Of a stretch of 64,000 nt of DNA, positions 1 to 64,000 are shown in pieces. Under the pieces are notes generated by a model. The model made no database searches and had not been told where the DNA came from. It saw only the letters and a list, made by a program, of their open reading frames with translations. How positions within the stretch are numbered: the first letter of the stretch is position 1; every line of letters starts with the position of its first letter. This DNA is from Deltaproteobacteria bacterium (lineage in GTDB: Bacteria > Myxococcota_C > UBA6777), in contig PCBK01000011.1 in assembly GCA_002731275.1 (NCBI GenBank), positions 1 to 64,000 of the forward strand, read 5' to 3'. A program made the position numbers and the translations under genes.

Positions 1-511
1 TCCCCCTTCCTCATCCAGAGGATGGAGAGGAAGGGGGAAGGCCGAAGGCCAGGGGGATGGAGAGGTTTGTAGAAGGGGTGGTTGCAAAGTGCATGAAGCA
101 AATGACAACCGCATATGTTGTCCGAGCAATCGAGCGTTAGGAGGATATTGCTTGCAATATCCGTATGATCATGGGGGATTGTGTCGTACATTCGGGTGCA
201 CTTTGCGAAGACACAAGTGCAACTGCGCCTGGATCAGCATTCGAGTATCCCCCGTGTACACGGTATAACCCTCCCCCTTTCCTTCTCCGAAGGCCGGAGA
301 GGAAGGGGGAAGAGCCGAAGGCTCAGGGGGATGGAGAGGTTTGTAGAGGGGGTGGTTGCAAAGTGAATGAAGCAAATGACAACCGCATATATTCCCCGAG
401 CAATCGAGCGTTAGGAGGATGTCGCTTGCGACATACGTATTGCCATGAGGGATTACAGCCGTATATTCGGGTGCACTTTGCGAAGACACAAGTGCAACTG
501 CCCCTGGATCA
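1..511. repeat. Tandem duplication of a ~240-base structured intergenic element
   Basis: Two head-to-tail copies are offset by 274-275 bases: copy A from the window edge to about 236, copy B from about 272 to 511. Matching blocks include 56-119 with 330-393, 122-146 with 396-420 and 190-236 with 465-511. Each copy opens with an inverted repeat (TCCCCCTT...AAGGGGGA), contains a short palindrome around a TT loop (145-160 in A, 419-434 in B) and ends with a second hairpin TGCACTT/AAGTGCA (197-221 and 472-496). The palindrome arms differ between copies at two paired positions and both changes keep pairing. Small ORFs across the region are not conserved in frame between copies, so it looks non-coding. 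It lies downstream of the minus-strand lipoprotein gene; 512-551 shows nothing further. Confidence 0.85.
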
Positions 512-551
512 AATAGGGAGGATGTTTTGGTTGGATCACAAAGAAGGAGGC

Positions 552-2579
552 TTAGGGCTGCCAGGTGCGGAGATTGAGGCCACTATTATCGTTTTTGAGA
601 TCATAGCGGTAGTTGCTGATATGTGAGGTGTTGTTGTTGAGGACTTGGTCTGCAAAGAATCCAAACGCGCCAGCTTCTGAACCGCCAGCACCGGCAAGTT
701 TCTTTTTGGTCCACTGTTTTGGATTCGTTTGGATCGCCATCTTGATCGACTGAACCGTTGCGTCTTGGTAAACGATACGAGGTTTACCTGTCGAATCAAC
801 AGCAATGGAGCAATCTGCGAGGAGGTGTTCTTCGCCACCTGTCGCGGAGTTGGTGAAGCCATCATCGACGACCTCTGTTGCCAACACTTTGCCCGCTTTG
901 TCGAACAAGACGTACTTGATATCGCCATTGTCAATATCGACGTAAGCGACATGTCCGCGTTCCTGCGCATCAAGTGCGAGAGAGGTAAATTGGCCAACAT
1001 CACCTGTTGAATCGAGTGTGGAGACTGTGAATTTACCACCTGCAGCAGGCTGACGTGCGAGCTTCAGATCACCTTTGTTGTTGTCGTAGAAGGTAATGTA
1101 AAGCGCGCCAGCTGCGTTTGATGCGACAGATGGGAACAACCCGATTCCTTTGGGGAGGGGTGGGTTCGCGACATCAGCGACAATCTTCAGGCACTTGCCA
1201 GAGACACAAGCCTCTTCACCGTCTTTACAGGCTGTGGGCTTACAGTCGGCTTCTTTGGCAGTGGGAACTTTACAAGAGAAAGCAGTCCCTTCTTGGACAC
1301 AGACTTCCTTCTTGGCAGCGTCACAAGCGCCTTTACAAGCGGGGAGCGCAGCGCTGGTCACAGTCGTGATCGTCCAATCAGTTTCTGCTCCGGGTTCAGC
1401 GCTCTTTGCGACAGCGACGCGGAGAGCTGTATTTCCAGAGCCATCATCGACGACGAAGTAAGCGATCGCGGGATTGCCGTTGGCCATCGTCAGAGAAGTG
1501 TAGCGTCCAACGCCTTTGCCTGTTTTATCGACAACGTGAGTTGTCCAAGCATCACCTTTGCGAAGGGCGAACTTCAACGTGCCATTGGTCTTATCATGGT
1601 AGGAGACATAGACATTGGTGTTGGCGACAGCGATCGATGTGTACAGACCCACATCATCCCCACCATCTTCGATACCACCACGTGGTCCATCTGCGGCTCC
1701 GACAACCTTCCCGCCAGCGGGGATACCATCGACAAACTCCCACTTCACAGTGCCATCAGCTTGCTCAAAGCCGACGACGAGGTCACCGTATGTCTTGTTG
1801 TACGCGCTGACAACAGCTTTTCCGCTGAGTAGAGCGATCTCAGAATCCAACCCAGCCTCACCAACAGGCAGTGGTTTGCGCTTGATACACTCGCACTTGG
1901 GTCCTGTTTGCTCACAGCTCTTGGGATCGGTCGTGAACTGATCGGCGGGGGGAGGATCGGTCCCTGGAGGACACTGAAGGTCGGCACAAGGTTGGGGGTT
2001 ATCGATACACTGGTTGGAGCTGGCTTGACAGCACTTTCCAGAACCACAATCGGCCCCGCCACAAGGCTCTTCACACTTACAAACACCGCCAATACATGCA
2101 GCCGTTGCGGAACCTTCACAGGTGATAGGTTTCACACATGTGTTCTTGCTGCCTGTTTGACAATCTTCGTGGACGAGACATTTGGGGAAGTTACAGCGTG
2201 TACCTTGTCCGTCGCCAAGGTCACAACATACTTTTCCATTGGTACAGGAGGTATCATCAGTACAACCGGACGTGTCTTTATAGCATGTACCGAGTAACGT
2301 GTTACACTTCTCGCCGTCGGGACAATCAGCGTCACTTCCACAGCGTTTGGAGACACATGTTCCATTTTTACACTGTTCAGTCTCGTGACAATCCGCGTCA
2401 TTGGCACAAGGTCCACCAAAGTCGGTACAAACACCTTCTTTACACCAGCATTTTTCGACTTTACAGGCGCGGCCAGTACAATCACTGTCCTCTTTACAGC
2501 CTTGCGTAATGTCACCACAATCACAACCGACACTTGAAAACAAAATGATGGCAAACAACCATACAATACATCTGCGCAT
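552..2579 (-). CDS. Cys-rich putative lipoprotein with C-terminal repeat domain
   Basis: Predicted surface or periplasmic lipoprotein of 675 residues. The start is ATG at 2579, behind AGGAGG, which gives MRRC..LFSSVGC with a lipobox Cys at residue 19; the reading frame continues upstream but without a ribosome site. Residues about 20-230 hold many short disulfide-type repeats of the form C-x-x-D-x-D-C and G-x-C (for example SDADCPDGEKC), similar to the Cys-rich repeats common in myxobacterial lipoproteins. The remainder (about 240-675) is Gly/Asp-rich with recurring short strands such as TSIAVANTNVYVSYHD, YTSLTMANGNPAIAYF and FTSLALDAQERGHVAYV, which suggests a beta-propeller or similar repeat fold. 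A second Cys-rich patch interrupts it near 430-475. The ligand is unknown. It sits alone, downstream of the lgt-like gene on the same strand. Confidence 0.8.
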   Translation of the reverse strand: MRRCIVWLFAIILFSSVGCDCGDITQGCKEDSDCTGRACKVEKCWCKEGVCTDFGGPCANDADCHETEQCKNGTCVSKRCGSDADCPDGEKCNTLLGTCYKDTSGCTDDTSCTNGKVCCDLGDGQGTRCNFPKCLVHEDCQTGSKNTCVKPITCEGSATAACIGGVCKCEEPCGGADCGSGKCCQASSNQCIDNPQPCADLQCPPGTDPPPADQFTTDPKSCEQTGPKCECIKRKPLPVGEAGLDSEIALLSGKAVVSAYNKTYGDLVVGFEQADGTVKWEFVDGIPAGGKVVGAADGPRGGIEDGGDDVGLYTSIAVANTNVYVSYHDKTNGTLKFALRKGDAWTTHVVDKTGKGVGRYTSLTMANGNPAIAYFVVDDGSGNTALRVAVAKSAEPGAETDWTITTVTSAALPACKGACDAAKKEVCVQEGTAFSCKVPTAKEADCKPTACKDGEEACVSGKCLKIVADVANPPLPKGIGLFPSVASNAAGALYITFYDNNKGDLKLARQPAAGGKFTVSTLDSTGDVGQFTSLALDAQERGHVAYVDIDNGDIKYVLFDKAGKVLATEVVDDGFTNSATGGEEHLLADCSIAVDSTGKPRIVYQDATVQSIKMAIQTNPKQWTKKKLAGAGGSEAGAFGFFADQVLNNNTSHISNYRYDLKNDNSGLNLRTWQP

Positions 2580-2806
2580 TCGATGTCCTCCTAGACGACA
2601 AATCCGATGTCCCACACACACAAAGAAACCATATCAAGACGTCAACTCAAAGGTGTGATGGGTTAATGAGTATCTATTTTCGTAGCAAAATCAGCGCATG
2701 AAGTCAACCAGACAAGCAGAAGTATCTTCAATGCTGAAAAGTCTTTTTTGATGGGCAAGATGAGATAATGGGGCAGGGGTCGGGGTGAGCAAAAAAAGAA
2801 TGTGTT

Positions 2807-4030
2807 TCACTTTTTCTTCTTTTTCTTCTTCTTTTTCTTCTTGGGTGTGGACTCGCTTGTTGGCTTATCCTCTTTGTTACCAGTGGTAGCAGACGCTTTT
2901 TCTGTTTTTGCAGGGGCGTCCTTTTTCTTCTCTTTGCTGCTCTTCTTCGCTTGCTTTCGCTCCTGCTCTTCTCCGTACTCACCCCACCGACGGTCGGGGA
3001 GCGTCACAAGGAAGTACACACCGAGACCAAAGGTCAGCATCGCCATGAACTGTCCGGGAGTCAGGCCGAGAGCTTGAGAGCGATTGTCGCTGCTTCCGAG
3101 TCGTAGGAAGTCGAACAAAAAGCGGATAGGTGCATAGAGGACAAACCATGTCCCGAGGATCATACCTTCTCGACGGGGTTTTCCAGTCTTGATCACGTAC
3201 ACAATGGCGACCAAGAACAGGAAGTAGAAGGCCTCCATTAAGCCGAGGTCAAAGCGCAGCTTGGTCGTATATGTCGGAGGTGAGACAAGCGCGAACCCAT
3301 TTTTGGGAAGCTGTGACCAGTTCATCGGCCAGTGGACCGTAAAGACACGGATAAAGTCAGGCAAGAAGGGATAGAAGATCGCAAAGAAGCCTGCAAACGC
3401 GAGCATGTAAAGCAGGTTTCCGGACTCAAACATCGGCTTCTCGCGAAGGCGACTGATCACCAAACCAACAGACAGCGTTGCGATAAGGAGCGCGATCCAC
3501 AGCAGCGGATTGTCCCACCCAGGGAGCGTGATGCTTCGCGATTGATATGCAGCGAGAAGACGAGGATTGCCTGCATTGTTGACCACCCACATACCAGGGT
3601 GATCATGAGCGACCATACAGCCCATGCGGCCAAAGAAGAAGCCGAACACTGTCCCGTAGGCGTAGGTGTCCATGTAGGGCAGCGGATCCACTTTGCGCCA
3701 ATATTTGAAGTAGAAGAACGCAACGACACCACCACCGAGGAAACCACCGAAGGAGGAGATGCCCTGCCAAAAGTAGATCAACACGAGCGGGTTTTTGGCG
3801 ATGAGTTCGGGAGAGTAGAGGACTGTATTGACGACGTGAGAGAGCATAAAGCCGCCGGGGATGACGACGAAGAAGCTGTCGATCATCATATCGAGATCGA
3901 GCTTCTGCTCTTCGGTCCAACGACGGATCAAGATCGAACCAATGATCACTCCACTCGCGACGAGCATACCAAATGCCTGGAGTGTGAAAGGACCAAATTT
4001 ATAGTGTGGGGTATGAATGTATGGAAACAT
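2807..4030 (-). CDS. lgt: Prolipoprotein diacylglyceryl transferase family protein (Lgt-like) with poly-Lys tail
   Basis: Polytopic inner-membrane protein of 407 residues. ATG at 4030 follows GGGAG by six bases; the in-frame TTG just upstream is less likely. The fold is recognisable from WQGISSFGGFLGG (about 88-100), GRMGC (134-138) and the C-terminal RFLFDFLR followed by LTPGQF. Canonical Lgt uses a His before GG, an Asn after GRxG and an Arg/Glu pair in R-F-x-x-E-x-x-R. Here these are Phe, Cys and Asp, and an HDHPG motif (142-146) follows instead. The protein transfers diacylglycerol to lipoprotein Cys if it is a true Lgt; it could also be a divergent paralogue. About 60 extra C-terminal residues are Lys/Ala/Glu-rich and end in 11 lysines, encoded by the T-rich tract at 2807-2843. 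Confidence 0.75.
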   Translation of the reverse strand: MFPYIHTPHYKFGPFTLQAFGMLVASGVIIGSILIRRWTEEQKLDLDMMIDSFFVVIPGGFMLSHVVNTVLYSPELIAKNPLVLIYFWQGISSFGGFLGGGVVAFFYFKYWRKVDPLPYMDTYAYGTVFGFFFGRMGCMVAHDHPGMWVVNNAGNPRLLAAYQSRSITLPGWDNPLLWIALLIATLSVGLVISRLREKPMFESGNLLYMLAFAGFFAIFYPFLPDFIRVFTVHWPMNWSQLPKNGFALVSPPTYTTKLRFDLGLMEAFYFLFLVAIVYVIKTGKPRREGMILGTWFVLYAPIRFLFDFLRLGSSDNRSQALGLTPGQFMAMLTFGLGVYFLVTLPDRRWGEYGEEQERKQAKKSSKEKKKDAPAKTEKASATTGNKEDKPTSESTPKKKKKKKKKKK

Positions 4031-4194
4031 CAATGACTCCCTGTTAGGGTTCCAATGTTTACGGGTCGGATGTGTAGCTCATCCTGCATAGAGGAAGTGC
4101 CAAAAAAAAGCAAGTCCGCACCGGTTGAATCGAGCCACGGTGTACACAATACCCCTTCGGGAATCAACGTTTCGAATCAGTTTACATGGTTTGC

Positions 4195-4222
4195 TTGACA
4201 AGTTTCCGAGGGTAGTTATGTT
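4195..4222 (+). promoter_or_regulatory. Probable sigma-70 type promoter of dnaK
   Basis: TTGACA (4195-4200), a 16-base spacer and TATGTT (4217-4222) lie about 145 bases before the dnaK start. This is the only good -35/-10 pair I see in the 336-base divergent gap 4031-4366. No CIRCE-type inverted repeat was found by eye. The rest of the gap shows no gene. Confidence 0.5.
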
Positions 4223-4366
4223 TTGTTTCGCTTCCACAAGAGTGTGGCAGCACAAAAGCAGACAAGACCTTCGTTTCGCGAAGATCACAAGGTCTGCACA
4301 ACAAACCAAGAGAATATACGTGTCAAAGCACACGAAACCTTGAAGGATAAAGAAGGAGACTTTCAC

Positions 4367-6277
4367 ATGGGAAAGGTAATCGGGATTGACTTGGGTACGA
4401 CCAACTCGGTCGTCGCAGTAATGGAACGCGGAGAACCGAAAGTCATCGTCAACCAAGAAGGACACCGCACAACACCCTCTGTTGTTGCGTTTACAGATAG
4501 TGGAGAGCGCCTCGTGGGTCAGGTCGCCAAACGACAGGCGATCACCAACCCCGAACGTACAATCTTCTCCATCAAACGATTCATGGGTCGTCGTTTTGAC
4601 GAAATCAGCGAAGAAATTCGCTCCGTCCCCTATGAAGTGCTCGCAGGTCCCAACAAAGACGCGCGCATCGGAATTGATGATTCACAATTTTCCCCTCCCG
4701 AGATCAGCGCGGTTGTTTTGCAAAAACTCAAACAAGCCGCTGAAGATTACCTTGGAGAAGATATCTCCCAGGCAGTCATCACCGTCCCAGCATACTTTAA
4801 CGATGCACAACGCCAATCGACAAAAGACGCTGGTAAAATCGCAGGCCTCGAAGTCCTGCGCATCGTCAACGAGCCCACTGCAGCGTCCATGGCTTACGGA
4901 CTCGACAAAGACGAAGAACACACCGTCGCAGTATACGACTTTGGTGGTGGTACCTTCGACATCTCGATCCTCGAAGTCAGCGATAGCGTCATCCAGGTCC
5001 TCTCCACAGCAGGTGACACCCACCTCGGTGGTGACACAATCGACCAAGCTATCATCGACTACTTGATCAGCGAGTTCAAGCGCGACACAGATCTCGATGT
5101 CTCAGGCGACCGTATGGTCCTCCAACGACTCAAAGAAGCGGCAGAGAAGGCCAAGATCGAGCTCTCCAGCGCGATGGAGACAGAGATCAACCTGCCCTTC
5201 TTGACTGCGGATCAAACAGGTCCCAAACACCTCAACTTGCGACTCACACGTCCCAAGCTTGAGCAGTTGATGGAAGATCTCGTCAACCGCACCAAGAATC
5301 CTTGCTTGCAAGCCCTCAAAGACGCAAAGCTCTCCGCTTCGGACATCGACGAAGTGATCCTCGTGGGTGGTTCAACACGTATCCCCCTCGTACAAGAGCT
5401 CGTCAAAAAAGTCTTCGGCAAAGAGCCTCACAAGGGAGTCAACCCTGACGAAGTTGTTGCACTTGGTGCAGCAGTCCAAGCAGGTGTCCTCGCAGGTGAA
5501 GTCACAGACCTTCTCCTCCTCGACGTCACGCCTTTGTCCCTCGGAATCGAGACACTTGGTGGTGTCTTCACCAAGTTGATCGAGCGCAACACGACGATCC
5601 CAACGCGTAAATCCGAGACCTTCTCAACCGCCGCAGATGGCCAAACAAGTGTTGAAGTCCACGTCCTCCAAGGAGAGCGTGAGATGGCTTCTCACAACCG
5701 TACGCTCGGACGCTTCCACCTCGATGGCATCCCACCAGCACCTCGCGGTGTGCCACAAGTTGAAGTCACCTTTGACATCGACGCAAACGGGATCCTTCAG
5801 GTCTCCGCGATCGACAAAGCGACCAACAAAAAACAAAACATCACCATCACAGCGTCCTCGACGCTCACAGACAACGAGATCAACCGTATGGTCCAAGAAG
5901 CTGAGGAAAATGCGGAAGCAGACCTCGCGCGTCGTGAGCTGATCGACATCCGTAACCAAGCGGACATGTTCATCTACCGCATGGAAAAGATGCTCAAGGA
6001 CAACGAAGACAAAATCGACCAAGAGCTCAAGACCTCCATCGAGTCCAAACTCGAAAAACTGCGCCAGACCAAAGAAAACTCAGAAGACGCAGAAGAGATC
6101 AAGACGTTGCTCGAAGAGATCGAGAAAGAGTCCTACGCTGTCGCAGAACAGATGTACAAACAAGCTGCTGAAGCAGGCGGAGCAGAAGCTGGAGTCGACC
6201 CAACAGCTGCTGCGGGTGAAAACCCAAGTGATGGTGGCGACGACATCATCGACGCCGAGTACGAAGAGCAAAAATAA
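4367..6277 (+). CDS. dnaK: Chaperone protein DnaK (Hsp70)
   Basis: Cytoplasmic ATP-dependent chaperone of 636 residues, the normal DnaK length. The start ATG 4367 follows AAGGAGA and begins [18 protein letters not shown], the standard N-terminus; upstream in-frame codons are 5' leader. Visible features are the ATPase phosphate-1 motif [10 protein letters not shown], the phosphate-2 motif [14 protein letters not shown], the adenosine motif [12 protein letters not shown], the interdomain linker region [13 protein letters not shown], the substrate-binding beta domain and the helical lid. It ends in a Gly/Ala-rich tail and [10 protein letters not shown], close to the conserved C-terminal EEVD-like acidic end of bacterial DnaK. 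It stands alone: no grpE or dnaJ is adjacent, and it has its own promoter and terminator. Confidence 0.98.
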
Positions 6278-6304
6278 CATCCCCCCTCTTATCCACTCGA
6301 TAAC

Positions 6305-6330
6305 AAGGCTGCTTCCGCAGCCTTTTTTTT
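6305..6330 (+). terminator. Rho-independent terminator of dnaK
   Basis: AAGGCTGC (6305-6312), loop TTCC and GCAGCCTT are followed by an unbroken run of T to 6330. It lies 28 bases after the dnaK stop. Confidence 0.93.
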
Positions 6331-6334
6331 CCCC

Positions 6335-6363
6335 TTGCTTTTCAAAGGCGTTTTTGTTATATA
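6335..6363 (+). promoter_or_regulatory. Candidate promoter of an orphan non-coding transcript
   Basis: TTGCTT (6335-6340), a 17-base spacer and TATATA (6358-6363) sit directly after the dnaK terminator. The expected start is near 6370. The -35 box is two bases from consensus, the -10 one base. No protein gene follows until rimP, which has its own promoter after another terminator. Confidence 0.5.
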
Positions 6364-6369
6364 GTACGC

Positions 6370-6761
6370 AGTCTTTCACTTGAGTATCGACTCAGCGATT
6401 TGTCTTTTTGTAAAATAAGTCTTGGGTTCGAAGGTTAACCTCAACCTTTTCCGATACTTTCAGAAAAGACCGCAATCTTGTCCCCTTGTGTTTTCAAGCT
6501 CATCCCCATGACATCGTTACCGCATGTAGGAATTGAGGACAAGTTTTACGATGCCTAATAGCGTCGTGTTTTCGCGCTCTATGTGGTCCACGCAGCAATC
6601 TGACCCAAGAGCCCTATGCGAAACCCTGACCGCATCGTATCCCACTTGGGAAGCTTCCAAATGTACACAGGTGCATCTTGGATGGGACTGGCCTGATGGC
6701 CTCCCCTTCTCCAAACCAAATGGCTGCGCATGAGAAAGTGGGTGTTTGAGCCCGCTTTTTT
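6370..6761 (+). ncRNA. Candidate structured non-coding RNA between dnaK and rimP
   Basis: This ~390-base stretch has a promoter-like element before it, a terminator at its end and no convincing ORF. Hairpins visible by eye are TGAGT/ACTCA (6381-6394) and AAGGTT/AACCTT (6431-6448). The 3' part forms a four-way junction: closing stem CGCAGC (6591-6596) with GCTGCG (6723-6728); arm 1 CCCAAG (6604-6609) with CTTGGG (6645-6650) and inner ATGCG/CGCAT (6616-6635); arm 2 of ten pairs with one bulged C at 6657-6681, loop ACAG; arm 3 GGGA..GGCC/GGCC..TCCC at 6684-6705. I checked for RNase P, tmRNA, SRP and 6S hallmarks and did not recognise them. It could also be a leader or attenuator, but the rimP promoter lies after the terminator. 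6278-6304 and 6799-6890 show nothing else. Confidence 0.5.
6736..6761 (+). terminator. Rho-independent terminator before the rimP operon
   Basis: AAGTGGG (6736-6742) pairs with CCCGCTT (6751-6757) through one G-T wobble, followed by six T. No protein-coding gene ends just before it, which supports an RNA gene upstream. Confidence 0.75.
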
Positions 6762-6770
6762 GTTTATCAG

Positions 6771-6798
6771 GTGACACAAAACCATTTGATTGTATACC
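6771..6798 (+). promoter_or_regulatory. Probable promoter of the rimP-nusA-infB operon
   Basis: GTGACA (6771-6776), a 16-base spacer and TATACC (6793-6798) lie about 90 bases before rimP and ten bases after the preceding terminator. Confidence 0.5.
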
Positions 6799-6890
6799 AA
6801 CGATGTATGAAACCTCCGCCTCCTTCACACGTAAGTGTTCGAAGATAAAGAGATGAACATACATGATACATAAAGGATCTCTATAAAGAG

Positions 6891-7466
6891 ATGAGTCAGT
6901 CCACCCAACGAAAATTGTACGAGTTGATTGAGTCCCTCGTCGAAGACGCAGGCTTTGAGCTCGTAGAACTTGAGTACCAGCGAGAACAAGGTTGGGTGTT
7001 GCGTCTGTACATTGAGCGCCCCGATCTCCCCGTCATCAAAGAGATAGGTGTCGCTCCCGGACAAGGCGTCACACTCGATGAATGTTCCGATATCAGCCGT
7101 CAGGTCTCAGCGTTGCTCGATGTAGAGGATGTGATCCCCCATCAGTACACGCTGCAGGTCTCATCACCGGGCGTACAGCGCCCACTGCGTAAAGAGCAAG
7201 ATTTCCAGCGTTTTTGTGGGTGCAGAGTGCGTGTCAAAACGTATGAGCCCATCCCCGCAGAGGAACAAGAAGGCAAGAAGACTCCCAAACCGAGCCGCAA
7301 TATGCTCGGAGATCTGGCAGAGGTCACTGACACAGCGCTCGTTGTTGATGTGCGAGGCAACCACTTTCATGTGCCGTTCGACAAAGTCGCGAGAGCACAC
7401 CTCGACCCAGACATGGACCTGTGGATGCAAGCTGCCAAGAAAGTCCGAAGCGACAAAGGAGAGTGA
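6891..7466 (+). CDS. rimP: Ribosome maturation factor RimP
   Basis: Cytoplasmic factor for 30S subunit assembly, 191 residues against about 150 in E. coli. The N-terminal alpha/beta domain (about 1-95) has the typical ..AGFELVELEYQREQGWVLRLY and the family motif VTLDECSDISRQVS; the central VSSPGVQRPL is the RimP signature. The C-terminal SH3-like domain is lengthened by an insertion around 125-145 rich in Glu, Lys and Pro. The ATG at 6891 has only a weak purine-rich site (AAAGAG). First gene of the operon that continues to the HAD gene; gene order rimP-nusA-ylxR-infB matches most bacteria, apart from the extra small ORF that follows. Confidence 0.95.
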   Translation: MSQSTQRKLYELIESLVEDAGFELVELEYQREQGWVLRLYIERPDLPVIKEIGVAPGQGVTLDECSDISRQVSALLDVEDVIPHQYTLQVSSPGVQRPLRKEQDFQRFCGCRVRVKTYEPIPAEEQEGKKTPKPSRNMLGDLAEVTDTALVVDVRGNHFHVPFDKVARAHLDPDMDLWMQAAKKVRSDKGE

Positions 7467-7468
7467 GC

Positions 7469-7609
7469 ATGATCAGGGCTGCTTCAACCCAATCGCACGA
7501 TCTGCTCCGTACACTACCATTTGACAACATCGCAACAGCCCAACTGACACCAGAGCTGGCTTTGTCGATGCAAGCGGCCCAAAAAGCCAGGGATGCCAGA
7601 GGAGAATAA
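7469..7609 (+). CDS. Small 46-residue protein between rimP and nusA, function unknown
   Basis: ATG at 7469 lies two bases after the rimP stop and behind AAAGGAG, one of the better ribosome sites in the operon; the stop is two bases before the nusA start. The product starts MIRAASTQSHDLL and ends QAAQKARDARGE. It is soluble, with a predicted helical Ala/Gln/Arg-rich C-terminal half and no Cys or membrane segment. Tight spacing on both sides argues for real translation and coupling rather than chance. I do not recognise a family. Alternatively it may serve only to couple rimP and nusA translation. Confidence 0.6.
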   Translation: MIRAASTQSHDLLRTLPFDNIATAQLTPELALSMQAAQKARDARGE

Positions 7610-7611
7610 AG

Positions 7612-9048
7612 ATGGCGGTAGCTATCGAGTTTAACCTAAAAAAATTGCTTCAGGACATTGAGAAGGAAAAAGGAATCAAACGCGAGATCCTTCTTGAAGC
7701 CATTGAATCAGCAGTGCTGAGCGCCGCACGGAAAAAGCTGGGTGCACAATTTGACATGGAAGCTCGCTACAACGACGAAGGTGGCGAAGTTGAGGTCTTT
7801 CGATGGCTACACGTCGTCGACGAAGTCGAAGATCCCTACAGAGAGATCAAACTCGAAGAGGCTCGCGAACGTCTTGATCCCGATTGTAACATCGATGACG
7901 AGCTCGGAGAAAAACTCGACACATCACAGTTTGGCCGCATCGCCGCACAAACCGCTAAACAAGTGATCATCCAGCGCGTCCGTAAAGCGGAACGCGAACT
8001 CGTCTTCAACGAATACAAAGATCGCAAAGGTGAGCTCGTTACAGGTATCGTACGTCGCTTTGAACGCAAAGACGTCATCATCGACCTCGGCCGCGCAGAG
8101 GCTGCCCTCTCCAACAACGAACAAATCCCACGTGAGACGTATCGCATCAACGACCGTATCCAAGCGTACATCAAAGATGTCCGCAACGAAGAGAAAGGCT
8201 CTATCATTACATTGAGCCGCACTGATGAAGGCTTCTTGATCAAACTCTTCGAGATGGAAGTTCCCGAAATCTACGACGGAATTGTACGTATCGTAAGCGC
8301 TGCACGAGATCCCGGTATCCGCGCCAAAATTGCCGTCACATCTCGTGACCATGACGTCGACCCAGTTGGCGCTTGTGTTGGTGTCAAAGGTGCCCGTGTC
8401 CAAGCTGTCGTCCAAGAATTACGTGGTGAAAAAATCGACATCGTCCCCTACAGCGAAGATCCAGCACGATTTGTCTGTAACGCGATCGCTCCTGCACAAG
8501 TCAGCCGCGTCATCATCGACGAAGAAAAACGCTCCATGGAGCTTATCGTCCCTGACGACCAACAATCACTCGCGATCGGACGCCGTGGACAAAACGTTCG
8601 CCTCGCAGCCAAACTGACAGGTTGGAACATCGACATCGTCTCCGAAGTCGAAGTCGCCAGAGCACAAGAGCGCACACATGAGGTGATGTCTCTCGTCGCA
8701 GGACTTGACAAAGACGTCCTCGCCCCACTGTTTAAATTGGGCTACCGCTCTGAACGTGACATCGTCAAAGCCGACATCGCAGACCTCGCGATTATTCCAG
8801 GTATTGGTGTCGCGAATGCCGAAAAGATCAAAGAAGCAGCACAGCTCGCGCTCGATCGCGGTCCTGAGCTGCTCGAAGAGCTCCAAGCCCAAATCGCAGC
8901 CAATAAACAAGCTGAAGCAGAAGCTGAAGCCGCAGCGGAGGCAGCAGAAGATACAGCCGAAACATCCACAGAAGCAGTGGCCGAAGAGAGTGAAGAGGCT
9001 GTCGCCTCCACCGAAACAGTCACCGAAGAACCAACAGGTAACGTATAA
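7612..9048 (+). CDS. nusA: Transcription termination/antitermination protein NusA
   Basis: RNA polymerase-binding elongation factor of 478 residues. ATG 7612 follows GGAG by seven bases. Domains in order: N-terminal RNAP-binding domain (about 1-130), S1 domain with [21 protein letters not shown] (about 140-205), KH1 and KH2 (about 210-345; the KH2 loop [11 protein letters not shown] is clear), then a helix-hairpin-helix-type segment with [17 protein letters not shown] (about 395-415). The last 50 residues are an Ala/Glu/Thr-rich acidic tail, in place of the two acidic repeats of E. coli NusA. It is part of the rimP-infB operon, where NusA commonly controls its own transcript. Confidence 0.97.
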
Positions 9049-9084
9049 CGTCTACTTGATGACTCTAAAGGAGCAATATCCTTC

Positions 9085-9699
9085 ATGGCACTCACAAAAG
9101 GTAAGCCAAACAAGAAAAAACACGTGCCAGAGCGTTCGTGTGTGGCCTGCCGCGAAAAGCATCCACAATCGTCACTCGTGCGCATCGTGCTCTCCCCCGA
9201 GCAGGAGGTCCACATTGACTATCTAGGCAAATGCCCAGGCCGTGGTGCATACGTATGCCCCGATCCGAAGTGTATCCAACGCGCTGCGGAACGTGGAGGA
9301 TTTGCACGTGCATTCAAAACGCAGGTCAAAGCCGAGACACACACCCTACTCGCACAAGCAAGAGAAGCTGCATCCAAGCAAATACGCTCGCTGCTCTCCC
9401 TCGCGCACCGTGCGAAAGTCGTCGCAGCCGGAAACAGTCGTGTCGAAATCGCCTTACGCGAACAAAAGGTCAAACTCCTCTTGCTCGCAACAGACGCATC
9501 CGATGGTGTCAAGCAAAAGTTCTCTAGGTGGGCTTCACGCTCAGACATTCCCGTGTATGAGACGCTCACCCAAGTCGAGCTCGCACCCAGTGTGGGACAG
9601 AACACTTGCTCCCTGATCACCATCCACGACGCACAGTTTGCCAAAAAAATCGAACAGGAGGTGCAACGCGCAAGGCTGCTGGCCATACCCAAAAGCTAG
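9085..9699 (+). CDS. YlxR (RnpM)-family protein fused to an L7Ae-like RNA-binding domain
   Basis: 204-residue RNA-binding protein between nusA and infB. Residues about 10-90 are the YlxR/DUF448 domain: RSCVACREK, LVRIV, a conserved GKCPGRGAYVCP and a second Cys pair. Residues about 95-200 match the L7Ae/YlxQ type domain (LLSLAHRAKVVAAGNSRVE, VKLLLLATDAS). In Bacillus these are separate neighbouring genes; fused forms occur in proteobacteria. YlxR has been linked to RNase P control in Bacillus and L7Ae-type proteins bind kink-turn RNA. ATG 9085 has GGAG at a somewhat long distance of 11 bases. Confidence 0.9.
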   Translation: MALTKGKPNKKKHVPERSCVACREKHPQSSLVRIVLSPEQEVHIDYLGKCPGRGAYVCPDPKCIQRAAERGGFARAFKTQVKAETHTLLAQAREAASKQIRSLLSLAHRAKVVAAGNSRVEIALREQKVKLLLLATDASDGVKQKFSRWASRSDIPVYETLTQVELAPSVGQNTCSLITIHDAQFAKKIEQEVQRARLLAIPKS

Positions 9700-9763
9700 T
9701 TTTGAACTTTGATTCTTGTTTTTTTGAATTGTGTATGTGAAAACAATTTCACCTGTGTCACTC

Positions 9764-9843
9764 TTGCATCGCAGATCAACTCGATTCTATCTGTGATGTG
9801 CAAGGTGAGACACGAAACGAAAGAGACCACATCAACGGTCTCT
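9764..9843 (+). promoter_or_regulatory. Structured leader of infB
   Basis: Inside the 160-base gap before infB, TTGCATCGCAGAT (9764-9776) pairs with ATCTGTGATGTGCAA (9789-9803) as 13 pairs with a two-base bulge. A second hairpin AGAGACC/GGTCTCT (9822-9843) ends three bases before the AGGAG ribosome site (9847-9851). Neither is followed by a T run, so they look like a translational or stability element rather than a terminator. A longer pairing of TCACC (9749-9753) with GGTGA (9804-9808) would extend the first stem. Confidence 0.5.
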
Positions 9844-9859
9844 ACCAGGAGCGGCATAT

Positions 9860-12800
9860 ATGGCAAAAGTGAGAGTTCACCACCTCGCCCATGAACTGAA
9901 TATGAAGAGCAAAGAGTTCATCCAACGAGCCCAAGAACTGGGATATGATCATATCAAGTCCCACGCCAACACGCTCGAAGCGAGCGAAGCAGCGGAACTC
10001 AAAGCGAAAATCGAGCAAGGGCAAGGGTCCGCAAAACCCAAGCGAAAGCAAACAGTTCTCCGCCGACGGACGCAACGAAATTCCAACGATGGTGGCTACC
10101 AAGTCACGATCACGCGTCTCTCTGCGGAATCCGAACAGGTTATCGAGAGCAAGCGCATCGAGACCCCTGTGATCCCTGAGATCGTGCTTCCAACGCCCAT
10201 CGCATCACCTGCGCCAGATGAGCAAACCACTGCTGTTGAAGAACCAGCTTCAACACAAACAACTGAAGTCCCGCAAGAGACATTGACACCAGCACCAGAA
10301 GCATCTGTCTCAACGCCTCCCGTCTCTGTCGAAGTCACACAACCCGTCAGCCAACCCACACAAGAGGTGCAAAAGACGGTTGTCGAGACACCACAAGAAG
10401 AGACACACACCACAACGCCCCCAACACCCCAACAAGAAGCAACACCTGTGGCTGCAAAGACGAAAGTCAAAGAGCCTGTTGCAACCCCACAAGTTGAGAC
10501 CGCAGTTGTGACAGAGACACCTGCACAACCTGTAGAGAACAAGAACACTGAGACCAAAACTGAGACCAAAGAAGAACCAGTCGTCGCTGCACCCAAAGCA
10601 CCAACAAAAGAAACCCCCGTCGAGACACCAACTCAACCAACATCTCCCGCACCAACCTCCCCCACAGCCCAGGCTCAGCCAGTGAGCCAACCGGAGCCTT
10701 CCATGCAACAAGAAACCACCGCAACCCCCGCAGCGAAACCGACGAAACAAGAAAAGAAACAAGAGAAGAAAACACCGGCCAAAGAGGCAAACCCAGCGCT
10801 TAATCAGCTGCTGAACACTGGACTCAGCCAAGATGTCACCAAAAAGAAACCCAAGCAGCCCAGCAGGAAGTTCAAAGAACACCCTGCTGATCGCAACACA
10901 GGGTCAGACATCAAGCGAATGGAAGCTGCGGAGAAATACTCCGAGAAGGCTCACAAAGTTAACAAAAAAAACAAGCCCAGCAAAACCACAACCACAGAAA
11001 CCTTTAACAACAGAAAACCCAACTACCAAAAGAAAAATAACCGGAAGCAAACTACGTTTGATAGACGCAGAAATCGCAGAAACAGACGCAGAGATAGTTC
11101 CTCACAACCAACACAGTCGACCGCGCCTATGAAAGCAGAGAAAAAAGTCATCAAAGTTGATGAAGCCATTTCCGTCGCAGATCTTGCGCACAAAATGGGA
11201 ATCAAAGCCACTGATATTATTCGTAAGCTCCTCTCCCAAGGGGTAATGGCCACCATCAACCAGGCCCTGACTGTCGAAACAGCAACAGACCTGGCAAAAA
11301 GCTATGGATATGAGATTCAGGATGTCTCCTTCGATGAAGAAGAAATCCTCGAAGAAACTGCCGAAGTCGAAGACGACGCAGAGCTCAAACCTCGCTCCCC
11401 GGTGATTGCTGTCATGGGACACGTTGACCACGGGAAAACCTCGTTGCTCGACGCGATCCGCGAGACCAACGTCGCCGCCCGCGAAGCCGGTGGTATCACC
11501 CAGCACATTGGTGCTTCTGTTGTCAAAACGAGCAACGGAAATCTCGTATTCCTCGACACTCCTGGTCACGAAGCCTTTACCGCAATGCGCGCCAGGGGTG
11601 CACAATCCACCGACATCGTTATCCTCGTTGTCGCCGCCGATGACGGCATTATGCCCCAGACGCAAGAAGCCATCAGCCACGCACAAGCTGCGGGCGTCCC
11701 CATCGTCGTCGCGATCAACAAGATCGATAAACTCGGTGCAGACCCCGCAAACGTCCGCAATGAGCTGACACGCTTCAACCTCATCCCCGAAGAATGGGGT
11801 GGTGAGACCTTGATGTGTAACGTCTCCGCGCATACCAAAGAAGGTATCCCTGAGTTGCTCGAACAGGTCGCACTGCAAGCCGAATTGTTGGAGCTGAAAG
11901 CCAACCCCAACAAACGCGCTCGTGGTACCGTCATCGAAGCAAGGATCGAAAAAGGACGTGGTCCTGTCGCGACACTCCTCGTCCAAGAAGGTACACTCTC
12001 CAACGGTGATGCCGTCGTCGCAGGTACATTCTTCGGGAAAGTCCGCGCCATGTTCTCCGATGCAGGGAAGAAGCTCAAAAAAGTGGGGCCCTCCACACCT
12101 GTGCGAATCCTCGGTCTCAACGGTCTCCCCACCCCTGGTGAGCAGTTTGACAACGTCAAGGATACAAAAGATGCTGAGCGCATCGCACAACACCGTCTCG
12201 ATAAAGAGAAAACCACCACAACAAGCACCGGCAGCATGATGACCTTTGAGGACTTCTTCTCCCAAGGGAAGAAAGAACTCAACATCATCCTCAAAGCTGA
12301 CGTGCAAGGTACACTCGAAGCCATCAAAGACAGCCTCTCCAAGCTGACATTTGATGAAATTGAGGTCAAAGTCCTCCACGCAGGTGTTGGTGGTATCACA
12401 GAGAGCGATATCAACCTCGCGTCGACAACCGAGCACGCGCTGATCGTAGGTTTCCATGTCCGCGCTGATAACAAAGCACAACGCATGGCCGAAGCCGCTG
12501 GTATCGAAGTCCGTATCTATCGTGTCATCTACGACCTGATCAACGAAGTCAAGGCGTTCTTGCAACAGCAACTCGCACCCACGGTCCAAGAAAAACCCAT
12601 CGGGCAAGCCGAGATCCGACAGATCTTCAGCATCCCCAAGGTTGGAAAGATCGCTGGTTGTTACGTCACTGATGGCAAGATCACCCGTAACGCGTTGATG
12701 CGACTCTTCCGCGAAGATATCCAAATCTACGAAGGAAAAGTCTCCTCACTCCGTCGCTTCAAAAATGACGCGAAAGAGGTCGGTACAGGCTACGAATGTG

Positions 12801-12892
12801 GTATCCAAATCGAAGGCTACCAAGACATTCGTGAAGGCGACGTCATCGAAGCATACGAACTCGAAGAAGTTGAAACCAAGCTGGAGAGCTGA
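9860..12892 (+). CDS. infB: Translation initiation factor IF-2
   Basis: GTPase of 1010 residues that places initiator tRNA on the 30S subunit. ATG 9860 follows AGGAG by eight bases. An IF2-N type domain (MAKVRVHHLAHELN, 1-50) is followed by about 330 residues of Pro/Thr/Gln/Glu-rich low complexity and a basic Asn/Arg/Lys-rich stretch (to about 420). A second IF2-N domain (ISVADLAHKMG, about 433-480) leads to the GTPase: G1 GHVDHGKT (520-527), G3 DTPGH, G4 NKID, then domains II, III and the C-terminal fMet-tRNA binding domain. The disordered N-terminal region is long, as in other myxobacteria. The last codon and the next gene are two bases apart. Confidence 0.98.
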   Translation: MAKVRVHHLAHELNMKSKEFIQRAQELGYDHIKSHANTLEASEAAELKAKIEQGQGSAKPKRKQTVLRRRTQRNSNDGGYQVTITRLSAESEQVIESKRIETPVIPEIVLPTPIASPAPDEQTTAVEEPASTQTTEVPQETLTPAPEASVSTPPVSVEVTQPVSQPTQEVQKTVVETPQEETHTTTPPTPQQEATPVAAKTKVKEPVATPQVETAVVTETPAQPVENKNTETKTETKEEPVVAAPKAPTKETPVETPTQPTSPAPTSPTAQAQPVSQPEPSMQQETTATPAAKPTKQEKKQEKKTPAKEANPALNQLLNTGLSQDVTKKKPKQPSRKFKEHPADRNTGSDIKRMEAAEKYSEKAHKVNKKNKPSKTTTTETFNNRKPNYQKKNNRKQTTFDRRRNRRNRRRDSSSQPTQSTAPMKAEKKVIKVDEAISVADLAHKMGIKATDIIRKLLSQGVMATINQALTVETATDLAKSYGYEIQDVSFDEEEILEETAEVEDDAELKPRSPVIAVMGHVDHGKTSLLDAIRETNVAAREAGGITQHIGASVVKTSNGNLVFLDTPGHEAFTAMRARGAQSTDIVILVVAADDGIMPQTQEAISHAQAAGVPIVVAINKIDKLGADPANVRNELTRFNLIPEEWGGETLMCNVSAHTKEGIPELLEQVALQAELLELKANPNKRARGTVIEARIEKGRGPVATLLVQEGTLSNGDAVVAGTFFGKVRAMFSDAGKKLKKVGPSTPVRILGLNGLPTPGEQFDNVKDTKDAERIAQHRLDKEKTTTTSTGSMMTFEDFFSQGKKELNIILKADVQGTLEAIKDSLSKLTFDEIEVKVLHAGVGGITESDINLASTTEHALIVGFHVRADNKAQRMAEAAGIEVRIYRVIYDLINEVKAFLQQQLAPTVQEKPIGQAEIRQIFSIPKVGKIAGCYVTDGKITRNALMRLFREDIQIYEGKVSSLRRFKNDAKEVGTGYECGIQIEGYQDIREGDVIEAYELEEVETKLES

Positions 12893-12894
12893 GC

Positions 12895-13263
12895 GTGGTC
12901 GTTGGTCTGTGTCAAATCACACTGCATCTACCCGGTAATCGTTCCCTCAAAGGCAAACGACAGGTCGTCAAAAAACTCTGCGATCGCGTGAGACATCGCT
13001 TTCACGTGTCGATCGCAGAGGTCGCCGACCTTGATCGTCATCAGCGCGCTTGCGTCGGACTCGCTGTCGTTGGAAATGAAACGAGTTTCGTACACTCCGT
13101 ACTCGACACCATTCTCAACGCCATCGACGAGATGCAGCTCGCCCCCATCCTCGATCGACAAACCGAAATCCTCCACTATGACGAACAGTTCGCACAAGAC
13201 CACCCTCTCGTCGATCAACACGCCGATGGATGGGACTTTATGAGCGAATGGGAAGATGATTGA
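12895..13263 (+). CDS. DUF503 (YlxP-like) protein
   Basis: 122-residue cytoplasmic protein of the DUF503 family, usually found between infB and rbfA. It starts at GTG 12895, two bases after the infB stop, so translation is probably coupled. The family pattern is plain: VGLCQITLHLPGNRSLKGKR, then RHRFHVSIAEV and the following A-x-V-G-L-A-V-V-G strand. The C-terminus is acidic and ends WEDD. The precise function is unknown; the family has a ferredoxin-like fold and its position suggests a role in ribosome or RNA metabolism. Confidence 0.88.
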   Translation: MVVGLCQITLHLPGNRSLKGKRQVVKKLCDRVRHRFHVSIAEVADLDRHQRACVGLAVVGNETSFVHSVLDTILNAIDEMQLAPILDRQTEILHYDEQFAQDHPLVDQHADGWDFMSEWEDD

Positions 13264-13309
13264 TGCCCCCCTCTTCTCCTCATAGACCACATCACCGCAT
13301 AGACAATCT

Positions 13310-13335
13310 TATGTCCTCCCATACACAAGGACATA
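13310..13335 (+). other. Intergenic hairpin before rbfA
   Basis: TATGTCCT (13310-13317) and AGGACATA (13328-13335) are perfect inverted arms with a ten-base loop. No T run follows, so it is not a standard terminator; it may affect mRNA processing between the DUF503 gene and rbfA. Confidence 0.45.
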
Positions 13336-13360
13336 CCATCAACATGAAAGGTCCAAATCG

Positions 13361-13774
13361 ATGAGCGGAAAGCGCAGCGACCGCCTCGCGCACCAATTGC
13401 GAGACGAAATTAGCCAGATCATCCAACGTGGTGAAGTCAAAGATCCCCGCGTCGGATTCGCAAGTATCCCCGGCGTACGACTGACAAAAGACCTCGGACA
13501 TGCACGTGTCTTTGTCAGCGTCTACGGCTCCAAAGAAGAAGGCGAAGCCACACTCAAAGCACTCAAACACGCACAAGGATACATCCGCACACTTCTCTCC
13601 AAACGGCTGCGTGTTCGACAAATCCCCGATCTCGACTTTATCCTCGATACTTCCATCCAGGACGGGATCCGCATGAACGAGATCATCAACGCGTTGCCCG
13701 AAGTGCAAGAACAAAGTGATGCTCCCGTCCACGAAGATGATGAGCCCCAATCCACCGAACACGAAAACACCTAA
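13361..13774 (+). CDS. rbfA: 30S ribosome-binding factor RbfA
   Basis: 137-residue KH-fold factor for late 30S maturation and cold growth. The pattern is typical: RSDRLAHQLRDEISQII, then DPRVGFASIPGVRLTKDLGHARVFVS split over a strand-helix-strand, and ending RQIPDLDFILDTSIQDG. The C-terminal 25 residues are acidic and Glu/His-rich beyond the domain. The start lies in AAGGTCCAAATCGATGA; an almost identical context occurs at the nrnA start. It is in the rimP-infB operon, 97 bases after the DUF503 gene. Confidence 0.95.
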   Translation: MSGKRSDRLAHQLRDEISQIIQRGEVKDPRVGFASIPGVRLTKDLGHARVFVSVYGSKEEGEATLKALKHAQGYIRTLLSKRLRVRQIPDLDFILDTSIQDGIRMNEIINALPEVQEQSDAPVHEDDEPQSTEHENT

Positions 13775-13854
13775 CCCATAACACGCCAGCGTCGAAGTGT
13801 ACATGCCACTCCTTCGACAAGATCGGCTCCTTCCATGATCGAGAGGCCAAATCG

Positions 13855-14856
13855 ATGAACACCTCCCACACACAACAGGTCGTCCCACTCCAACAGATCG
13901 CAGATGTGATCCAACAACATCAACGCTTTCTCGTGACCGCACATATGGCACCTGATGGAGACGCGATCGGCTCCTCTATCGCCCTGCTCTCCATCCTCGA
14001 AGCGCTCGGAAAAGATGTCATTCTCTTTAATGACGTCCCCTACCCCGCCCAATTCCACTTCCTCACGCACGCCGATCGTGTCCAAACACAGCTCCCCGAC
14101 GATGCTGGCATCGAAGTCTCCATTCTCTGCGACTGCGGAGATGTCGCTCGCTCCCCCCTCCACCTGCTCACCAAAGAGCAGCGCGGGCTCTTCCTCGTCG
14201 TCGACCATCACGCAACTTCGGCCCTCGAAGGCGACCTCAACTTCAACGATCCAGACGCACCTTGTGTCGGGATCCTGATCTACCAACTCGGCAAACTGCT
14301 CGGCGTCGATATCGACCTCCCCGCAGCCAAAGCCATCTACTGTTCGCTCGTCTCTGACACCGGTGGATTTCGTTACCAAAAGACCAGCCCAAAAGCCTTT
14401 CGCCTCGCCGCTGAGCTGCTGGAAATTGGCGTCGATCCCTGGGAGATCTCTTCGGGACTCTATGAATCCAACCCCCTCGAACGACAACGACTCCTCGCAC
14501 GTACACTCGACACCATCGAGATCGACCCCACTGGACAGCTCGCGTATCTCACGATCACCGAAGAGATGTACGAACAAACAGGTGCCGATCAGGACATGAC
14601 AGATGGATTCATCAACTTTGCCCGAGGGGTCAAAGGTATCGAAGCTGCTGTCCTCTTCCGCCAAAAAGGTGACGACGCCTGGAAACTCAGCATGCGCTCA
14701 CGTGGCAAGATCGACGTCTCACAAGTCTCTTCACAATTTGGCGGTGGTGGTCATCACAACGCAGCCGGCGCAGTCATCGAAGGCACACTCGAAGAGGCCA
14801 AAGCCATCGTCACCAAAGCGATGGAAACCTACCTCGCGTCCAAAAAGAACGCCTGA
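13855..14856 (+). CDS. nrnA: DHH/DHHA1 phosphoesterase, NrnA-type oligoribonuclease / pAp phosphatase
   Basis: 333-residue cytoplasmic enzyme that degrades short RNA oligonucleotides and probably dephosphorylates pAp. Metal motifs are visible in order: HMAPDGDAIGSS (I), CDCGD (II), VDHHAT (III, the DHH motif), VSDTGGFRY (IV), and the DHHA1 substrate motif GGGGHHNAAGA near the C-terminus. The length fits the family. It follows rbfA by 80 bases, the usual order in Gram-positives and many proteobacteria (rbfA-nrnA-truB). The start context AGGCCAAATCGATGA resembles that of rbfA. Confidence 0.93.
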   Translation: MNTSHTQQVVPLQQIADVIQQHQRFLVTAHMAPDGDAIGSSIALLSILEALGKDVILFNDVPYPAQFHFLTHADRVQTQLPDDAGIEVSILCDCGDVARSPLHLLTKEQRGLFLVVDHHATSALEGDLNFNDPDAPCVGILIYQLGKLLGVDIDLPAAKAIYCSLVSDTGGFRYQKTSPKAFRLAAELLEIGVDPWEISSGLYESNPLERQRLLARTLDTIEIDPTGQLAYLTITEEMYEQTGADQDMTDGFINFARGVKGIEAAVLFRQKGDDAWKLSMRSRGKIDVSQVSSQFGGGGHHNAAGAVIEGTLEEAKAIVTKAMETYLASKKNA

Positions 14857-14959
14857 GTTCCTTTCGACACGAACAGGCCAAACCCACCATGCCACTCACC
14901 CGTACACATGTGTGTTCCCTCTTTGACACCCCAACTCCCAACGTATATAGGAAACATTC

Positions 14960-15862
14960 ATGCAACCTGCGCTTCATGGAATCCTCATCCTCGATAAACC
15001 CCCTGGCCTCAGCTCGATGCAAGCGGTCTCTCGCATCAAGCGCGCGCTGAAGGTCAAAAAAGCCGGTCACACGGGGACACTCGACCCAATGGCTACCGGC
15101 GTCCTACCCATCTGCATAGGTCAGGCCACGAGGATCGCACAATTCCTGCTCGCAAGTGATAAATTCTACCGCGCCACCATGAAGCTCGGTCAATCCACAG
15201 ATACAGACGACAAAGAAGGGACCGTCCTCGAAGAGCGCGATGTTCCCAATGACATCACCCTTGAACAGCTCGAACAGATCTTCGACGATTATCGGGGGAC
15301 GATCTCACAGCGCCCCCCGATCTACTCGGCACTCAAAGTCAATGGAAAGCGAGCTTATGCCCTCGCGAGAGAAGGCAAAGAGGTTGTGCTCCAACCTCGT
15401 GAAGTGACCGTCCACCAGCTCGATATCGAATCATTCCATGGTGACGAGATCGTCTTCTCTTGTCGCGTCTCCAAGGGCACATACATCCGCTCCTTGATCA
15501 GAGATATAGGTGAACAACTCGGTACACTCGCACACATGACCGCGCTTGAGCGCACACGTGTCGACACCTACACGTTGTCACAAGCGCTCTCACTCGACGC
15601 CGTCAAGGCGTCCCCCGAAGACGCCAAGAAAACACTTATCCCTCTCGCCAAAGCGTTATCCCACCTCCCAGCGCTACCAAGTGAGGAGGAGGATCTTCGG
15701 CTGATCTCCAATGGACAGATCCCCTACAGCTTCCCACCTCCCAAAGAGGACGCCTCGGGACCACACATGATCTTGCGCACAGATGGCACATTGCTCGCGC
15801 TCGTCGAACCCAAACACAACACATGGAAGCTCATAAGAGTCTTCCCACCAGCCCAATCATAA
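14960..15862 (+). CDS. truB: tRNA pseudouridine synthase B
   Basis: Makes pseudouridine 55 in the T-loop of tRNAs; 300 residues, normal length. Motif I KPPGLSSMQAV is followed by the catalytic HTGTLDPMATGVLPI, in which the Asp is the nucleophile, then the IYSALKVNGKRAYALAR and GTYIRSLIRDIGEQL segments of the TruB fold. A PUA-like C-terminal region covers roughly 230-300. ATG 14960 follows AGGA. It is co-transcribed with nrnA upstream and the HAD gene ten bases downstream. Confidence 0.97.
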   Translation: MQPALHGILILDKPPGLSSMQAVSRIKRALKVKKAGHTGTLDPMATGVLPICIGQATRIAQFLLASDKFYRATMKLGQSTDTDDKEGTVLEERDVPNDITLEQLEQIFDDYRGTISQRPPIYSALKVNGKRAYALAREGKEVVLQPREVTVHQLDIESFHGDEIVFSCRVSKGTYIRSLIRDIGEQLGTLAHMTALERTRVDTYTLSQALSLDAVKASPEDAKKTLIPLAKALSHLPALPSEEEDLRLISNGQIPYSFPPPKEDASGPHMILRTDGTLLALVEPKHNTWKLIRVFPPAQS

Positions 15863-15872
15863 GGAGAGAAAC

Positions 15873-16730
15873 GTGACAAATGCTCCCTCAGTCCCTGAGA
15901 TCAAAGCGCAAGAATTACTCGACCAGTACGACTGTCTCTTGATCGACGCGTATGGTGTCCTGATCCACCGCGATGGTCCGATCCAACACGCGGCAGCATT
16001 CATCGACGCGCTCAACGCACAAAACAAACCCTATGTGATCCTGACCAACGACGCCTCACGTAGCGCACAATCCGCCTCCGACAACCTCAAAAGTAAGGGC
16101 TTCTCGATCGAGCCAGAGCATGTCATTACCTCCGGCTCTCTCGTCGTCCCCTACTTTCAAGAGAACAATCTACAGGGCGCCAAATGCTACGTCTTTGGCC
16201 CACAAAAGTCCCACGATCTGGTGACACAGGCAGGCGGGATCGTGATCGACCCCAAAGAAGACGATGAAGTTGATGTCGTCATCGCCATGGACGACGCAGG
16301 GTTTGACTTCCTCACGATGATCGAAGACGTCCTCTCCGCAGTCTTCCGACGTCTCGATGCCGGCCACAAAGTCCAATTCCTCGTGCCCAACCCCGACCTG
16401 ATCTACCAAAAGAACGAACGCGAAGTTGGATTGACAGCAGGCTCCATCGCCCTGATCATCGAAGAAGCTCTTCACGTGCGTTACTACGATGAGGCGCCGA
16501 CATTCCTCAAGCTAGGCAAACCACACCACTACATCTACGAACAAGCCCTCAAAAAAACCAAGACCCGCAACATGGCGATGATCGGCGATCAGATCCGTAC
16601 AGATATCCTCGGCGCCAACAAATTCGGTATTGCCTCTATCCTCGTCGCAACAGGGCTCACACAGCTCCGCTCTGGACATGTCCCTGAAGAACAACGTCCC
16701 GACTTCCTCCTCCACTCCCTCGCGCTGTAA
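15873..16730 (+). CDS. HAD-superfamily hydrolase, NagD-like (HAD-IIA)
   Basis: 285-residue cytoplasmic phosphatase. It starts with GTG 15873 behind AAGGAG, ten bases after truB. Motif I is LLIDAYGVL, with the nucleophile Asp in place but the usual second Asp of DxD replaced by Tyr, as in some HAD-IIA proteins. Motif II is VILTNDASRS, and motif III/IV MIGDQIRTDILGANKFGI gives the second metal Asp pair. The intervening cap has VITSGSLV and VVIAMDDAGFDF. Substrate unknown; NagD relatives hydrolyse nucleotides and sugar phosphates. It is probably the last gene of the rimP operon. Confidence 0.85.
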   Translation: MTNAPSVPEIKAQELLDQYDCLLIDAYGVLIHRDGPIQHAAAFIDALNAQNKPYVILTNDASRSAQSASDNLKSKGFSIEPEHVITSGSLVVPYFQENNLQGAKCYVFGPQKSHDLVTQAGGIVIDPKEDDEVDVVIAMDDAGFDFLTMIEDVLSAVFRRLDAGHKVQFLVPNPDLIYQKNEREVGLTAGSIALIIEEALHVRYYDEAPTFLKLGKPHHYIYEQALKKTKTRNMAMIGDQIRTDILGANKFGIASILVATGLTQLRSGHVPEEQRPDFLLHSLAL

Positions 16731-16856
16731 TCCAAGACCACACAACATCACTCCTCCCAGATAGATAGCAGTCAAGACTTGCATCACAACATCAAAAACT
16801 GTACATAGAGACAGTATCATGATCATCATTCACGACAACAAACGAAGGAGAGTATG

Positions 16857-17288
16857 ATGTCGGAAGAATCGAAGACAAAAGAAGCCAAGGGGAGCTGTCT
16901 GTGTGGCAAAGTAAGCATGCAATTTCAACATGTCAGCACTGCACTCGGAGCCTGTCATTGCAGGATGTGCCGAAAGTGGGGAGGGAGTGCCCTTCTTGCG
17001 TTGAGCAGTGGCACGCAAGTGACCATTGAAGGCGAGGAACATATCACAGCGTACAGCTCATCGGCGTGGGCAGAGCGAGGATTTTGTAAGCATTGTGGAA
17101 CCCATCTCTTTTACAAGCTCAAACAAGCACAAAGCTACACTGTTCCGCTCGGTTTTTTTGAAGAACTCTCCGGGCTCACATTCCAGCACGAGATCTTCAT
17201 CGATGAAAAGCCCGATTGCTATGCCTTTGCAGGTGAACGAGAGACCATGACAGGCGCAGAAGTCTTCGCCAAATATGGCGCTGGTTGA
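16857..17288 (+). CDS. GFA/CENP-V family zinc protein
   Basis: Small zinc-binding protein of 143 residues, GFA family (glutathione-dependent formaldehyde-activating enzyme-like). Zinc Cys sets are GSCLCGKV, CHCRMC and FCKHCGTHLF, with the conserved W/A-rich segment between. There is no signal peptide. Two adjacent ATG codons (16854 and 16857) follow AAGGAG; the second has the better spacing of six. Enzymatic activity is unproven for most family members, so substrate cannot be stated. Standalone gene. Confidence 0.85.
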   Translation: MSEESKTKEAKGSCLCGKVSMQFQHVSTALGACHCRMCRKWGGSALLALSSGTQVTIEGEEHITAYSSSAWAERGFCKHCGTHLFYKLKQAQSYTVPLGFFEELSGLTFQHEIFIDEKPDCYAFAGERETMTGAEVFAKYGAG

Positions 17289-17468
17289 GACCATAAGAGC
17301 CAAAAAAGAAGCGAGAACGCTCACAGAGTTTGTGACAAAATCACCAAGCGATGTGGGCAATCATCGCCATAACACTCCTCACGCCCAACCTGCAGCTCCC
17401 CTTCCCAGACGCCTCCTTGCATTTTACGGTCCCTGCAAAAGCAAAACGTTGCGTAATATCAGGTGTTC

Positions 17469-17497
17469 TTGACTTTGTGTTCCGGGCCGAGTAAGTT
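17469..17497 (+). promoter_or_regulatory. Candidate promoter of the cNMP-binding protein gene
   Basis: TTGACT (17469-17474), a 17-base spacer and TAAGTT (17492-17497). The 343-base gap 17289-17631 also has a perfect hairpin ACCAACC/GGTTGGT (17570-17594) whose loop carries AAGGAG; the used ribosome site, AAAGGAG, lies further down at 17618-17624. No gene is seen in the gap. Confidence 0.45.
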
Positions 17498-17631
17498 CTG
17501 TCGTCGGATCGAAAAAACCGGTGTCTGAGAAGAGAGAGTGTCTTTGTGTCTCTATACAATAGAAGACACACCAACCACCAAGGAGACGGTTGGTTGAAGC
17601 TCTCGGCCCATCGATGTAAAGGAGAGAAGCC

Positions 17632-18900
17632 ATGGAGTTACACGAAAAAGTACAGGCGATCCTGGACCAACCAGACTCGGTCAACGCCCGCGCAGCGCTC
17701 GCATGGTCCTTACAACAACAAGGGCACCCCGACGCAGACCTCGTGTGGAGCACCGCTTCACATATCGCGGCAGCAAAAGGTGACTTCTTCAGCGCTCTCG
17801 CGCTCGCCCGTCTTCACCTCGACGGCCTCGCGCTCAAACATCAGCTCACCAAGCTCGCTGCATACTTCGGCAACAACGAAGAAGGCTGCTCCATCTCCAC
17901 TCCACACACCTACACGCCCCCCATCAACCTCACGCTCCCCCAAGAACCAGACGCGCTCATGCCTCTCGCGATCCGCATCGGTGCCTCAGCTCCTTCACTC
18001 GTAAGAGCTCCCAACACACCCCCTCTAGAGCTGCCAATCTTTGGAAAACTCAGCCCCGAAGAGTTCTTGACCCTCGCGAGCCAGACGGAACCCATCCACC
18101 TCAACCCCGGTGATGAGCTCGTCTGCCAGGGAGAACGTGAACAAGCGCTGTACTTCGTCTCTCATGGACAACTCACCGTTCACCAACACCGCGGTGGGAT
18201 GATGATCCATCTCGCCAACGTTTCAGCACCGACCTTAATCGGCGAGATGTCTCTGATCTCTTCACTCCCCCACCGCGCAACAGTCCAAACAGAGACAGCC
18301 GCGCTCGCGTGGCGCATTCACGCAGAGCTGCTCGCAGAGTTGACGACAAATCACCCCTACCTGATCAAACAGATCCACCACCTCATCGAGCGAAGGCAGA
18401 TCAAAAATCTGCTCAACACCAGCCCTGTCCTCCACGCCATCCACGACAAAGAGCGCCTCCTCAAAACCTTCTCGCTCAAACATATCAACCTCGATGAAGA
18501 GGTCATCAGCCAAGGCACCCAACCTCCAGGGCTGTTCCTCATCCTTTACGGCGAAGCGATCGTCTTTACCCAATCAGCAGACGGAAGACGCATCCGTGTC
18601 GCCGATCTCGCCGAAGGTGACTCATTCGGCGAGATGTCACTGCTCTCGGGAATGCCTACAGAGGCCTCGATCTGGATGAAAGATGGTGGTACACTGCTGC
18701 ATCTGTCACCAGAGCACTATCAGGAGCTACTCATCGATTTTCCAGAGCTGGAGAAGGAGTTGAAGCAGATCACAAGTGATCGCGAACAAGAGCTTCGACG
18801 TCTCCTCGACCCAATGGACTCCCATCACTCACTGGAAGACCTCGACGCCTCCTGGCTGCTCTTTGACACTGAAGATCTCACAAATAAAATCAAACCTTAA
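17632..18900 (+). CDS. Protein with two cyclic-nucleotide-binding (cNMP) domains
   Basis: 422-residue cytoplasmic protein. Residues about 1-100 are helical with low similarity to anything I recognise. Domain 1 (about 140-250) contains FGKLSPEEFLTLA, NPGDELVCQGE, ALYFVSHGQLTVH and LIGEMSLISSLPHRATV. Domain 2 (about 265-390) contains LDEEVISQGTQPPGLFLILYGEA and SFGEMSLLSGMPTEASI. The GEMSLxSxxPxxA phosphate-binding cassette is present in both, though the usual RA Arg-Ala dyad is clearer in domain 1 (HRATV) than in domain 2 (TEASI). There is no HTH, cyclase or kinase output domain, so it may act by protein contact. ATG follows AAAGGAG. Confidence 0.85.
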   Translation: MELHEKVQAILDQPDSVNARAALAWSLQQQGHPDADLVWSTASHIAAAKGDFFSALALARLHLDGLALKHQLTKLAAYFGNNEEGCSISTPHTYTPPINLTLPQEPDALMPLAIRIGASAPSLVRAPNTPPLELPIFGKLSPEEFLTLASQTEPIHLNPGDELVCQGEREQALYFVSHGQLTVHQHRGGMMIHLANVSAPTLIGEMSLISSLPHRATVQTETAALAWRIHAELLAELTTNHPYLIKQIHHLIERRQIKNLLNTSPVLHAIHDKERLLKTFSLKHINLDEEVISQGTQPPGLFLILYGEAIVFTQSADGRRIRVADLAEGDSFGEMSLLSGMPTEASIWMKDGGTLLHLSPEHYQELLIDFPELEKELKQITSDREQELRRLLDPMDSHHSLEDLDASWLLFDTEDLTNKIKP

Positions 18901-18935
18901 GGCCGCTCAACGGCCCAAGGCCCCCAACGGCCTTA
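18898..18935 (+). other. Perfect inverted repeat spanning the stop codon
   Basis: TAAGGCCG (18898-18905) and CGGCCTTA (18928-18935) flank a 22-base GC-rich loop. The left arm includes the TAA stop of the cNMP gene. No T run follows, so it may be an mRNA processing or attenuation element ahead of the TonB receptor gene. Confidence 0.5.
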
Positions 18936-18958
18936 CAGAACCATACCTGTGTGATATC

Positions 18959-21286
18959 ATGCCAACCCCTCGGGACGTGACCTTTCAAGAGAATCTCCGG
19001 TGTGTGTCTCTCCTGCTCACCTTGCTCGTGTTGTTATGTACGACATCTCTTCACGCTGCGACACCGACTTCACGACCAGCCACCACAGCCAAAAAGACAC
19101 AAACACCCTCCAAAAAACAGACCAAACGAGTGTGGTTTCGTGGCTGGGTCTATCAAAAAGGACGCAGACGACCAATCGATGGTGCCGGTGTCTTTATCAG
19201 AGAGCTGCGCAGAGGTGTGTACACAGACGAGAAGGGCTTCTTCTCGATCAAATTGCCCAAAGGTACGTACTCGTTGATCATCAAGCCGATGGGATTTTTG
19301 ACGCTCAAGCAAAAGCTGGTCATCAAACAAGACACAAAGCGTTCCTTTTACGTGTTGCCTGATCCCAAAAATCCCTTCCAGTCCGTCGTCAAAGAGAAGC
19401 GTGAGCAACAAGCTCCCGAACAACTCAAAATCCAACGCGATGAGATTCGAAATATGCCCGGTGCGCTCGGTGGAGACCCGATCCGGGCCTTACAAAACCT
19501 GCCAGGGATTGCAACCAACCGTGGACTGAGTGGCTCTCTACGTATACGCGGGGCGTCTCCAGCGGACACCGGATTTTATCTAGATGGGCATCGTATCCCA
19601 TTGTTGTACCACTTCAATGGTGGTCCATCATTGATCAACGATCGTTTCATCCAGGGCATTGATTTCTTTCCCGGTGGAGCGCCCGTTTCTTTTGGTCGCA
19701 TGACCTCTGGCCTCGTCTCAGTCAACAGCCGTGACCTCGACGCAACGCGTTGGAGAGGTGAACTTTACGTCGATCTGATCCACGCAGGCTTCTTCCTTGA
19801 GATCCCCATCACCAAACAATTCTCCATCGCCCTCTCCGCCCGAAGAAGTTACGTCGACGCCTTCATCCCGCTGATCACCACAGACGCTCTCACCGCCTAT
19901 TATTGGGACTATCAACTCAAACTCTCCTACAAACTGCGCGATCATCAATTCTCCCTCTTTGTCTTTGGCTCCGAAGACTTTGTCGACTACAAAGGACAGC
20001 TCGACGGCGAAGAGGTCCCCTTTCTCGACGATGACCCTCTCAGCCTGACCATTCGCTTTTTGCGGGCTATTTTGCGACACAGATTCATCAAAGGCCCGAT
20101 CACCTGGACCACGAGCATCGCGACGGGCTTTGACTTTACAAGCACAGAGGAACCCAACCGCTCTTACTCCTTGACGGGATTCCCTATCGAATACCGCTCG
20201 GAGCTGCGCATCCAACCCCACAAGATCATCAGGATCGACGTCGGCGCAGAAGGTGGTTGGCAACGGCAACAATACTCATTTCGTTTCCCAGTCAACGAGT
20301 TTGCAGGATTCCCCAAACCCTCATTTCAACCCATCAACTACGAAGGAGATGGTGAGAAAGACCTCTGGACTCCAGGATTCTATCTCAACACTGTCCTCAA
20401 GCCCTTCAAAGGTTTTCGCTTCAACGCTGGCATCAGAGCAGATTACTACTACTTCCAAGAGATCCCACAGTGGGGATTTGACCCACGTGTCTCCTTTCAG
20501 TGGCGCTTCCTCAAAAAGTGGACGCTACTGGGTTCTGTGGGGATCTTTCACCGTCCTCCCGATATCATCGAATGGTCCAAAGAGTTGGGCAATCCTCAGT
20601 TGGGTCTTCAAGGGGCAACACAATACACTGTTGGCGCAAAGTACCAGCCCTTCAAGAAGCTCAACGTACGCCTGATCTTTTACTATAACGACATGTTCGA
20701 CAGGATCTCAGGCTCCGGTAAAGTCGTCGAAGTAGATGGCAAACTCACCAGAGAGAATTACAACAATCAGGGGATCGGTCGTGGCATTGGGATGGAGCTG
20801 CTTGTCAGGCTGCGCAACTGGAATGGGCTCTCCTCTTGGGTCTCCTATACCCTCTCACGTTCGGAACGAGGGACGATCAGCAATGGTCTCAACAGATTGT
20901 ATGGATATGACCAGACACACATCCTCAATGTCGTCGCACAGTACAAATTTGGTTGGGGTTGGAGCGCGAGTCTGCGTTTTCGACTTGTATCAGGACGTCC
21001 TACGACACCTGTGATTGGCGCGAGTTATGACGCAGATACAGATCGTTATCGCCCCATTTATGGAGAGACTGATTCTGAACGCTACCCGACCTTCCATCAA
21101 TTGGATCTACGTATCGATAAGAAGTGGACCTTCAATACTTGGGTGCTCGGTGTCTATCTCGAAGTCATGAATGTATATTACTCTCAAATCACCGAACGGT
21201 ATCGTTACCAATTTGACTACAAGAAGCGCTTCCCTCAACCAGGATTGCCGACTCTTCCCTCTTTTGGTCTTCGGGGAGAATTCTAA
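18959..21286 (+). CDS. TonB-dependent receptor with N-terminal carboxypeptidase-regulatory-like domain
   Basis: Outer-membrane receptor of 775 residues. The open frame extends back into the cNMP gene, but ATG 18959 gives a signal peptide (RCVSLLLTLLVLLCTTSLHA). A Thr/Lys-rich linker leads to a CarboxypepD_reg-like beta domain (about 45-130; GAGVFIRELRRGVYTDEKG). The plug (about 150-260) has MPGALGGDPIRALQNLPG, then SLRIRGASPADTGFYLDG and PVSFGRMTSGLVSV. A 22-strand-type barrel follows, with many alternating aromatic strands, to the terminal LRGEF. It is overlapped by one base with the next lipoprotein gene, which may be its surface partner. Substrate cannot be told. Confidence 0.9.
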   Translation: MPTPRDVTFQENLRCVSLLLTLLVLLCTTSLHAATPTSRPATTAKKTQTPSKKQTKRVWFRGWVYQKGRRRPIDGAGVFIRELRRGVYTDEKGFFSIKLPKGTYSLIIKPMGFLTLKQKLVIKQDTKRSFYVLPDPKNPFQSVVKEKREQQAPEQLKIQRDEIRNMPGALGGDPIRALQNLPGIATNRGLSGSLRIRGASPADTGFYLDGHRIPLLYHFNGGPSLINDRFIQGIDFFPGGAPVSFGRMTSGLVSVNSRDLDATRWRGELYVDLIHAGFFLEIPITKQFSIALSARRSYVDAFIPLITTDALTAYYWDYQLKLSYKLRDHQFSLFVFGSEDFVDYKGQLDGEEVPFLDDDPLSLTIRFLRAILRHRFIKGPITWTTSIATGFDFTSTEEPNRSYSLTGFPIEYRSELRIQPHKIIRIDVGAEGGWQRQQYSFRFPVNEFAGFPKPSFQPINYEGDGEKDLWTPGFYLNTVLKPFKGFRFNAGIRADYYYFQEIPQWGFDPRVSFQWRFLKKWTLLGSVGIFHRPPDIIEWSKELGNPQLGLQGATQYTVGAKYQPFKKLNVRLIFYYNDMFDRISGSGKVVEVDGKLTRENYNNQGIGRGIGMELLVRLRNWNGLSSWVSYTLSRSERGTISNGLNRLYGYDQTHILNVVAQYKFGWGWSASLRFRLVSGRPTTPVIGASYDADTDRYRPIYGETDSERYPTFHQLDLRIDKKWTFNTWVLGVYLEVMNVYYSQITERYRYQFDYKKRFPQPGLPTLPSFGLRGEF

Positions 21287-22128
21287 TGTCAACAACACAA
21301 ACACAGATCATGTTATCGACCCGCTCTTTTTTCCTGGTCTTGCTTGCCTTTTGTAGCACCTTAGGATTACTGAGTTGTACAACAGACACACCAGCTCCTC
21401 AATCGGAGATTCGCTCACTGCGGATTTTGGGGATCAGGGCAGAACCTCCAGATGTCTTGCCAGGGAAAGAGTTCTTATTGACAGCGCTGGTGGCGACACC
21501 AGACGCGAAGACAGTGACATTGCGATGGGTCGGTTGCACAAAACCAGGAGAGGCCGCGCGTGGTTGTTTGGAGAGTGACAAGGCCAAGGAGTTGGGTAGT
21601 GAGGCTTCAGTGACATACAAGAGCGCGGCCTCTTATATTCCAGAAGATGCTTCGTTGCTCGATCAATTCCGAGGAAAATATCTCCCTGTGACATTGGTCG
21701 CGAGTGTCGGTGATGAACGTGAACAGGCGACCAAGAGGATCGTGATCACGAAGTTACCGACCAATAAAAATCCAACCATTACGTCGTTTGCGTTGACCAA
21801 AGCAGGGAGCAAGCAGGTCATACAAGAACCTTGGGAGGTCAAGGCAGGGCAGACATATCGTTTGACCCCTGGGTTTGACGAAGAGGACAAGCAAAGTTAC
21901 CCAGGTCTGGATCAGAGCGGTGAGATTCGCACACTTCAGGAGAAACTCTTCTTTTCCTGGTATGTGACAGGTGGGGCGCTTAAGGGTGGTCGGAGCAGCG
22001 ACGACACAAAACCTCATAAAGATTGGGTCGCACCAGGTGAGCCCGGGACAGTGTATATGTACGTGATTGTCCGCGATGGGCGAGGTGGAACACATTGGGT
22101 CCAAAGAACATTGAATGTCACGCAGTAG
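21286..22128 (+). CDS. Putative lipoprotein coupled to the TonB receptor
   Basis: 280-residue lipoprotein. ATG 21286 shares a base with the receptor stop (TAATG), so translation is probably coupled. Signal with lipobox GLLSC puts the lipidated Cys at about 31; an internal ATG (residue 9) is an alternative start. The mature part has Ig-like or fibronectin-like strands (RSLRILGIRAEPPDVLPGKE, TVTLRWVGC) and ends GTVYMYVIVRDGRGG, typical of extracytoplasmic beta-sandwich modules. I do not recognise a named family. It may form a surface complex with the receptor. Confidence 0.8.
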   Translation: MSTTQTQIMLSTRSFFLVLLAFCSTLGLLSCTTDTPAPQSEIRSLRILGIRAEPPDVLPGKEFLLTALVATPDAKTVTLRWVGCTKPGEAARGCLESDKAKELGSEASVTYKSAASYIPEDASLLDQFRGKYLPVTLVASVGDEREQATKRIVITKLPTNKNPTITSFALTKAGSKQVIQEPWEVKAGQTYRLTPGFDEEDKQSYPGLDQSGEIRTLQEKLFFSWYVTGGALKGGRSSDDTKPHKDWVAPGEPGTVYMYVIVRDGRGGTHWVQRTLNVTQ

Positions 22129-22217
22129 CCTAAAGGAAAGCTCCTCTTTTCATCGACAAAATGAGCAATCCCCCTCTTTGATTACACAATTTCCCCTCAA
22201 AAAGCCATACACAAAAC

Positions 22218-22805
22218 CTACTTAACAACCACAATAGAATGCTCCTTTGAATAACGACCCCCAAGTCTACGGATGTGGATTGTATATGTTCTTGGTGGCA
22301 CTCCACGTGCATCCAATCCAAACTGTAACTCTGTCTTGTTGATGAAAGTCGTTTTCATTTCTATAACCCCATCAAAAAACACAAAATCATTCACATCAAG
22401 AAAGCAAGGTCCAAGAATACGAATGGTATACTCTTTTCCGACATTGATGGTATCAGGAGTGATTTTGGTGATCACCGGCGTCCCCGTACAAGGATCATTT
22501 TCCTTGACAATATCGGCCTCTGGGAGCCTTTCAACAACCAACGCCTCTCGGACATCTGGAATGCTCTCGCTTTTATCCTCGGGTATTTCGGGGATATGCT
22601 CTCTCTCTGGATAACTCTCAATCCCCTTCTCTGCTCCAGCATCCGGGTCTTTCTCACCCAAGCTCTCTTGAGCGACCTTTACATCACCGACAGACTCGTC
22701 CTTTGAATGTTCTAGTGTAATATTTTGATGACATGTACACCCCGGTATATGTGAAAAAAACACAAAAACCCCAACCAAACTCAAGACAGATAAACCTCGT
22801 TTCAT
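22218..22805 (-). CDS. Putative lipoprotein with IPT/TIG-like domain
   Basis: 195-residue lipoprotein. ATG 22805 is chosen because it gives a signal peptide ending IPGC (Cys 23) and has GGAG/GGAGG upstream; the frame remains open for another 75 codons. Residues about 25-105 are acidic and Glu/Pro/Ser-rich, a likely spacer. Residues about 110-195 look like an IPT/TIG Ig-fold: PVITKITPDTINVGKEYTI, ILGPCF, then RTYTIHIRRLGG. Convergent with the lipoprotein gene upstream. Function unknown. Confidence 0.75.
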   Translation of the reverse strand: MKRGLSVLSLVGVFVFFSHIPGCTCHQNITLEHSKDESVGDVKVAQESLGEKDPDAGAEKGIESYPEREHIPEIPEDKSESIPDVREALVVERLPEADIVKENDPCTGTPVITKITPDTINVGKEYTIRILGPCFLDVNDFVFFDGVIEMKTTFINKTELQFGLDARGVPPRTYTIHIRRLGGRYSKEHSIVVVK

Positions 22806-23057
22806 CCTCCAACTCCTTCTTCTTGCGGCCTCCCCACTATAACCACTTCTATATCTCATAACAAGTGCAATTCCCAGCGAAAAAACGAATTGAGCTTGAC
22901 TTCCCAGAAACGTCCTGAGAGCTATTTGGCACGTTGTTTTTGCCAAAAGGAACTCCCAGCCGCATTTTGGACACCCATTTCCTCCAAAAGGAGTCTCCAC
23001 GAGGACTTTTGATGTCCATCCGAATAACAAGCAATACCTGTTTTTCCTTGAAGCAGC

Positions 23058-24965
23058 CTAAAAAACTTGTCCAAGACCAAAGGAGAACCAGCTAAGAGGT
23101 GGTCCTCCACCAGGTGACAGAGGAATCCCCATATCGATCCGCAAAACGGAACGATCAAACTGCGGAAACTGAAATCGCAAACCAATACCAGCACTGTGCC
23201 GATACACAAACGGCAGCACACGAGAAGAATCATTTGGATCAGGCCCACCAAAGACAGACGCCCCATCGTAAAACACCGCAAATCCCAAATGCAATGTCAA
23301 AATATTAAATGGCAATGAACGATACTCAACGTTCACCCTCATCATATGATGCCCCGCAAATTGATCGGACGCAAAACCACGAAGCCCCGACTCACTACCA
23401 ATATAATATAACCCTCGATTCAAATCATTGTAGCGCACTGCGACCGCACCATAAACATGAAAGCGCCCATACAAAAAGACTGGGAACACATTTGAGACCG
23501 ACGCATTCCAGAAGACATTGGCCCACGGTGCATCGTATCCAAGATCCGCCAACAACGGCTGCCAACGAGCCAGCGCCTGTGTCGAGATGCGCAACATGTT
23601 ATCCTTGAAGAACCATCGATACGACGCACTAAACGACCCCTGGATAAAATACTGTGAGGGATGATCAATCTCCCGCGCCACACGCAATTCAGCGTCCGCA
23701 TAAGGCCCTAAGCGGTAATCCTCAGTCAACGCATACGACTGAATGTTCCTCAACTTCTTGTATCGTGTCCCACGAAACGTATAGTTGACAAAACCATAAT
23801 ACGCCGACTCATTGCGAGGCAAAAACTCCTTCGAAAACCAACGCTCTGTCGTCCCATCAAAGGCAAAATTCGAAGGTGTCTCATAACGGTTACGATACAC
23901 CACCGCACCAAAACCAACGTCGTGCTTAAACTTCTTGCCAAAGGAGCGCACAATACTCAAGACAAGTGACATGTTCTCGATCTCGTAAAGATAGGGAACC
24001 GCACGAGGCCGACCATCAGGGTGATCAAAAGTCACCGCCCTAAAGCTCAATCCCCTCTTCTCTCCATATGGGATCTCAGCTTGGTTGTTCTGACGAAAAC
24101 TGCGAGCTTGCTTGCGACTGATCACACCGCCCAGAGAAAAAGCCCACGGCGTCGCGAGAGAAAACAATGGACGGCGAATAAACGATTGCACATAGTACCC
24201 ACTCACGATGCTCTTGTCTTTATCAGGACACCACACCTCCGTCTCTGCACCACGAGCTCCCCCACAAGGCAAGGCACCATCGAGGATGACATCAAAGCGC
24301 TCAAAGAACTGAAAACGTGTGCCAAACAAGCGTGGATCGTAATAGTACTGACCAAGAGCGACGTGGTCGTAAAGTTTGAGCTCATTGATCGCAAATTGAC
24401 TGAACTTCGCGTGCAAACCGAGCTGCTTACCAAGACCAAGGAAGTTCATCTCCGTCGGAAAGTACTCGGCCCGCTTGAGCACAAAACCACTCTGACTGTA
24501 TGAAGAGTTGATGCGCAAACTCCACAAGTCCTTGGTCACGACGAGCAGAATGACAGAATCAGGGTCTTTGGCTTTACATGGGACGAGTCGCACAACAGAG
24601 AGGATCGACAAGGCCCGAAGGTTCCGCGCACTCTCGGCGACACGATCGGCATCCCAAACATCTCCCTGTTTGACGAGCAGCTCACGGCGAATGATGAATT
24701 TGCGGGTCTTGAAGTGAATGATATTGAGGATGGTCGGCCAGAGATCGGTCTTGGCGATGATATTCTCGTTGGCGATAATGATCCGGGAGATGGACTTCTC
24801 TTTGGGGCTGGGTTCGCGTTTGAGTTTGTGGAGTTTGAGGGCCCAATTGATCAGCTGTTCTTCATACTTTTGACGAAAGTTTAACGCCTCAGACACACTG
24901 GTTGAGACACACCACGTCGAGATGACCACACACCAACAAAAAAGCCAAACACGCACATTCCTCAA
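23058..24965 (-). CDS. Omp85/BamA-like outer-membrane protein
   Basis: About 635 residues. TTG at 24965 lies six bases after AGGAGG and gives a signal peptide (WLFCWCVVISTWCVSTSVSEA); a GTG nine bases further in is an alternative. A short N-terminal region has one POTRA-like unit (about 85-150; KFIIRRELLVKQGDVWDADRV, LRALSILSVVRLV). The rest is a 16-strand-type barrel containing the Omp85 loop-6 signature GLRGFASDQFAG (about 545-560) and a C-terminal FSFGLGQVF with terminal Phe. Fewer POTRA domains than BamA (five) or TamA (three), so it is more like a short Omp85 member involved in protein or lipid export. Substrate unknown. Confidence 0.82.
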   Translation of the reverse strand: MRNVRVWLFCWCVVISTWCVSTSVSEALNFRQKYEEQLINWALKLHKLKREPSPKEKSISRIIIANENIIAKTDLWPTILNIIHFKTRKFIIRRELLVKQGDVWDADRVAESARNLRALSILSVVRLVPCKAKDPDSVILLVVTKDLWSLRINSSYSQSGFVLKRAEYFPTEMNFLGLGKQLGLHAKFSQFAINELKLYDHVALGQYYYDPRLFGTRFQFFERFDVILDGALPCGGARGAETEVWCPDKDKSIVSGYYVQSFIRRPLFSLATPWAFSLGGVISRKQARSFRQNNQAEIPYGEKRGLSFRAVTFDHPDGRPRAVPYLYEIENMSLVLSIVRSFGKKFKHDVGFGAVVYRNRYETPSNFAFDGTTERWFSKEFLPRNESAYYGFVNYTFRGTRYKKLRNIQSYALTEDYRLGPYADAELRVAREIDHPSQYFIQGSFSASYRWFFKDNMLRISTQALARWQPLLADLGYDAPWANVFWNASVSNVFPVFLYGRFHVYGAVAVRYNDLNRGLYYIGSESGLRGFASDQFAGHHMMRVNVEYRSLPFNILTLHLGFAVFYDGASVFGGPDPNDSSRVLPFVYRHSAGIGLRFQFPQFDRSVLRIDMGIPLSPGGGPPLSWFSFGLGQVF

Positions 24966-25207
24966 AAGAATCCTCCTACACAAGCTGTGTGTAGATGATT
25001 CACAATTCCATACGTCCGGTCAAGTGCCTTGTGTCCGAACAGTCATACCATTGAGAGAACAAGCGCCGTTTTGTGCCCTTTGTTGATTCAGTCCTTGTAT
25101 CCGAATCACCATCCCGCATACTCTGAACGCTCTGTGGAGATATTGCGTTGTGTTTTTTGGCCCCAAACACCCGCCCTCTTTCGTACGCTTTTTTCCTTGC
25201 AGCAGCC

Positions 25208-25711
25208 TTATGACAAGGTCTCGCTGCCTTCTTCTTGACTCGGAGTCTCAAGGGTGCTGCCTCTGAACCTGATAGCGACGACAGAAAACCCAACAAGGAG
25301 AATTGGGGAAGTGACCCCCACAATTTGCACGGCAAAGACAAGCGTCACAAGTGAGGCGACACCAAGCAGCAACGCGACACCGCTCGGAAATTGCCGATAA
25401 CGTGCGAGAAAAAAGACACCTACAAAGCACGCAGTCCCAGACGCCAGCACTGTTTTGCTCGCATCGACATACGGAACCCCCATGTGCGCCATGAGGAGCA
25501 TTGTGCTTGCTCCCACGAACACCATAGGCCATCCCGCCCGCAATGGATTTTTCTCTTTGTAGACCATCAAAATGACACCCACGAGCATCGGAGGCAAAGT
25601 GAACACCAAAAGATCATCACTGAGCACACCTTTTTTCAGCGACTGTGGGATCATTGGGATGACATAGAACAACACACCAAGGATTTCTGTCACGCTTATT
25701 TTTTTCATCAT
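25208..25711 (-). CDS. Small integral membrane protein
   Basis: 167 residues with four to five hydrophobic segments (for example EILGVLFYVIPMI, LLVFTLPPMLVGVILMV, WPMVFVGASTMLLMA, LLGVASLVTLVFAV). ATG 25711 has AGGA at six bases. No Cys or charged signature residues in the membrane; the hydrophilic C-terminus ends SQEEGSETLS. I do not recognise a family. The 242-base gap to the Omp85 gene downstream contains nothing obvious. Confidence 0.7.
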   Translation of the reverse strand: MMKKISVTEILGVLFYVIPMIPQSLKKGVLSDDLLVFTLPPMLVGVILMVYKEKNPLRAGWPMVFVGASTMLLMAHMGVPYVDASKTVLASGTACFVGVFFLARYRQFPSGVALLLGVASLVTLVFAVQIVGVTSPILLVGFSVVAIRFRGSTLETPSQEEGSETLS

Positions 25712-25743
25712 TTATGATCCTATTCAAAAACCAAATCGATCAT

Positions 25744-25769
25744 CAAAACAAAGAGTGCTTCGGACACTC
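25744..25769 (-). terminator. Candidate terminator after the IMPACT-family gene
   Basis: On the minus strand GAGTG (25769-25765) pairs with CACTC (25757-25753), followed by TTTGTTTT. A second inverted repeat AGCGTT/AACGCT lies just before it (about 25771-25785). Short stem, so only moderate support. Confidence 0.45.
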
Positions 25770-25857
25770 AGCGTTGGGAACGCTCAAATAACGAGAACGT
25801 TCTTTTTTTTATTCCGAAGTTTTCGCAACGATAGAACATAAAAGAGAAAAAAACACC

Positions 25858-26490
25858 CTACTCATCGTCAAGTAGCTCGATCTGTCCAAGAGAGAGAGTC
25901 GTGATCTCAGCGGCACATTCATCGTAGCGATCCAGCGGTAGGGTAAACGAGAATGTGATATCCGCACCAAAATCCTCCTCCGCAATCTCCGCCTCAAATG
26001 AGAGCAAACACTCCTTGATCCGTTCATAGGAAGCGTATGGCGTCGCGAGCAGGTGTGCCTTCCGGGGGACTTTCAGACAGGTCGGTAAGACCTCCAACAG
26101 TTCACGCGTCGCCCCACCATACGCCCGGACCAGCCCACCTGTCCCGAGCTTGGTCCCGCCAAAGTAACGAATCACGACGACCGCGACCTCACCCAGCTTT
26201 GCCCCCTGTAACGCAGACAACATCGGTTTACCTGCTGTCCCCCGAGGCTCACCGTCATCCGTCGACCACTCTCCATCCTTTCCGTCATCTCCGAGGCGAT
26301 AGGCGACACAATGATGGGACGCATCGGGGTATCGCTTTTTGGCTTCATCGACAAGCGCGTTGACATCTTCAAGGGTCAACACACGCGCTCCCCACGCGAT
26401 AAACTGAGAACCTTTGGCCTCTAACTCGGCCTCACCACGCCCGGCTGGAATGAGATATCGTCGACTGTCTGCTTGTTTGGGTGCTGTCAT
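25858..26490 (-). CDS. IMPACT/YigZ family protein (UPF0029)
   Basis: 210-residue cytoplasmic protein. The IMPACT domain (about 15-125) is marked by AKGSQFIAWGA, SHHCVAYRLG, SDDGEP-type TDDGEPRGTAGKPML and VVVIRYFGGTKLGTGGLVRAYG, the family signature. The C-terminal half is the ferredoxin-like domain of YigZ. Family members are linked to translation control; the E. coli protein has been linked to peptidase side activities, without a firm role. Eight bases separate it from the upstream prolyl oligopeptidase gene, so they may be co-transcribed. Confidence 0.9.
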   Translation of the reverse strand: MTAPKQADSRRYLIPAGRGEAELEAKGSQFIAWGARVLTLEDVNALVDEAKKRYPDASHHCVAYRLGDDGKDGEWSTDDGEPRGTAGKPMLSALQGAKLGEVAVVVIRYFGGTKLGTGGLVRAYGGATRELLEVLPTCLKVPRKAHLLATPYASYERIKECLLSFEAEIAEEDFGADITFSFTLPLDRYDECAAEITTLSLGQIELLDDE

Positions 26491-26497
26491 CGTGTTC

Positions 26498-28723
26498 CTA
26501 CTTTTGCAAGTTCATACCAAACGCCCACATCAAAAATGCGTAACGATCGGCCGTTGAAATGATCCGCTTGGACATTGGTGTGCCTGCTCCGTGGCCGGCT
26601 TTGGATTCGATCCGTAAGAGCATCATCCGATCTTTGCTCGTGCTCGCTTGCAAACGCGCTGCAAATTTACGCGCATGGAATGGATCCACTCGATCATCAT
26701 GATCCGCCGTCATCATCAATGTATGAGGATAACGCACACCTTTCTTCAGTTTGTGGTAAGGAGAATAACTCCACACCCACTTAAACTCATTGGCCTTCTT
26801 GGGATCACCGTATTCGGGAATCCACAATCTCGCGACGGTCGAGATCGGATAGCGAATCATATCGGTCAATGGGACCTGACAGATCACCGCACCGAAGAGA
26901 TCAGGGCGTTGCGTCATCACGGCTGAGACGAGCAGACCGCCATTGCTCCCACCTCTGATCGAGAGGCGCTTGCTGCGTGTGTATTTGTGCTTGATCAACC
27001 ACTCAGCCGCCGCGATAAAGTCATCATACACATTTTGCTTCTTGGCGCGACGACCCGCCTTGTGCCACGCCGAACCGTACTCACCACCGCCACGAAGGTT
27101 TGCCAACGCGAAGACGCCACCACGATCCAACCAAGGGAACAATGCGGCCAAAAATCGAGGGCGCAAAGACACTTCAAAACCACCATATCCATAGAGCTCA
27201 GTCGGATTGTTGCCGTTGAGGACGAGGCCTTTTCGATAGACCAAGAACATCGGCACACGCGTACCGTCTTTCGACTTGTAGAAGATCTGTTTGGTCGTGT
27301 ACTTGCTCAGGTCCACGGGGATCTTGAGGGATTCGAGCTGTGTACGTTTGCGGGTCTTGAGGTCAAAGCGATACCCTACAGAGGGATAAATCCACGAGGT
27401 GAAGCGGAAGAAGATCTCACTGCGATCGTGGCGTGTCTCCAGACCACCGACCGTTCCTTTTGCAGGCAGCGGGACGTTGTAGAGGAATTTGCCTTTTCGG
27501 CTGTAGACAGCGAGACGAGAGGCGACATCTTCCATGTAGTGAACGAGGAGCATCCCTTTGGCGAGGGAGACACTCTTGATGACGCCACGTTGTTCGGGCA
27601 GCAAGGTCTTCCAGTGTTTTTGGCTCCACTTCTTTTTGCTCGCGATGAGGATGCGACCTTTGGGCGCTTTGTAAGTGGTCATGATGTAGAGGGTGTCACC
27701 ATCGGCGTCGACGGAGAATTGTCCCTTCAGACCAACCGCGAAGGGCAAAAATGGACCTTTTCCGTCCATCGGACGAATGTAGAGGTCGTTGCGGGACCAG
27801 TCCGTACTTTTGGAGACAAAGAGCAAGTCACGATCGGATGTTGTCGCAGGTGAAACCCAGGCTTCTTTGCGATATCCACCGCCAAAGACGAGTCTGTCTG
27901 CCGTATAACTCGTGCCGAGCAGGTGAAAGAAGATGCGTCGATAGTAATTGCGGTCTCGCTTCGGGACACTCCCCTTCGGTGGGTAACTCACGTAGTAAAA
28001 ACCTGTTCCGTGACGGTTCCAGACAATAGAAGGCCAGCGTGTACGGGGGATAGTGTCGGAGAGGTGAGTCTTGGTCTGGACGTTCAAGATCTTGACGTGG
28101 GACCAATCACTGCCTTTGGCAGCGACCGCGTAGGCCAAAAAACGACCTGATGGAGAAGGCGAGATCTGTTGGATCGCCACAGTCCCATCCTTGCTCATCG
28201 TGTTGGGATCCAACAAGACACGGGCTGGTGCGTCAAAGCGACCTTCACGTACGTAGAGGATCGGTTGGTTTTTCAGTCCCTCTCGACGAAAGAAGAAGTA
28301 ACGGTTTCCGTGGGATTGGGGACTCGAACTGGACGTGTTGTTGTAGAGTTTTTTGAGCTCTTTGATGATGTTCTTACGCGCTGGGATTTTGTCGAGGAAG
28401 GCGCGGGTACGAGCTTGATGACGTGCGCCCCAAGAGACGACCTTTTTGCTCTTACCGTTCTCCAGCCAGCGGTATGGGTCAGCGACTTTGACGCCGTGGT
28501 AAACGTCGACGGTCTTACCTGTTTTGGCAGAGATGGTTGGAGGGATAGAGAGCGTCGCCTTCTTCTTTTGTGGTGTCGTCCGTTGGACGGGTTGACTCGG
28601 CGGCTGTTTGGGTTTGGTCTCAGCGTACGCTGTGACAGCCAAACTGGAGGACATCAACGTCGCGAACAATGTCGTCTGTAACGTCCTGATATGGGGGAAT
28701 GTGAACATGGATAGATCTCGCAT
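26498..28723 (-). CDS. Secreted prolyl oligopeptidase (family S9A)
   Basis: Serine peptidase of 741 residues that cleaves after proline in short peptides. ATG 28723 follows AGGAG by five; an in-frame GTG two codons up lacks spacing. A signal peptide (about 1-36, ending AYA-E) points to the periplasm or outside, unusual for the cytosolic mammalian enzyme but common in bacteria. An N-terminal seven-bladed propeller region runs to about 470. The catalytic domain has Ser 593 in RGGSNGGLL, the Asp in ADHDDRVD and His 711 in KAGHGAG. The full triad is present, so activity is likely. Confidence 0.93.
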   Translation of the reverse strand: MRDLSMFTFPHIRTLQTTLFATLMSSSLAVTAYAETKPKQPPSQPVQRTTPQKKKATLSIPPTISAKTGKTVDVYHGVKVADPYRWLENGKSKKVVSWGARHQARTRAFLDKIPARKNIIKELKKLYNNTSSSSPQSHGNRYFFFRREGLKNQPILYVREGRFDAPARVLLDPNTMSKDGTVAIQQISPSPSGRFLAYAVAAKGSDWSHVKILNVQTKTHLSDTIPRTRWPSIVWNRHGTGFYYVSYPPKGSVPKRDRNYYRRIFFHLLGTSYTADRLVFGGGYRKEAWVSPATTSDRDLLFVSKSTDWSRNDLYIRPMDGKGPFLPFAVGLKGQFSVDADGDTLYIMTTYKAPKGRILIASKKKWSQKHWKTLLPEQRGVIKSVSLAKGMLLVHYMEDVASRLAVYSRKGKFLYNVPLPAKGTVGGLETRHDRSEIFFRFTSWIYPSVGYRFDLKTRKRTQLESLKIPVDLSKYTTKQIFYKSKDGTRVPMFLVYRKGLVLNGNNPTELYGYGGFEVSLRPRFLAALFPWLDRGGVFALANLRGGGEYGSAWHKAGRRAKKQNVYDDFIAAAEWLIKHKYTRSKRLSIRGGSNGGLLVSAVMTQRPDLFGAVICQVPLTDMIRYPISTVARLWIPEYGDPKKANEFKWVWSYSPYHKLKKGVRYPHTLMMTADHDDRVDPFHARKFAARLQASTSKDRMMLLRIESKAGHGAGTPMSKRIISTADRYAFLMWAFGMNLQK

Positions 28724-28750
28724 AGACACTCCTCATGGTATGGGGGGTAT

Positions 28751-28778
28751 AGTGTATGGACCCGCCATTTGTAGGCAA
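28751..28778 (-). promoter_or_regulatory. Candidate promoter of the prolyl oligopeptidase gene
   Basis: Read on the minus strand: TTGCCT (28778-28773), 16-base spacer, TACACT (28756-28751), 28 bases before the start codon. The 330-base divergent gap 28724-29053 shows no other gene. Confidence 0.4.
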
Positions 28779-29053
28779 TCTGTGTGGATCTTTCAAGGGG
28801 TTTGGAATGAATGTGCTGTTTATGTGGTTCTTTCGACATACACAATGATCGTGTGCGCTGGATTTTTCGTGCCCTATCGATTACAACATATGTCACACGT
28901 ATCACTCGATCAAATGTATCACCCAATCATATCGTGTACCGGACAGACAAAGGCAGGTCACCCTCATGTTGTTTGTCCATGTGGACGATTATTGCAAGTC
29001 CACAAGTACCACAAGAAGCACTGCAGCTCTTCCCAACGACAAAGGAGCAGGAT

Positions 29054-30781
29054 ATGACATGGTTTCTCACGATCTTGGGCTTCGTTATCGGTAGCTCACT
29101 CGCCAGCTTCTCAGGAGGCATTATCGGCGCGATCATTGGCTTCGTTATCGCGGCCAACATCTCTGACGACGATGAAGACGGAGAAGAACTGTCGGAAGAT
29201 CTTCTCGCCATCCTCCGAGAAGACGACTCCTCCGACTTCGAACAAAGCAACGACATATACGACAGTACCAGCTCAAGTATCCCTGCCCCACGTACAGGTG
29301 GCATCGATCGGAGCCAGGCACGTCACCTGCTCAAGACCTCCTATTTGGAGCTGTTGCTCTCAATCATGCAGGCTGATGGCGAGCTGTACCAAGAAGAGTT
29401 TGAGGGGATCATCAAGATCTACGACTTGATGCGCTTCAACAAAGAGGAAAAACAAGAACTCAAGACCCGTCTTGGGCGACGTCTCAAACGAGGGACCGAC
29501 GCTCGCGCGTCGGCGACAGCGCTGCTCAAGTTGTCACTCACAGAGCGTACCTTCTTGATGGAGGGTTTGTATCGGGTCGCATACGCAGACGACGAATTTC
29601 ACAAAAAAGAGTTTGAGTTGATCCAACAAGTCGGTGCCTATCTTCAGGTGCAAGAGCACTGGAATGTCATCCAATCGATCGAGGGTCGCCTCCGCGTAAA
29701 GAACCAAAACACGTCAGGAACACCAACAGGCAAACAAGCACGTATTGCCCTTGGTCTCGCTGGGAATGCGACCACGACAGATGCCTTGCAACGACATCAA
29801 GAGCTCCTCAGCTTCTACGAAAATGTCTCCTTCTCCTATCTCAACCACGAGATGCAGACCCTGAAGAACAAGGCGATCAAAGAGCTGACGACCTTTGCGA
29901 AAGTGCTCCAAACTGAGTTGAGAACAGGTACATCGAGCGCGACGCGCACAGCCCCCACTCCCCCAACACCTCCCAAAGCCGCAATGGTGACATCCAGGAC
30001 AGCGCCAACACCACCGCGTCCATCGTCCTCACGTTCAACCAAGTCAGGTACGCCAGCGTATGGCTCGACATCCTTTAAAAAGTCCAGACACTCCCACGAC
30101 GCCTCAAATCGTCTGCTGTCACCAACAACCGCGACTGTCGATATTGAACACACCAAAAATATGCTCGACGCGCTGTGGAATCAAAGTGATAGTGGCGAAG
30201 ACCTTGGCACTCCCGACCTTCTAGAGCAGGTCCGCCAATCTCTCTCGGGCTTCTCCTTTGGCCCAGATGGAGGTCTGCCTGAAGGTGCAGCTGAAGTGCT
30301 TCAGTCTTCACAAGACGCGATGTCGATGTCGACAGATCTCGCCTCTTTCTTGTCCTCTTCAACAGCCCAAACAGAAGACAACACACTCACGACAGAGGAT
30401 TACGTCGAGCTGCTCTGCGATTTCGATCCCGAGACACGCCAGCAAGGGGTCGCTTACTTCGTCAACAGTGGTAGCAAGGTGCTGCAACAACTGACCCCAC
30501 ACATCGATCGTTACTTGATCCGTCCAGGTGTCAAAGAGATCTTCAAGTTGATGGGACCAGCAGGTTTTGACGCGCTCCTACGATTGATCGGTCAGGTCGA
30601 TGACTTCGAGAAGGAATGGCTGATCCCCATCCTGCTTGAGAGTGACGCACAGCGCGCACAAGGTGTGCTTGTGCGCTACCTCAAAAGCGAAAATTTGTTG
30701 CTCTCGTACTGCGCACAAGAAGCCCTCATGAGGTCGGGGATGAATGAACAACAGCTCACACAACTTCGCGCAAGTGTTTGA
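29054..30781 (+). CDS. Membrane-anchored TerB-like protein with C-terminal HEAT-like region
   Basis: 575 residues. ATG 29054 follows AAAGGAG; the open frame upstream lacks any site. Residues 1-34 are hydrophobic and glycine-rich (LTILGFVIGSSLASF, IIGAIIGFVIAA), probably one or two membrane passes. An acidic linker is followed by a TerB-like helical domain (about 95-235; LLLSIMQADGELYQEEFEGI, YRVAYADDEFHKKEFELI), with the paired acidic A-D-G/D-E motifs that bind metal in TerB. A Pro/Ser/Thr linker (about 290-340) precedes a helical C-terminal part (about 460-575) resembling HEAT repeats (LLCDFDPETRQQGVAYF). Role unknown; TerB domains occur in stress and phage-related complexes. Confidence 0.72.
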   Translation: MTWFLTILGFVIGSSLASFSGGIIGAIIGFVIAANISDDDEDGEELSEDLLAILREDDSSDFEQSNDIYDSTSSSIPAPRTGGIDRSQARHLLKTSYLELLLSIMQADGELYQEEFEGIIKIYDLMRFNKEEKQELKTRLGRRLKRGTDARASATALLKLSLTERTFLMEGLYRVAYADDEFHKKEFELIQQVGAYLQVQEHWNVIQSIEGRLRVKNQNTSGTPTGKQARIALGLAGNATTTDALQRHQELLSFYENVSFSYLNHEMQTLKNKAIKELTTFAKVLQTELRTGTSSATRTAPTPPTPPKAAMVTSRTAPTPPRPSSSRSTKSGTPAYGSTSFKKSRHSHDASNRLLSPTTATVDIEHTKNMLDALWNQSDSGEDLGTPDLLEQVRQSLSGFSFGPDGGLPEGAAEVLQSSQDAMSMSTDLASFLSSSTAQTEDNTLTTEDYVELLCDFDPETRQQGVAYFVNSGSKVLQQLTPHIDRYLIRPGVKEIFKLMGPAGFDALLRLIGQVDDFEKEWLIPILLESDAQRAQGVLVRYLKSENLLLSYCAQEALMRSGMNEQQLTQLRASV

Positions 30782-30877
30782 TTCATCGGCGTTCCAAAAA
30801 AGGGAAGACAGTCCACACAAAACGTGTTATAAACACCGAGAATAGTCACAAAATCGATAGATTGGAGACATCTTGAC

Positions 30878-31684
30878 TTGACCTCGTGGACCAAATTTCT
30901 AGAACGTAAAGACGCCATACAACACGCACTTGGGTATGAGTTTCGAGAACACGAACTCCTCTTGCAAGCCCTCACCCATCGCTCCTTCTCCCATGAATCC
31001 CGAAAGCACCAAAAAGCCCAATCCTACGAACGATTGGAGTTTTTGGGAGACGCTGTCCTGGAGCTGATCATCAGTCACCACCTATGGCAACGCTACCCCG
31101 ACCTCCCAGAAGGAGAGCTGACACGACTGCGTGCAGCCCTCGTCAAAGGAAAGACCCTCGCAGGGGTTGCCCGTCGACTGGCGATCGGCCCAGTCATTCG
31201 TCTCGGTCGTGGCGAAAAGATCCGCAAAGAACACAACCGCGCCTCGCTGCTCGCCGACGTCGTCGAAGCGATCCTCGGCGCGGTCTTTCTCGATGGTGGA
31301 CTCAACGCTGCACGCACAGTGTGCTTCAAACTGATGGACAAAGAGTTACGCGAACTCGACCCCAAAAAAGTCCGCAATTACAGAAGCCTCCTGCAAGAGA
31401 GCGCCTCACAACGTGCTCTACCGGAGCCCTCCTTTCGCCTGCTCAAAATGGAAGGTCCCGAACACGAGGCGATCTTTCACATGGAAGGCTGGCTCACACA
31501 AGAATACCGCGCCACAGGACAAGGACGCAGTAAAAAAGAGGCGACACAAGACACCGCGCGCAATCTCTACTTCATCTTGAATCCAGACGAAACAGAGAGC
31601 CCCCCCCCTTCATCACCGTCAGAGACAAACGAAACCAATACAACAGATGAACCCCAACATCCTCCACAGGGATCCAAAACATGA
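30878..31684 (+). CDS. rnc: Ribonuclease III
   Basis: Double-stranded RNA endonuclease, 268 residues (typical 220-250). Catalytic signature ERLEFLGDAVLEL with the acidic cluster and DVVEAILGAVFLDGG are intact. The dsRNA-binding domain occupies about 160-235 (FRLLKMEGPEHEAIF, GRSKKEATQDTARNL). The C-terminal 30 residues are Pro/Ser/Thr-rich. The start is TTG 30878 with GGAG ten bases away; no ATG is available nearby. It overlaps the next gene by four bases (ATGA). Confidence 0.95.
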   Translation: MTSWTKFLERKDAIQHALGYEFREHELLLQALTHRSFSHESRKHQKAQSYERLEFLGDAVLELIISHHLWQRYPDLPEGELTRLRAALVKGKTLAGVARRLAIGPVIRLGRGEKIRKEHNRASLLADVVEAILGAVFLDGGLNAARTVCFKLMDKELRELDPKKVRNYRSLLQESASQRALPEPSFRLLKMEGPEHEAIFHMEGWLTQEYRATGQGRSKKEATQDTARNLYFILNPDETESPPPSSPSETNETNTTDEPQHPPQGSKT

Positions 31685-32421
31685 GCACCCAAAAACCCTC
31701 AAAGCGACCGGCTCGCGATGCGCTAGAGTCCACAAAGAAATCGACAGGTTCACGTATTTGGAAGCTCCTCGGCAGCCCCAAGCTGACCCTCTTCGTCGGC
31801 GTGCTGACCTTTGGCAGCATCCTCTACTACAAAAACAACCTGCGCATCCAAAAACAAAAAGATGCCAAACACCAAATCAAGAGCAAAAAGAAGGTCCCCC
31901 TCCTCGCGCTCAAACAATCCCTCGGCCAAACACGTCCAGGTGGTCCTCACCTCACGATGCGGTATTTTCGCCGTGGTGAGCTGCTGATCCGCAAAAAAGA
32001 CAAACACTACGAGTGGGCGCTGATCGACAAACGCGGCGATGAGCTGCTGATCTTCCAGCCCAATGGCAAACAAGCCTCTCTGCTCCCTTGGCTGAAAGAA
32101 ACAGGCGGACGTTTCGCTCTCTACCGTACATCACTGCACACAAAGCTCGACAACAAACAGGTCCAACAAGCCCTGCAAGCGCAAGGGTTCCCCTTTGGCA
32201 CCACCAAAGTCCTCGCGAGCAAGACGACCCTCCAAGCGCTCCAAACGCTTCTCAAGACGTACAAGCTAGCGCTGCCGACACCTGCAAAGAACAAAGACGA
32301 GCAACATTGGCTGGCCCATATCGTTGAAGAGAGCCACTACAACGATCTCGATCCAGAGCTACATAGTCGACCCACAAAGAAAAAAGAACTTCGTTTCAAA
32401 GGAGCGCGCCATGAAAGATGA
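31681..32421 (+). CDS. Membrane-anchored protein of unknown function
   Basis: 246 residues. It starts in the ATGA overlap with rnc. A basic N-terminus is followed by one membrane segment (about 36-52, LTLFVGVLTFGSILYY) and a Lys/Gln-rich region. The soluble part has a beta-rich core (MRYFRRGELLIRKK, YEWALIDKRGDELLIFQPNG) and a helix-rich C-terminus. No enzyme motif is visible. Overlapping starts with rnc and the following gene make one transcript likely. Confidence 0.72.
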   Translation: MSTQKPSKRPARDALESTKKSTGSRIWKLLGSPKLTLFVGVLTFGSILYYKNNLRIQKQKDAKHQIKSKKKVPLLALKQSLGQTRPGGPHLTMRYFRRGELLIRKKDKHYEWALIDKRGDELLIFQPNGKQASLLPWLKETGGRFALYRTSLHTKLDNKQVQQALQAQGFPFGTTKVLASKTTLQALQTLLKTYKLALPTPAKNKDEQHWLAHIVEESHYNDLDPELHSRPTKKKELRFKGARHER

Positions 32422-32776
32422 TTTCGTCAACAAAGGACTCGAATTGGGTATGTCCATGATGCAACGGGTGATGAGTCACCCCACAGTCGGCCCCATGTTT
32501 ATGAGGGCGATCAGACAGACCATGGAGCTCAAACAAAATCTCGAACAGACACGGGACAACATCCTCGAACGTCTTCAGATCGCGTCCTTCCAGGAACAAG
32601 AACACCTGCGCAGAAATCTCAACACTGTCGAGAAGAAACTTGAGCGCCTTGAGCGACGTCTTCGTGAGATGCAAAAGAAGGCCAAAGAAGCCGAGAAGAA
32701 GGCCAAAGAAGCTGAGGCCAAGCTCAAAGCACAAGAGGACGCTGCGGCTGAGGGTTCATTATCCAGCGATGGTTGA
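32411..32776 (+). CDS. Coiled-coil protein of unknown function
   Basis: 121 residues. ATG 32411 follows AAAGGAG and overlaps the upstream gene by 11 bases. Residues about 35-105 form a long Lys/Glu/Leu-rich coiled coil (EHLRRNLNTVEKKLERLERRL). The N-terminus MKDDFVNKGLELGMSMMQRVM resembles the start of small phasin- or polyhydroxyalkanoate-associated or chaperone-like proteins, without proof. It ends 18 bases inside the convergent next gene. Confidence 0.75.
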   Translation: MKDDFVNKGLELGMSMMQRVMSHPTVGPMFMRAIRQTMELKQNLEQTRDNILERLQIASFQEQEHLRRNLNTVEKKLERLERRLREMQKKAKEAEKKAKEAEAKLKAQEDAAAEGSLSSDG

Positions 32777-33115
32777 TGATGTATCGTGTTCGACGATCAG
32801 GCAGGGGACGAGGCGAGAAGGATAACGACATCCTTGGTGGTTTGAGGGACTTTTTCTTTGCTTGAGGGGTGGACTGACCTTCCTCTTTTGAAGAGGGAGG
32901 GGTCTGCGAAATGAACGAGCGGGACGTTCACGTTTGTACTCGCGATAGAGAGGCATCGCGCGGCGACGTTTTTCGATCTTTTGGGGTTCCCAGGTGGCGA
33001 TCGCTTTTTTTAACGTCCGCCGCTCATACGTCCGATCAAAGAGCAACAAAAGTAACATACAAAAAAAGAACGTAGAGGAACCCAAAAGAAATGAGTAGGT
33101 CATTTTGTGTTCCAT
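32759..33115 (-). CDS. Small basic membrane-anchored protein
   Basis: 118 residues. ATG 33115 has AAAGGAG eight bases upstream. One membrane segment (about 6-26, FLLGSSTFFFCMLLLLLF) and a very basic, Arg/Lys/Pro-rich cytoplasmic tail. Its last 18 bases overlap the 3' end of the convergent coiled-coil gene, so the transcripts are antisense there. Unknown family; the ribosome site and signal-anchor support it as real. Confidence 0.6.
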   Translation of the reverse strand: MEHKMTYSFLLGSSTFFFCMLLLLLFDRTYERRTLKKAIATWEPQKIEKRRRAMPLYREYKRERPARSFRRPLPLQKRKVSPPLKQRKSPSNHQGCRYPSRLVPCLIVEHDTSSTIAG

Positions 33116-33255
33116 GGCTCACACTCCTTTGGCGCTGCGATGACTTTCTATCTATCATAGTGATACACGAGAGGAATTGCACACCTCGCGTGTAAAAAAA
33201 CCAGATAGGGATTCACAACCAGCACAATGGAGAGTGACAGAATAGACCACTCTCC

Positions 33256-34701
33256 TCAGCCACCATTTGGGGCAAAAACAAACGGAATTGAGACGGAGAT
33301 CGAGCGCCCTTTGGGACGTGGGAAACGCCAGCGTTTGAATCGCTTGATGATGCAACGCGCCATCTTCTGGCTTCTCACCTGATCTTCTTCGACTTCTGTC
33401 TCAAACACACGGCCTGATTGGTTGATCGAGATGCGAATCGCGAACTTACCTCTCAGTTGTGCGTTCTCCTTTAACGCTTTTTCGTAACAGAAGATAATCT
33501 GCCAGCGTTTCTTGCGGATGGAGCGCATCAATTTGCCTGCATCACCAACACCAACAGGTTCTTCAATCTTCTCGATCTGAAGCTGCTTTAAGCGCTTCTG
33601 CAACCTGATCTGACGACGTTTTTGTGAGAACGCGACATGACTCGGCGCAGTTGGACCCACCAAACGATCTTTCAGGGACAGCTTTTCGCGCTTACAACCA
33701 TTTGTACAGCGAGGTCCACGACGCCGCTGTACAGAGGAAACACGCACAGACTCGACACCATCCAGACCACGTGTTAACGCGTCCTCTCCACCGCGGAAGA
33801 GATTGGCCACAGGCGAACCTTTTCCCTGGCCTTCTGTCCCAAGGATACGAAGAATGCCGACATTTTGTAGGCGACTCGCGATTTGCTTGCGCGTCAGCTT
33901 CGCGGGCTTGTTGTCCCGCGTTGTTCGCCCTCGTGGTCTTTTTCTCGTCTTCGTGGTGGTCTTTGTCTTGTCTTTGGACGCGGTTTTGTCCTTCTCTTTG
34001 TCCTTTTGAGGCCGCATAACGTCTCTGATCGTACCTGGAGGTAGCCTTATAAAACGATTGGGGTCAAAGCGTTCTGAGACGTGCTCGACCTTCTCCATCG
34101 TACCGATATTTTGAAGCGCAAGCACGAGCCCAGAGTGGGCCAAAAAGGACACGAGAATGATCGACGCGTACACCCAATCCACACCCGAAAACAGAGACGA
34201 AGGACGCCAATCAGACGCCAACAACGGCTTGGGGAGCGCAGGTGGGGTGATAAACTGAAACAACAGTGTAATGGAACCGAGCTGCAATTTTCCGCGTGCG
34301 TTCTCCTGTAACGGGACCTCATACACGTTGGTCTTCTCTTGCCTTTCACCCGCCGCACTTTCCAGGGAGACCATGCCCACCTGGTGTTCTTTGGTGTGTA
34401 GGACAGAGAGGTCCACGACGCTCCCATTGACAGAGACCTTCCCTGTCATCTCCTGTGTCACATGAAGGACGTACTGTCCCTGACGCAGCTCGAACAACGG
34501 AAAACGTGCGGGTAGACCAGATTCCATCACGATGAAACTGTTGCGATGGGAAGCCCCCACAGTCACAGCGTCACGACGACGAAATATGCGCTCGTCCGTC
34601 AATCTTCCATTTTCAATGGTACCGACACGCAGCACCTTTTGGGTGGTACGCACACCAGGAACAAGATTTTCTCTCAATGTATTTGATACGAATTGACCCA
34701 T
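33256..34701 (-). CDS. AgmX/PglI C-terminal domain (TonB-like) protein
   Basis: 481 residues. ATG 34701 follows AAGGAG by eight. N-terminal FHA-like segment (about 20-130) with GASHRNSFIV and LPARFPLFEL, the usual opening of this myxobacterial family. A single membrane segment follows (about 195-215), then a Lys/Thr/Arg-rich periplasmic linker. The C-terminal TonB-type domain (about 390-480) has WQIIFCYEKALKENAQLRG, IRISINQSGRV, CIIKRFKRWRFPRP and ends PFVFAPNGG. In Myxococcus, proteins with this tail take part in gliding or energy-coupled envelope functions. No exbB or exbD is adjacent. Confidence 0.88.
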   Translation of the reverse strand: MGQFVSNTLRENLVPGVRTTQKVLRVGTIENGRLTDERIFRRRDAVTVGASHRNSFIVMESGLPARFPLFELRQGQYVLHVTQEMTGKVSVNGSVVDLSVLHTKEHQVGMVSLESAAGERQEKTNVYEVPLQENARGKLQLGSITLLFQFITPPALPKPLLASDWRPSSLFSGVDWVYASIILVSFLAHSGLVLALQNIGTMEKVEHVSERFDPNRFIRLPPGTIRDVMRPQKDKEKDKTASKDKTKTTTKTRKRPRGRTTRDNKPAKLTRKQIASRLQNVGILRILGTEGQGKGSPVANLFRGGEDALTRGLDGVESVRVSSVQRRRGPRCTNGCKREKLSLKDRLVGPTAPSHVAFSQKRRQIRLQKRLKQLQIEKIEEPVGVGDAGKLMRSIRKKRWQIIFCYEKALKENAQLRGKFAIRISINQSGRVFETEVEEDQVRSQKMARCIIKRFKRWRFPRPKGRSISVSIPFVFAPNGG

Positions 34702-34755
34702 TTCTTTTTCTCCTTATTCTCACTTCTACTCCTGCTTGGGAAGTCAAGTGAGGAG

Positions 34756-34778
34756 AAAAGTGGTTCCACTTTTTTTTC
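34756..34778. terminator. Bidirectional-type terminator hairpin
   Basis: AAAAGTGG and CCACTTTT are perfect arms around TT (34756-34773), with A on one side and T on the other, so both strands read a stem followed by T. On the minus strand it lies after trmL. The 220-base gap shows no gene. Confidence 0.65.
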
Positions 34779-34921
34779 AAAAAAGCTTTTCATTACAAAG
34801 GAGTTAGAAGAGGACGCACCAATCCATTCTATGCAAAGACATTTGCATATGATCGTTCTTTCATCACCGTCTGGAGTGGATAGTCACCAAGGCTTGAAAA
34901 AAGTTCCAGGAGAGGGAAAAA

Positions 34922-35434
34922 TTATCGCCCAGAGATACGGCGATATGCATCGAAAAGGGTGATCGCGACGGCATTTGAGAGGTTGATGGAGCGGACAGTG
35001 TCAGGCAGAATGGGGATATGAAAGAGGCGATCGCGATAGCGTTCAACAAGCTCGGGACCAAGACCTTTGGACTCTTTGCCAAAGATCAGCGCATCACCGG
35101 GCTCGACAGGGATATCCCACATCGGCTGGGTTGCGCGTGTCGAGAGAAAAAAGCAACGCTCAACTGGGACGACATGATCGATAAATTCGTCGATGTGATC
35201 GTAGACCTGTACATCCATGCTCTTCCAGTAGTCGAGTCCGGCACGACGAAGACGTTTGTCGTCGATCTCGAAGCCAAGGGGTTTGATCAGATGTAGTTTG
35301 GTCCCTGTGGCGTAACACATCCGTGAGACATTCCCGGTGTTGGGAGGGATCTCGGGCTCCACAAGGACGACATGTAGAGGGGGCTCACAATAAAAATCAT
35401 CTCGCCGGGCCGGGCGAACAACAGAATCACTCAT
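34922..35434 (-). CDS. trmL: tRNA 2'-O-methyltransferase TrmL (SPOUT)
   Basis: About 170 residues, the family's normal length. It methylates the wobble ribose of tRNA-Leu. SPOUT trefoil-knot features are clear: VVLVEPEIPPNTGNVSRMC at the N-terminus, FGKESKGLGPELV, and the C-terminal IPILPDTVRSINLSNAVAI knot. Two ATG codons (35437, 35434) follow GGAG; the second is better spaced, and the frame also opens at a TTG upstream. It shares a transcript with the outer-membrane gene upstream. Confidence 0.94.
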   Translation of the reverse strand: MSDSVVRPARRDDFYCEPPLHVVLVEPEIPPNTGNVSRMCYATGTKLHLIKPLGFEIDDKRLRRAGLDYWKSMDVQVYDHIDEFIDHVVPVERCFFLSTRATQPMWDIPVEPGDALIFGKESKGLGPELVERYRDRLFHIPILPDTVRSINLSNAVAITLFDAYRRISGR

Positions 35435-35450
35435 CATTTTCTCCAAAGAA

Positions 35451-36905
35451 TCAAAATTTCATACGTGCACGCAGGTACACTTGGGCGAGATCTTGAAACA
35501 GCGCCAGCGTCGTTGACGTCGTCCCGCGAGCGTAAATACCACCGAGGATAATCGACGCCGAATCGATAGGCTTGATCTGGATCTCAGGGTTGAGGAGCCC
35601 TGCAAAACCCATCTCCAGTCCGTCCTTATTCGGTCCGGAGTCCTTTGTCGCGTCGATCTCCCCCATCGCCGTCAATTGCACCATCAAGCGCCCCCGCAGG
35701 AAACTCTTTCGAAAGGTCACAAAAGCGAAGTGATGGAGTTCATCGACGTTTTGTTGATTGAAGAAACCGTACATGTACTGCACGATAAAGTAATACCCAC
35801 CAGGGAAGGTATAGTCGAGCCCGACAGTTGCCTTGAGATAGGGTTCATTCTTCATCACAGTGGTCTTGGGGATCACATCCCCAGTGAGTGGGTTTTTCTC
35901 CATCTTTTCGCCGTTTTGATAGAGCACGAGGTTGATCTCTTTGGTGGGGATGGTCAGGGCAAACTCTCCCCACACACCGATCCCAACGCCAGGGATCGAG
36001 GTCGAAAAGTCCAGCCCCAAGACATGCACACGGGGATAGATCAACGTCACGTTCGCGATGGCTTTCTTTTCGGACAGACGGATATCCGTGTCGACAGTCT
36101 CCTGGACAGGGAACAGCACATATCCATTAAAGTAACTCGCGGAGAGATTGACACCGCTGAATGTAAAGGCGGCTTTCGCGCCAAATTGCGCGTTCTCGAT
36201 CCGGGTGTCGATACGTTGAATACGCTCTACACTGGAGATATCCAGATTGAGAAAGTCCGGCACTTCGACAGGTGACTCGATCGCGATGGCGTCCTTAAAC
36301 AGACGAAATGGCACGACAGAGGGGACGTGAAAAGGGACCGCCGCGAGCGTCAGCTTGAAGAACTCTTCGGGGGTATAAAAGGACGCAGTGATCGCAGGGA
36401 CAGGTAAACGCTCCGTAAAGTCGAGGGGGTTCTCAAGGTTGTACGGGTTGAGATTGTCCGTCGGGTTGAAAGCCGTCGCTGTCCCCCACGCGATCCGTTG
36501 CTGGCCAATGCGTAAATCCATGAAGCCAAACAGCTCATTGAAGTTCATCACCATCTCATAGAGCCTCACACTCACAGGGAATTGCTGTTCGTATAGCTCC
36601 AGATCCGTCGCATTGGTAGCCGAAGAGAAGTTGATGTTTCGCAATTGGACACGTGCTTTGGCCGAGAATTGATGGTTAAACAAAGCACGGACATTCATAA
36701 ACAGACTGTTGCTGTTACGGAAGTCAAAGAAGCGTCCGAGGTTTGAGGTGTTCGTCGGTGCCCCCGCAGCAGGTGGAACCATCCCCAAAAACAAGTTGCT
36801 CTCCATCTGCCCACCAAAGCGTAGACGTACGGCGTCGGCTTGTACAGGCTGAAGACACAAGATCCCCCACAACGACAAACAAAAGATCCTGGTGAACGTT
36901 TTCAA
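35451..36905 (-). CDS. Outer-membrane beta-barrel protein, DUF1302-like
   Basis: 484 residues. I chose TTG 36905, seven bases after GGAGG, because it gives the signal peptide (IFCLSLWGILCLQPVQA); the upstream frame has no site. The mature protein has alternating strands of a barrel (RVQLRNINFSSA, LRIGQQRIAWGTATAFNP) and ends YLRARMKF with a terminal Phe. The phrase RIGQQRIAWGT..NPTDNLNP is typical of DUF1302-like porins that accompany RND/MMPL transporters and LolA-like lipoprotein-sorting proteins. Both partners are encoded upstream on this strand, which supports a shared export or lipid-related role. Confidence 0.78.
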   Translation of the reverse strand: MKTFTRIFCLSLWGILCLQPVQADAVRLRFGGQMESNLFLGMVPPAAGAPTNTSNLGRFFDFRNSNSLFMNVRALFNHQFSAKARVQLRNINFSSATNATDLELYEQQFPVSVRLYEMVMNFNELFGFMDLRIGQQRIAWGTATAFNPTDNLNPYNLENPLDFTERLPVPAITASFYTPEEFFKLTLAAVPFHVPSVVPFRLFKDAIAIESPVEVPDFLNLDISSVERIQRIDTRIENAQFGAKAAFTFSGVNLSASYFNGYVLFPVQETVDTDIRLSEKKAIANVTLIYPRVHVLGLDFSTSIPGVGIGVWGEFALTIPTKEINLVLYQNGEKMEKNPLTGDVIPKTTVMKNEPYLKATVGLDYTFPGGYYFIVQYMYGFFNQQNVDELHHFAFVTFRKSFLRGRLMVQLTAMGEIDATKDSGPNKDGLEMGFAGLLNPEIQIKPIDSASIILGGIYARGTTSTTLALFQDLAQVYLRARMKF

Positions 36906-37098
36906 GATACATCCTCCGGCCTCGACGAGGCACTTGATACGCCATCGCCCCACGCAGACATCACATAACGACAACAGTGAAGGATTGGGGACGGCCCGGT
37001 GTGGGTCTATGGCAGGAAAGTCAGAACATACAAAGCACGGCGCCTTCGTACCTTTGTGGTCATCAGAAGAGAGTACATGTGCAAACAACCGACAAGCT

Positions 37099-37893
37099 CT
37101 ACAGCTCAAGCTCACGCTTGAGATAGCGACGTGTAAACATACGCTTTGAGATCCCTGTGTCCATCTGGACTTTGCGCAGCAACACGATGGTTTTGTGTTG
37201 TGTTTTCATATCCTGGTAGATGGTACGTGCGGGGATCGCGTAACCTTTTGTGCGCTTGAAGAGCGTGCGCCGCACTCGCTTGTAGCAAGTTCCTTTGCTG
37301 TCGAGGTAATCGACACGCTGGAGCAGCTTGTCTTTCTTGTCGATGAACAATTGCAGCTTGTGATAGGAGGCTTTCTTTTTGGGCGTGATGGTGAGTCGAT
37401 AGAGTGTACCGACGACATGTCCGGCCTCAATCGTATGGGAGGCCGAGTAGAGCGTCGACCCCATATCGTCAAAAGACAGGTCGCTGCCCATAAAGGGTTG
37501 GTTCTTGACGTGTGCAGCGATGCGACGAGTGCGGTGTAAACGAGGGATATAGAGGTGGACATCGGCGCCTTTGATCAGGACCGTGATCCCGGCTTCACTC
37601 GCGGGCTTTTTAAACTGAATTAGACGACGGTCGACAGAGCGCTGAAAGAAGATCGCCTCTCGCATACGTTTCTCACCAGCCTTGTTCACGAGGATGATAC
37701 GCATCTGGGCTTTCATATCCTTCCCTTGTGATTCATTCTTATCGATCTGCTTGAGCAGTGGTGCCCACTTGGTCTTCTCAAGGGGTTTCACTTCTTTTTT
37801 TGCGGCCTTCTTCTCGGCCGAAGCGCTCTGCGCACATGCAAACATCAAAAAGCAACTGGAAACAAAGATCTTCACAAAGGACAGGTTTGTCAT
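37099..37893 (-). CDS. Outer-membrane lipoprotein-sorting (LolA-like) periplasmic protein
   Basis: 264 residues. ATG 37893 follows GGAG by five and gives a signal peptide (VKIFVSSCFLMFACAQSASA-E). A Lys-rich segment follows. The domain fits the LolA-like family of proteins near MMPL transporters: RRLIQFKKPASEAGITVLI, DVHLYIPRLHRTRRI, MGSDLSFDDM, then YDxDxK-type strands and KGYAIPARTIYQDMKT. Such proteins are thought to carry lipid or lipoprotein cargo across the periplasm. It lies between the MMPL transporter and the barrel gene, separated from the transporter by 233 bases. Confidence 0.82.
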   Translation of the reverse strand: MTNLSFVKIFVSSCFLMFACAQSASAEKKAAKKEVKPLEKTKWAPLLKQIDKNESQGKDMKAQMRIILVNKAGEKRMREAIFFQRSVDRRLIQFKKPASEAGITVLIKGADVHLYIPRLHRTRRIAAHVKNQPFMGSDLSFDDMGSTLYSASHTIEAGHVVGTLYRLTITPKKKASYHKLQLFIDKKDKLLQRVDYLDSKGTCYKRVRRTLFKRTKGYAIPARTIYQDMKTQHKTIVLLRKVQMDTGISKRMFTRRYLKRELEL

Positions 37894-38126
37894 AATCGCT
37901 CCAAATGATAAGTCCGACTTTCCCAGAGGTTGAGAGAGACGGAGCAAGGATTTCGTTCAAAAAGGCCATGACCAGAGAATAAAGAACCTCCACAAGGCCC
38001 ACTGTGCATACCACAGTTCAGGACACAAGACCAGAGCACTGAAAGGTCTTCTAAGCTTTTTTGCCTCCGACAGCCTTAAGTACAACGTCAGCAACGCCTC
38101 GCGTCTTTGGGTTGACACCAGTACGT

Positions 38127-40925
38127 TTACGCAGTCTCACGCTTTTCAGCGAAGAAGATGAACAACGCGACCCAAAAGAGCACACTCCCCATCCCAAACA
38201 CAAACCCGATATGACGCAACATTGGGATCGAAGCAAAGAACAGTGGGCACACCAAAAAAATCACGGAGAGCACGCGACGAGACAATCCCCACCACATCCC
38301 CTCCGAACATGTCTCTTGTGAGAGCAGAAGAAAAAACGGGAAGGCGAAGAACGCAAACATCCACAACACCAGCAACGAAAGGGGCCAGTCAAAGGGGATA
38401 TTCATCCAACTCATCACGCCGAGCAACGACGCCACCGCAAAGAGGCCCATCAGCGTCCCCAAAAAAGCCACCGACGGCTTCTTGACCAACCACCCACCGA
38501 CGACAAACAACCCGATCCAGATCAAAAAGCCAATCGACACAAAGTACGGCCATACCCGCCGATGCAACGCCTCAAAGAGCGAGTGCAAGCCGACCTGCTC
38601 GATCCGCAATTTGTGTGGTCCCTTCCCGACCTCGATCCAATGTGGATTAAACACCTCAGACAGGTGTCCACCTAATTCTCTCAGATCCAGTGTGTGGGAG
38701 GTACCTTTTTGATTGTCTCGCCAGACAAATGTTTTTTGGCGAGAAGACACTATTCGTTTTGAAGACAACAACACCTGCAAGCATTTCCCCTGCAATCTAT
38801 CCCTCACCACACCGCGATACAAACGCCTGAACAGCGCATCGAGAGACTTGAGCGCGTACTTCATCCCTTCTTTGTCACTCGCGGCCTTGCTCCCCTTGAG
38901 CGCCTCCAACAAAGCACGCTGGATCGCCTCTTTGGCGAGCGGCGTACCAGAAGCGTCGAGCGCGAGCAGCGCCCTCGTCGCCTTTTTCTGTTCGGGTGCT
39001 GTCAACTCAAGGTCGAAGTCTTCGGACGCAACAAACGCCTTCAAAGGCTCCACGAGTGTTTTGCCGATCCGCACAGGAGGGGATTTTTTCAAACGCAAGC
39101 GCAAGAGTTGTGTGAGGAGCGTCTGTAGTTTTGCTTCTTGTGCCTTGGAGAGCTGCCTTTTTGTCGAAAGTCTCCACCAGTCGCGTAAACCGTCGACAAT
39201 CCAATGGACACGCCACCTGACGAGCGCCTGCCTCTTTGCAGCAGAGAGTTTGCGCATGTCGACCTTATGGTAGCGCGTAGGCATCGAGCGAATATACTCG
39301 TTCACTCTCTTTGAAAAGGTCTCGTTGTAAGCGGTCGATGAGAGCGAGATACGCGCCTGGATGATCCCATCACGAACGTTGTTTCTGATCAGGGACTTCA
39401 AGATCGCCTGCCCGTCGACCATCATAAAGAGTGAGACGATCAACTGCCGTTCATCGCCGATACGAGGTAAGGAGCCGAACAGGTAGTGAAGTCGCAACAT
39501 AATGTGTGCGAGGGATTGTGGGTGGGAGATGCGCTTTTCGAGTTTGAGCTTTTGAGTGAGACGGGCCATGACCTTGAGCCAGACAGGGTCTTTGAGATCA
39601 CCGCGAAAGCGGATGAAAAAAGGCTGGCTTCCACCGAGGTGGCGGACTTGTAGTTGACCACCGAGATACAATGGGGTTTGTCTGGGAAAGAAGTCGTGCA
39701 GCTCACGTCCAGGTGAGAGTGTAAACAGTCCCGTCAAACAGACCATCATCAAAATAGAGAGGATGAGCCGCCCCTTGGTTCCGAGGAGAAAGATGCGCCT
39801 CTCTGGCGTGTCTTTCAGTGTTCCGAGAGAAGAGGTGGAGGACATCCCCGGCAACAACAAGACCGCACCGAGCAACGCCACGAGCAGCATGGTCAATGCG
39901 AGTCCAACGCCAAGACGCTGTAGAACGGGGAAGTCGAGAAACGCCATTCCACCGAGACTGAGAGAGACGACAAGACAGGCAGCTCCCCACGCACGTAGAT
40001 AAACACGTCCACTTTCACCGACAAAGGAGACTCTTCCTCTCGTCCCTTTCGCGAGAAAACTCCCCCACCACGTCGAGGCGCAGAAGGCGAATAGTGGCAA
40101 GAACAGGAACTCGTCAGACCACCCTCCAAACAGCCAGATGCAGAGGATCATACCCGAAAGTCCCCCGACCGCAGCGAGGGCAACACTCCACATAACAGAG
40201 TCAAAGGAGCGCCAAAGACCGACCCAGACAAAGAGCAAAAACAAGATCCCCCACCCACCGATACGTCCAAGTTCACCGAGCATCTCGAAGGGTAGCATCG
40301 TCTGCACAGTGGGCAACCCATCCGCAAAGAAGGTCAGCTTTGTGTACTTCTTTCGAAGCGCATCAAAATGCTCCATGATCGCGTTGACCATTTTACCGGG
40401 TGTCTTGGAGTCCTTGAGCAGACAGACAAACAACGCGATACGACCATCAGGAGAAAATACGCCTCCCTTCATCAGCGGATCACGGAGCATTCTCTCACGT
40501 AGAGCTTGCTGTGCCTGTTTGGAGAAGTGAACGAGATCATTGGGAATGGACAGACTGACATCGAGCTTCTTGCCTTTTCGCTGGATCGACGGGACTCCCG
40601 CGAGGCTGACGACACCGACGACCCCTTTGGTCTCCAGAAGCCTTTGTGTGAGGCTCTTGTTAGCCCCTAACCATCGAGGGTAGAAGATGTCTTCTCCTTC
40701 AGGGACACGAAATCCCAACACGACGAGCCGCCCCAATCCAAAATCACGACTCAGCGTCGAAAATGCGTTGACTTGTTGTGCGAGCTTTTGAGGAAGCCAA
40801 TGCGTCAACCCACTAGCCTGTCGCTTGGGAGACCATATCCATAACCCCAATCCCATCAAACACGCCAGACACATCAACCACACCCACTGCGGAATACGTA
40901 GACTCATCTTTCGCTTTTTTTTCAA
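38127..40925 (-). CDS. RND/MMPL superfamily transporter
   Basis: About 932 residues. TTG 40925 has GGAG at seven bases and gives MKKKRKM followed by a signal-anchor; ATG 40907 is the alternative. The layout is the MMPL type: one N-terminal membrane segment, a large extracytoplasmic loop (about 40-215), five or six segments (about 220-400), a second loop (about 410-760) and five or six more segments (about 770-930). Conserved intramembrane acidic residues are not easy to place by eye, so proton coupling is inferred. Family members export lipids, siderophores or surface polymers. With the LolA-like and barrel proteins this forms an apparent envelope export set. Confidence 0.85.
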   Translation of the reverse strand: MKKKRKMSLRIPQWVWLMCLACLMGLGLWIWSPKRQASGLTHWLPQKLAQQVNAFSTLSRDFGLGRLVVLGFRVPEGEDIFYPRWLGANKSLTQRLLETKGVVGVVSLAGVPSIQRKGKKLDVSLSIPNDLVHFSKQAQQALRERMLRDPLMKGGVFSPDGRIALFVCLLKDSKTPGKMVNAIMEHFDALRKKYTKLTFFADGLPTVQTMLPFEMLGELGRIGGWGILFLLFVWVGLWRSFDSVMWSVALAAVGGLSGMILCIWLFGGWSDEFLFLPLFAFCASTWWGSFLAKGTRGRVSFVGESGRVYLRAWGAACLVVSLSLGGMAFLDFPVLQRLGVGLALTMLLVALLGAVLLLPGMSSTSSLGTLKDTPERRIFLLGTKGRLILSILMMVCLTGLFTLSPGRELHDFFPRQTPLYLGGQLQVRHLGGSQPFFIRFRGDLKDPVWLKVMARLTQKLKLEKRISHPQSLAHIMLRLHYLFGSLPRIGDERQLIVSLFMMVDGQAILKSLIRNNVRDGIIQARISLSSTAYNETFSKRVNEYIRSMPTRYHKVDMRKLSAAKRQALVRWRVHWIVDGLRDWWRLSTKRQLSKAQEAKLQTLLTQLLRLRLKKSPPVRIGKTLVEPLKAFVASEDFDLELTAPEQKKATRALLALDASGTPLAKEAIQRALLEALKGSKAASDKEGMKYALKSLDALFRRLYRGVVRDRLQGKCLQVLLSSKRIVSSRQKTFVWRDNQKGTSHTLDLRELGGHLSEVFNPHWIEVGKGPHKLRIEQVGLHSLFEALHRRVWPYFVSIGFLIWIGLFVVGGWLVKKPSVAFLGTLMGLFAVASLLGVMSWMNIPFDWPLSLLVLWMFAFFAFPFFLLLSQETCSEGMWWGLSRRVLSVIFLVCPLFFASIPMLRHIGFVFGMGSVLFWVALFIFFAEKRETA

Positions 40926-41034
40926 CGAAGCTCTCCACCTTCTCGACACAAAAAATTAAACGCGTGATACGTTATGACCAACATCAGATGTACACTTGTA
41001 CACCTTTGCAACTCAAATACAAAGGAGTTGAGCG

Positions 41035-41622
41035 ATGTTTGAAGGTGCCATTTGCCACTCTCTCGACGACAATCACGTCTTTTGGCAAGGTCAGATTCCC
41101 GACACACTTGATGTCGATGATGCGCAGTTTGAAGCCCTATGGGCGTTGCATCCAGAGACCTTCCACGAGATCAAAATGCACGGAAAACTCATCAAAACAC
41201 CTCGATGGCAACAAGCCTACGGGATGGACTACCAATATACAGGGCGTGTTAACAAAGCCCTCACCATCCCACCTTTACTCGCGCCCTACCTCACATGGAT
41301 GCAGGACAATATCCACCCCTCTCTCAACGGCATCCTGCTCAATTGGTACGACGCCAAACAAAAGCACTACATCGGCAAACACAGAGACAGCACCAAAAAC
41401 ATGGTCCCTGGAACCCCCATCACCACGTTGTCCTTCGGTGAGAGTCGCGTCTTTCGATTACGCCCCTGGCGACAAAAAGGATTTCAAGACTTTCAAGCAG
41501 AGCACGGCACTGTCTTCGTCATGCCCTACGAAACCAATCTCGCCTGGACACATGAAGTCCCCCACAACAAACAATGCACTGACAGACGTATCTCGATCAC
41601 CTTCAGGGCCTTTGAAAAATGA
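41035..41622 (+). CDS. AlkB-like 2-oxoglutarate/Fe(II) dioxygenase
   Basis: 195 residues, cytoplasmic. Iron ligands are visible: H-x-D in IGKHRDSTKNMVPG (about 121-123) and the distal His in WTHEVPH, followed by the 2-oxoglutarate Arg in RRISITFR. NWYDAKQKHYIGKHRD is typical of AlkB proteins, which repair alkylated bases in DNA or RNA. The upstream half carries TPRWQQAYGMDY, the nucleotide-lid part of the family. ATG 41035 sits after AAGGAGTTGAGCG. It is a standalone gene after the divergent MMPL promoter region. Confidence 0.9.
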   Translation: MFEGAICHSLDDNHVFWQGQIPDTLDVDDAQFEALWALHPETFHEIKMHGKLIKTPRWQQAYGMDYQYTGRVNKALTIPPLLAPYLTWMQDNIHPSLNGILLNWYDAKQKHYIGKHRDSTKNMVPGTPITTLSFGESRVFRLRPWRQKGFQDFQAEHGTVFVMPYETNLAWTHEVPHNKQCTDRRISITFRAFEK

Positions 41623-41835
41623 ACGCCCACTCACAGCCTGAAGAAAAAGCTTTTTACGAGTAAACCAAAGCACTTACAAAGTAGACAATATCGAACATTT
41701 GCCAAACAGCAAAACGCTGCTTAGGTTTCAAACACCTATACGAAGATGTTTGATTGTGTTATGTTTGTAACAAATGCAATGATGAAAAGTAGAATAGAGA
41801 CAAAGCTTCCTGTGTTGCAAAACGGACCTACGCCC

Positions 41836-41994
41836 CAGGCCGAGGGTGAAACAAGCTCCAAAGCCTGACGTGATGCACCACATCGCTCTATCGCTCGGGT
41901 GTCCTCACGTCTCCCCTCATGTGACACAGATAGACTTCGCGCCAAACGCCGAAGGAAGCGAGAAGAACATATCATAGGCATCGTGAAGAAGCCT
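41836..41994 (+). promoter_or_regulatory. Possible structured leader before the CheA-like gene
   Basis: The 389-base stretch 41623-42011 has no gene. By eye it holds CAGGC/GCCTG (41836-41867), a perfect GACGTGA/TCACGTC stem (41867-41873 with 41905-41911), CTTCG/CGAAG (41935-41954) and AGGC/GCCT (41976-41994). No known riboswitch consensus was recognised. The stems are short and partly alternative, so support is weak. Confidence 0.25.
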
Positions 41995-42011
41995 AGAAAG
42001 TGAAGCCGAAC

Positions 42012-43901
42012 ATGCTCAATGAAGTAAAATTAACAGCCCCTTGGCTCAGTCGATTAAGCAGCGACCCACAGACATTCTCCGAAGAGGAGTGGAACACACT
42101 CTACCAAGAAGCCCTCGATACTCTCGACTACATCGAAAAGAAACTCATCCACTGGGAGACCAACCCAAAAGAGACCAAGTTTATCAGGCGCATCCACAGC
42201 GCGCTCACTCGGATCTACGAAATTGGTTGGTTGCTCAGGTTACGACCGGGCCTCGATCTACTTCAAAAAATGAGCGCGCTGCTCGAATATTCACGCAAAG
42301 ACTATCTCGCCCTCACCCCCTCCGACATCTCGCGCTTCTTCTCCTGTGTTGAGCTGCTGGAAAACTTGTTCACTTTGCGCAAAGAACAAAAAGAAGCCAC
42401 AACCCTGCAGCTTCCACAGTGGATCGAACAACACCTGCACAATTACTTGGAGTGGCTTCACACACATCTCAAACACATCGAAGTCAACCAACAAACACCT
42501 CTACCAAACAATAACCAACACCTCGGAGAATTGCTGATCGCCAACGGTTCCATCTCTCGCTCTGAGCTAGAGTTGGCCGTCGCACAACACACACAGTTCG
42601 CGACCAACCAGACGACGCTCGATCAATATCTCGTCGAGACAGGTGCTGTCTCTCCCCAAAAGATTCAACAAACACTCGATCTTCAAGAGCGCATCAAGCC
42701 CAAAGAGGTCGCAGCGGTCTCCATTGATAGCAAAGATTTGATCGAACTCAAAAGCATCAGCGGTGATCTAAAAGCCACCCTCACGCAGCTACAAAAAGCA
42801 TATGATCAGCTCGACGCTCACTCCCCCCTCCAGACTCACTTGAAACAACATCTCGACGCCCTCAGCGAAGCGCTCGACACCAAGATCAACTCCTTCTCAG
42901 GGCGGCCGGCGCCCTGGCTATTTGGTCGAATCAACCGCATGACCGAGGAGTTTTCCAGACGCTTTGACAAACAGGTCGAGTTAAAGCTGGACACAAACAT
43001 CGAGTATATCGAAAAAAAACACGCAGATGTCCTCAACGACATCGTCGTCCAGTTGTTGAAAAATGCCATCGAGCACGGGATCGAATCAGCGCAAGAACGC
43101 AATGACTCACAAAAACCAATCCCCTCAACACTTCATGTCCACGTCCACCACGAAGAGTCCAACCTCGTCTTTCTTATCGAAGATGACGGACGTGGCTTCG
43201 CGAAACAACAACTCCTCCAAGAAGCACAGCGTTGTGGATTGATGCAGTCCGATGAGACCCTTGATGACGAACGTATCACTGCATTGCTGTTCGAAGAGGG
43301 CTTTGCGATCAAGCGCTCAGAGACGCATCCAGGATACGGTCTCGACAAGATCGGCCGTCGCGTCCGGGAGCTCAGAGGAGCCATCCAATACCAAACTCCT
43401 CATCACGGTGGTGCACGCTTCATTCTGACACTTCCGCTCCCTCCCTCTTATATTCACGGCATGATCGTCCAGCGCCAAGAGCAACTCTATCTGCTCCCCA
43501 CAAGCATCTTGCAGGACATCCTTATCGCCAACGAAGCCGATGTCCACTACCTCCCCAACGGAGAAAGTCGGCTGCTGTGGAATGGACACCAAAGTATCCC
43601 GACCAAAACACTTCGATGCCAAAAAAGCTACTCCAATGACACCTTCCTCTCTCTCACTCACAACACCCCGACAGAGACCGAAGGATTCTATATCATCGTC
43701 AAAGGAGAAGGCCCCCCCATCGCCCTCTTTGTCGAGCAAATCCACGAAGTCTCGATGCTGGAGATTGAGTTCATCGGTTCGAGCTACATGCGCGATCCGT
43801 TGATCGCAGGTGGAGGGTTTACCAAAGACAAAGACGGACATGAACAGCCCGTCTGGCTGCTCGACACAGCGAGATTACACGCCCCTCACACACAAGCCTG
43901 A
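42012..43901 (+). CDS. CheA-like hybrid histidine kinase with CheW-like tail
   Basis: About 629 residues. ATG 42012 has only a weak GAAG site; GTG 42000 is the other option. N-terminal P1-like helical domain (about 30-125) with the candidate phospho-His in FIRRIHSALTRI (His 62 in this numbering), lacking the Lys-Gly that usually follows. An MshEN-like pair of LGELLIANGSI and LDQYLVETGAV repeats sits at about 170-230. A dimerisation helix region and HATPase follow: N-box VVQLLKNAIEHGIESAQER, G1 EDDGRGF and G2 GYGLDKIGRRV. The last 150 residues look like a CheW domain. No receptor, CheY or CheB gene is adjacent, so it is an orphan. Confidence 0.82.
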   Translation: MLNEVKLTAPWLSRLSSDPQTFSEEEWNTLYQEALDTLDYIEKKLIHWETNPKETKFIRRIHSALTRIYEIGWLLRLRPGLDLLQKMSALLEYSRKDYLALTPSDISRFFSCVELLENLFTLRKEQKEATTLQLPQWIEQHLHNYLEWLHTHLKHIEVNQQTPLPNNNQHLGELLIANGSISRSELELAVAQHTQFATNQTTLDQYLVETGAVSPQKIQQTLDLQERIKPKEVAAVSIDSKDLIELKSISGDLKATLTQLQKAYDQLDAHSPLQTHLKQHLDALSEALDTKINSFSGRPAPWLFGRINRMTEEFSRRFDKQVELKLDTNIEYIEKKHADVLNDIVVQLLKNAIEHGIESAQERNDSQKPIPSTLHVHVHHEESNLVFLIEDDGRGFAKQQLLQEAQRCGLMQSDETLDDERITALLFEEGFAIKRSETHPGYGLDKIGRRVRELRGAIQYQTPHHGGARFILTLPLPPSYIHGMIVQRQEQLYLLPTSILQDILIANEADVHYLPNGESRLLWNGHQSIPTKTLRCQKSYSNDTFLSLTHNTPTETEGFYIIVKGEGPPIALFVEQIHEVSMLEIEFIGSSYMRDPLIAGGGFTKDKDGHEQPVWLLDTARLHAPHTQA

Positions 43902-43910
43902 TTCCATCGC

Positions 43911-44816
43911 CTACTGACTGCGTCTCAACACCACGATCACGCCGACCAACAAACAGAGACCACCTACAAAAGTAGACATCCCAGGCCATTCAGCTAAAAA
44001 CAACAGCGCGAGCAACGCCGCACCGATCGGCTCCAATAAGAGGATCACTGAGACTGTATCCGCTCGAAGATACCGCAAAGACCAACTGATAGAGTTGTGC
44101 CCAACGAGCTGAGGGAGCAACGCCATCGACAAAAACAACCCCCAATCGGACCACTGAAACCCGACGAATGGCGAAGATGTCGCGAGCATCCCAATCGCCA
44201 GAACACACCACGCCCCCATAAGCTGCGCCGAAGCATAAGACCAAACATCCAGCGCCACCCGGACATTGCGACCAAACAACAAGAACCCACTCGCCGCGAA
44301 GGCACCGAGCAGCGCCAACGCGTTGCCAAGTAACGGCGCAGATTGCCCCCCACCTGTATCACCAAAGGCGACAATCGCCGCCCCCAACATCGCGAGCCCA
44401 ATCCCCAGCCAAGTCCGCCAAGCCAGACGCTCCCCCACCAACCAAGGCGACAACAATCCCACCCAGAGCGGATTGGTCGTCACAAGCAACACAGACGCCG
44501 CAACACTCGTATACGCAAGGCTCGTGATCCAGGCCCAAAAATGAACGCCCAAACAAATCCCCGATGCCAGCAATTGCCACCGCTGCGTCAAAGAGAGGTC
44601 CTTCAATGCACGCCTTCGAGCAGGAGAGAGCCACAAAGGCAACAACACCAACGCAGAAATCGTCACCCGCCAAAACGCAATGCTCAGGCTCGGTGCCTTG
44701 GTCACACGGATCAAAATGGCTGACGCGCTGATCGCCGTAATGCCCGCACACAAAACGATGAGCAAGTGCACAAAAGAGACATCCTTTACAGACGTTTTGA
44801 TAGATTGAGACTCCAA
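43911..44816 (-). CDS. EamA/DMT family transporter
   Basis: About 301 residues with ten predicted membrane segments in two EamA repeats; APSLSIAFWRVTISALVLLP and the second-repeat SWSLRYLRADTVSVILLLEPI are typical. TTG 44816, seven bases behind GGGAG, is the best start; an ATG at 44858 would add 14 residues that are not hydrophobic. Family members export amino acids or other small metabolites. The substrate cannot be told. It is transcribed away from the TPR/Sel1 gene. Confidence 0.88.
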   Translation of the reverse strand: MESQSIKTSVKDVSFVHLLIVLCAGITAISASAILIRVTKAPSLSIAFWRVTISALVLLPLWLSPARRRALKDLSLTQRWQLLASGICLGVHFWAWITSLAYTSVAASVLLVTTNPLWVGLLSPWLVGERLAWRTWLGIGLAMLGAAIVAFGDTGGGQSAPLLGNALALLGAFAASGFLLFGRNVRVALDVWSYASAQLMGAWCVLAIGMLATSSPFVGFQWSDWGLFLSMALLPQLVGHNSISWSLRYLRADTVSVILLLEPIGAALLALLFLAEWPGMSTFVGGLCLLVGVIVVLRRSQ

Positions 44817-44983
44817 ACAACTTCTCCCAAGGCAATCTTTCGGGTTGACAATCCACATGGGTGCTGTACATTCTGCGGGCATCCTGCGTCGTCCAATCGA
44901 TACGATTTACGTCGCAAGTGCCTGCTACCAATTCGACAGAGCATACGCTCCCACCCAACACACAACACGTATTGTGTCACGCG

Positions 44984-47740
44984 ATGTACAACCTTTTTGT
45001 TCTCTTTTCAATATCATGTCTGCTCTTGTATGCCCCCACTCACTCACAGGCAAAAGAGCCCACAGTCACTATACTCATTCAGCACGCGCACAAACCAACA
45101 CCCCACACGGGCTTTCAACGAATCTTCGAAAAGGCACTGTCACGAGAGAAAAAGTGCACCATTCTTTCGGGCAAAGCACGGGTAAAGCAGCTTCGCAAAA
45201 GCAAGCTCATGTGGAAGTCATGTGCAACAGACACCTGCCACCAAAAGGTACGCAAAACACTGGGTGTCTCGTGTCTCATCCACGGAACCGTCTCCAAAAA
45301 GTCCCGCAAGCGGCCAGCGCGCCTCACTCTAGCTCTTTACTCCAATACGGACACAAAGGCACAGATCAGGCTCTCCTCTTTTAAAGGGGAATCTTTGGCG
45401 GACTTTGCCCGACGTGCAGCGTGGCTGGCACACCAACACCTGCCACTGGAGAAACAAGCCCACTGTGACACACAGCTCGCGTGGCTTGCACGGTACCAAG
45501 ACAAACTCAAAAAGCAGTGTCGTTGGCGTAAAAAAGCCCCCCTCTGCCTTCCTTATAGATCACACACACGGCGAAACAAAGCACGCAAGACATCCATGCC
45601 TCAGCTTCATCTGTTTTTGTCCACACAAAGACAACACACTCTTCGTCTTTGCCAAAAGATGAAAGAGGCACAACGTCAGTCACTCCTACACGCGCAATTT
45701 AGGGTGATGCAGTGGATGCCTACACAAACAGCGCGATTGCAATGGCTCGGCTTCCTCCACTTGATCGAACGCCCTCTGACAGAGCCACGTCCAGCCTGGT
45801 ATCCTTTGTGGAAACGGAGCGCTCCGTCAACCCGTCGCCTCTCGGAGTGGATGCAGAAACAAAGAGCCCCACTAAAAGGTGATCAAAAAAGACTCCCCTC
45901 TCGTATTGAAGAGCTGACAGATGCGGGCTTTGTGTTCACTGCCAGTCGACTACTACAGCGATGGCAGCGGACCCATCCCATCCATACATTGACCGTTCAG
46001 CAGCTCTGGAAGCTCGCCCAACTCCACGAAGAGCACGGCAAACGCAAACGAGCTTTTAAGTTGTATGCACAGATCATCCAACACCACCCTCGCTGGAAAC
46101 ACGCCAACAGGGTCCGATACAGCGCAGCACAGCTCGCCGAATCACAGAGAAAATATACAGCGGCGCTTCGACTGTATCGAACATTGTCCCCTTCGAGAGA
46201 CAAACACAGCAAACAGGTCTACGAGCAAGCACAGCTTCGCATCGCCGACCTCCTCGAAAAGACCAAGCAGAAGATCGCCGCTGCCGAAGCGTACTATCAG
46301 TTTTATCAGCGCTTCTCTCGTTCAAAGCGCGCCGCCAAAGCGCTCTTTCGAGCCGCGAGGTTATACGAACAGCTCGGCGAGACACGAAAAGCGATGGCAC
46401 ATTTTCAGACCTTTTTGTACCGATATCAAGCCGATCGTCGACAGGCTCACCTCGTCCTTCAGGCGCACATCAAAGTCGTCATGGAACAGCTAGGGCCAGA
46501 GAAGTATTTCTTTCGAAGCCGTCGTCTCTATCGCATCCTCAACAAAAGCATCGAAGATCGAAGCTTTCACCTCACCCCAGAACAGCTCGAAGACGTGCGC
46601 CCTTATCTCGCGAAAGCATACTACCGCTTTGCACACTTTTACTACAAAGAATTTAAAGAGTTAAAGGTCAACAGCAACGACCTCAAGGTGCAGCGTAGAC
46701 AGCTCTCCATGAAGATCCAAGAGTACGAAGAGGTTGGTCGACGACTCGAAAAACTCAAGACATTCCCATTGGATCACTGGAAGATATGTGGGAAGCTCGA
46801 CATGGCAGAGGGCAAGTGGCTGATCGCGCAAGATATACAAAAGATGCCACTGCCCGTTATCCCCAACGAAAAGTGGACCCCCAAAAGCATTACGTTGTAC
46901 AAAACCAAACTCAAATCGCTGTACATCGACCCCTTGCGCAGACAAAGTATTCAGCTCTATGTAGAACTACTCAAACAAGCGGGCAATCGAAAAGATACGT
47001 GCGTTCAACAAGCGATACGAGCGTTCAAACGCTTGCAACCCAAGCGTCCACTCCCACGTGTCCAAAAACAACCTCCCAAACCTCGAAAACGCCATCGCCC
47101 CCGAAGAAAACGACAACGTCAAAAGCACCTCACGAAGAAAAAGCGCTTCAAAAAACCCGTGCTGCCAAGAGAGTACAAGCTCCTCCATGACATCTGTATA
47201 CGCGGTCAGGCTGCATCTTGCGAACACCTTGGGCTGACGTATGAGAGTCGCGGAACACGCGGTGCATACCACGCACGCCGATATCACGCTCTTGGCTGCT
47301 TGCTTGGGAACGCAAAGAGTTGTTACTTTTTGGGACGTTTGTACATGTCTGGAAGAGGTGGAAAGAAGAACGTCACTTCGGGTATCAAAGCGCTTGAGCG
47401 AGGATGCCGAAGACTCCACCTCAAGAGCTGTCAAATGTTGCGCAACCATCACAAAAGGTCGCAGGACTTTGTGGGACAATGCAAGCTGTGGACAGCGCGT
47501 CGGCAGGCATGTCACCTCAGCGCAAGTCACGATTGTGCAGCGCTCGCACGGAGAAGTCGCCACCCCGATATCCAGGCTGGATTTCCGAGACTTGAGCAAC
47601 GATATCTTCACAAGGCCTGTCAACTTGGACATCGTCGTTCATGCCGAACAGCGCCACTTTCCCCGAAGACGCTGCCCTGGCGTCCATCGACACAACGAGC
47701 TGGTCCCTCCTCACATAAGGCCAAAAGGAGACAAAAGTGA
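44984..47740 (+). CDS. Secreted TPR / Sel1-repeat protein
   Basis: 918 residues. ATG 44984 gives a signal peptide (YNLFVLFSISCLLLYAPTHSQA), although no good ribosome site is seen. The N-terminal domain has WKSCATDTCHQKVRKTLGVSCLIHGTVSK, like the Cys-containing opening of periplasmic TPR proteins in myxobacteria. Residues about 330-560 carry TPR-like helix pairs (AQLHEEHGKRKRAFKLYAQI, AAQLAESQRKYTAALRLY). The C-terminal 130 residues are Cys-bearing Sel1 repeats as in Hcp proteins (GCLLGNAKSCYFLGRLYMSG). It ends in the GTGA overlap with the next gene. Likely a scaffold in the periplasm. Confidence 0.78.
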   Translation: MYNLFVLFSISCLLLYAPTHSQAKEPTVTILIQHAHKPTPHTGFQRIFEKALSREKKCTILSGKARVKQLRKSKLMWKSCATDTCHQKVRKTLGVSCLIHGTVSKKSRKRPARLTLALYSNTDTKAQIRLSSFKGESLADFARRAAWLAHQHLPLEKQAHCDTQLAWLARYQDKLKKQCRWRKKAPLCLPYRSHTRRNKARKTSMPQLHLFLSTQRQHTLRLCQKMKEAQRQSLLHAQFRVMQWMPTQTARLQWLGFLHLIERPLTEPRPAWYPLWKRSAPSTRRLSEWMQKQRAPLKGDQKRLPSRIEELTDAGFVFTASRLLQRWQRTHPIHTLTVQQLWKLAQLHEEHGKRKRAFKLYAQIIQHHPRWKHANRVRYSAAQLAESQRKYTAALRLYRTLSPSRDKHSKQVYEQAQLRIADLLEKTKQKIAAAEAYYQFYQRFSRSKRAAKALFRAARLYEQLGETRKAMAHFQTFLYRYQADRRQAHLVLQAHIKVVMEQLGPEKYFFRSRRLYRILNKSIEDRSFHLTPEQLEDVRPYLAKAYYRFAHFYYKEFKELKVNSNDLKVQRRQLSMKIQEYEEVGRRLEKLKTFPLDHWKICGKLDMAEGKWLIAQDIQKMPLPVIPNEKWTPKSITLYKTKLKSLYIDPLRRQSIQLYVELLKQAGNRKDTCVQQAIRAFKRLQPKRPLPRVQKQPPKPRKRHRPRRKRQRQKHLTKKKRFKKPVLPREYKLLHDICIRGQAASCEHLGLTYESRGTRGAYHARRYHALGCLLGNAKSCYFLGRLYMSGRGGKKNVTSGIKALERGCRRLHLKSCQMLRNHHKRSQDFVGQCKLWTARRQACHLSASHDCAALARRSRHPDIQAGFPRLEQRYLHKACQLGHRRSCRTAPLSPKTLPWRPSTQRAGPSSHKAKRRQK

Positions 47741-49317
47741 TACATATCCGAACGATTCTTTGCTTACTCATAGCGTATGGATGCTTCCTCTCATCGCTCA
47801 CCTTCGCCTCCACGACGCGCCCAGCCAGCCAACCAAGTCTCTCGCGCACATCTATCCCCAAGCTCCCCACCCCCAAAGGACATCCCCTCTTACAGACATG
47901 GCACAAACAGTACGCACAATCCAAAGGGAAAGAGCGCGTTTCAACGCTGATACAGATCGCCAAATACGGCGTGAAAGCACCCAAAAAGATCCACCGCTAC
48001 GTCTCCTCCATCGTCACACGTGCCTTGTGGGATACAGCTCCAGAAGTGCGTCTTCGAGCTGCACAACAATTATTCTTCCTCAAAGCTCGCTATACTTGGA
48101 CATTCCGCGCCCTCTCGTATCACATGAACGATCCATCGGCGAAGGTCCGCGCTGCCATCGCCGAAACACTAGGATATCGGGTCAAGAAGCCAGCACCTCA
48201 TATTATGAAAGCCTTATACGCACACCGACTTGATCCCGATGAACGTGTTCGCAAAGAGGTGTTTGGTGCGCTTGGAAGGCTGCTCAAGACAAAGATCGTC
48301 AAGCAGCCCTATATCCTGAAGAATGCACTTGAGGACACCTCCTTGGGTGTCCGTCGAGAGGCTTGCTTATTTGTCTACTCCCTGGGACATAAGGCCAGCG
48401 TGATTCTCCCAACTCTTCACAAACTCGTGCGCAAAAAGCGCTCCCCTCGCATTCAACTTATCCATGCGATCGGTGCCGTCTCCACGTCCTCATACGAGAG
48501 CGTCCGGCTCCTTGGGGACATCGCTTTGAAAGGCAGTGAGAAAGAGCGTATCGCAGCGATCGAAGCGCTAGGCTCGCTCACGAAATTCGACACCCAATCA
48601 CTGCTCTACATGAGCCAAGCGCTCGCGTCCTCCTCTGTTCAACTTCGTCTCAAAGCCCTCCAAGGACTCGCGCAGATCGGAAAAACATCCCCGGCACATG
48701 TCCTGCCTGTACTGATATCAACGCTCTACGATCGAGACGCCTCTGTTCGTTGGACGACCCTATGGGCCATTGGGCAGCTTGGACACAAAGCCAAGATGAT
48801 GATCCCCTTTGTCGACGCCCGCACTGGAGATTGGATCAACCGTGTCCGTATCAAAGCCATCTACACACTCGCGGACATTGGTGGGTACAAAGCTCTGTGC
48901 GAACAACTCCAACATCGCTCAAAGCTAAACAAACGCTATGCCGCCAATGCGATCGAACAATTGGGAACAGACGCACGCTCTATCCGCTCTTGTGTGTGGG
49001 GTGCCTGGAAAGACGCGAAGGGCTCCGTCAAAGAAACGCTGACAAGAGTCCTTGGTTCGATTGGCATCTCTTCTAAAGCGTGGCTCTCACCAATCGAAAA
49101 GATGACCATGTCGAAGCGCTGGAGTGAGAGAGAGGCTGCGATACAGGTCTTCACAAAGCTGAAACAAACCACCCCCACGCTCAAACAAAAGTTGATGTCA
49201 TTAAGCCAAGACAAAGACGAGCGTGTGCGTTATGCTGCAAAGAGAGCGCTTCGTGTGCTCTACAAGTCGACCCCACGTCCGACCTCACAGAAGGTGCGAA
49301 AAGGAGACAAAAGATGA
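47737..49317 (+). CDS. HEAT-repeat protein with signal peptide
   Basis: 526 residues. GTG 47737 overlaps the previous stop (GTGA) and follows AAAAGGAG. A signal peptide (TILCLLIAYGCFLSSLTFA) sends it to the periplasm. Residues about 85-515 are tandem HEAT repeats of about 30-40 residues with the D-x-x-V-R pattern (DPSAKVRAAIAETLGYR, DPDERVRKEVFGALGRL, DRDASVRWTTLWAIGQLG, DKDERVRYAAKRALRVL). No catalytic motif. It overlaps the following fhs gene by four bases (ATGA). Its partner is probably the TPR/Sel1 protein. Confidence 0.85.
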   Translation: MIHIRTILCLLIAYGCFLSSLTFASTTRPASQPSLSRTSIPKLPTPKGHPLLQTWHKQYAQSKGKERVSTLIQIAKYGVKAPKKIHRYVSSIVTRALWDTAPEVRLRAAQQLFFLKARYTWTFRALSYHMNDPSAKVRAAIAETLGYRVKKPAPHIMKALYAHRLDPDERVRKEVFGALGRLLKTKIVKQPYILKNALEDTSLGVRREACLFVYSLGHKASVILPTLHKLVRKKRSPRIQLIHAIGAVSTSSYESVRLLGDIALKGSEKERIAAIEALGSLTKFDTQSLLYMSQALASSSVQLRLKALQGLAQIGKTSPAHVLPVLISTLYDRDASVRWTTLWAIGQLGHKAKMMIPFVDARTGDWINRVRIKAIYTLADIGGYKALCEQLQHRSKLNKRYAANAIEQLGTDARSIRSCVWGAWKDAKGSVKETLTRVLGSIGISSKAWLSPIEKMTMSKRWSEREAAIQVFTKLKQTTPTLKQKLMSLSQDKDERVRYAAKRALRVLYKSTPRPTSQKVRKGDKR

Positions 49318-50981
49318 CAGATATTGAGATCGCTCAAAGTGTCCAACCGACCCACATCCGAGATATCGCGGCCAAAATCGACATCCCCGAAGATGACCTT
49401 GAGATGTACGGAAAATACAAGGCCAAGCTCCCGCTCTCCAGACTCAACGAAGAGAACATCAAGAAGAGCCAGCTCATCCTCGTCACCGCGATCACACCGA
49501 CACCTTCAGGAGAAGGCAAGACCACGACCGCGATCGGCCTCAACGATGGACTCAATCGCATCGGTAAACGTTCGGCTGTCGTCCTGAGAGAGCCTTCTCT
49601 TGGTCCTGTCTTTGGCATCAAAGGAGGTGCCGCTGGTGGTGGTTACTCACAGGTCATCCCAATGGAGGATATCAACCTCCACTTTACAGGCGACTTTTCG
49701 GCCATCGAGAAGGCCAACAACCTGCTCGCCGCGATGATCGACAACAACATTCAAAACAAAAAACGCAGCCTCAACATCGATCCACGTACGGTCTTCTGGA
49801 AGCGCTGTATGGATATGAATGACCGCGCCCTTCGTAACATTGTCGCCGCGCTAGGTGGACGTTCAGGTGGTATCCCCACAGAGACAGGGTTCAACATCAC
49901 CGCAGCCTCCGAGATTATGGCGATCCTGTGTTTGAGCAACAGCCTCGCGGAGTTCAAACAAAAATGCGGTGAGATCTACGTCGGCAATACATTCGACCGT
50001 ACGCCCGTATTTGCCAAAGAATTGAACGCACAAGGTGCGATGGCTGCCCTGATGAAGGACGCGATCAAACCCAACCTCGTCCAATCCCTCGAAGGTAACC
50101 CTGCTTTTATTCACGGTGGACCGTTCGCCAACATCGCACAAGGAACCAACTCCATCCTCGCGACAAAGCTAGGTATGTCACACGCCGACTACGTCGTGAC
50201 AGAGGCAGGCTTTGGCGCAGACCTTGGCGCAGAGAAGTTCCTCAACATCAAATGTAGACAGGCGGGTCTCTCTCCCAAAGCCGTCGTCGTCGTCGCGACG
50301 ATCCGAGCCCTCAAATACCACGGCGGCAAACCTCTCAAAGAACTGCAAAGCGAAGACCTCACAGCGCTCGAAAAGGGCATGGCCAACCTGGAAAAACATA
50401 TCGAAACCATCCAACATTTTGGATTGCCCGCTGTCGTCAGTATCAACAAATTTACCTCCGATACAGACGCAGAGGTTAAGCTCCTTCAAGAGCGATGTGA
50501 GGCGCTTGGTGTCCGCGTCGCGCTCGCAGAAGGCTGGGCCAAAGGTGGCGAAGGATGTGAGCTCCTCGCCCAACAAGTCGTCGAAGCCACCAAAGAATGC
50601 ACAGGTCCATTTGTTCCTTCCTACGATCTTGAAGATGACATCCCCACAAAGATCGAAAAAGTCTGCCAAAAAGTTTACGGCGGCAAAGGCGTAACCTTCG
50701 CCAAGAAAGCCAAAGTACAGCTCCGCCGCTTCGCGACACTCGGCTTTGATAAGCTCCCCATCTGTATCGCCAAGACCCAAAAGTCTCTCTCCGATGATGA
50801 CAAAAAGATCGGACGCCCAACGGACTTCGATATCCATATCCGCGAATTTGAGATCGCTGCAGGTGCAGGCTTTATCATCCCTATCGCTGGTGAGATCCTC
50901 CGAATGCCTGGACTTCCAGGCGTCCCATCTGCCGAACACATCGACATCGACGACGAACACAACATCACTGGACTCTCCTGA
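49314..50981 (+). CDS. fhs: Formate-tetrahydrofolate ligase
   Basis: 555 residues, family length. It makes 10-formyl-tetrahydrofolate from formate, THF and ATP in the cytoplasm, feeding purine and formyl-Met synthesis or the Wood-Ljungdahl branch. The P-loop TPTPSGEGKTTTAIGL is complete, and FGIKGGAAGGGYSQVIPMEDINLHF is the conserved substrate segment (split here by position, about 100-125). The tail ends LRMPGLPGVPSAEHID, as in the family. The start overlaps the HEAT gene stop (ATGA). Odd: a cytosolic one-carbon enzyme translated from the same message as two secreted repeat proteins. Confidence 0.97.
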   Translation: MTDIEIAQSVQPTHIRDIAAKIDIPEDDLEMYGKYKAKLPLSRLNEENIKKSQLILVTAITPTPSGEGKTTTAIGLNDGLNRIGKRSAVVLREPSLGPVFGIKGGAAGGGYSQVIPMEDINLHFTGDFSAIEKANNLLAAMIDNNIQNKKRSLNIDPRTVFWKRCMDMNDRALRNIVAALGGRSGGIPTETGFNITAASEIMAILCLSNSLAEFKQKCGEIYVGNTFDRTPVFAKELNAQGAMAALMKDAIKPNLVQSLEGNPAFIHGGPFANIAQGTNSILATKLGMSHADYVVTEAGFGADLGAEKFLNIKCRQAGLSPKAVVVVATIRALKYHGGKPLKELQSEDLTALEKGMANLEKHIETIQHFGLPAVVSINKFTSDTDAEVKLLQERCEALGVRVALAEGWAKGGEGCELLAQQVVEATKECTGPFVPSYDLEDDIPTKIEKVCQKVYGGKGVTFAKKAKVQLRRFATLGFDKLPICIAKTQKSLSDDDKKIGRPTDFDIHIREFEIAAGAGFIIPIAGEILRMPGLPGVPSAEHIDIDDEHNITGLS

Positions 50982-51001
50982 GCCTCCTCACCTCCCTGTT
51001 C

Positions 51002-51098
51002 CCCAACTTGTCCAGTGACTTCTTCTGCTCTCCCCTCCATACCCAGCTTGTCCAGTGACCTCGTCTGCTCCCCCCTCATACTCAGCTTCTCGTTCTCC
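51002..51098 (+). repeat. Short tandem repeat after fhs, period about 40
   Basis: Copy 1 at 51002-51041 and copy 2 at 51042-51080 match closely (CCCARCTTGTCCAGTGAC is common to both), and a partial third copy starts at 51081. The 267-base gap 50982-51248 has no gene. It is pyrimidine-rich and has no clear stem. Confidence 0.75.
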
Positions 51099-51248
51099 TC
51101 TCTCATTTCAATGTTCTGATATTTCCACACAAACTTGTAATTTTTACGCAACCGATCACATCAAACCTCCGAGAATGGAGTACACCCGACGTCTGACTGT
51201 ATTCTCGTAGAGAGATAGAGATAACAACCGCTCAAAAGGAGTCTTCCC

Positions 51249-53081
51249 ATGGCCATCAACGGTGTCGACAACGTCCAAAAACAAGAACCACCGCCACCAC
51301 CACCTCCGCCGCCACCACCACCCAAGAAAGCCCCTGATCTTAACAAGGCCAAGGCTGGCGAATTTACGAAGGCCAAACCCAAAGCGGAAGAGAAACTCCT
51401 CGGCAAGCCAGAGAACCCAGTCAAGCCAGAGGCCCCAGAAGCCACAATTGCAAAAGATGCTCCCAAGGTGGCCGCCAAAAAAGAAGACGCCAAAGCAAAA
51501 CGTCTCGCCCAAAGGCAGGCGATCGTCAAACCCAAAGCTCCAACAGATGCGCAGCCAAAACCTGTCGAAGCACAGCCAAAACCCGCCGAATTAGAGCATG
51601 GCTTTGCGCCAACACCTGGTGACAGCTCTGCGTCTCCACATGTCGGTACAGGGACACTCGCTTTTGGCACAAACGGTGAGACGACCTTCCGCATCCAAAA
51701 AGGCCAAAAACCACCCTCCGCCACATTTGAAGATGGCACATACTCAGGCAAAATCGAGAGCGGACCATTTGCCAACGCATCCGCCACAGTCACAGTTGAA
51801 AAGCCCGGTGAAAACGGAAAGTCAATGGTGACATTCGATCTCACCACAAACGTCGGTCTCAAAAATGGCGCCTCCATCGACAAGGCAGGTACAGGCGTCA
51901 GCGCAGCAAACTCTATGGGTGTCACCTCGAAGAGTATCTTCAAGGTGGAGATGGATCCCAAAGACGCCAAAGCCATCGTCTCAGGCGAGCTCCCCATGCC
52001 CAACCCACTCGATCCTGCTTCGCTCCCCACAGGCAGCAAGCTGATCACGCGTTCCGAAAACTTTACCAACAGCGAATTTGGCGCGACGTTCCGAGGAATT
52101 GGACTCGACACAGGCCACAAGACAGCGGAAGGAACAGGCTTCGCAGTCGAAAAGCTCGACGAGAACACAGTGCGCATCTCCTCCGGCCCCTTCGATCGGG
52201 TCAATCAATCAGTGGGACTGGGAGTGTCCTTCGGAGCTGGAGAGAAGAAAGTCGGTGTTGGCGCAGGTGTCGACAAGATGTTCCTCGATGCCAAGACCAA
52301 GTCCGTCGAGCTTGACATCTCCACTCCTGAAGGCAAAGAAGCATACAAAAACTTCATCGAGACTGGTGAGATGCCCAAAGAGGGACCAGGTGTGGACAAG
52401 TACATGTCTGTACGCACCATCAAATCCCACCACGAGCTCGGTGCCAAACTCGACCTCGGCCCGATCAGCTTTGAAGGCAAACTCGCACAAGGAGCCCAGC
52501 TCCGCGAAGTTGAAGACGCCACAGGCAAACGGTATGAGCTGCTCTCTGGCCCTGAGGGAGCCAAGAGCAAAACGACGTGGAGAGTCGGTGAAAACGGTGA
52601 AACAACCCTCGACAAGTCTTCCATCCCTGTCGACAGCAATCTCCCAAGTATGCTCAGGTCAGTTGGGATCGATGCAGGCCCTAACGCACGACTGGAGCTC
52701 AACGCAGAAGGCGCGAACGCCGTCAAAGACGCGACCATCAGCCACCTCAGAACACGTCTCCTCCAAAACCAACGTATGCTCGGCAGCCAAGAACTCAGGG
52801 AGCTCGCTGGAAACAAAGCCCTCTCCAACACAGAGTTCATGGAAAAATTCCAGGCCGCGTTGCCCGAAAACTACTACGATCGCTCGAACGCTATCCCCTC
52901 GCAGTTGATCAGTCCTCTGACGATCGACATCGCGAGCGCCAAAAACCCCACAGAGGTCGCGCTCGCGCTCGGTTCCAACAGATACGCCGGGAACTTCAAC
53001 CAGCCTGGTTACATCCTCACACAGGTCGCCGTAAACAACAGAGGCCTGTTCTCCCATCCAGGTGTCCAGGTCGTGAACTAG
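51249..53081 (+). CDS. Unknown protein with 12-proline run and beta-rich body
   Basis: 610 residues; ATG 51249 follows AAAAGGAG by eight bases. No signal peptide and no membrane segment. MAINGVDNVQKQE leads into 12 consecutive prolines, then a Lys/Ala/Pro-rich flexible linker to about 115. The body (about 120-490) is rich in Gly/Thr/Ser and alternating strands (VGTGTLAFGTNGETTFRI, SVGLGVSFGAGEKKVGVG). The last 100 residues are more helical, with EFMEKFQAALPENYYD, and end GLFSHPGVQVVN. I do not recognise a family. A soluble structural protein or a leaderless secreted effector are both possible; nothing in the sequence decides between them. Confidence 0.78.
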   Translation: MAINGVDNVQKQEPPPPPPPPPPPPKKAPDLNKAKAGEFTKAKPKAEEKLLGKPENPVKPEAPEATIAKDAPKVAAKKEDAKAKRLAQRQAIVKPKAPTDAQPKPVEAQPKPAELEHGFAPTPGDSSASPHVGTGTLAFGTNGETTFRIQKGQKPPSATFEDGTYSGKIESGPFANASATVTVEKPGENGKSMVTFDLTTNVGLKNGASIDKAGTGVSAANSMGVTSKSIFKVEMDPKDAKAIVSGELPMPNPLDPASLPTGSKLITRSENFTNSEFGATFRGIGLDTGHKTAEGTGFAVEKLDENTVRISSGPFDRVNQSVGLGVSFGAGEKKVGVGAGVDKMFLDAKTKSVELDISTPEGKEAYKNFIETGEMPKEGPGVDKYMSVRTIKSHHELGAKLDLGPISFEGKLAQGAQLREVEDATGKRYELLSGPEGAKSKTTWRVGENGETTLDKSSIPVDSNLPSMLRSVGIDAGPNARLELNAEGANAVKDATISHLRTRLLQNQRMLGSQELRELAGNKALSNTEFMEKFQAALPENYYDRSNAIPSQLISPLTIDIASAKNPTEVALALGSNRYAGNFNQPGYILTQVAVNNRGLFSHPGVQVVN

Positions 53082-53211
53082 GTCGCTCAAATCCCCCTCC
53101 CAAGAGAACCCGCTCCTCAGAAAAAAAGAGTCTTCTCCGTACACAAAACACATCACTTGTGTATCATCTCTACACACCGTTTTCTCGTGTACAATTGTGA
53201 GGAGTGTTCTC

Positions 53212-54045
53212 TTGTCAACATCAAACATGCCAACAGACTGGGACGATCATCATGGGTGGGAACACCACTACAGTGCCTTGTTGTCCTCTCCCAGTGAATA
53301 TTCACAATACACAGACAGCGCAGGCAGCTTCTCATTCCCAAAGCTTGGTGAGTTGATGCGGACACTCCGCACACAACACAGCACAACATTGTGGTTCCCT
53401 GGTTGTGGTGTCTCCCCACTCCCCCGTTTGTTTGCGCTCTGTGGATTTGACGTGTACGCCACAGACATCTCCCCCACTGCTCTCTCCTTTCAACGACAAA
53501 ACACAACGTTCGTTCAGGAAAAAGCCAAGACATTTCTCACAGCACAGTCAGCTCCCCACAAAGGAACATTACACGTCGAAAGGCACGACTTTCGCGAAGC
53601 ATATGGACACCATCGCTTTGACGCGATCTTCAACATTCGGGCAATACAAGGACTGCCACCACAGAGCATGAAGCGCGCACTTCACACTCACTACGACGCA
53701 TTGAGGATGGGCAAGACCGTTTATTTCGATACGATGAATGTGGATGGTGCGCCGCGTATACAATTCGAAGAGTTGCTGCTCATGGTGGGATTTCACGTCC
53801 CACTTGTCGCTCTAAACAGGTGGTACCATACGGCGCTGAAAGAGACAGGACTCGCCTATGTCTTTGTCATGGGACGTCCGATGTTGTGGCAAGTTGAAGG
53901 TGAAGAGGAGAACAAGCGAGGTAGCGCCCAATTACGGGCATTGACGAAGGAATACGAAGCGCGCGCCCAAGTAGAGCGAAAAAAGGAGCGTATGCAACTC
54001 GATATCGACGACAAGATCGCCCACATCATCTATGCGACAGGCTAG
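53212..54045 (+). CDS. Class I SAM-dependent methyltransferase
   Basis: 277 residues. TTG 53212 is preferred, seven bases after AGGAG; GTG 53197 would place the ribosome site inside the gene. The SAM-binding loop is LWFPGCGVSPLPRLFALCGFDVYATDIS split around the acidic Asp, followed by HRFDAIFNIRAIQGLPP (motif IV). The N-terminus (WDDHHGWEHHYSALL) resembles thiopurine-type methyltransferases. C-terminal 60 residues are Lys/Glu/Arg-rich. The substrate is unknown. It ends two bases from the convergent acetyltransferase gene. Confidence 0.8.
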   Translation: MSTSNMPTDWDDHHGWEHHYSALLSSPSEYSQYTDSAGSFSFPKLGELMRTLRTQHSTTLWFPGCGVSPLPRLFALCGFDVYATDISPTALSFQRQNTTFVQEKAKTFLTAQSAPHKGTLHVERHDFREAYGHHRFDAIFNIRAIQGLPPQSMKRALHTHYDALRMGKTVYFDTMNVDGAPRIQFEELLLMVGFHVPLVALNRWYHTALKETGLAYVFVMGRPMLWQVEGEEENKRGSAQLRALTKEYEARAQVERKKERMQLDIDDKIAHIIYATG

Positions 54046-54047
54046 AG

Positions 54048-54779
54048 CTATGACAGCTCACGTTCCATCCACTCCACCGCAAATGAAACAAACGCCTGCG
54101 CCGGTATAAGCTCGGCTTCGACGTCTCCAACGCATCCTTTACAGACGACACCTTCTTGCAGATAGTCGAGCAAGATCTGAGAGAAGTAGTCTTCACCGCG
54201 CTCCCACTCTTTGATGCCATATGTATCATCAAGACTCTCAATCCACTGTTCCCCAGTATCAGCGCGCTCATAGCGCAAACGTACGCGCCTCTTGTCAGGG
54301 ATATCTGCCACATACTCAGCCCAGTGAGTCAACGTCACAGTGTCCACATCAGCCCCCAAACGTAGCACATATCCGTGACATTCAGTGAGACGCTCAAGAG
54401 GCGACCCGACACCGTGGTAATCGTGAAGGGGCATCCCGCCTAACAGATGCTCAGCGAGTCGACCACACGCACCAAAGCGAGCGGCCGCATGATCCGCGAA
54501 GGTGACTCCATGACGTTGTCGAAAGATCTCCGCAAAGATCCCCATATCTTCGACATCAACAGGTGTTGTTGAGACATCAAAAGGTTCATCGGGATCGGCG
54601 CCCAACACAACCAATAACGTCCCCTCTGGACCAAGAACATCGAGCAGAGCGTCACATAAGGCCTCAGCACCACCTTCGACAGTACCGACCTCGCGCATGC
54701 TCACATGCACCATCAATGTCGCCCCAGCAGGAATCCCCAACTCCCGAAGCTGTTGGCACAATGTCGATGTCGTGTGCAT
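54048..54779 (-). CDS. Aminoglycoside N(3)-acetyltransferase-like protein
   Basis: 243 residues of the AAC(3)/antibiotic_NAT family. Motifs fit: TLMVHVSMREVGTVEGGAEAL near the start, VEDMGIFAEIFR, ARFGACGRLAEHLL, YHGVGSPLERL, and the CoA/His region VTLTHWAEYVA. Members acetylate aminoglycosides or unrelated amines, so drug resistance is not certain. ATG 54779 has AAAGGAG six bases up and lies one base after the permease stop, so it is translated with the ABC transporter. The coupling suggests a natural amine substrate or exported product. Confidence 0.87.
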   Translation of the reverse strand: MHTTSTLCQQLRELGIPAGATLMVHVSMREVGTVEGGAEALCDALLDVLGPEGTLLVVLGADPDEPFDVSTTPVDVEDMGIFAEIFRQRHGVTFADHAAARFGACGRLAEHLLGGMPLHDYHGVGSPLERLTECHGYVLRLGADVDTVTLTHWAEYVADIPDKRRVRLRYERADTGEQWIESLDDTYGIKEWERGEDYFSQILLDYLQEGVVCKGCVGDVEAELIPAQAFVSFAVEWMERELS

Positions 54780-54780
54780 A

Positions 54781-56472
54781 TCACGCTCCTTTTCGTCGTT
54801 CGGCCCGCTTCTCTTCTTGTTGTTTTACCCGCGCCTTTTTTCCGAACAACATGACCATCCCAGCAACACCAATCGCCCCATATACAGCCACACTTGTCCA
54901 CATCAGATAAGGCAGATGAGGTAGCAGCTCACGTATGTTGTTTTTTGAAGGCAACAACAAGCCGGAGGGGACTTTCAGATTCATCACACCGAAGAAGAAC
55001 GAGGTCACAGGAGTGAGTGTCAGGATGTAGCTCCCCAAGATACTTTGTTTCCACGCAGAGGTCACAATCACCGCGACAAAGAATGGCACAACCCACAAGA
55101 CGAAAAGCGAAAAGAAGAAACCTTTTGAGCCGAACAACTCCCGCAACACCATGATCGCAAAGATCAACGTCCCAAACATGCAGCACAAGCCCACGCGAGC
55201 CGATAACGGCGGCATATCCAAGAAGATCTTCCCATCAGACGCGGACAACTTCATCAAGACCCAAAAACTCACCCACGTCATCACGATAAACGATAGGCCG
55301 TAAAACAAATTGGAGGAAGCGTCGCTGCGCGGTAAAATTCTCGAATGGCCGAGCTTCTTGGCCCGACGTAAGCCCTTGATGTACGTGAACCATTCCGGCG
55401 TCACCACGTGCACCAACAAAAACGCCATCACCCCAGAGAGGAAAAAGAAGATGTAAAACATACTCATCCCATACGTCTCTGGAGACAATCGGCCGATCTG
55501 CTTGAGGAAACGGTTAAACACACGTACCTGTGTCAAAAAAGGCCACAGACTCCCCATCAACAACAACTGAAAGGCCGCAAAGAGACCAAGTGAGTATGTT
55601 TTCGAGAAAGCATGGTTGTGTTGTTGTCGCCACTTGCGCACCATGATCACGAAGCACGTCAACAACAACAAGCCCTGGATCAACAGCGTGTATGTCGTCG
55701 GATGGATCGGCTGACTAAAGAATTGAACATCTTGCCATCGCTGTAACTCTTCAATCATCTTTTGACGGGCGATCCCCGTGCGATGTTGGGTCAACTCCTC
55801 CATCACGATGCCGTAAAATGTCGGAAAGATCGTGACAAAGCCCAAAAAGGTGAAGCCAAAACGGTTGAGCATCGGCATAAAGATATACAGCGACACGACA
55901 AAGAAGACCGCGGCGAAGTTTGATAAACGACTTGACCACCGCACTTTTGGTGTGATCATCCCCGAGACCATGCCGAACATGTGGTACAGCATGACCGTCG
56001 AAAAGAACACGCCGTAAAAATGGAGCACTTTCAGCAACGAGATCTTGCCATACACGACGATCACAGCCATGAAAGGCAACGTCAACGCAAACAAAACGTA
56101 CTCACGAATCGGTAGCCCAAAGAGATACCCAAAGATCTTGCTGATCGGACTCATCGGCGTGAGGCGCTGAAAGTTCAGCGTCCCACTGTGTTTCTCTTGG
56201 GCCATCCCCGCAGCCACCCGACTCGTCCCCAAAAACATCATCACGATGCTCTGCAATACGAGAATCGGGACAAACGCCCCTTTCGCAGCAAGCTCCGTAG
56301 ACTTTCCGCGCTCGACGACGTTGAGAAAGACCGCGAGGAACACAAAAGAGGTCGTCGTCAACATGATGATAGACCACGCGATCAACTGCTTCCAGCGGAG
56401 TCTCGCGCGCGCACACTTGATAAAGATGGGGTTGCGAAAGATGTTCCACATTGGGATTCGTTCGTTTGTCAT
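54781..56472 (-). CDS. ABC-2-type transporter permease
   Basis: 563 residues, about 12 hydrophobic segments. AQEKHSGTLNFQRLTPMSPISKIFGYLFG (about 90-118) is the coupling-helix region seen in ABC-2 permeases, split by position. TM segments include MLTTTSFVFLAVFLNVV and AVFFVVSLYIFMP. It overlaps the ATPase gene by four bases (ATGA). Cargo is not evident. The C-terminus is basic and ends RRKGA. With the ATPase and the downstream acetyltransferase it forms a three-gene unit. Confidence 0.85.
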   Translation of the reverse strand: MTNERIPMWNIFRNPIFIKCARARLRWKQLIAWSIIMLTTTSFVFLAVFLNVVERGKSTELAAKGAFVPILVLQSIVMMFLGTSRVAAGMAQEKHSGTLNFQRLTPMSPISKIFGYLFGLPIREYVLFALTLPFMAVIVVYGKISLLKVLHFYGVFFSTVMLYHMFGMVSGMITPKVRWSSRLSNFAAVFFVVSLYIFMPMLNRFGFTFLGFVTIFPTFYGIVMEELTQHRTGIARQKMIEELQRWQDVQFFSQPIHPTTYTLLIQGLLLLTCFVIMVRKWRQQHNHAFSKTYSLGLFAAFQLLLMGSLWPFLTQVRVFNRFLKQIGRLSPETYGMSMFYIFFFLSGVMAFLLVHVVTPEWFTYIKGLRRAKKLGHSRILPRSDASSNLFYGLSFIVMTWVSFWVLMKLSASDGKIFLDMPPLSARVGLCCMFGTLIFAIMVLRELFGSKGFFFSLFVLWVVPFFVAVIVTSAWKQSILGSYILTLTPVTSFFFGVMNLKVPSGLLLPSKNNIRELLPHLPYLMWTSVAVYGAIGVAGMVMLFGKKARVKQQEEKRAERRKGA

Positions 56473-57416
56473 GTGACCTCCCTCGCGCCGACCTTCAAGA
56501 AGATGTCTTCCACATCCATCTTGTCCTCGTAAAATGCTTTGACACGCACACCGTCGTGGATCAACTTCGCCAACAAATCAGCAGCCTCCTCATCATCTCC
56601 AGAGAACCGAATCCGCACGGACTGTCCTTCACTCTCACAAGACTCGATGTGTGGATGCCCAGCAAGACACGCCTCGGCTTTTGATGTCTCGGACAAAATC
56701 TCCATCACCCACAACGTATGAGGATTCATCTGCGCGATGATATCGTCGATCGCACCGTCTATCACCAGCTCACCACGTTCCATGATCCCGATAGACGTGC
56801 AAAAATCCGCAAGCTCCGTCAGGATATGAGAAGACACCACGAGCGTCTTGCCCAACGCCGCCATCCCACGCAAAGCCTCGCGCAGCTCAATACGCGCCAT
56901 TGGATCGAGTCCACCAGCGGGCTCATCGAGCAACATCACTTCAGGTTCGTGTAAGAGTGTCTTGGCGAGGATCAAGCGCTGCCTCATCCCCCGCGACAGC
57001 GTCCCAGAGAAAGCGTCTCGCTTGGCCGTAAGGTTGGCAAGTTCTAGACATTCATCGATGCGTTGTTTGCGCTTCTCCACAGGGATAAAGTAAGCGCTCG
57101 CAAATAGATCGAGAAACTCCCACACCTTTAACTCTTCGTATACAATCGGGAGATCCGGCATATAGCCTAGCAGCTTGTGGACATCTTGGGGCCGCTCCGC
57201 GATATCGACGCCACCGACAAACACATCGCCGTAAGTGGGCTCCTGTAACGTCGCAAGGACCTTGAAGGTCGACGTCTTTCCAGCACCATTGGGACCAATT
57301 AAGCCAAAGATCTCCCCCTTGGGGACGTGTAGATTGAGATCTTTGACGGCGGTAAAGTCTCCGTAGTCAACGCGCAAATCGACGGTTCGGATCATCGCGT
57401 CTTGTGAAACATCCAT
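56469..57416 (-). CDS. ABC transporter ATP-binding protein
   Basis: 315 residues. ATG 57416 is preferred, though GGAG is ten bases off; the TTG immediately before it is also possible. Walker A GPNGAGKTST, signature LSRGMRQRL, Walker B VMLLDEPAGGLDP and the switch His in VVSSHILTE are complete. The C-terminal 85 residues form the DUF4162-like extension of exporter ATPases. It pairs with the permease downstream. Likely an exporter. Confidence 0.95.
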   Translation of the reverse strand: MDVSQDAMIRTVDLRVDYGDFTAVKDLNLHVPKGEIFGLIGPNGAGKTSTFKVLATLQEPTYGDVFVGGVDIAERPQDVHKLLGYMPDLPIVYEELKVWEFLDLFASAYFIPVEKRKQRIDECLELANLTAKRDAFSGTLSRGMRQRLILAKTLLHEPEVMLLDEPAGGLDPMARIELREALRGMAALGKTLVVSSHILTELADFCTSIGIMERGELVIDGAIDDIIAQMNPHTLWVMEILSETSKAEACLAGHPHIESCESEGQSVRIRFSGDDEEAADLLAKLIHDGVRVKAFYEDKMDVEDIFLKVGAREVT

Positions 57417-57516
57417 CAATTACCATCTCCATTTGAAAAAACACTTGCAGGCTTCGTATGATGCCCCCTGATATACACCCTCTTCCCCAATGATGCTTGT
57501 CTTTTTCGCGTGGTCC

Positions 57517-59958
57517 TTAAAACTTACCTTGCAAACCACCGACGATTTGCATCGGCGCGCCAGCACGAATCCCCTGTGGACGGCGCGTCGAAATATACAC
57601 ACTGTTGGTGAGGTTTTTACCTGAGACAAAGACCCCCACACTCCGTCGTCCCAGACGGAAGGTGTAACCAATGCGCGCGTTCAGCAAAAAGCGTCCATCA
57701 ATCATCCCAACGAGACCATCGACAGAAGGCAGTTTTGTTGCGCCTTTGTCCGTCGTCTGCTCACTGACATAGTTGGCCGAGACCATCATGTTCAACCCAA
57801 CGGGAAGCTCCAAGCGCAACGTCGCAGTGAGCGTATGTTCGGGAGCATAGGGGAGACGATTCCCCTCGAACTTACCGTCGGCAAAGATCGCGACAGGTAC
57901 CCACGTGTAGGAGAGCTGGAGTGGCAGTCGGAGTGGGGCCTTCAAGAAGGCTGGCAGGTCAAAGGTCACGCTCGCCTCACCACCTGCATGGAAGGTCTGA
58001 CCAGCGTTGATGATCGTCTTTCCGAGATTGTTGGGATCACTTGCGACCGCACCACTCGACTCAGAGGGTGGGATGACTTGGTTTTGGAAGTCCATAAAGA
58101 ACGCCGCTGCCTGGAACATAAAGTAATTTCCGCGCCTCATACGAAGCCCCAACTCGTAATTCCACGAAAACTCTGGATCTAGCTGAAGATCCTCACCATC
58201 CGACGTAATCGAATCTTTTGTGCGAGGAGGCGCGAAGCCACGGTGCACACCACCAAACAGAAAGACCCCCGGTGAGACCTCAAAGGAGATCCCAATACCT
58301 GGGATTGGCGCGACCATCGTGCTGTTTTCGCTGACATTGACGTCTGTCGGGACAGAAGAACCATCAGGCTGCGTCACGCGGGTGCGGTCGAGCCTACGAT
58401 GAAACCACATCGACTCAAAACGAAAACCAGGCGTGATTTTGAGCTTGCGATTGAGAAACATAAAGCTGTTTTGAACGTAAGCCGCGATGGCGAACAGATC
58501 TCTCGACTCCTGGTCACGGATCGAACCTGCAGGGGATTGAGCGGTCTCACCATTCAGGTATTGCTCGTCACCATGCTCGTAGTGAAAACGGACACCTGCA
58601 ATCAACTCATTCTCGACAGGCCCCAAGCTGTACTCCACAGTATAACGCGACTCAAGTCCCGTAACACCGAACTCCCTGTTGCGATTCCCGGTCGAATCTT
58701 TGAAGAAGATGCTGCTACCATCAGCGACTCCCTTTGTGACTTCACTGTTACTACCGTCGACAATACGGTTGACGTTGCCTCCGTCTCCACTGCGATTGAA
58801 GTCCTGTCGCTTCCAATAACGTCGAACAAAGTGAGCGTAGAATTGAGTGTTGATCAATCCAGCCATACCCAACAGGAGCTTGTGGTTGAGCGAACCTCCA
58901 ACCCGACGAATGGGGAAGCGGTCATTGTACGCGTGGTTCGCGAAAGGGTCATTCTCGTATTGTGGTGTGGTGAGGCCGAGGTAGGTCGCGTTGGACATCT
59001 CATCGTAAAACTGCAGCTTCACACCGAGGATATTGTAGGGTGTAATGCGAACGACCATCTTTCCGCTCACGTCTGTCGCGGACAGATTGAGCCTTGTGGG
59101 TCCAGTGTAGCGTTGATGCAGGACCTCAAACAGGTAGCCAAAGCGTTTATTGATGGTATCTCCGACACTCGCCTGTGCCTGGAAGTAGTCGTAGCTTCCA
59201 TAACGAGCTTCTGCTGTCAGTTGGAACTTGCGAGGAGGTGAGCGGGTGATAAAGTTGAGGACACCGCCGATCGTCTGTGGTCCCCACAAGATAGCACCAC
59301 TCCCCTTCACGATCTCCAGACGCTTCATCCGTTCGATACGAGGTGTGTAATACAGCTCAGGTTCTCCGTAGGGTGCCATCGCGATAGGGACGCCATCTTC
59401 GAGCACCAGAATCTTTCGTCCACGGACGGGATCGAGACCACGAATCCCGATGTTCAGGCGTAAACCCATGCCATCTTCGGCGTAGACGTTGACACCGGGC
59501 ATTGTGCGCAGCGCCTCTCCCGCGTTCAAAGGGGTGCGGGATTTCAACTCTTTTTCATTCATCACATCGGCAGAGCCAGCGACACTATCAAGTTCAGCGG
59601 GACGTTCACCGATGACGTCCACGCGGGGCACCCAAATCGCCTTCTTCTTTCGCTTCCTTCGTACTTTGCGTCTCGTCTTCACGTTGCGTCTTTTGATGAC
59701 TCGACGCTTTACGCTTCTCTTCACTGTACGTCGCCGCTTCGAGGGCATTCGCTTTGCAGCTGGACGCTGGGCTGGTTTTGTGGATGTTTCTTTGGACGCT
59801 TGTTTGCGAGCTTTTGGCTGCGTCTTGGGAGGGATTGTACGAACAGACGTTTTTGTGGTTTTTGCGCCTGTCTCGGTCGCTTGCTTTGCCTCCTCGGCAA
59901 AACTGAATGGCATCGCGCAAACGAACGCACACACAAACACACACAGAAAAACAGACAT
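57517..59958 (-). CDS. TonB-dependent receptor with highly basic N-terminal extension
   Basis: 813 residues from ATG 59958, which gives the signal peptide (SVFLCVFVCAFVCAMPFSFA-E); the frame is open back to an ATG at 60045. Residues about 25-105 hold nearly 40 Arg/Lys (KRMPSKRRRTVKRSVKRRV), unusual for an outer-membrane protein. The plug follows: DVIGERPAELDSVAGSADV, then MPGVNVYAEDGMGLRLNIGIRGLDPVRGRKILVLEDGVPI and GAILWGPQTIGGVLNF, each close to FecA. The barrel ends QIVGGLQGKF. FecA-like receptors take up Fe(III) dicitrate, but the substrate here is not shown. It is transcribed from a strong minus-strand promoter with a 300-base leader. Confidence 0.9.
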   Translation of the reverse strand: MSVFLCVFVCAFVCAMPFSFAEEAKQATETGAKTTKTSVRTIPPKTQPKARKQASKETSTKPAQRPAAKRMPSKRRRTVKRSVKRRVIKRRNVKTRRKVRRKRKKKAIWVPRVDVIGERPAELDSVAGSADVMNEKELKSRTPLNAGEALRTMPGVNVYAEDGMGLRLNIGIRGLDPVRGRKILVLEDGVPIAMAPYGEPELYYTPRIERMKRLEIVKGSGAILWGPQTIGGVLNFITRSPPRKFQLTAEARYGSYDYFQAQASVGDTINKRFGYLFEVLHQRYTGPTRLNLSATDVSGKMVVRITPYNILGVKLQFYDEMSNATYLGLTTPQYENDPFANHAYNDRFPIRRVGGSLNHKLLLGMAGLINTQFYAHFVRRYWKRQDFNRSGDGGNVNRIVDGSNSEVTKGVADGSSIFFKDSTGNRNREFGVTGLESRYTVEYSLGPVENELIAGVRFHYEHGDEQYLNGETAQSPAGSIRDQESRDLFAIAAYVQNSFMFLNRKLKITPGFRFESMWFHRRLDRTRVTQPDGSSVPTDVNVSENSTMVAPIPGIGISFEVSPGVFLFGGVHRGFAPPRTKDSITSDGEDLQLDPEFSWNYELGLRMRRGNYFMFQAAAFFMDFQNQVIPPSESSGAVASDPNNLGKTIINAGQTFHAGGEASVTFDLPAFLKAPLRLPLQLSYTWVPVAIFADGKFEGNRLPYAPEHTLTATLRLELPVGLNMMVSANYVSEQTTDKGATKLPSVDGLVGMIDGRFLLNARIGYTFRLGRRSVGVFVSGKNLTNSVYISTRRPQGIRAGAPMQIVGGLQGKF

Positions 59959-60262
59959 GTTTCTCTGCGCTGCTGGAGTAATGCTTGCCACATAAGAGTT
60001 CGTAACGTCTGCTCTTGGGCGAGCGAGATGAACTTCACGTTGCATAAGTATGGTTCCCCATCATCGTCATTTCCCGCAAGAGCACGTACATCAACCAAAC
60101 GCCTGCACCCGACATAAGTGGCACAGACGCAAAGAGACATGCATCCTCGAAGGAAACGGAGTGGATATGTTCGACAACAAAGACCAAATTGGCTTACTTT
60201 TCCTTCACTTATAGAGAGAAGAAGAAGTAGGACACTTTGATCGCTTCTAACGCAAGCGGGAA

Positions 60263-60291
60263 CCTAGCAAAGTCCACAAAGGCTGTCAAGA
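60263..60291 (-). promoter_or_regulatory. Strong sigma-70 type promoter of the basic TonB receptor gene
   Basis: Minus strand: TTGACA (60291-60286), 17-base spacer, TAGGTT (60268-60263). Expected start near 60256, so the leader to ATG 59958 is about 298 bases. No Fur box or known riboswitch was identified in this leader. The gap 59959-60445 (487 bases) holds this promoter, its leader and the divergent promoter at 60352. Confidence 0.65.
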
Positions 60292-60351
60292 ATCCCTTCT
60301 GTAGAGGATGTATAGCCCGAGCATGACTCACTCATCGCCCTGTCCACCGGG

Positions 60352-60380
60352 TTGACAAGCAAGAGGAATGCAACTATGCT
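60352..60380 (+). promoter_or_regulatory. Strong sigma-70 type promoter of the MopE-like lipoprotein gene
   Basis: TTGACA (60352-60357), 17-base spacer, TATGCT (60375-60380). It lies 66 bases before ATG 60446 and diverges from the TonB receptor promoter. Confidence 0.65.
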
Positions 60381-60445
60381 ATGAAAATCTATGACAATTT
60401 GCCCAAAGCAACGTGGGAGAAACTCTTTTGTCTATTCAGGTGTGT

Positions 60446-61258
60446 ATGCGATTCATCTCGCTCATCACGATTGGCTCGTTGTTAGCAGCCTCCTGTGTCC
60501 TCGGCACAGGACAACAAGCCTGCGCACGTGATAGTGACTGCGCTCCCATCGAACGCTGTGCAGGAGGGTTTTGTCAGCCATACACCTCAACAAGCGAGAC
60601 ACACATCACCAAAGAAAACACCACCACTGAAAACAACACCTCCCAAGAACCCTCTCCTCAAGAATCCTCGACGCAAGAACCAACCGCCCTCGACCGCGAA
60701 CAACGTCCAGAACAAGATGCAAGCGCTCCAGAGCTTCCATCAGGCGTTCGTTGTATCAACGGACAGACCCGTCCATGTAGTGAGAATGTCGGCCTCTGCA
60801 AAGTCGGCCAACAAACATGTAAGGACAACCGTTGGGGTCTCTGTGTGGGTGGTATTTTGCCTGGGTTCGAGCTTTGTGACGAGAAAGACAACGATTGCGA
60901 CGGCGAGGTTGACGAGGATTTTTCGGACAAAGGACAACCCTGTGAAAACGGTGAGGGAGTATGCAAAGCAACAGGGACATGGCTTTGCAAAGACACGCTG
61001 CTCGAATGTAACGCCCAAATAGGGACGCCGCAAAAAGAAGTCTGTGACGGCAAGGACAACGACTGCAACGGAAAAGTCGATGAGCTTCAGGAGTGTGGTC
61101 TACTCCAAGGTCGCTTTGCGTTTGGTGGAGGAAGAGGACTTGGAATATCCAGCCAATACCGCGCACATATACGCATCACACCGACACTTCAGACATCGCC
61201 CTCAACGACGAAGAGCAGCCGCTACACACTTCGCGTGGGCTTCGCTCCCAATCGATAA
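60446..61258 (+). CDS. MopE-like Cys-rich lipoprotein
   Basis: 270 residues. ATG 60446 gives a signal peptide ending LAASC (Cys 17), with an AGGTG site. After a Thr/Ser/Glu/Pro-rich spacer, residues about 110-215 carry two MopE-type units: CDEKDNDCDGEVDEDF and CDGKDNDCNGKVDE, each D/N-rich and likely Ca-binding. The extra Cys in CENGEGVCKATGTWLC fits the same family. The C-terminus (about 215-270) is Gly/Ser-rich. Such proteins sit on the myxobacterial surface. It is the first of at least three genes on this strand. Confidence 0.85.
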   Translation: MRFISLITIGSLLAASCVLGTGQQACARDSDCAPIERCAGGFCQPYTSTSETHITKENTTTENNTSQEPSPQESSTQEPTALDREQRPEQDASAPELPSGVRCINGQTRPCSENVGLCKVGQQTCKDNRWGLCVGGILPGFELCDEKDNDCDGEVDEDFSDKGQPCENGEGVCKATGTWLCKDTLLECNAQIGTPQKEVCDGKDNDCNGKVDELQECGLLQGRFAFGGGRGLGISSQYRAHIRITPTLQTSPSTTKSSRYTLRVGFAPNR

Positions 61259-61285
61259 TCCCAACCAAGCAAAGAGGACAAAGCC

Positions 61286-62923
61286 ATGCTTCCTTCACGC
61301 ATCCCCACCGCAGTCATCGCGCTGCTTTGCCTTGTGTTGTTGCTCTCACCGACACAACGAGCGCAGGCAGATGTACCCAAGGTGCTCAATCTGCAAGGAT
61401 ATCTGACCGACGCAGCAGGCAAACCTAGCGTGGGGAACGTGAGCATACGCTTTCGTCTCTACAAAGACACCACAACAACCACCCACTTGTGGGAAGAGAC
61501 ACACACAGTCGCGCTAAACAATGGACATTTCTCTATTACACTCGGTACAAAGAAAGCGTTGACCACGACACTCTTCCTCAACAACACCAATCTCTACGTC
61601 GGCATGAAGGTAGACAGTGATCCCGAGATGAAACCACGTGTGAAGGTGACAAGTTTGCCCTTCGCGATGGTCGCACAGAGCCTGCCGAAGAGCACCTCCC
61701 TTAACATCTCGGAGCTTAAGGTCAACGGCAAGACAATTATCGACACAACAGGCACTTGGAAAGGCCCAACGCAAGGATTACAAGGTCCAACAGGCCCAGC
61801 CGGGCCCGTTGGACCCAAAGGCGCGACAGGACCAGCAGGCCCCAAAGGCGCTCCAGGCAGCATAAAAGCCTTCAAGTGTCCGACAGGGACATTCCTCACA
61901 GAGATCACGAGCGCTGGCGTCGCCATCTGCCGTACAACAGCCGGAAGTCAGCTCACCTATAAGAGCCAAAATTACTACAAACTCCCAACTGCAGCCAACA
62001 CATCCTCTGCCCTGACTATCCATCCCCATAGTGACACAGCCCTCACGCTCCTGCTCAACGACGTGACAAATAAGCGTCTGTTGACCTACTATTCAAGCAA
62101 CGCAGGTGCAGGCTGGACCTCTGCGGGCAACGTGAGCTATACGGCGCTTGGTGCGGCGAGCTTCTCCCACCGCTTTACACAAAGCGCCAGCAACAGCAGC
62201 ATCATCGTCGGATGGCGTAACGGAAATGCCGGAGGCATCACTCAAATTTACAACAACGGTAAGAGTTTGGTGCGGCGCCTGAGCATCGCGAACGTCAGCA
62301 ACGGCTTTAACGGTATCTGCAACAAAACAGGAACGTGCAGCGTATACGCACTGTACAGACCCTCATCGACCTCGTACAGCTTGCGACTTTACGGCTCGAC
62401 AAATGGAGGTAGTAGCTGGAGCACAGGACTCAACCTCACAGGAAACGTGATCAGCGTGTACCAACATTACTGGTCTGGCAACTACTTCTTTTTACGTATC
62501 CGATATCGCTCTGGGACAACAGGAAGTTACTACTATCGCCTTTACAGAAGCACAGATGGCCGTTCATTCTCGCTTGTCCGAAACAGCACGGCCTCCTTCT
62601 CGATCAACGCGATCAACAAAAACATCATCCAATTGTCCGGTAGCCCTCCCATGCAAAGTACCAACGGCGGCAGCTCTTTCAGCCCAGGCGTTCCCAGTAT
62701 TTACAGACTCCCAAACGTCTCAGGCTGTCGTCGTGCAGGGAATACAGCGATCTTCTGTTCATCCTGTCCAACCAACATCGATCCAAAGCTCGCGTCGGGG
62801 TTATTCCCATGTCACGGTATCCCTTACGGGGCGACGACCACACCGACAAGAAGCAATCCATCCCCCACAGGGAATACGTATTTTTGGATCGACACCTACT
62901 ACATTTACGTTCATAAACGATAA
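61286..62923 (+). CDS. Secreted collagen-like and Asp-box protein
   Basis: 545 residues, ATG 61286 after AAAGAGGACAAAGCC. Signal peptide to about 29 (ending AQA-D). An N-terminal beta domain (about 30-150; LNLQGYLTDAAGKPSVGN) is shared with phage-tail and collagen-like surface proteins. A short collagen stretch of about nine G-x-y triplets follows (GPTGPAGPVGPKGATGPAG). The rest has repeated Asp-box-like turns: YSSNAGAGWTS, STNGGSSWS, STDGRSFSL and STNGGSSFS, as in sialidase propellers. No catalytic set is visible, so an adhesive or structural role is more likely. It follows the MopE-like gene by 27 bases. Confidence 0.82.
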   Translation: MLPSRIPTAVIALLCLVLLLSPTQRAQADVPKVLNLQGYLTDAAGKPSVGNVSIRFRLYKDTTTTTHLWEETHTVALNNGHFSITLGTKKALTTTLFLNNTNLYVGMKVDSDPEMKPRVKVTSLPFAMVAQSLPKSTSLNISELKVNGKTIIDTTGTWKGPTQGLQGPTGPAGPVGPKGATGPAGPKGAPGSIKAFKCPTGTFLTEITSAGVAICRTTAGSQLTYKSQNYYKLPTAANTSSALTIHPHSDTALTLLLNDVTNKRLLTYYSSNAGAGWTSAGNVSYTALGAASFSHRFTQSASNSSIIVGWRNGNAGGITQIYNNGKSLVRRLSIANVSNGFNGICNKTGTCSVYALYRPSSTSYSLRLYGSTNGGSSWSTGLNLTGNVISVYQHYWSGNYFFLRIRYRSGTTGSYYYRLYRSTDGRSFSLVRNSTASFSINAINKNIIQLSGSPPMQSTNGGSSFSPGVPSIYRLPNVSGCRRAGNTAIFCSSCPTNIDPKLASGLFPCHGIPYGATTTPTRSNPSPTGNTYFWIDTYYIYVHKR

Positions 62924-62988
62924 AGGTCCGCGACTTGAGCGCCCATACAAAACAGCGAGGCGCTCTCATTCAAGTAAAGGAACGCGAG

Positions 62989-63804
62989 ATGGCATTCACA
63001 CCTTCCATTCAACAAGGTCCCATAAGACAGTTTTTGACGCTCGTCTTTTTGTTGTTGTGTTTGTTTTTCACGACAGGTTGTCCCAAAAAAGCTGACATCA
63101 GACCGGACAGAGGACCAGATGGGGTCAGACCCGGCCCACAAGATCTCCCACCAAGCTCCCGTCCTATCGTAACGTCTTCCATGAAAGAAGGGATCCTCTA
63201 CTACAAGATCTCCAACACGAGCGGACGTACATTTCACCGGGTACAGATCACCATCCGAGGCCAGGAGTGTGAAGGACGTAGACGAAAACGCTACTGGAGC
63301 AAGATCCACCAACGCCCCATTTTTGATGGCGCGACACAACGATTTAGTTGGGCACCTGCTGCACAATGTGAACAATTCAAGGTGTGGGCCCTCGCGCTAC
63401 GACCGAGACACAAAGGGTTACGAGTCAAGATTCATCGGCTACGTCCACCTTATGTCACCTACAGTATTTACAATCTCTCCCGCACAGAGACCTTTCGAGG
63501 GTTCCTCATTCACATCACAGGCCGCGAATGTAGCAGCCGCTCAGGTTTCTCCCACCGCCGACTCATCAGCTTCCGTCGCCTGCCCCCACGCTCCAAACTG
63601 ACACAGCGACTACGTCTGCGACACATGTGTGGGACAGTCCGTGTCCGCGTCCTCAAAATGACCCCAAGCCTACGGCGGAAATACCTTCGATACTACCAGA
63701 AAAAATTGCGACGCTATCGCAACCGCTACCCCACAAGACGACATCCGACTCGACGCCCACCGCAACGACGCACCAACCCCAACCGCTACCCCGAAGAAGT
63801 CTGA
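62989..63804 (+). CDS. Basic putative lipoprotein
   Basis: 271 residues. ATG 62989 follows AAAGGA by seven; the frame upstream runs to 62935. The signal ends FFTTGC (Cys 31). The mature part has two related Ig-like halves: ILYYKISNTSGRTFHRVQI with CEQFKVWAL, and VTYSIYNLSRTETFRGFLI with MCGTVRVRVL. The tail (about 225-271) is extremely Arg/Pro/Tyr-rich, repeating RRHPTRRPPQRR. It may bind an anionic surface polymer. Probably co-transcribed with the two genes before it. Confidence 0.75.
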   Translation: MAFTPSIQQGPIRQFLTLVFLLLCLFFTTGCPKKADIRPDRGPDGVRPGPQDLPPSSRPIVTSSMKEGILYYKISNTSGRTFHRVQITIRGQECEGRRRKRYWSKIHQRPIFDGATQRFSWAPAAQCEQFKVWALALRPRHKGLRVKIHRLRPPYVTYSIYNLSRTETFRGFLIHITGRECSSRSGFSHRRLISFRRLPPRSKLTQRLRLRHMCGTVRVRVLKMTPSLRRKYLRYYQKKLRRYRNRYPTRRHPTRRPPQRRTNPNRYPEEV

Positions 63805-63976
63805 GCCCCCACAAAAAGAACAACACCAAGCCCAAACACCACACAAACCAACTCCCCTGCACGTTCCCTTCAACACTCCCACACCAATCCGGCATCGATT
63901 GTGCAAAGCCACTCTTCCCAGAAAGACTGTTGTGCTGTGTGTCGTTGTAACATAAGGTGTTTTTTTAGGAGGCAAG

Positions 63977-64000
63977 ATGAAAACAAGTCCACGTTCCATC
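63977..64000 (+). CDS. Start of a gene cut by the window end
   Basis: ATG 63977 follows AGGAGG (63967-63972) by four bases and encodes MKTSPRSI before the window ends. The good ribosome site is the main support. The 172 bases before it (63805-63976) show no gene or clear terminator. Confidence 0.55.

Follow-up and report, generated by a model that had tools for sequence, protein, structure and literature searches.

Organization of the dnaK–rimP locus

The window, by which we mean the whole 64-kb stretch of DNA analysed, carries dnaK and the rimP operon on one strand, and the region between them holds a series of transcription signals. The genes and features of the locus are as follows.

4364–6277, plus strand: dnaK, the upstream neighbour (PF00012, E = 3e-263; stop codon 6275–6277)
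6305–6330, plus strand: strong dnaK terminator (8-pair stem with a loop of 4 at 6305–6324, T run after it)
6335–6363, plus strand: sigma-70-type promoter of the rimP operon (TTGCTT 6335–6340, 17-base spacer, TATATA 6358–6363)
6370–6761, plus strand: predicted leader RNA of about 392 nt (whole-leader MFE z = −3.7)
6734–6765, plus strand: putative rimP-leader attenuator, an intrinsic terminator (hairpin at about 6735–6761, AAAGUGGGU-loop-GCCCGCUUUUUUGUUU)
6891–7466, plus strand: rimP, first gene of the attenuated operon (PF02576, E = 1.5e-22; PF17384)
7612–9048, plus strand: nusA, encoding the proposed feedback regulator (PF08529, PF13184, PF00575)
9085–9699, plus strand: ylxR with an L7Ae-like C-terminal domain (PF04296 and PF01248)
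9860–12892, plus strand: infB, encoding IF-2 (PF11987, PF04760)
13361–13774, plus strand: rbfA (PF02033)

According to the Pfam assignments, the genes after the leader follow one another on one strand in the order rimP-nusA-ylxR-infB-DUF503-rbfA. The leader is insulated from dnaK transcription by the dnaK terminator, and the positions of the −35 and −10 elements place the predicted transcription start near 6370. The promoter is a modest match to the consensus and is absent from the list of a generic promoter scan; its support comes from conservation, as described below. No plausible gene was found in the list of open reading frames on the plus strand between promoter and terminator, and no promoter-like site was found in the window between the terminator and rimP.

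The terminator upstream of rimP

The rimP-leader has been described as the most ubiquitous transcription attenuator and is defined by a GGGc...gCCC stem terminator located 4–130 nt before rimP, in most species without a larger conserved element or a visible antiterminator; NusA was proposed as the best candidate for its regulator (Naville and Gautheret, 2010; PMC2965389). In the window, the terminator stem is GGGU...GCCCGCUUUUUU with a U stretch after it. The segment 6731–6762 folds strongly for so short a stretch, with an MFE of −15.9 kcal/mol (z = −6.0) that none of its shuffles equalled, and the distance to rimP, measured from the last base of the T6 run, is about 130 bases. The window thus resembles the general form in having a terminator with a GGG...CCC stem and a U tract, in placing it ahead of rimP in a rimP-nusA-infB operon, in its distance of about 130 bases to the start codon, and in having no larger conserved element. 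It differs from that form in the base after GGG, which is C in the consensus and U here (as also in L031 and the g3 relatives), although this U still pairs with G, and in the length of the leader, about 390 nt here against tens of bases. Judged by its sequence, the predicted terminator has the anatomy by which a rimP-leader attenuator is recognized.

A single site in the window fits the pattern A[AG]GTGGG-N-CCC[AG]C-T4. Furthermore, a covariance model trained solely on eight rimP loci from outside this family, and roughly calibrated, placed its top site in the 64-kb window at 6734–6765 (21.0 bits, E = 0.0068). The second site, at 34756, scored 19.4 bits and is without the GGG motif. The same model detects the g3 sites, at 22.9 bits, and gives weak hits to the g2 sites. 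When whole genomes were searched with a 30-position model, the known sites were not among the 150 candidates scored per genome. As a separate observation, positions 34750–34779 form a compact hairpin flanked on either side by A and T runs, resembling a bidirectional terminator, and the model matches it on both strands.

The Rfam family RF01770 (rimP) shares with this element its position before rimP. On the other hand, the tandem upstream CCC...GGG terminator of Gammaproteobacteria is not seen in the window, and RF01770 gave no match there (gathering threshold 47 bits). Its best score in this genome, 20.6 bits, lies on another contig, and it passes the cut-off in 1 of 14 control genomes. Rfam scans of the region at gathering and permissive thresholds returned chance-level matches only. 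An earlier note on this DNA had recognized no known RNA class at the locus, which holds as far as Rfam families are concerned, but the published description of the rimP-leader attenuator does apply. The length of the unit and the lack of a gene in it might also bring to mind a diverged housekeeping RNA, such as 6S RNA or tmRNA, missed by Rfam; with no Rfam match in the region, we regard this as extremely improbable. Both RNAs are encoded elsewhere in the genome, with 81 bits for 6S RNA on contig C151 and 150 bits for tmRNA on contig C3.

Conservation within the family and across phyla

The phylum was sampled through five genomes including that of the window, which belong to three genera of one family, the window's genome being the sole member of its genus in this sample. 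A promoter is kept upstream of rimP in all four relatives (TTGCTT or TTGACT, a 17-base spacer, and TATAAG or TAAAAG), and a terminator of the form GTGGG...CCC(g/a)C with a U tract precedes rimP in all five genomes. The distance from terminator to rimP in the relatives is 48–136 bases, with 48 bases in G001, and three relatives fall slightly outside the published range of 4–130 nt. Because both of its ends are conserved in the relatives, a discrete transcription unit from promoter to terminator is well supported at the sequence level.

The body of the RNA is not conserved in this way. The leader upstream of the terminator could not be aligned with those of the other genera, with scores no better than those of shuffles (p about 0.7). 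The sole similar part is the terminator, in which the window and the g3 relatives agree at 87% over 31 bases. Leader lengths are about 392 nt in the window, 126 nt in g3, and 220 and 244 nt in g2.

A search for relatives of RimP gave nine further loci, one of them from this family (L028) and eight from outside it, the latter recorded under the names of Myxococcaceae, Desulfuromonadales, Clostridiales, Gammaproteobacteria and Acidobacteria bins. A like hairpin with a U tract, (a/g)GUGGG...CCCaC, stands before rimP in 8/8 of the outside loci; two gammaproteobacterial loci carry the variant AUGGGC...GCCCAU, and the terminator of L030 has GCUCAC, which the pattern missed and which was read by eye. 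In an alignment of twelve sequences, the GGG/CCC inner pairs hardly vary, and at three outer pairs both sides have changed, counts that lean towards the stem since the alignment was anchored by hand on it and the loops were masked. The predicted rimP-leader attenuator is conserved in both position and sequence across phyla. From the −10 element to the terminator, the distance in other groups is roughly 15–40 bases (four loci, with promoters read from the consensus only). A further observation concerns the g2 leaders L027 and L028, in which there is a second conserved hairpin, GGGGCUC...GGAGCCUUCUnUGUUUG. This hairpin has no counterpart in the window and could serve as a tandem upstream terminator or as a protein site.

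These comparisons bear on the possibility that the segment is a small RNA gene in its own right, about 390 nt long, and that transcription of rimP begins elsewhere. Such a gene would account for a structured, gene-free segment bracketed by a promoter and a terminator, and for the roughly 130 bases that separate the terminator from rimP. However, it is the promoter and terminator that are conserved before rimP and not the RNA body, the terminator is of a rimP-specific type across phyla, and the gap after it shrinks to 48 bases in G001 and contains no promoter-like site in the window. We consider a stand-alone gene very unlikely, and an operon leader accommodates these features better.

Folding of the leader

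Two parts of the leader were considered besides the terminator.

6370–6470, plus strand: 5' domain of the leader, predicted to adopt a three-way fold closed by GUCUUU/AAAGAC (MFE −27.7, z = −3.2)
6591–6728, plus strand: segment of a claimed four-way junction, in which arms 2 and 3 are local hairpins and the junction is unsupported

Leaving the terminator aside, no part of the leader outdoes its shuffles in folding as robustly as 6370–6470. The four-way junction, which the earlier note had proposed with three arms and a closing stem, did not withstand folding in context. The two strands of the closing stem (6591–6596/6723–6728) are complementary and pair with a probability of 0.95–0.99 when 6585–6735 is folded alone, but adding the leader sequence from 6370 or from 6471 brings this probability down to 0.0. 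For arm 1 (6604–6650), the outer stem (6604–6609/6645–6650) reaches a probability of 0.21 at best, when folded alone, and 0.0 in the leader. Arms 2 (6657–6681) and 3 (6684–6705) were recovered as locally stable hairpins. Multiloops with at least four branches are common in shuffles of the segment (32–36%), and its energy z-scores run from −1.6 to −3.1 depending on the cut points; as modelled, the evidence for an unusual stability is fragile. Nor is the junction supported by conservation: upstream of the terminator, the window could not be aligned with the relatives, all of which are from other genera, and by the earlier note's own criterion of homologous gaps that fail to keep the stems this part of its proposal falls.

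A structured 5' domain raises the question of a true sensor, whether a riboswitch, a ribosomal-protein site or a temperature-sensing element, that would switch the terminator through an antiterminator. Consistent with this idea, the 5' domain is more stable than its shuffled versions (z about −3.2), upstream segments can pair with the terminator's 5' arm as long as the 3' arm has yet to be made, and long leaders occur throughout the sampled phylum. One candidate antiterminator would pair CCCACUU (about 6641–6648) with AAGUGGG (about 6736–6742); the two are complementary, but the pairing is weaker than the terminator and is without a consistent counterpart in the relatives. For each of the five leaders, the best terminator-free structure is less favourable than the terminator form by 7–12 kcal/mol. 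The 5' arm finds a different upstream partner in each genome, no consistent antiterminator emerges, and no upstream sequence is conserved between genera. The published analysis likewise saw no antiterminator in the general rimP-leader (PMC2965389). A sensor of this kind appears unlikely, and these models accord better with a simple, protein-modulated terminator than with a riboswitch.

A putative NusA-responsive leader of the rimP operon

Taken as a whole, the unit is best read as the transcribed leader of the rimP-nusA-ylxR-infB-rbfA operon, equipped with a rimP-leader attenuator and with NusA as its most likely regulator, a reading to which we give a probability of about 0.88. RNA polymerase would start near 6370, make about 390 nt, and meet the intrinsic terminator at 6734–6765, where some polymerases would stop and release a short RNA, while the remainder would continue into rimP, which begins about 130 bases later. 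NusA, the product of the second gene, most likely stimulates termination at the hairpin, such that high NusA would reduce readthrough and keep the operon in balance. Given the 48-base gap in G001 and the lack of a promoter-like site after the window terminator, transcription of rimP should need readthrough. The terminated RNA of about 390 nt (6370–6761), as a predicted short transcript, would be a by-product.

The promoter, the terminator, their conservation before rimP and the order of the operon genes were observed directly in the genomes studied. The role of NusA at this leader is the most likely one by analogy with other bacteria. In B. subtilis, NusA is autoregulated through NusA-stimulated termination in its own 5' leader (2025 review, PMC12288461), and the nusA operon leader is about 180 nt (PMC2965389); in S. 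agalactiae, short and long transcripts arise from one start upstream of rimP (PMC4448216). The window shares with B. subtilis a leader terminator with NusA encoded downstream in the same operon, but its leader is about 390 nt, and its dependence on NusA is a proposal by analogy. Several points speak against the locus being an operon leader of this type, namely a leader much longer than those of other groups, a U in place of the published C next to GGG, the failure of RF01770 to match the window, and a promoter that is a modest consensus match unlisted by the generic scan.

The earlier note had described the locus as an orphan RNA unit, with a promoter-like element after the dnaK terminator and, about 390 bases later, a terminator with no gene before it. 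The signals themselves were confirmed, since TTGCTT-17-TATATA was found, with the same architecture in 4/4 relatives, as was the hairpin at about 6735–6761 (z = −6.0). It is also correct that no plus-strand gene lies between them, but the description is misleading, because the terminator precedes its gene, rimP, which begins at 6891. Rather than an orphan, the unit is read here as the leader of the same-strand rimP-nusA-infB operon, and its terminator as the known rimP-leader attenuator. More generally, where a promoter and a terminator enclose no gene, the two may delimit the leader of the gene that follows.

The present analysis adds a sparsely sampled phylum to those with a rimP-leader attenuator, and it fits the idea that feedback via the nusA operon leader is ancient and general. 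Leaders in this lineage are about 126–392 nt, as compared with the tens of bases read at four loci from other groups. This length is the only noteworthy feature of what is otherwise an ordinary leader with a small lineage-specific twist. A more ambitious proposal, which we hold to be rather improbable, is that the rimP-leader of this small phylum has gained a long structured 5' domain, with as much as about 365 nt ahead of the terminator, which would sense an extra signal, or that the terminated product would act in trans as a small RNA.

Two protein-coding features of the window may be recorded in addition. At 9085–9699, a single gene joins YlxR (PF04296) to an L7Ae-like domain (PF01248); B. 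subtilis has ylxR and ylxQ as two genes. On the minus strand, the prolipoprotein-transferase-like protein encoded by the open reading frame 2807–4033 ends in a long lysine run (2807–2860).
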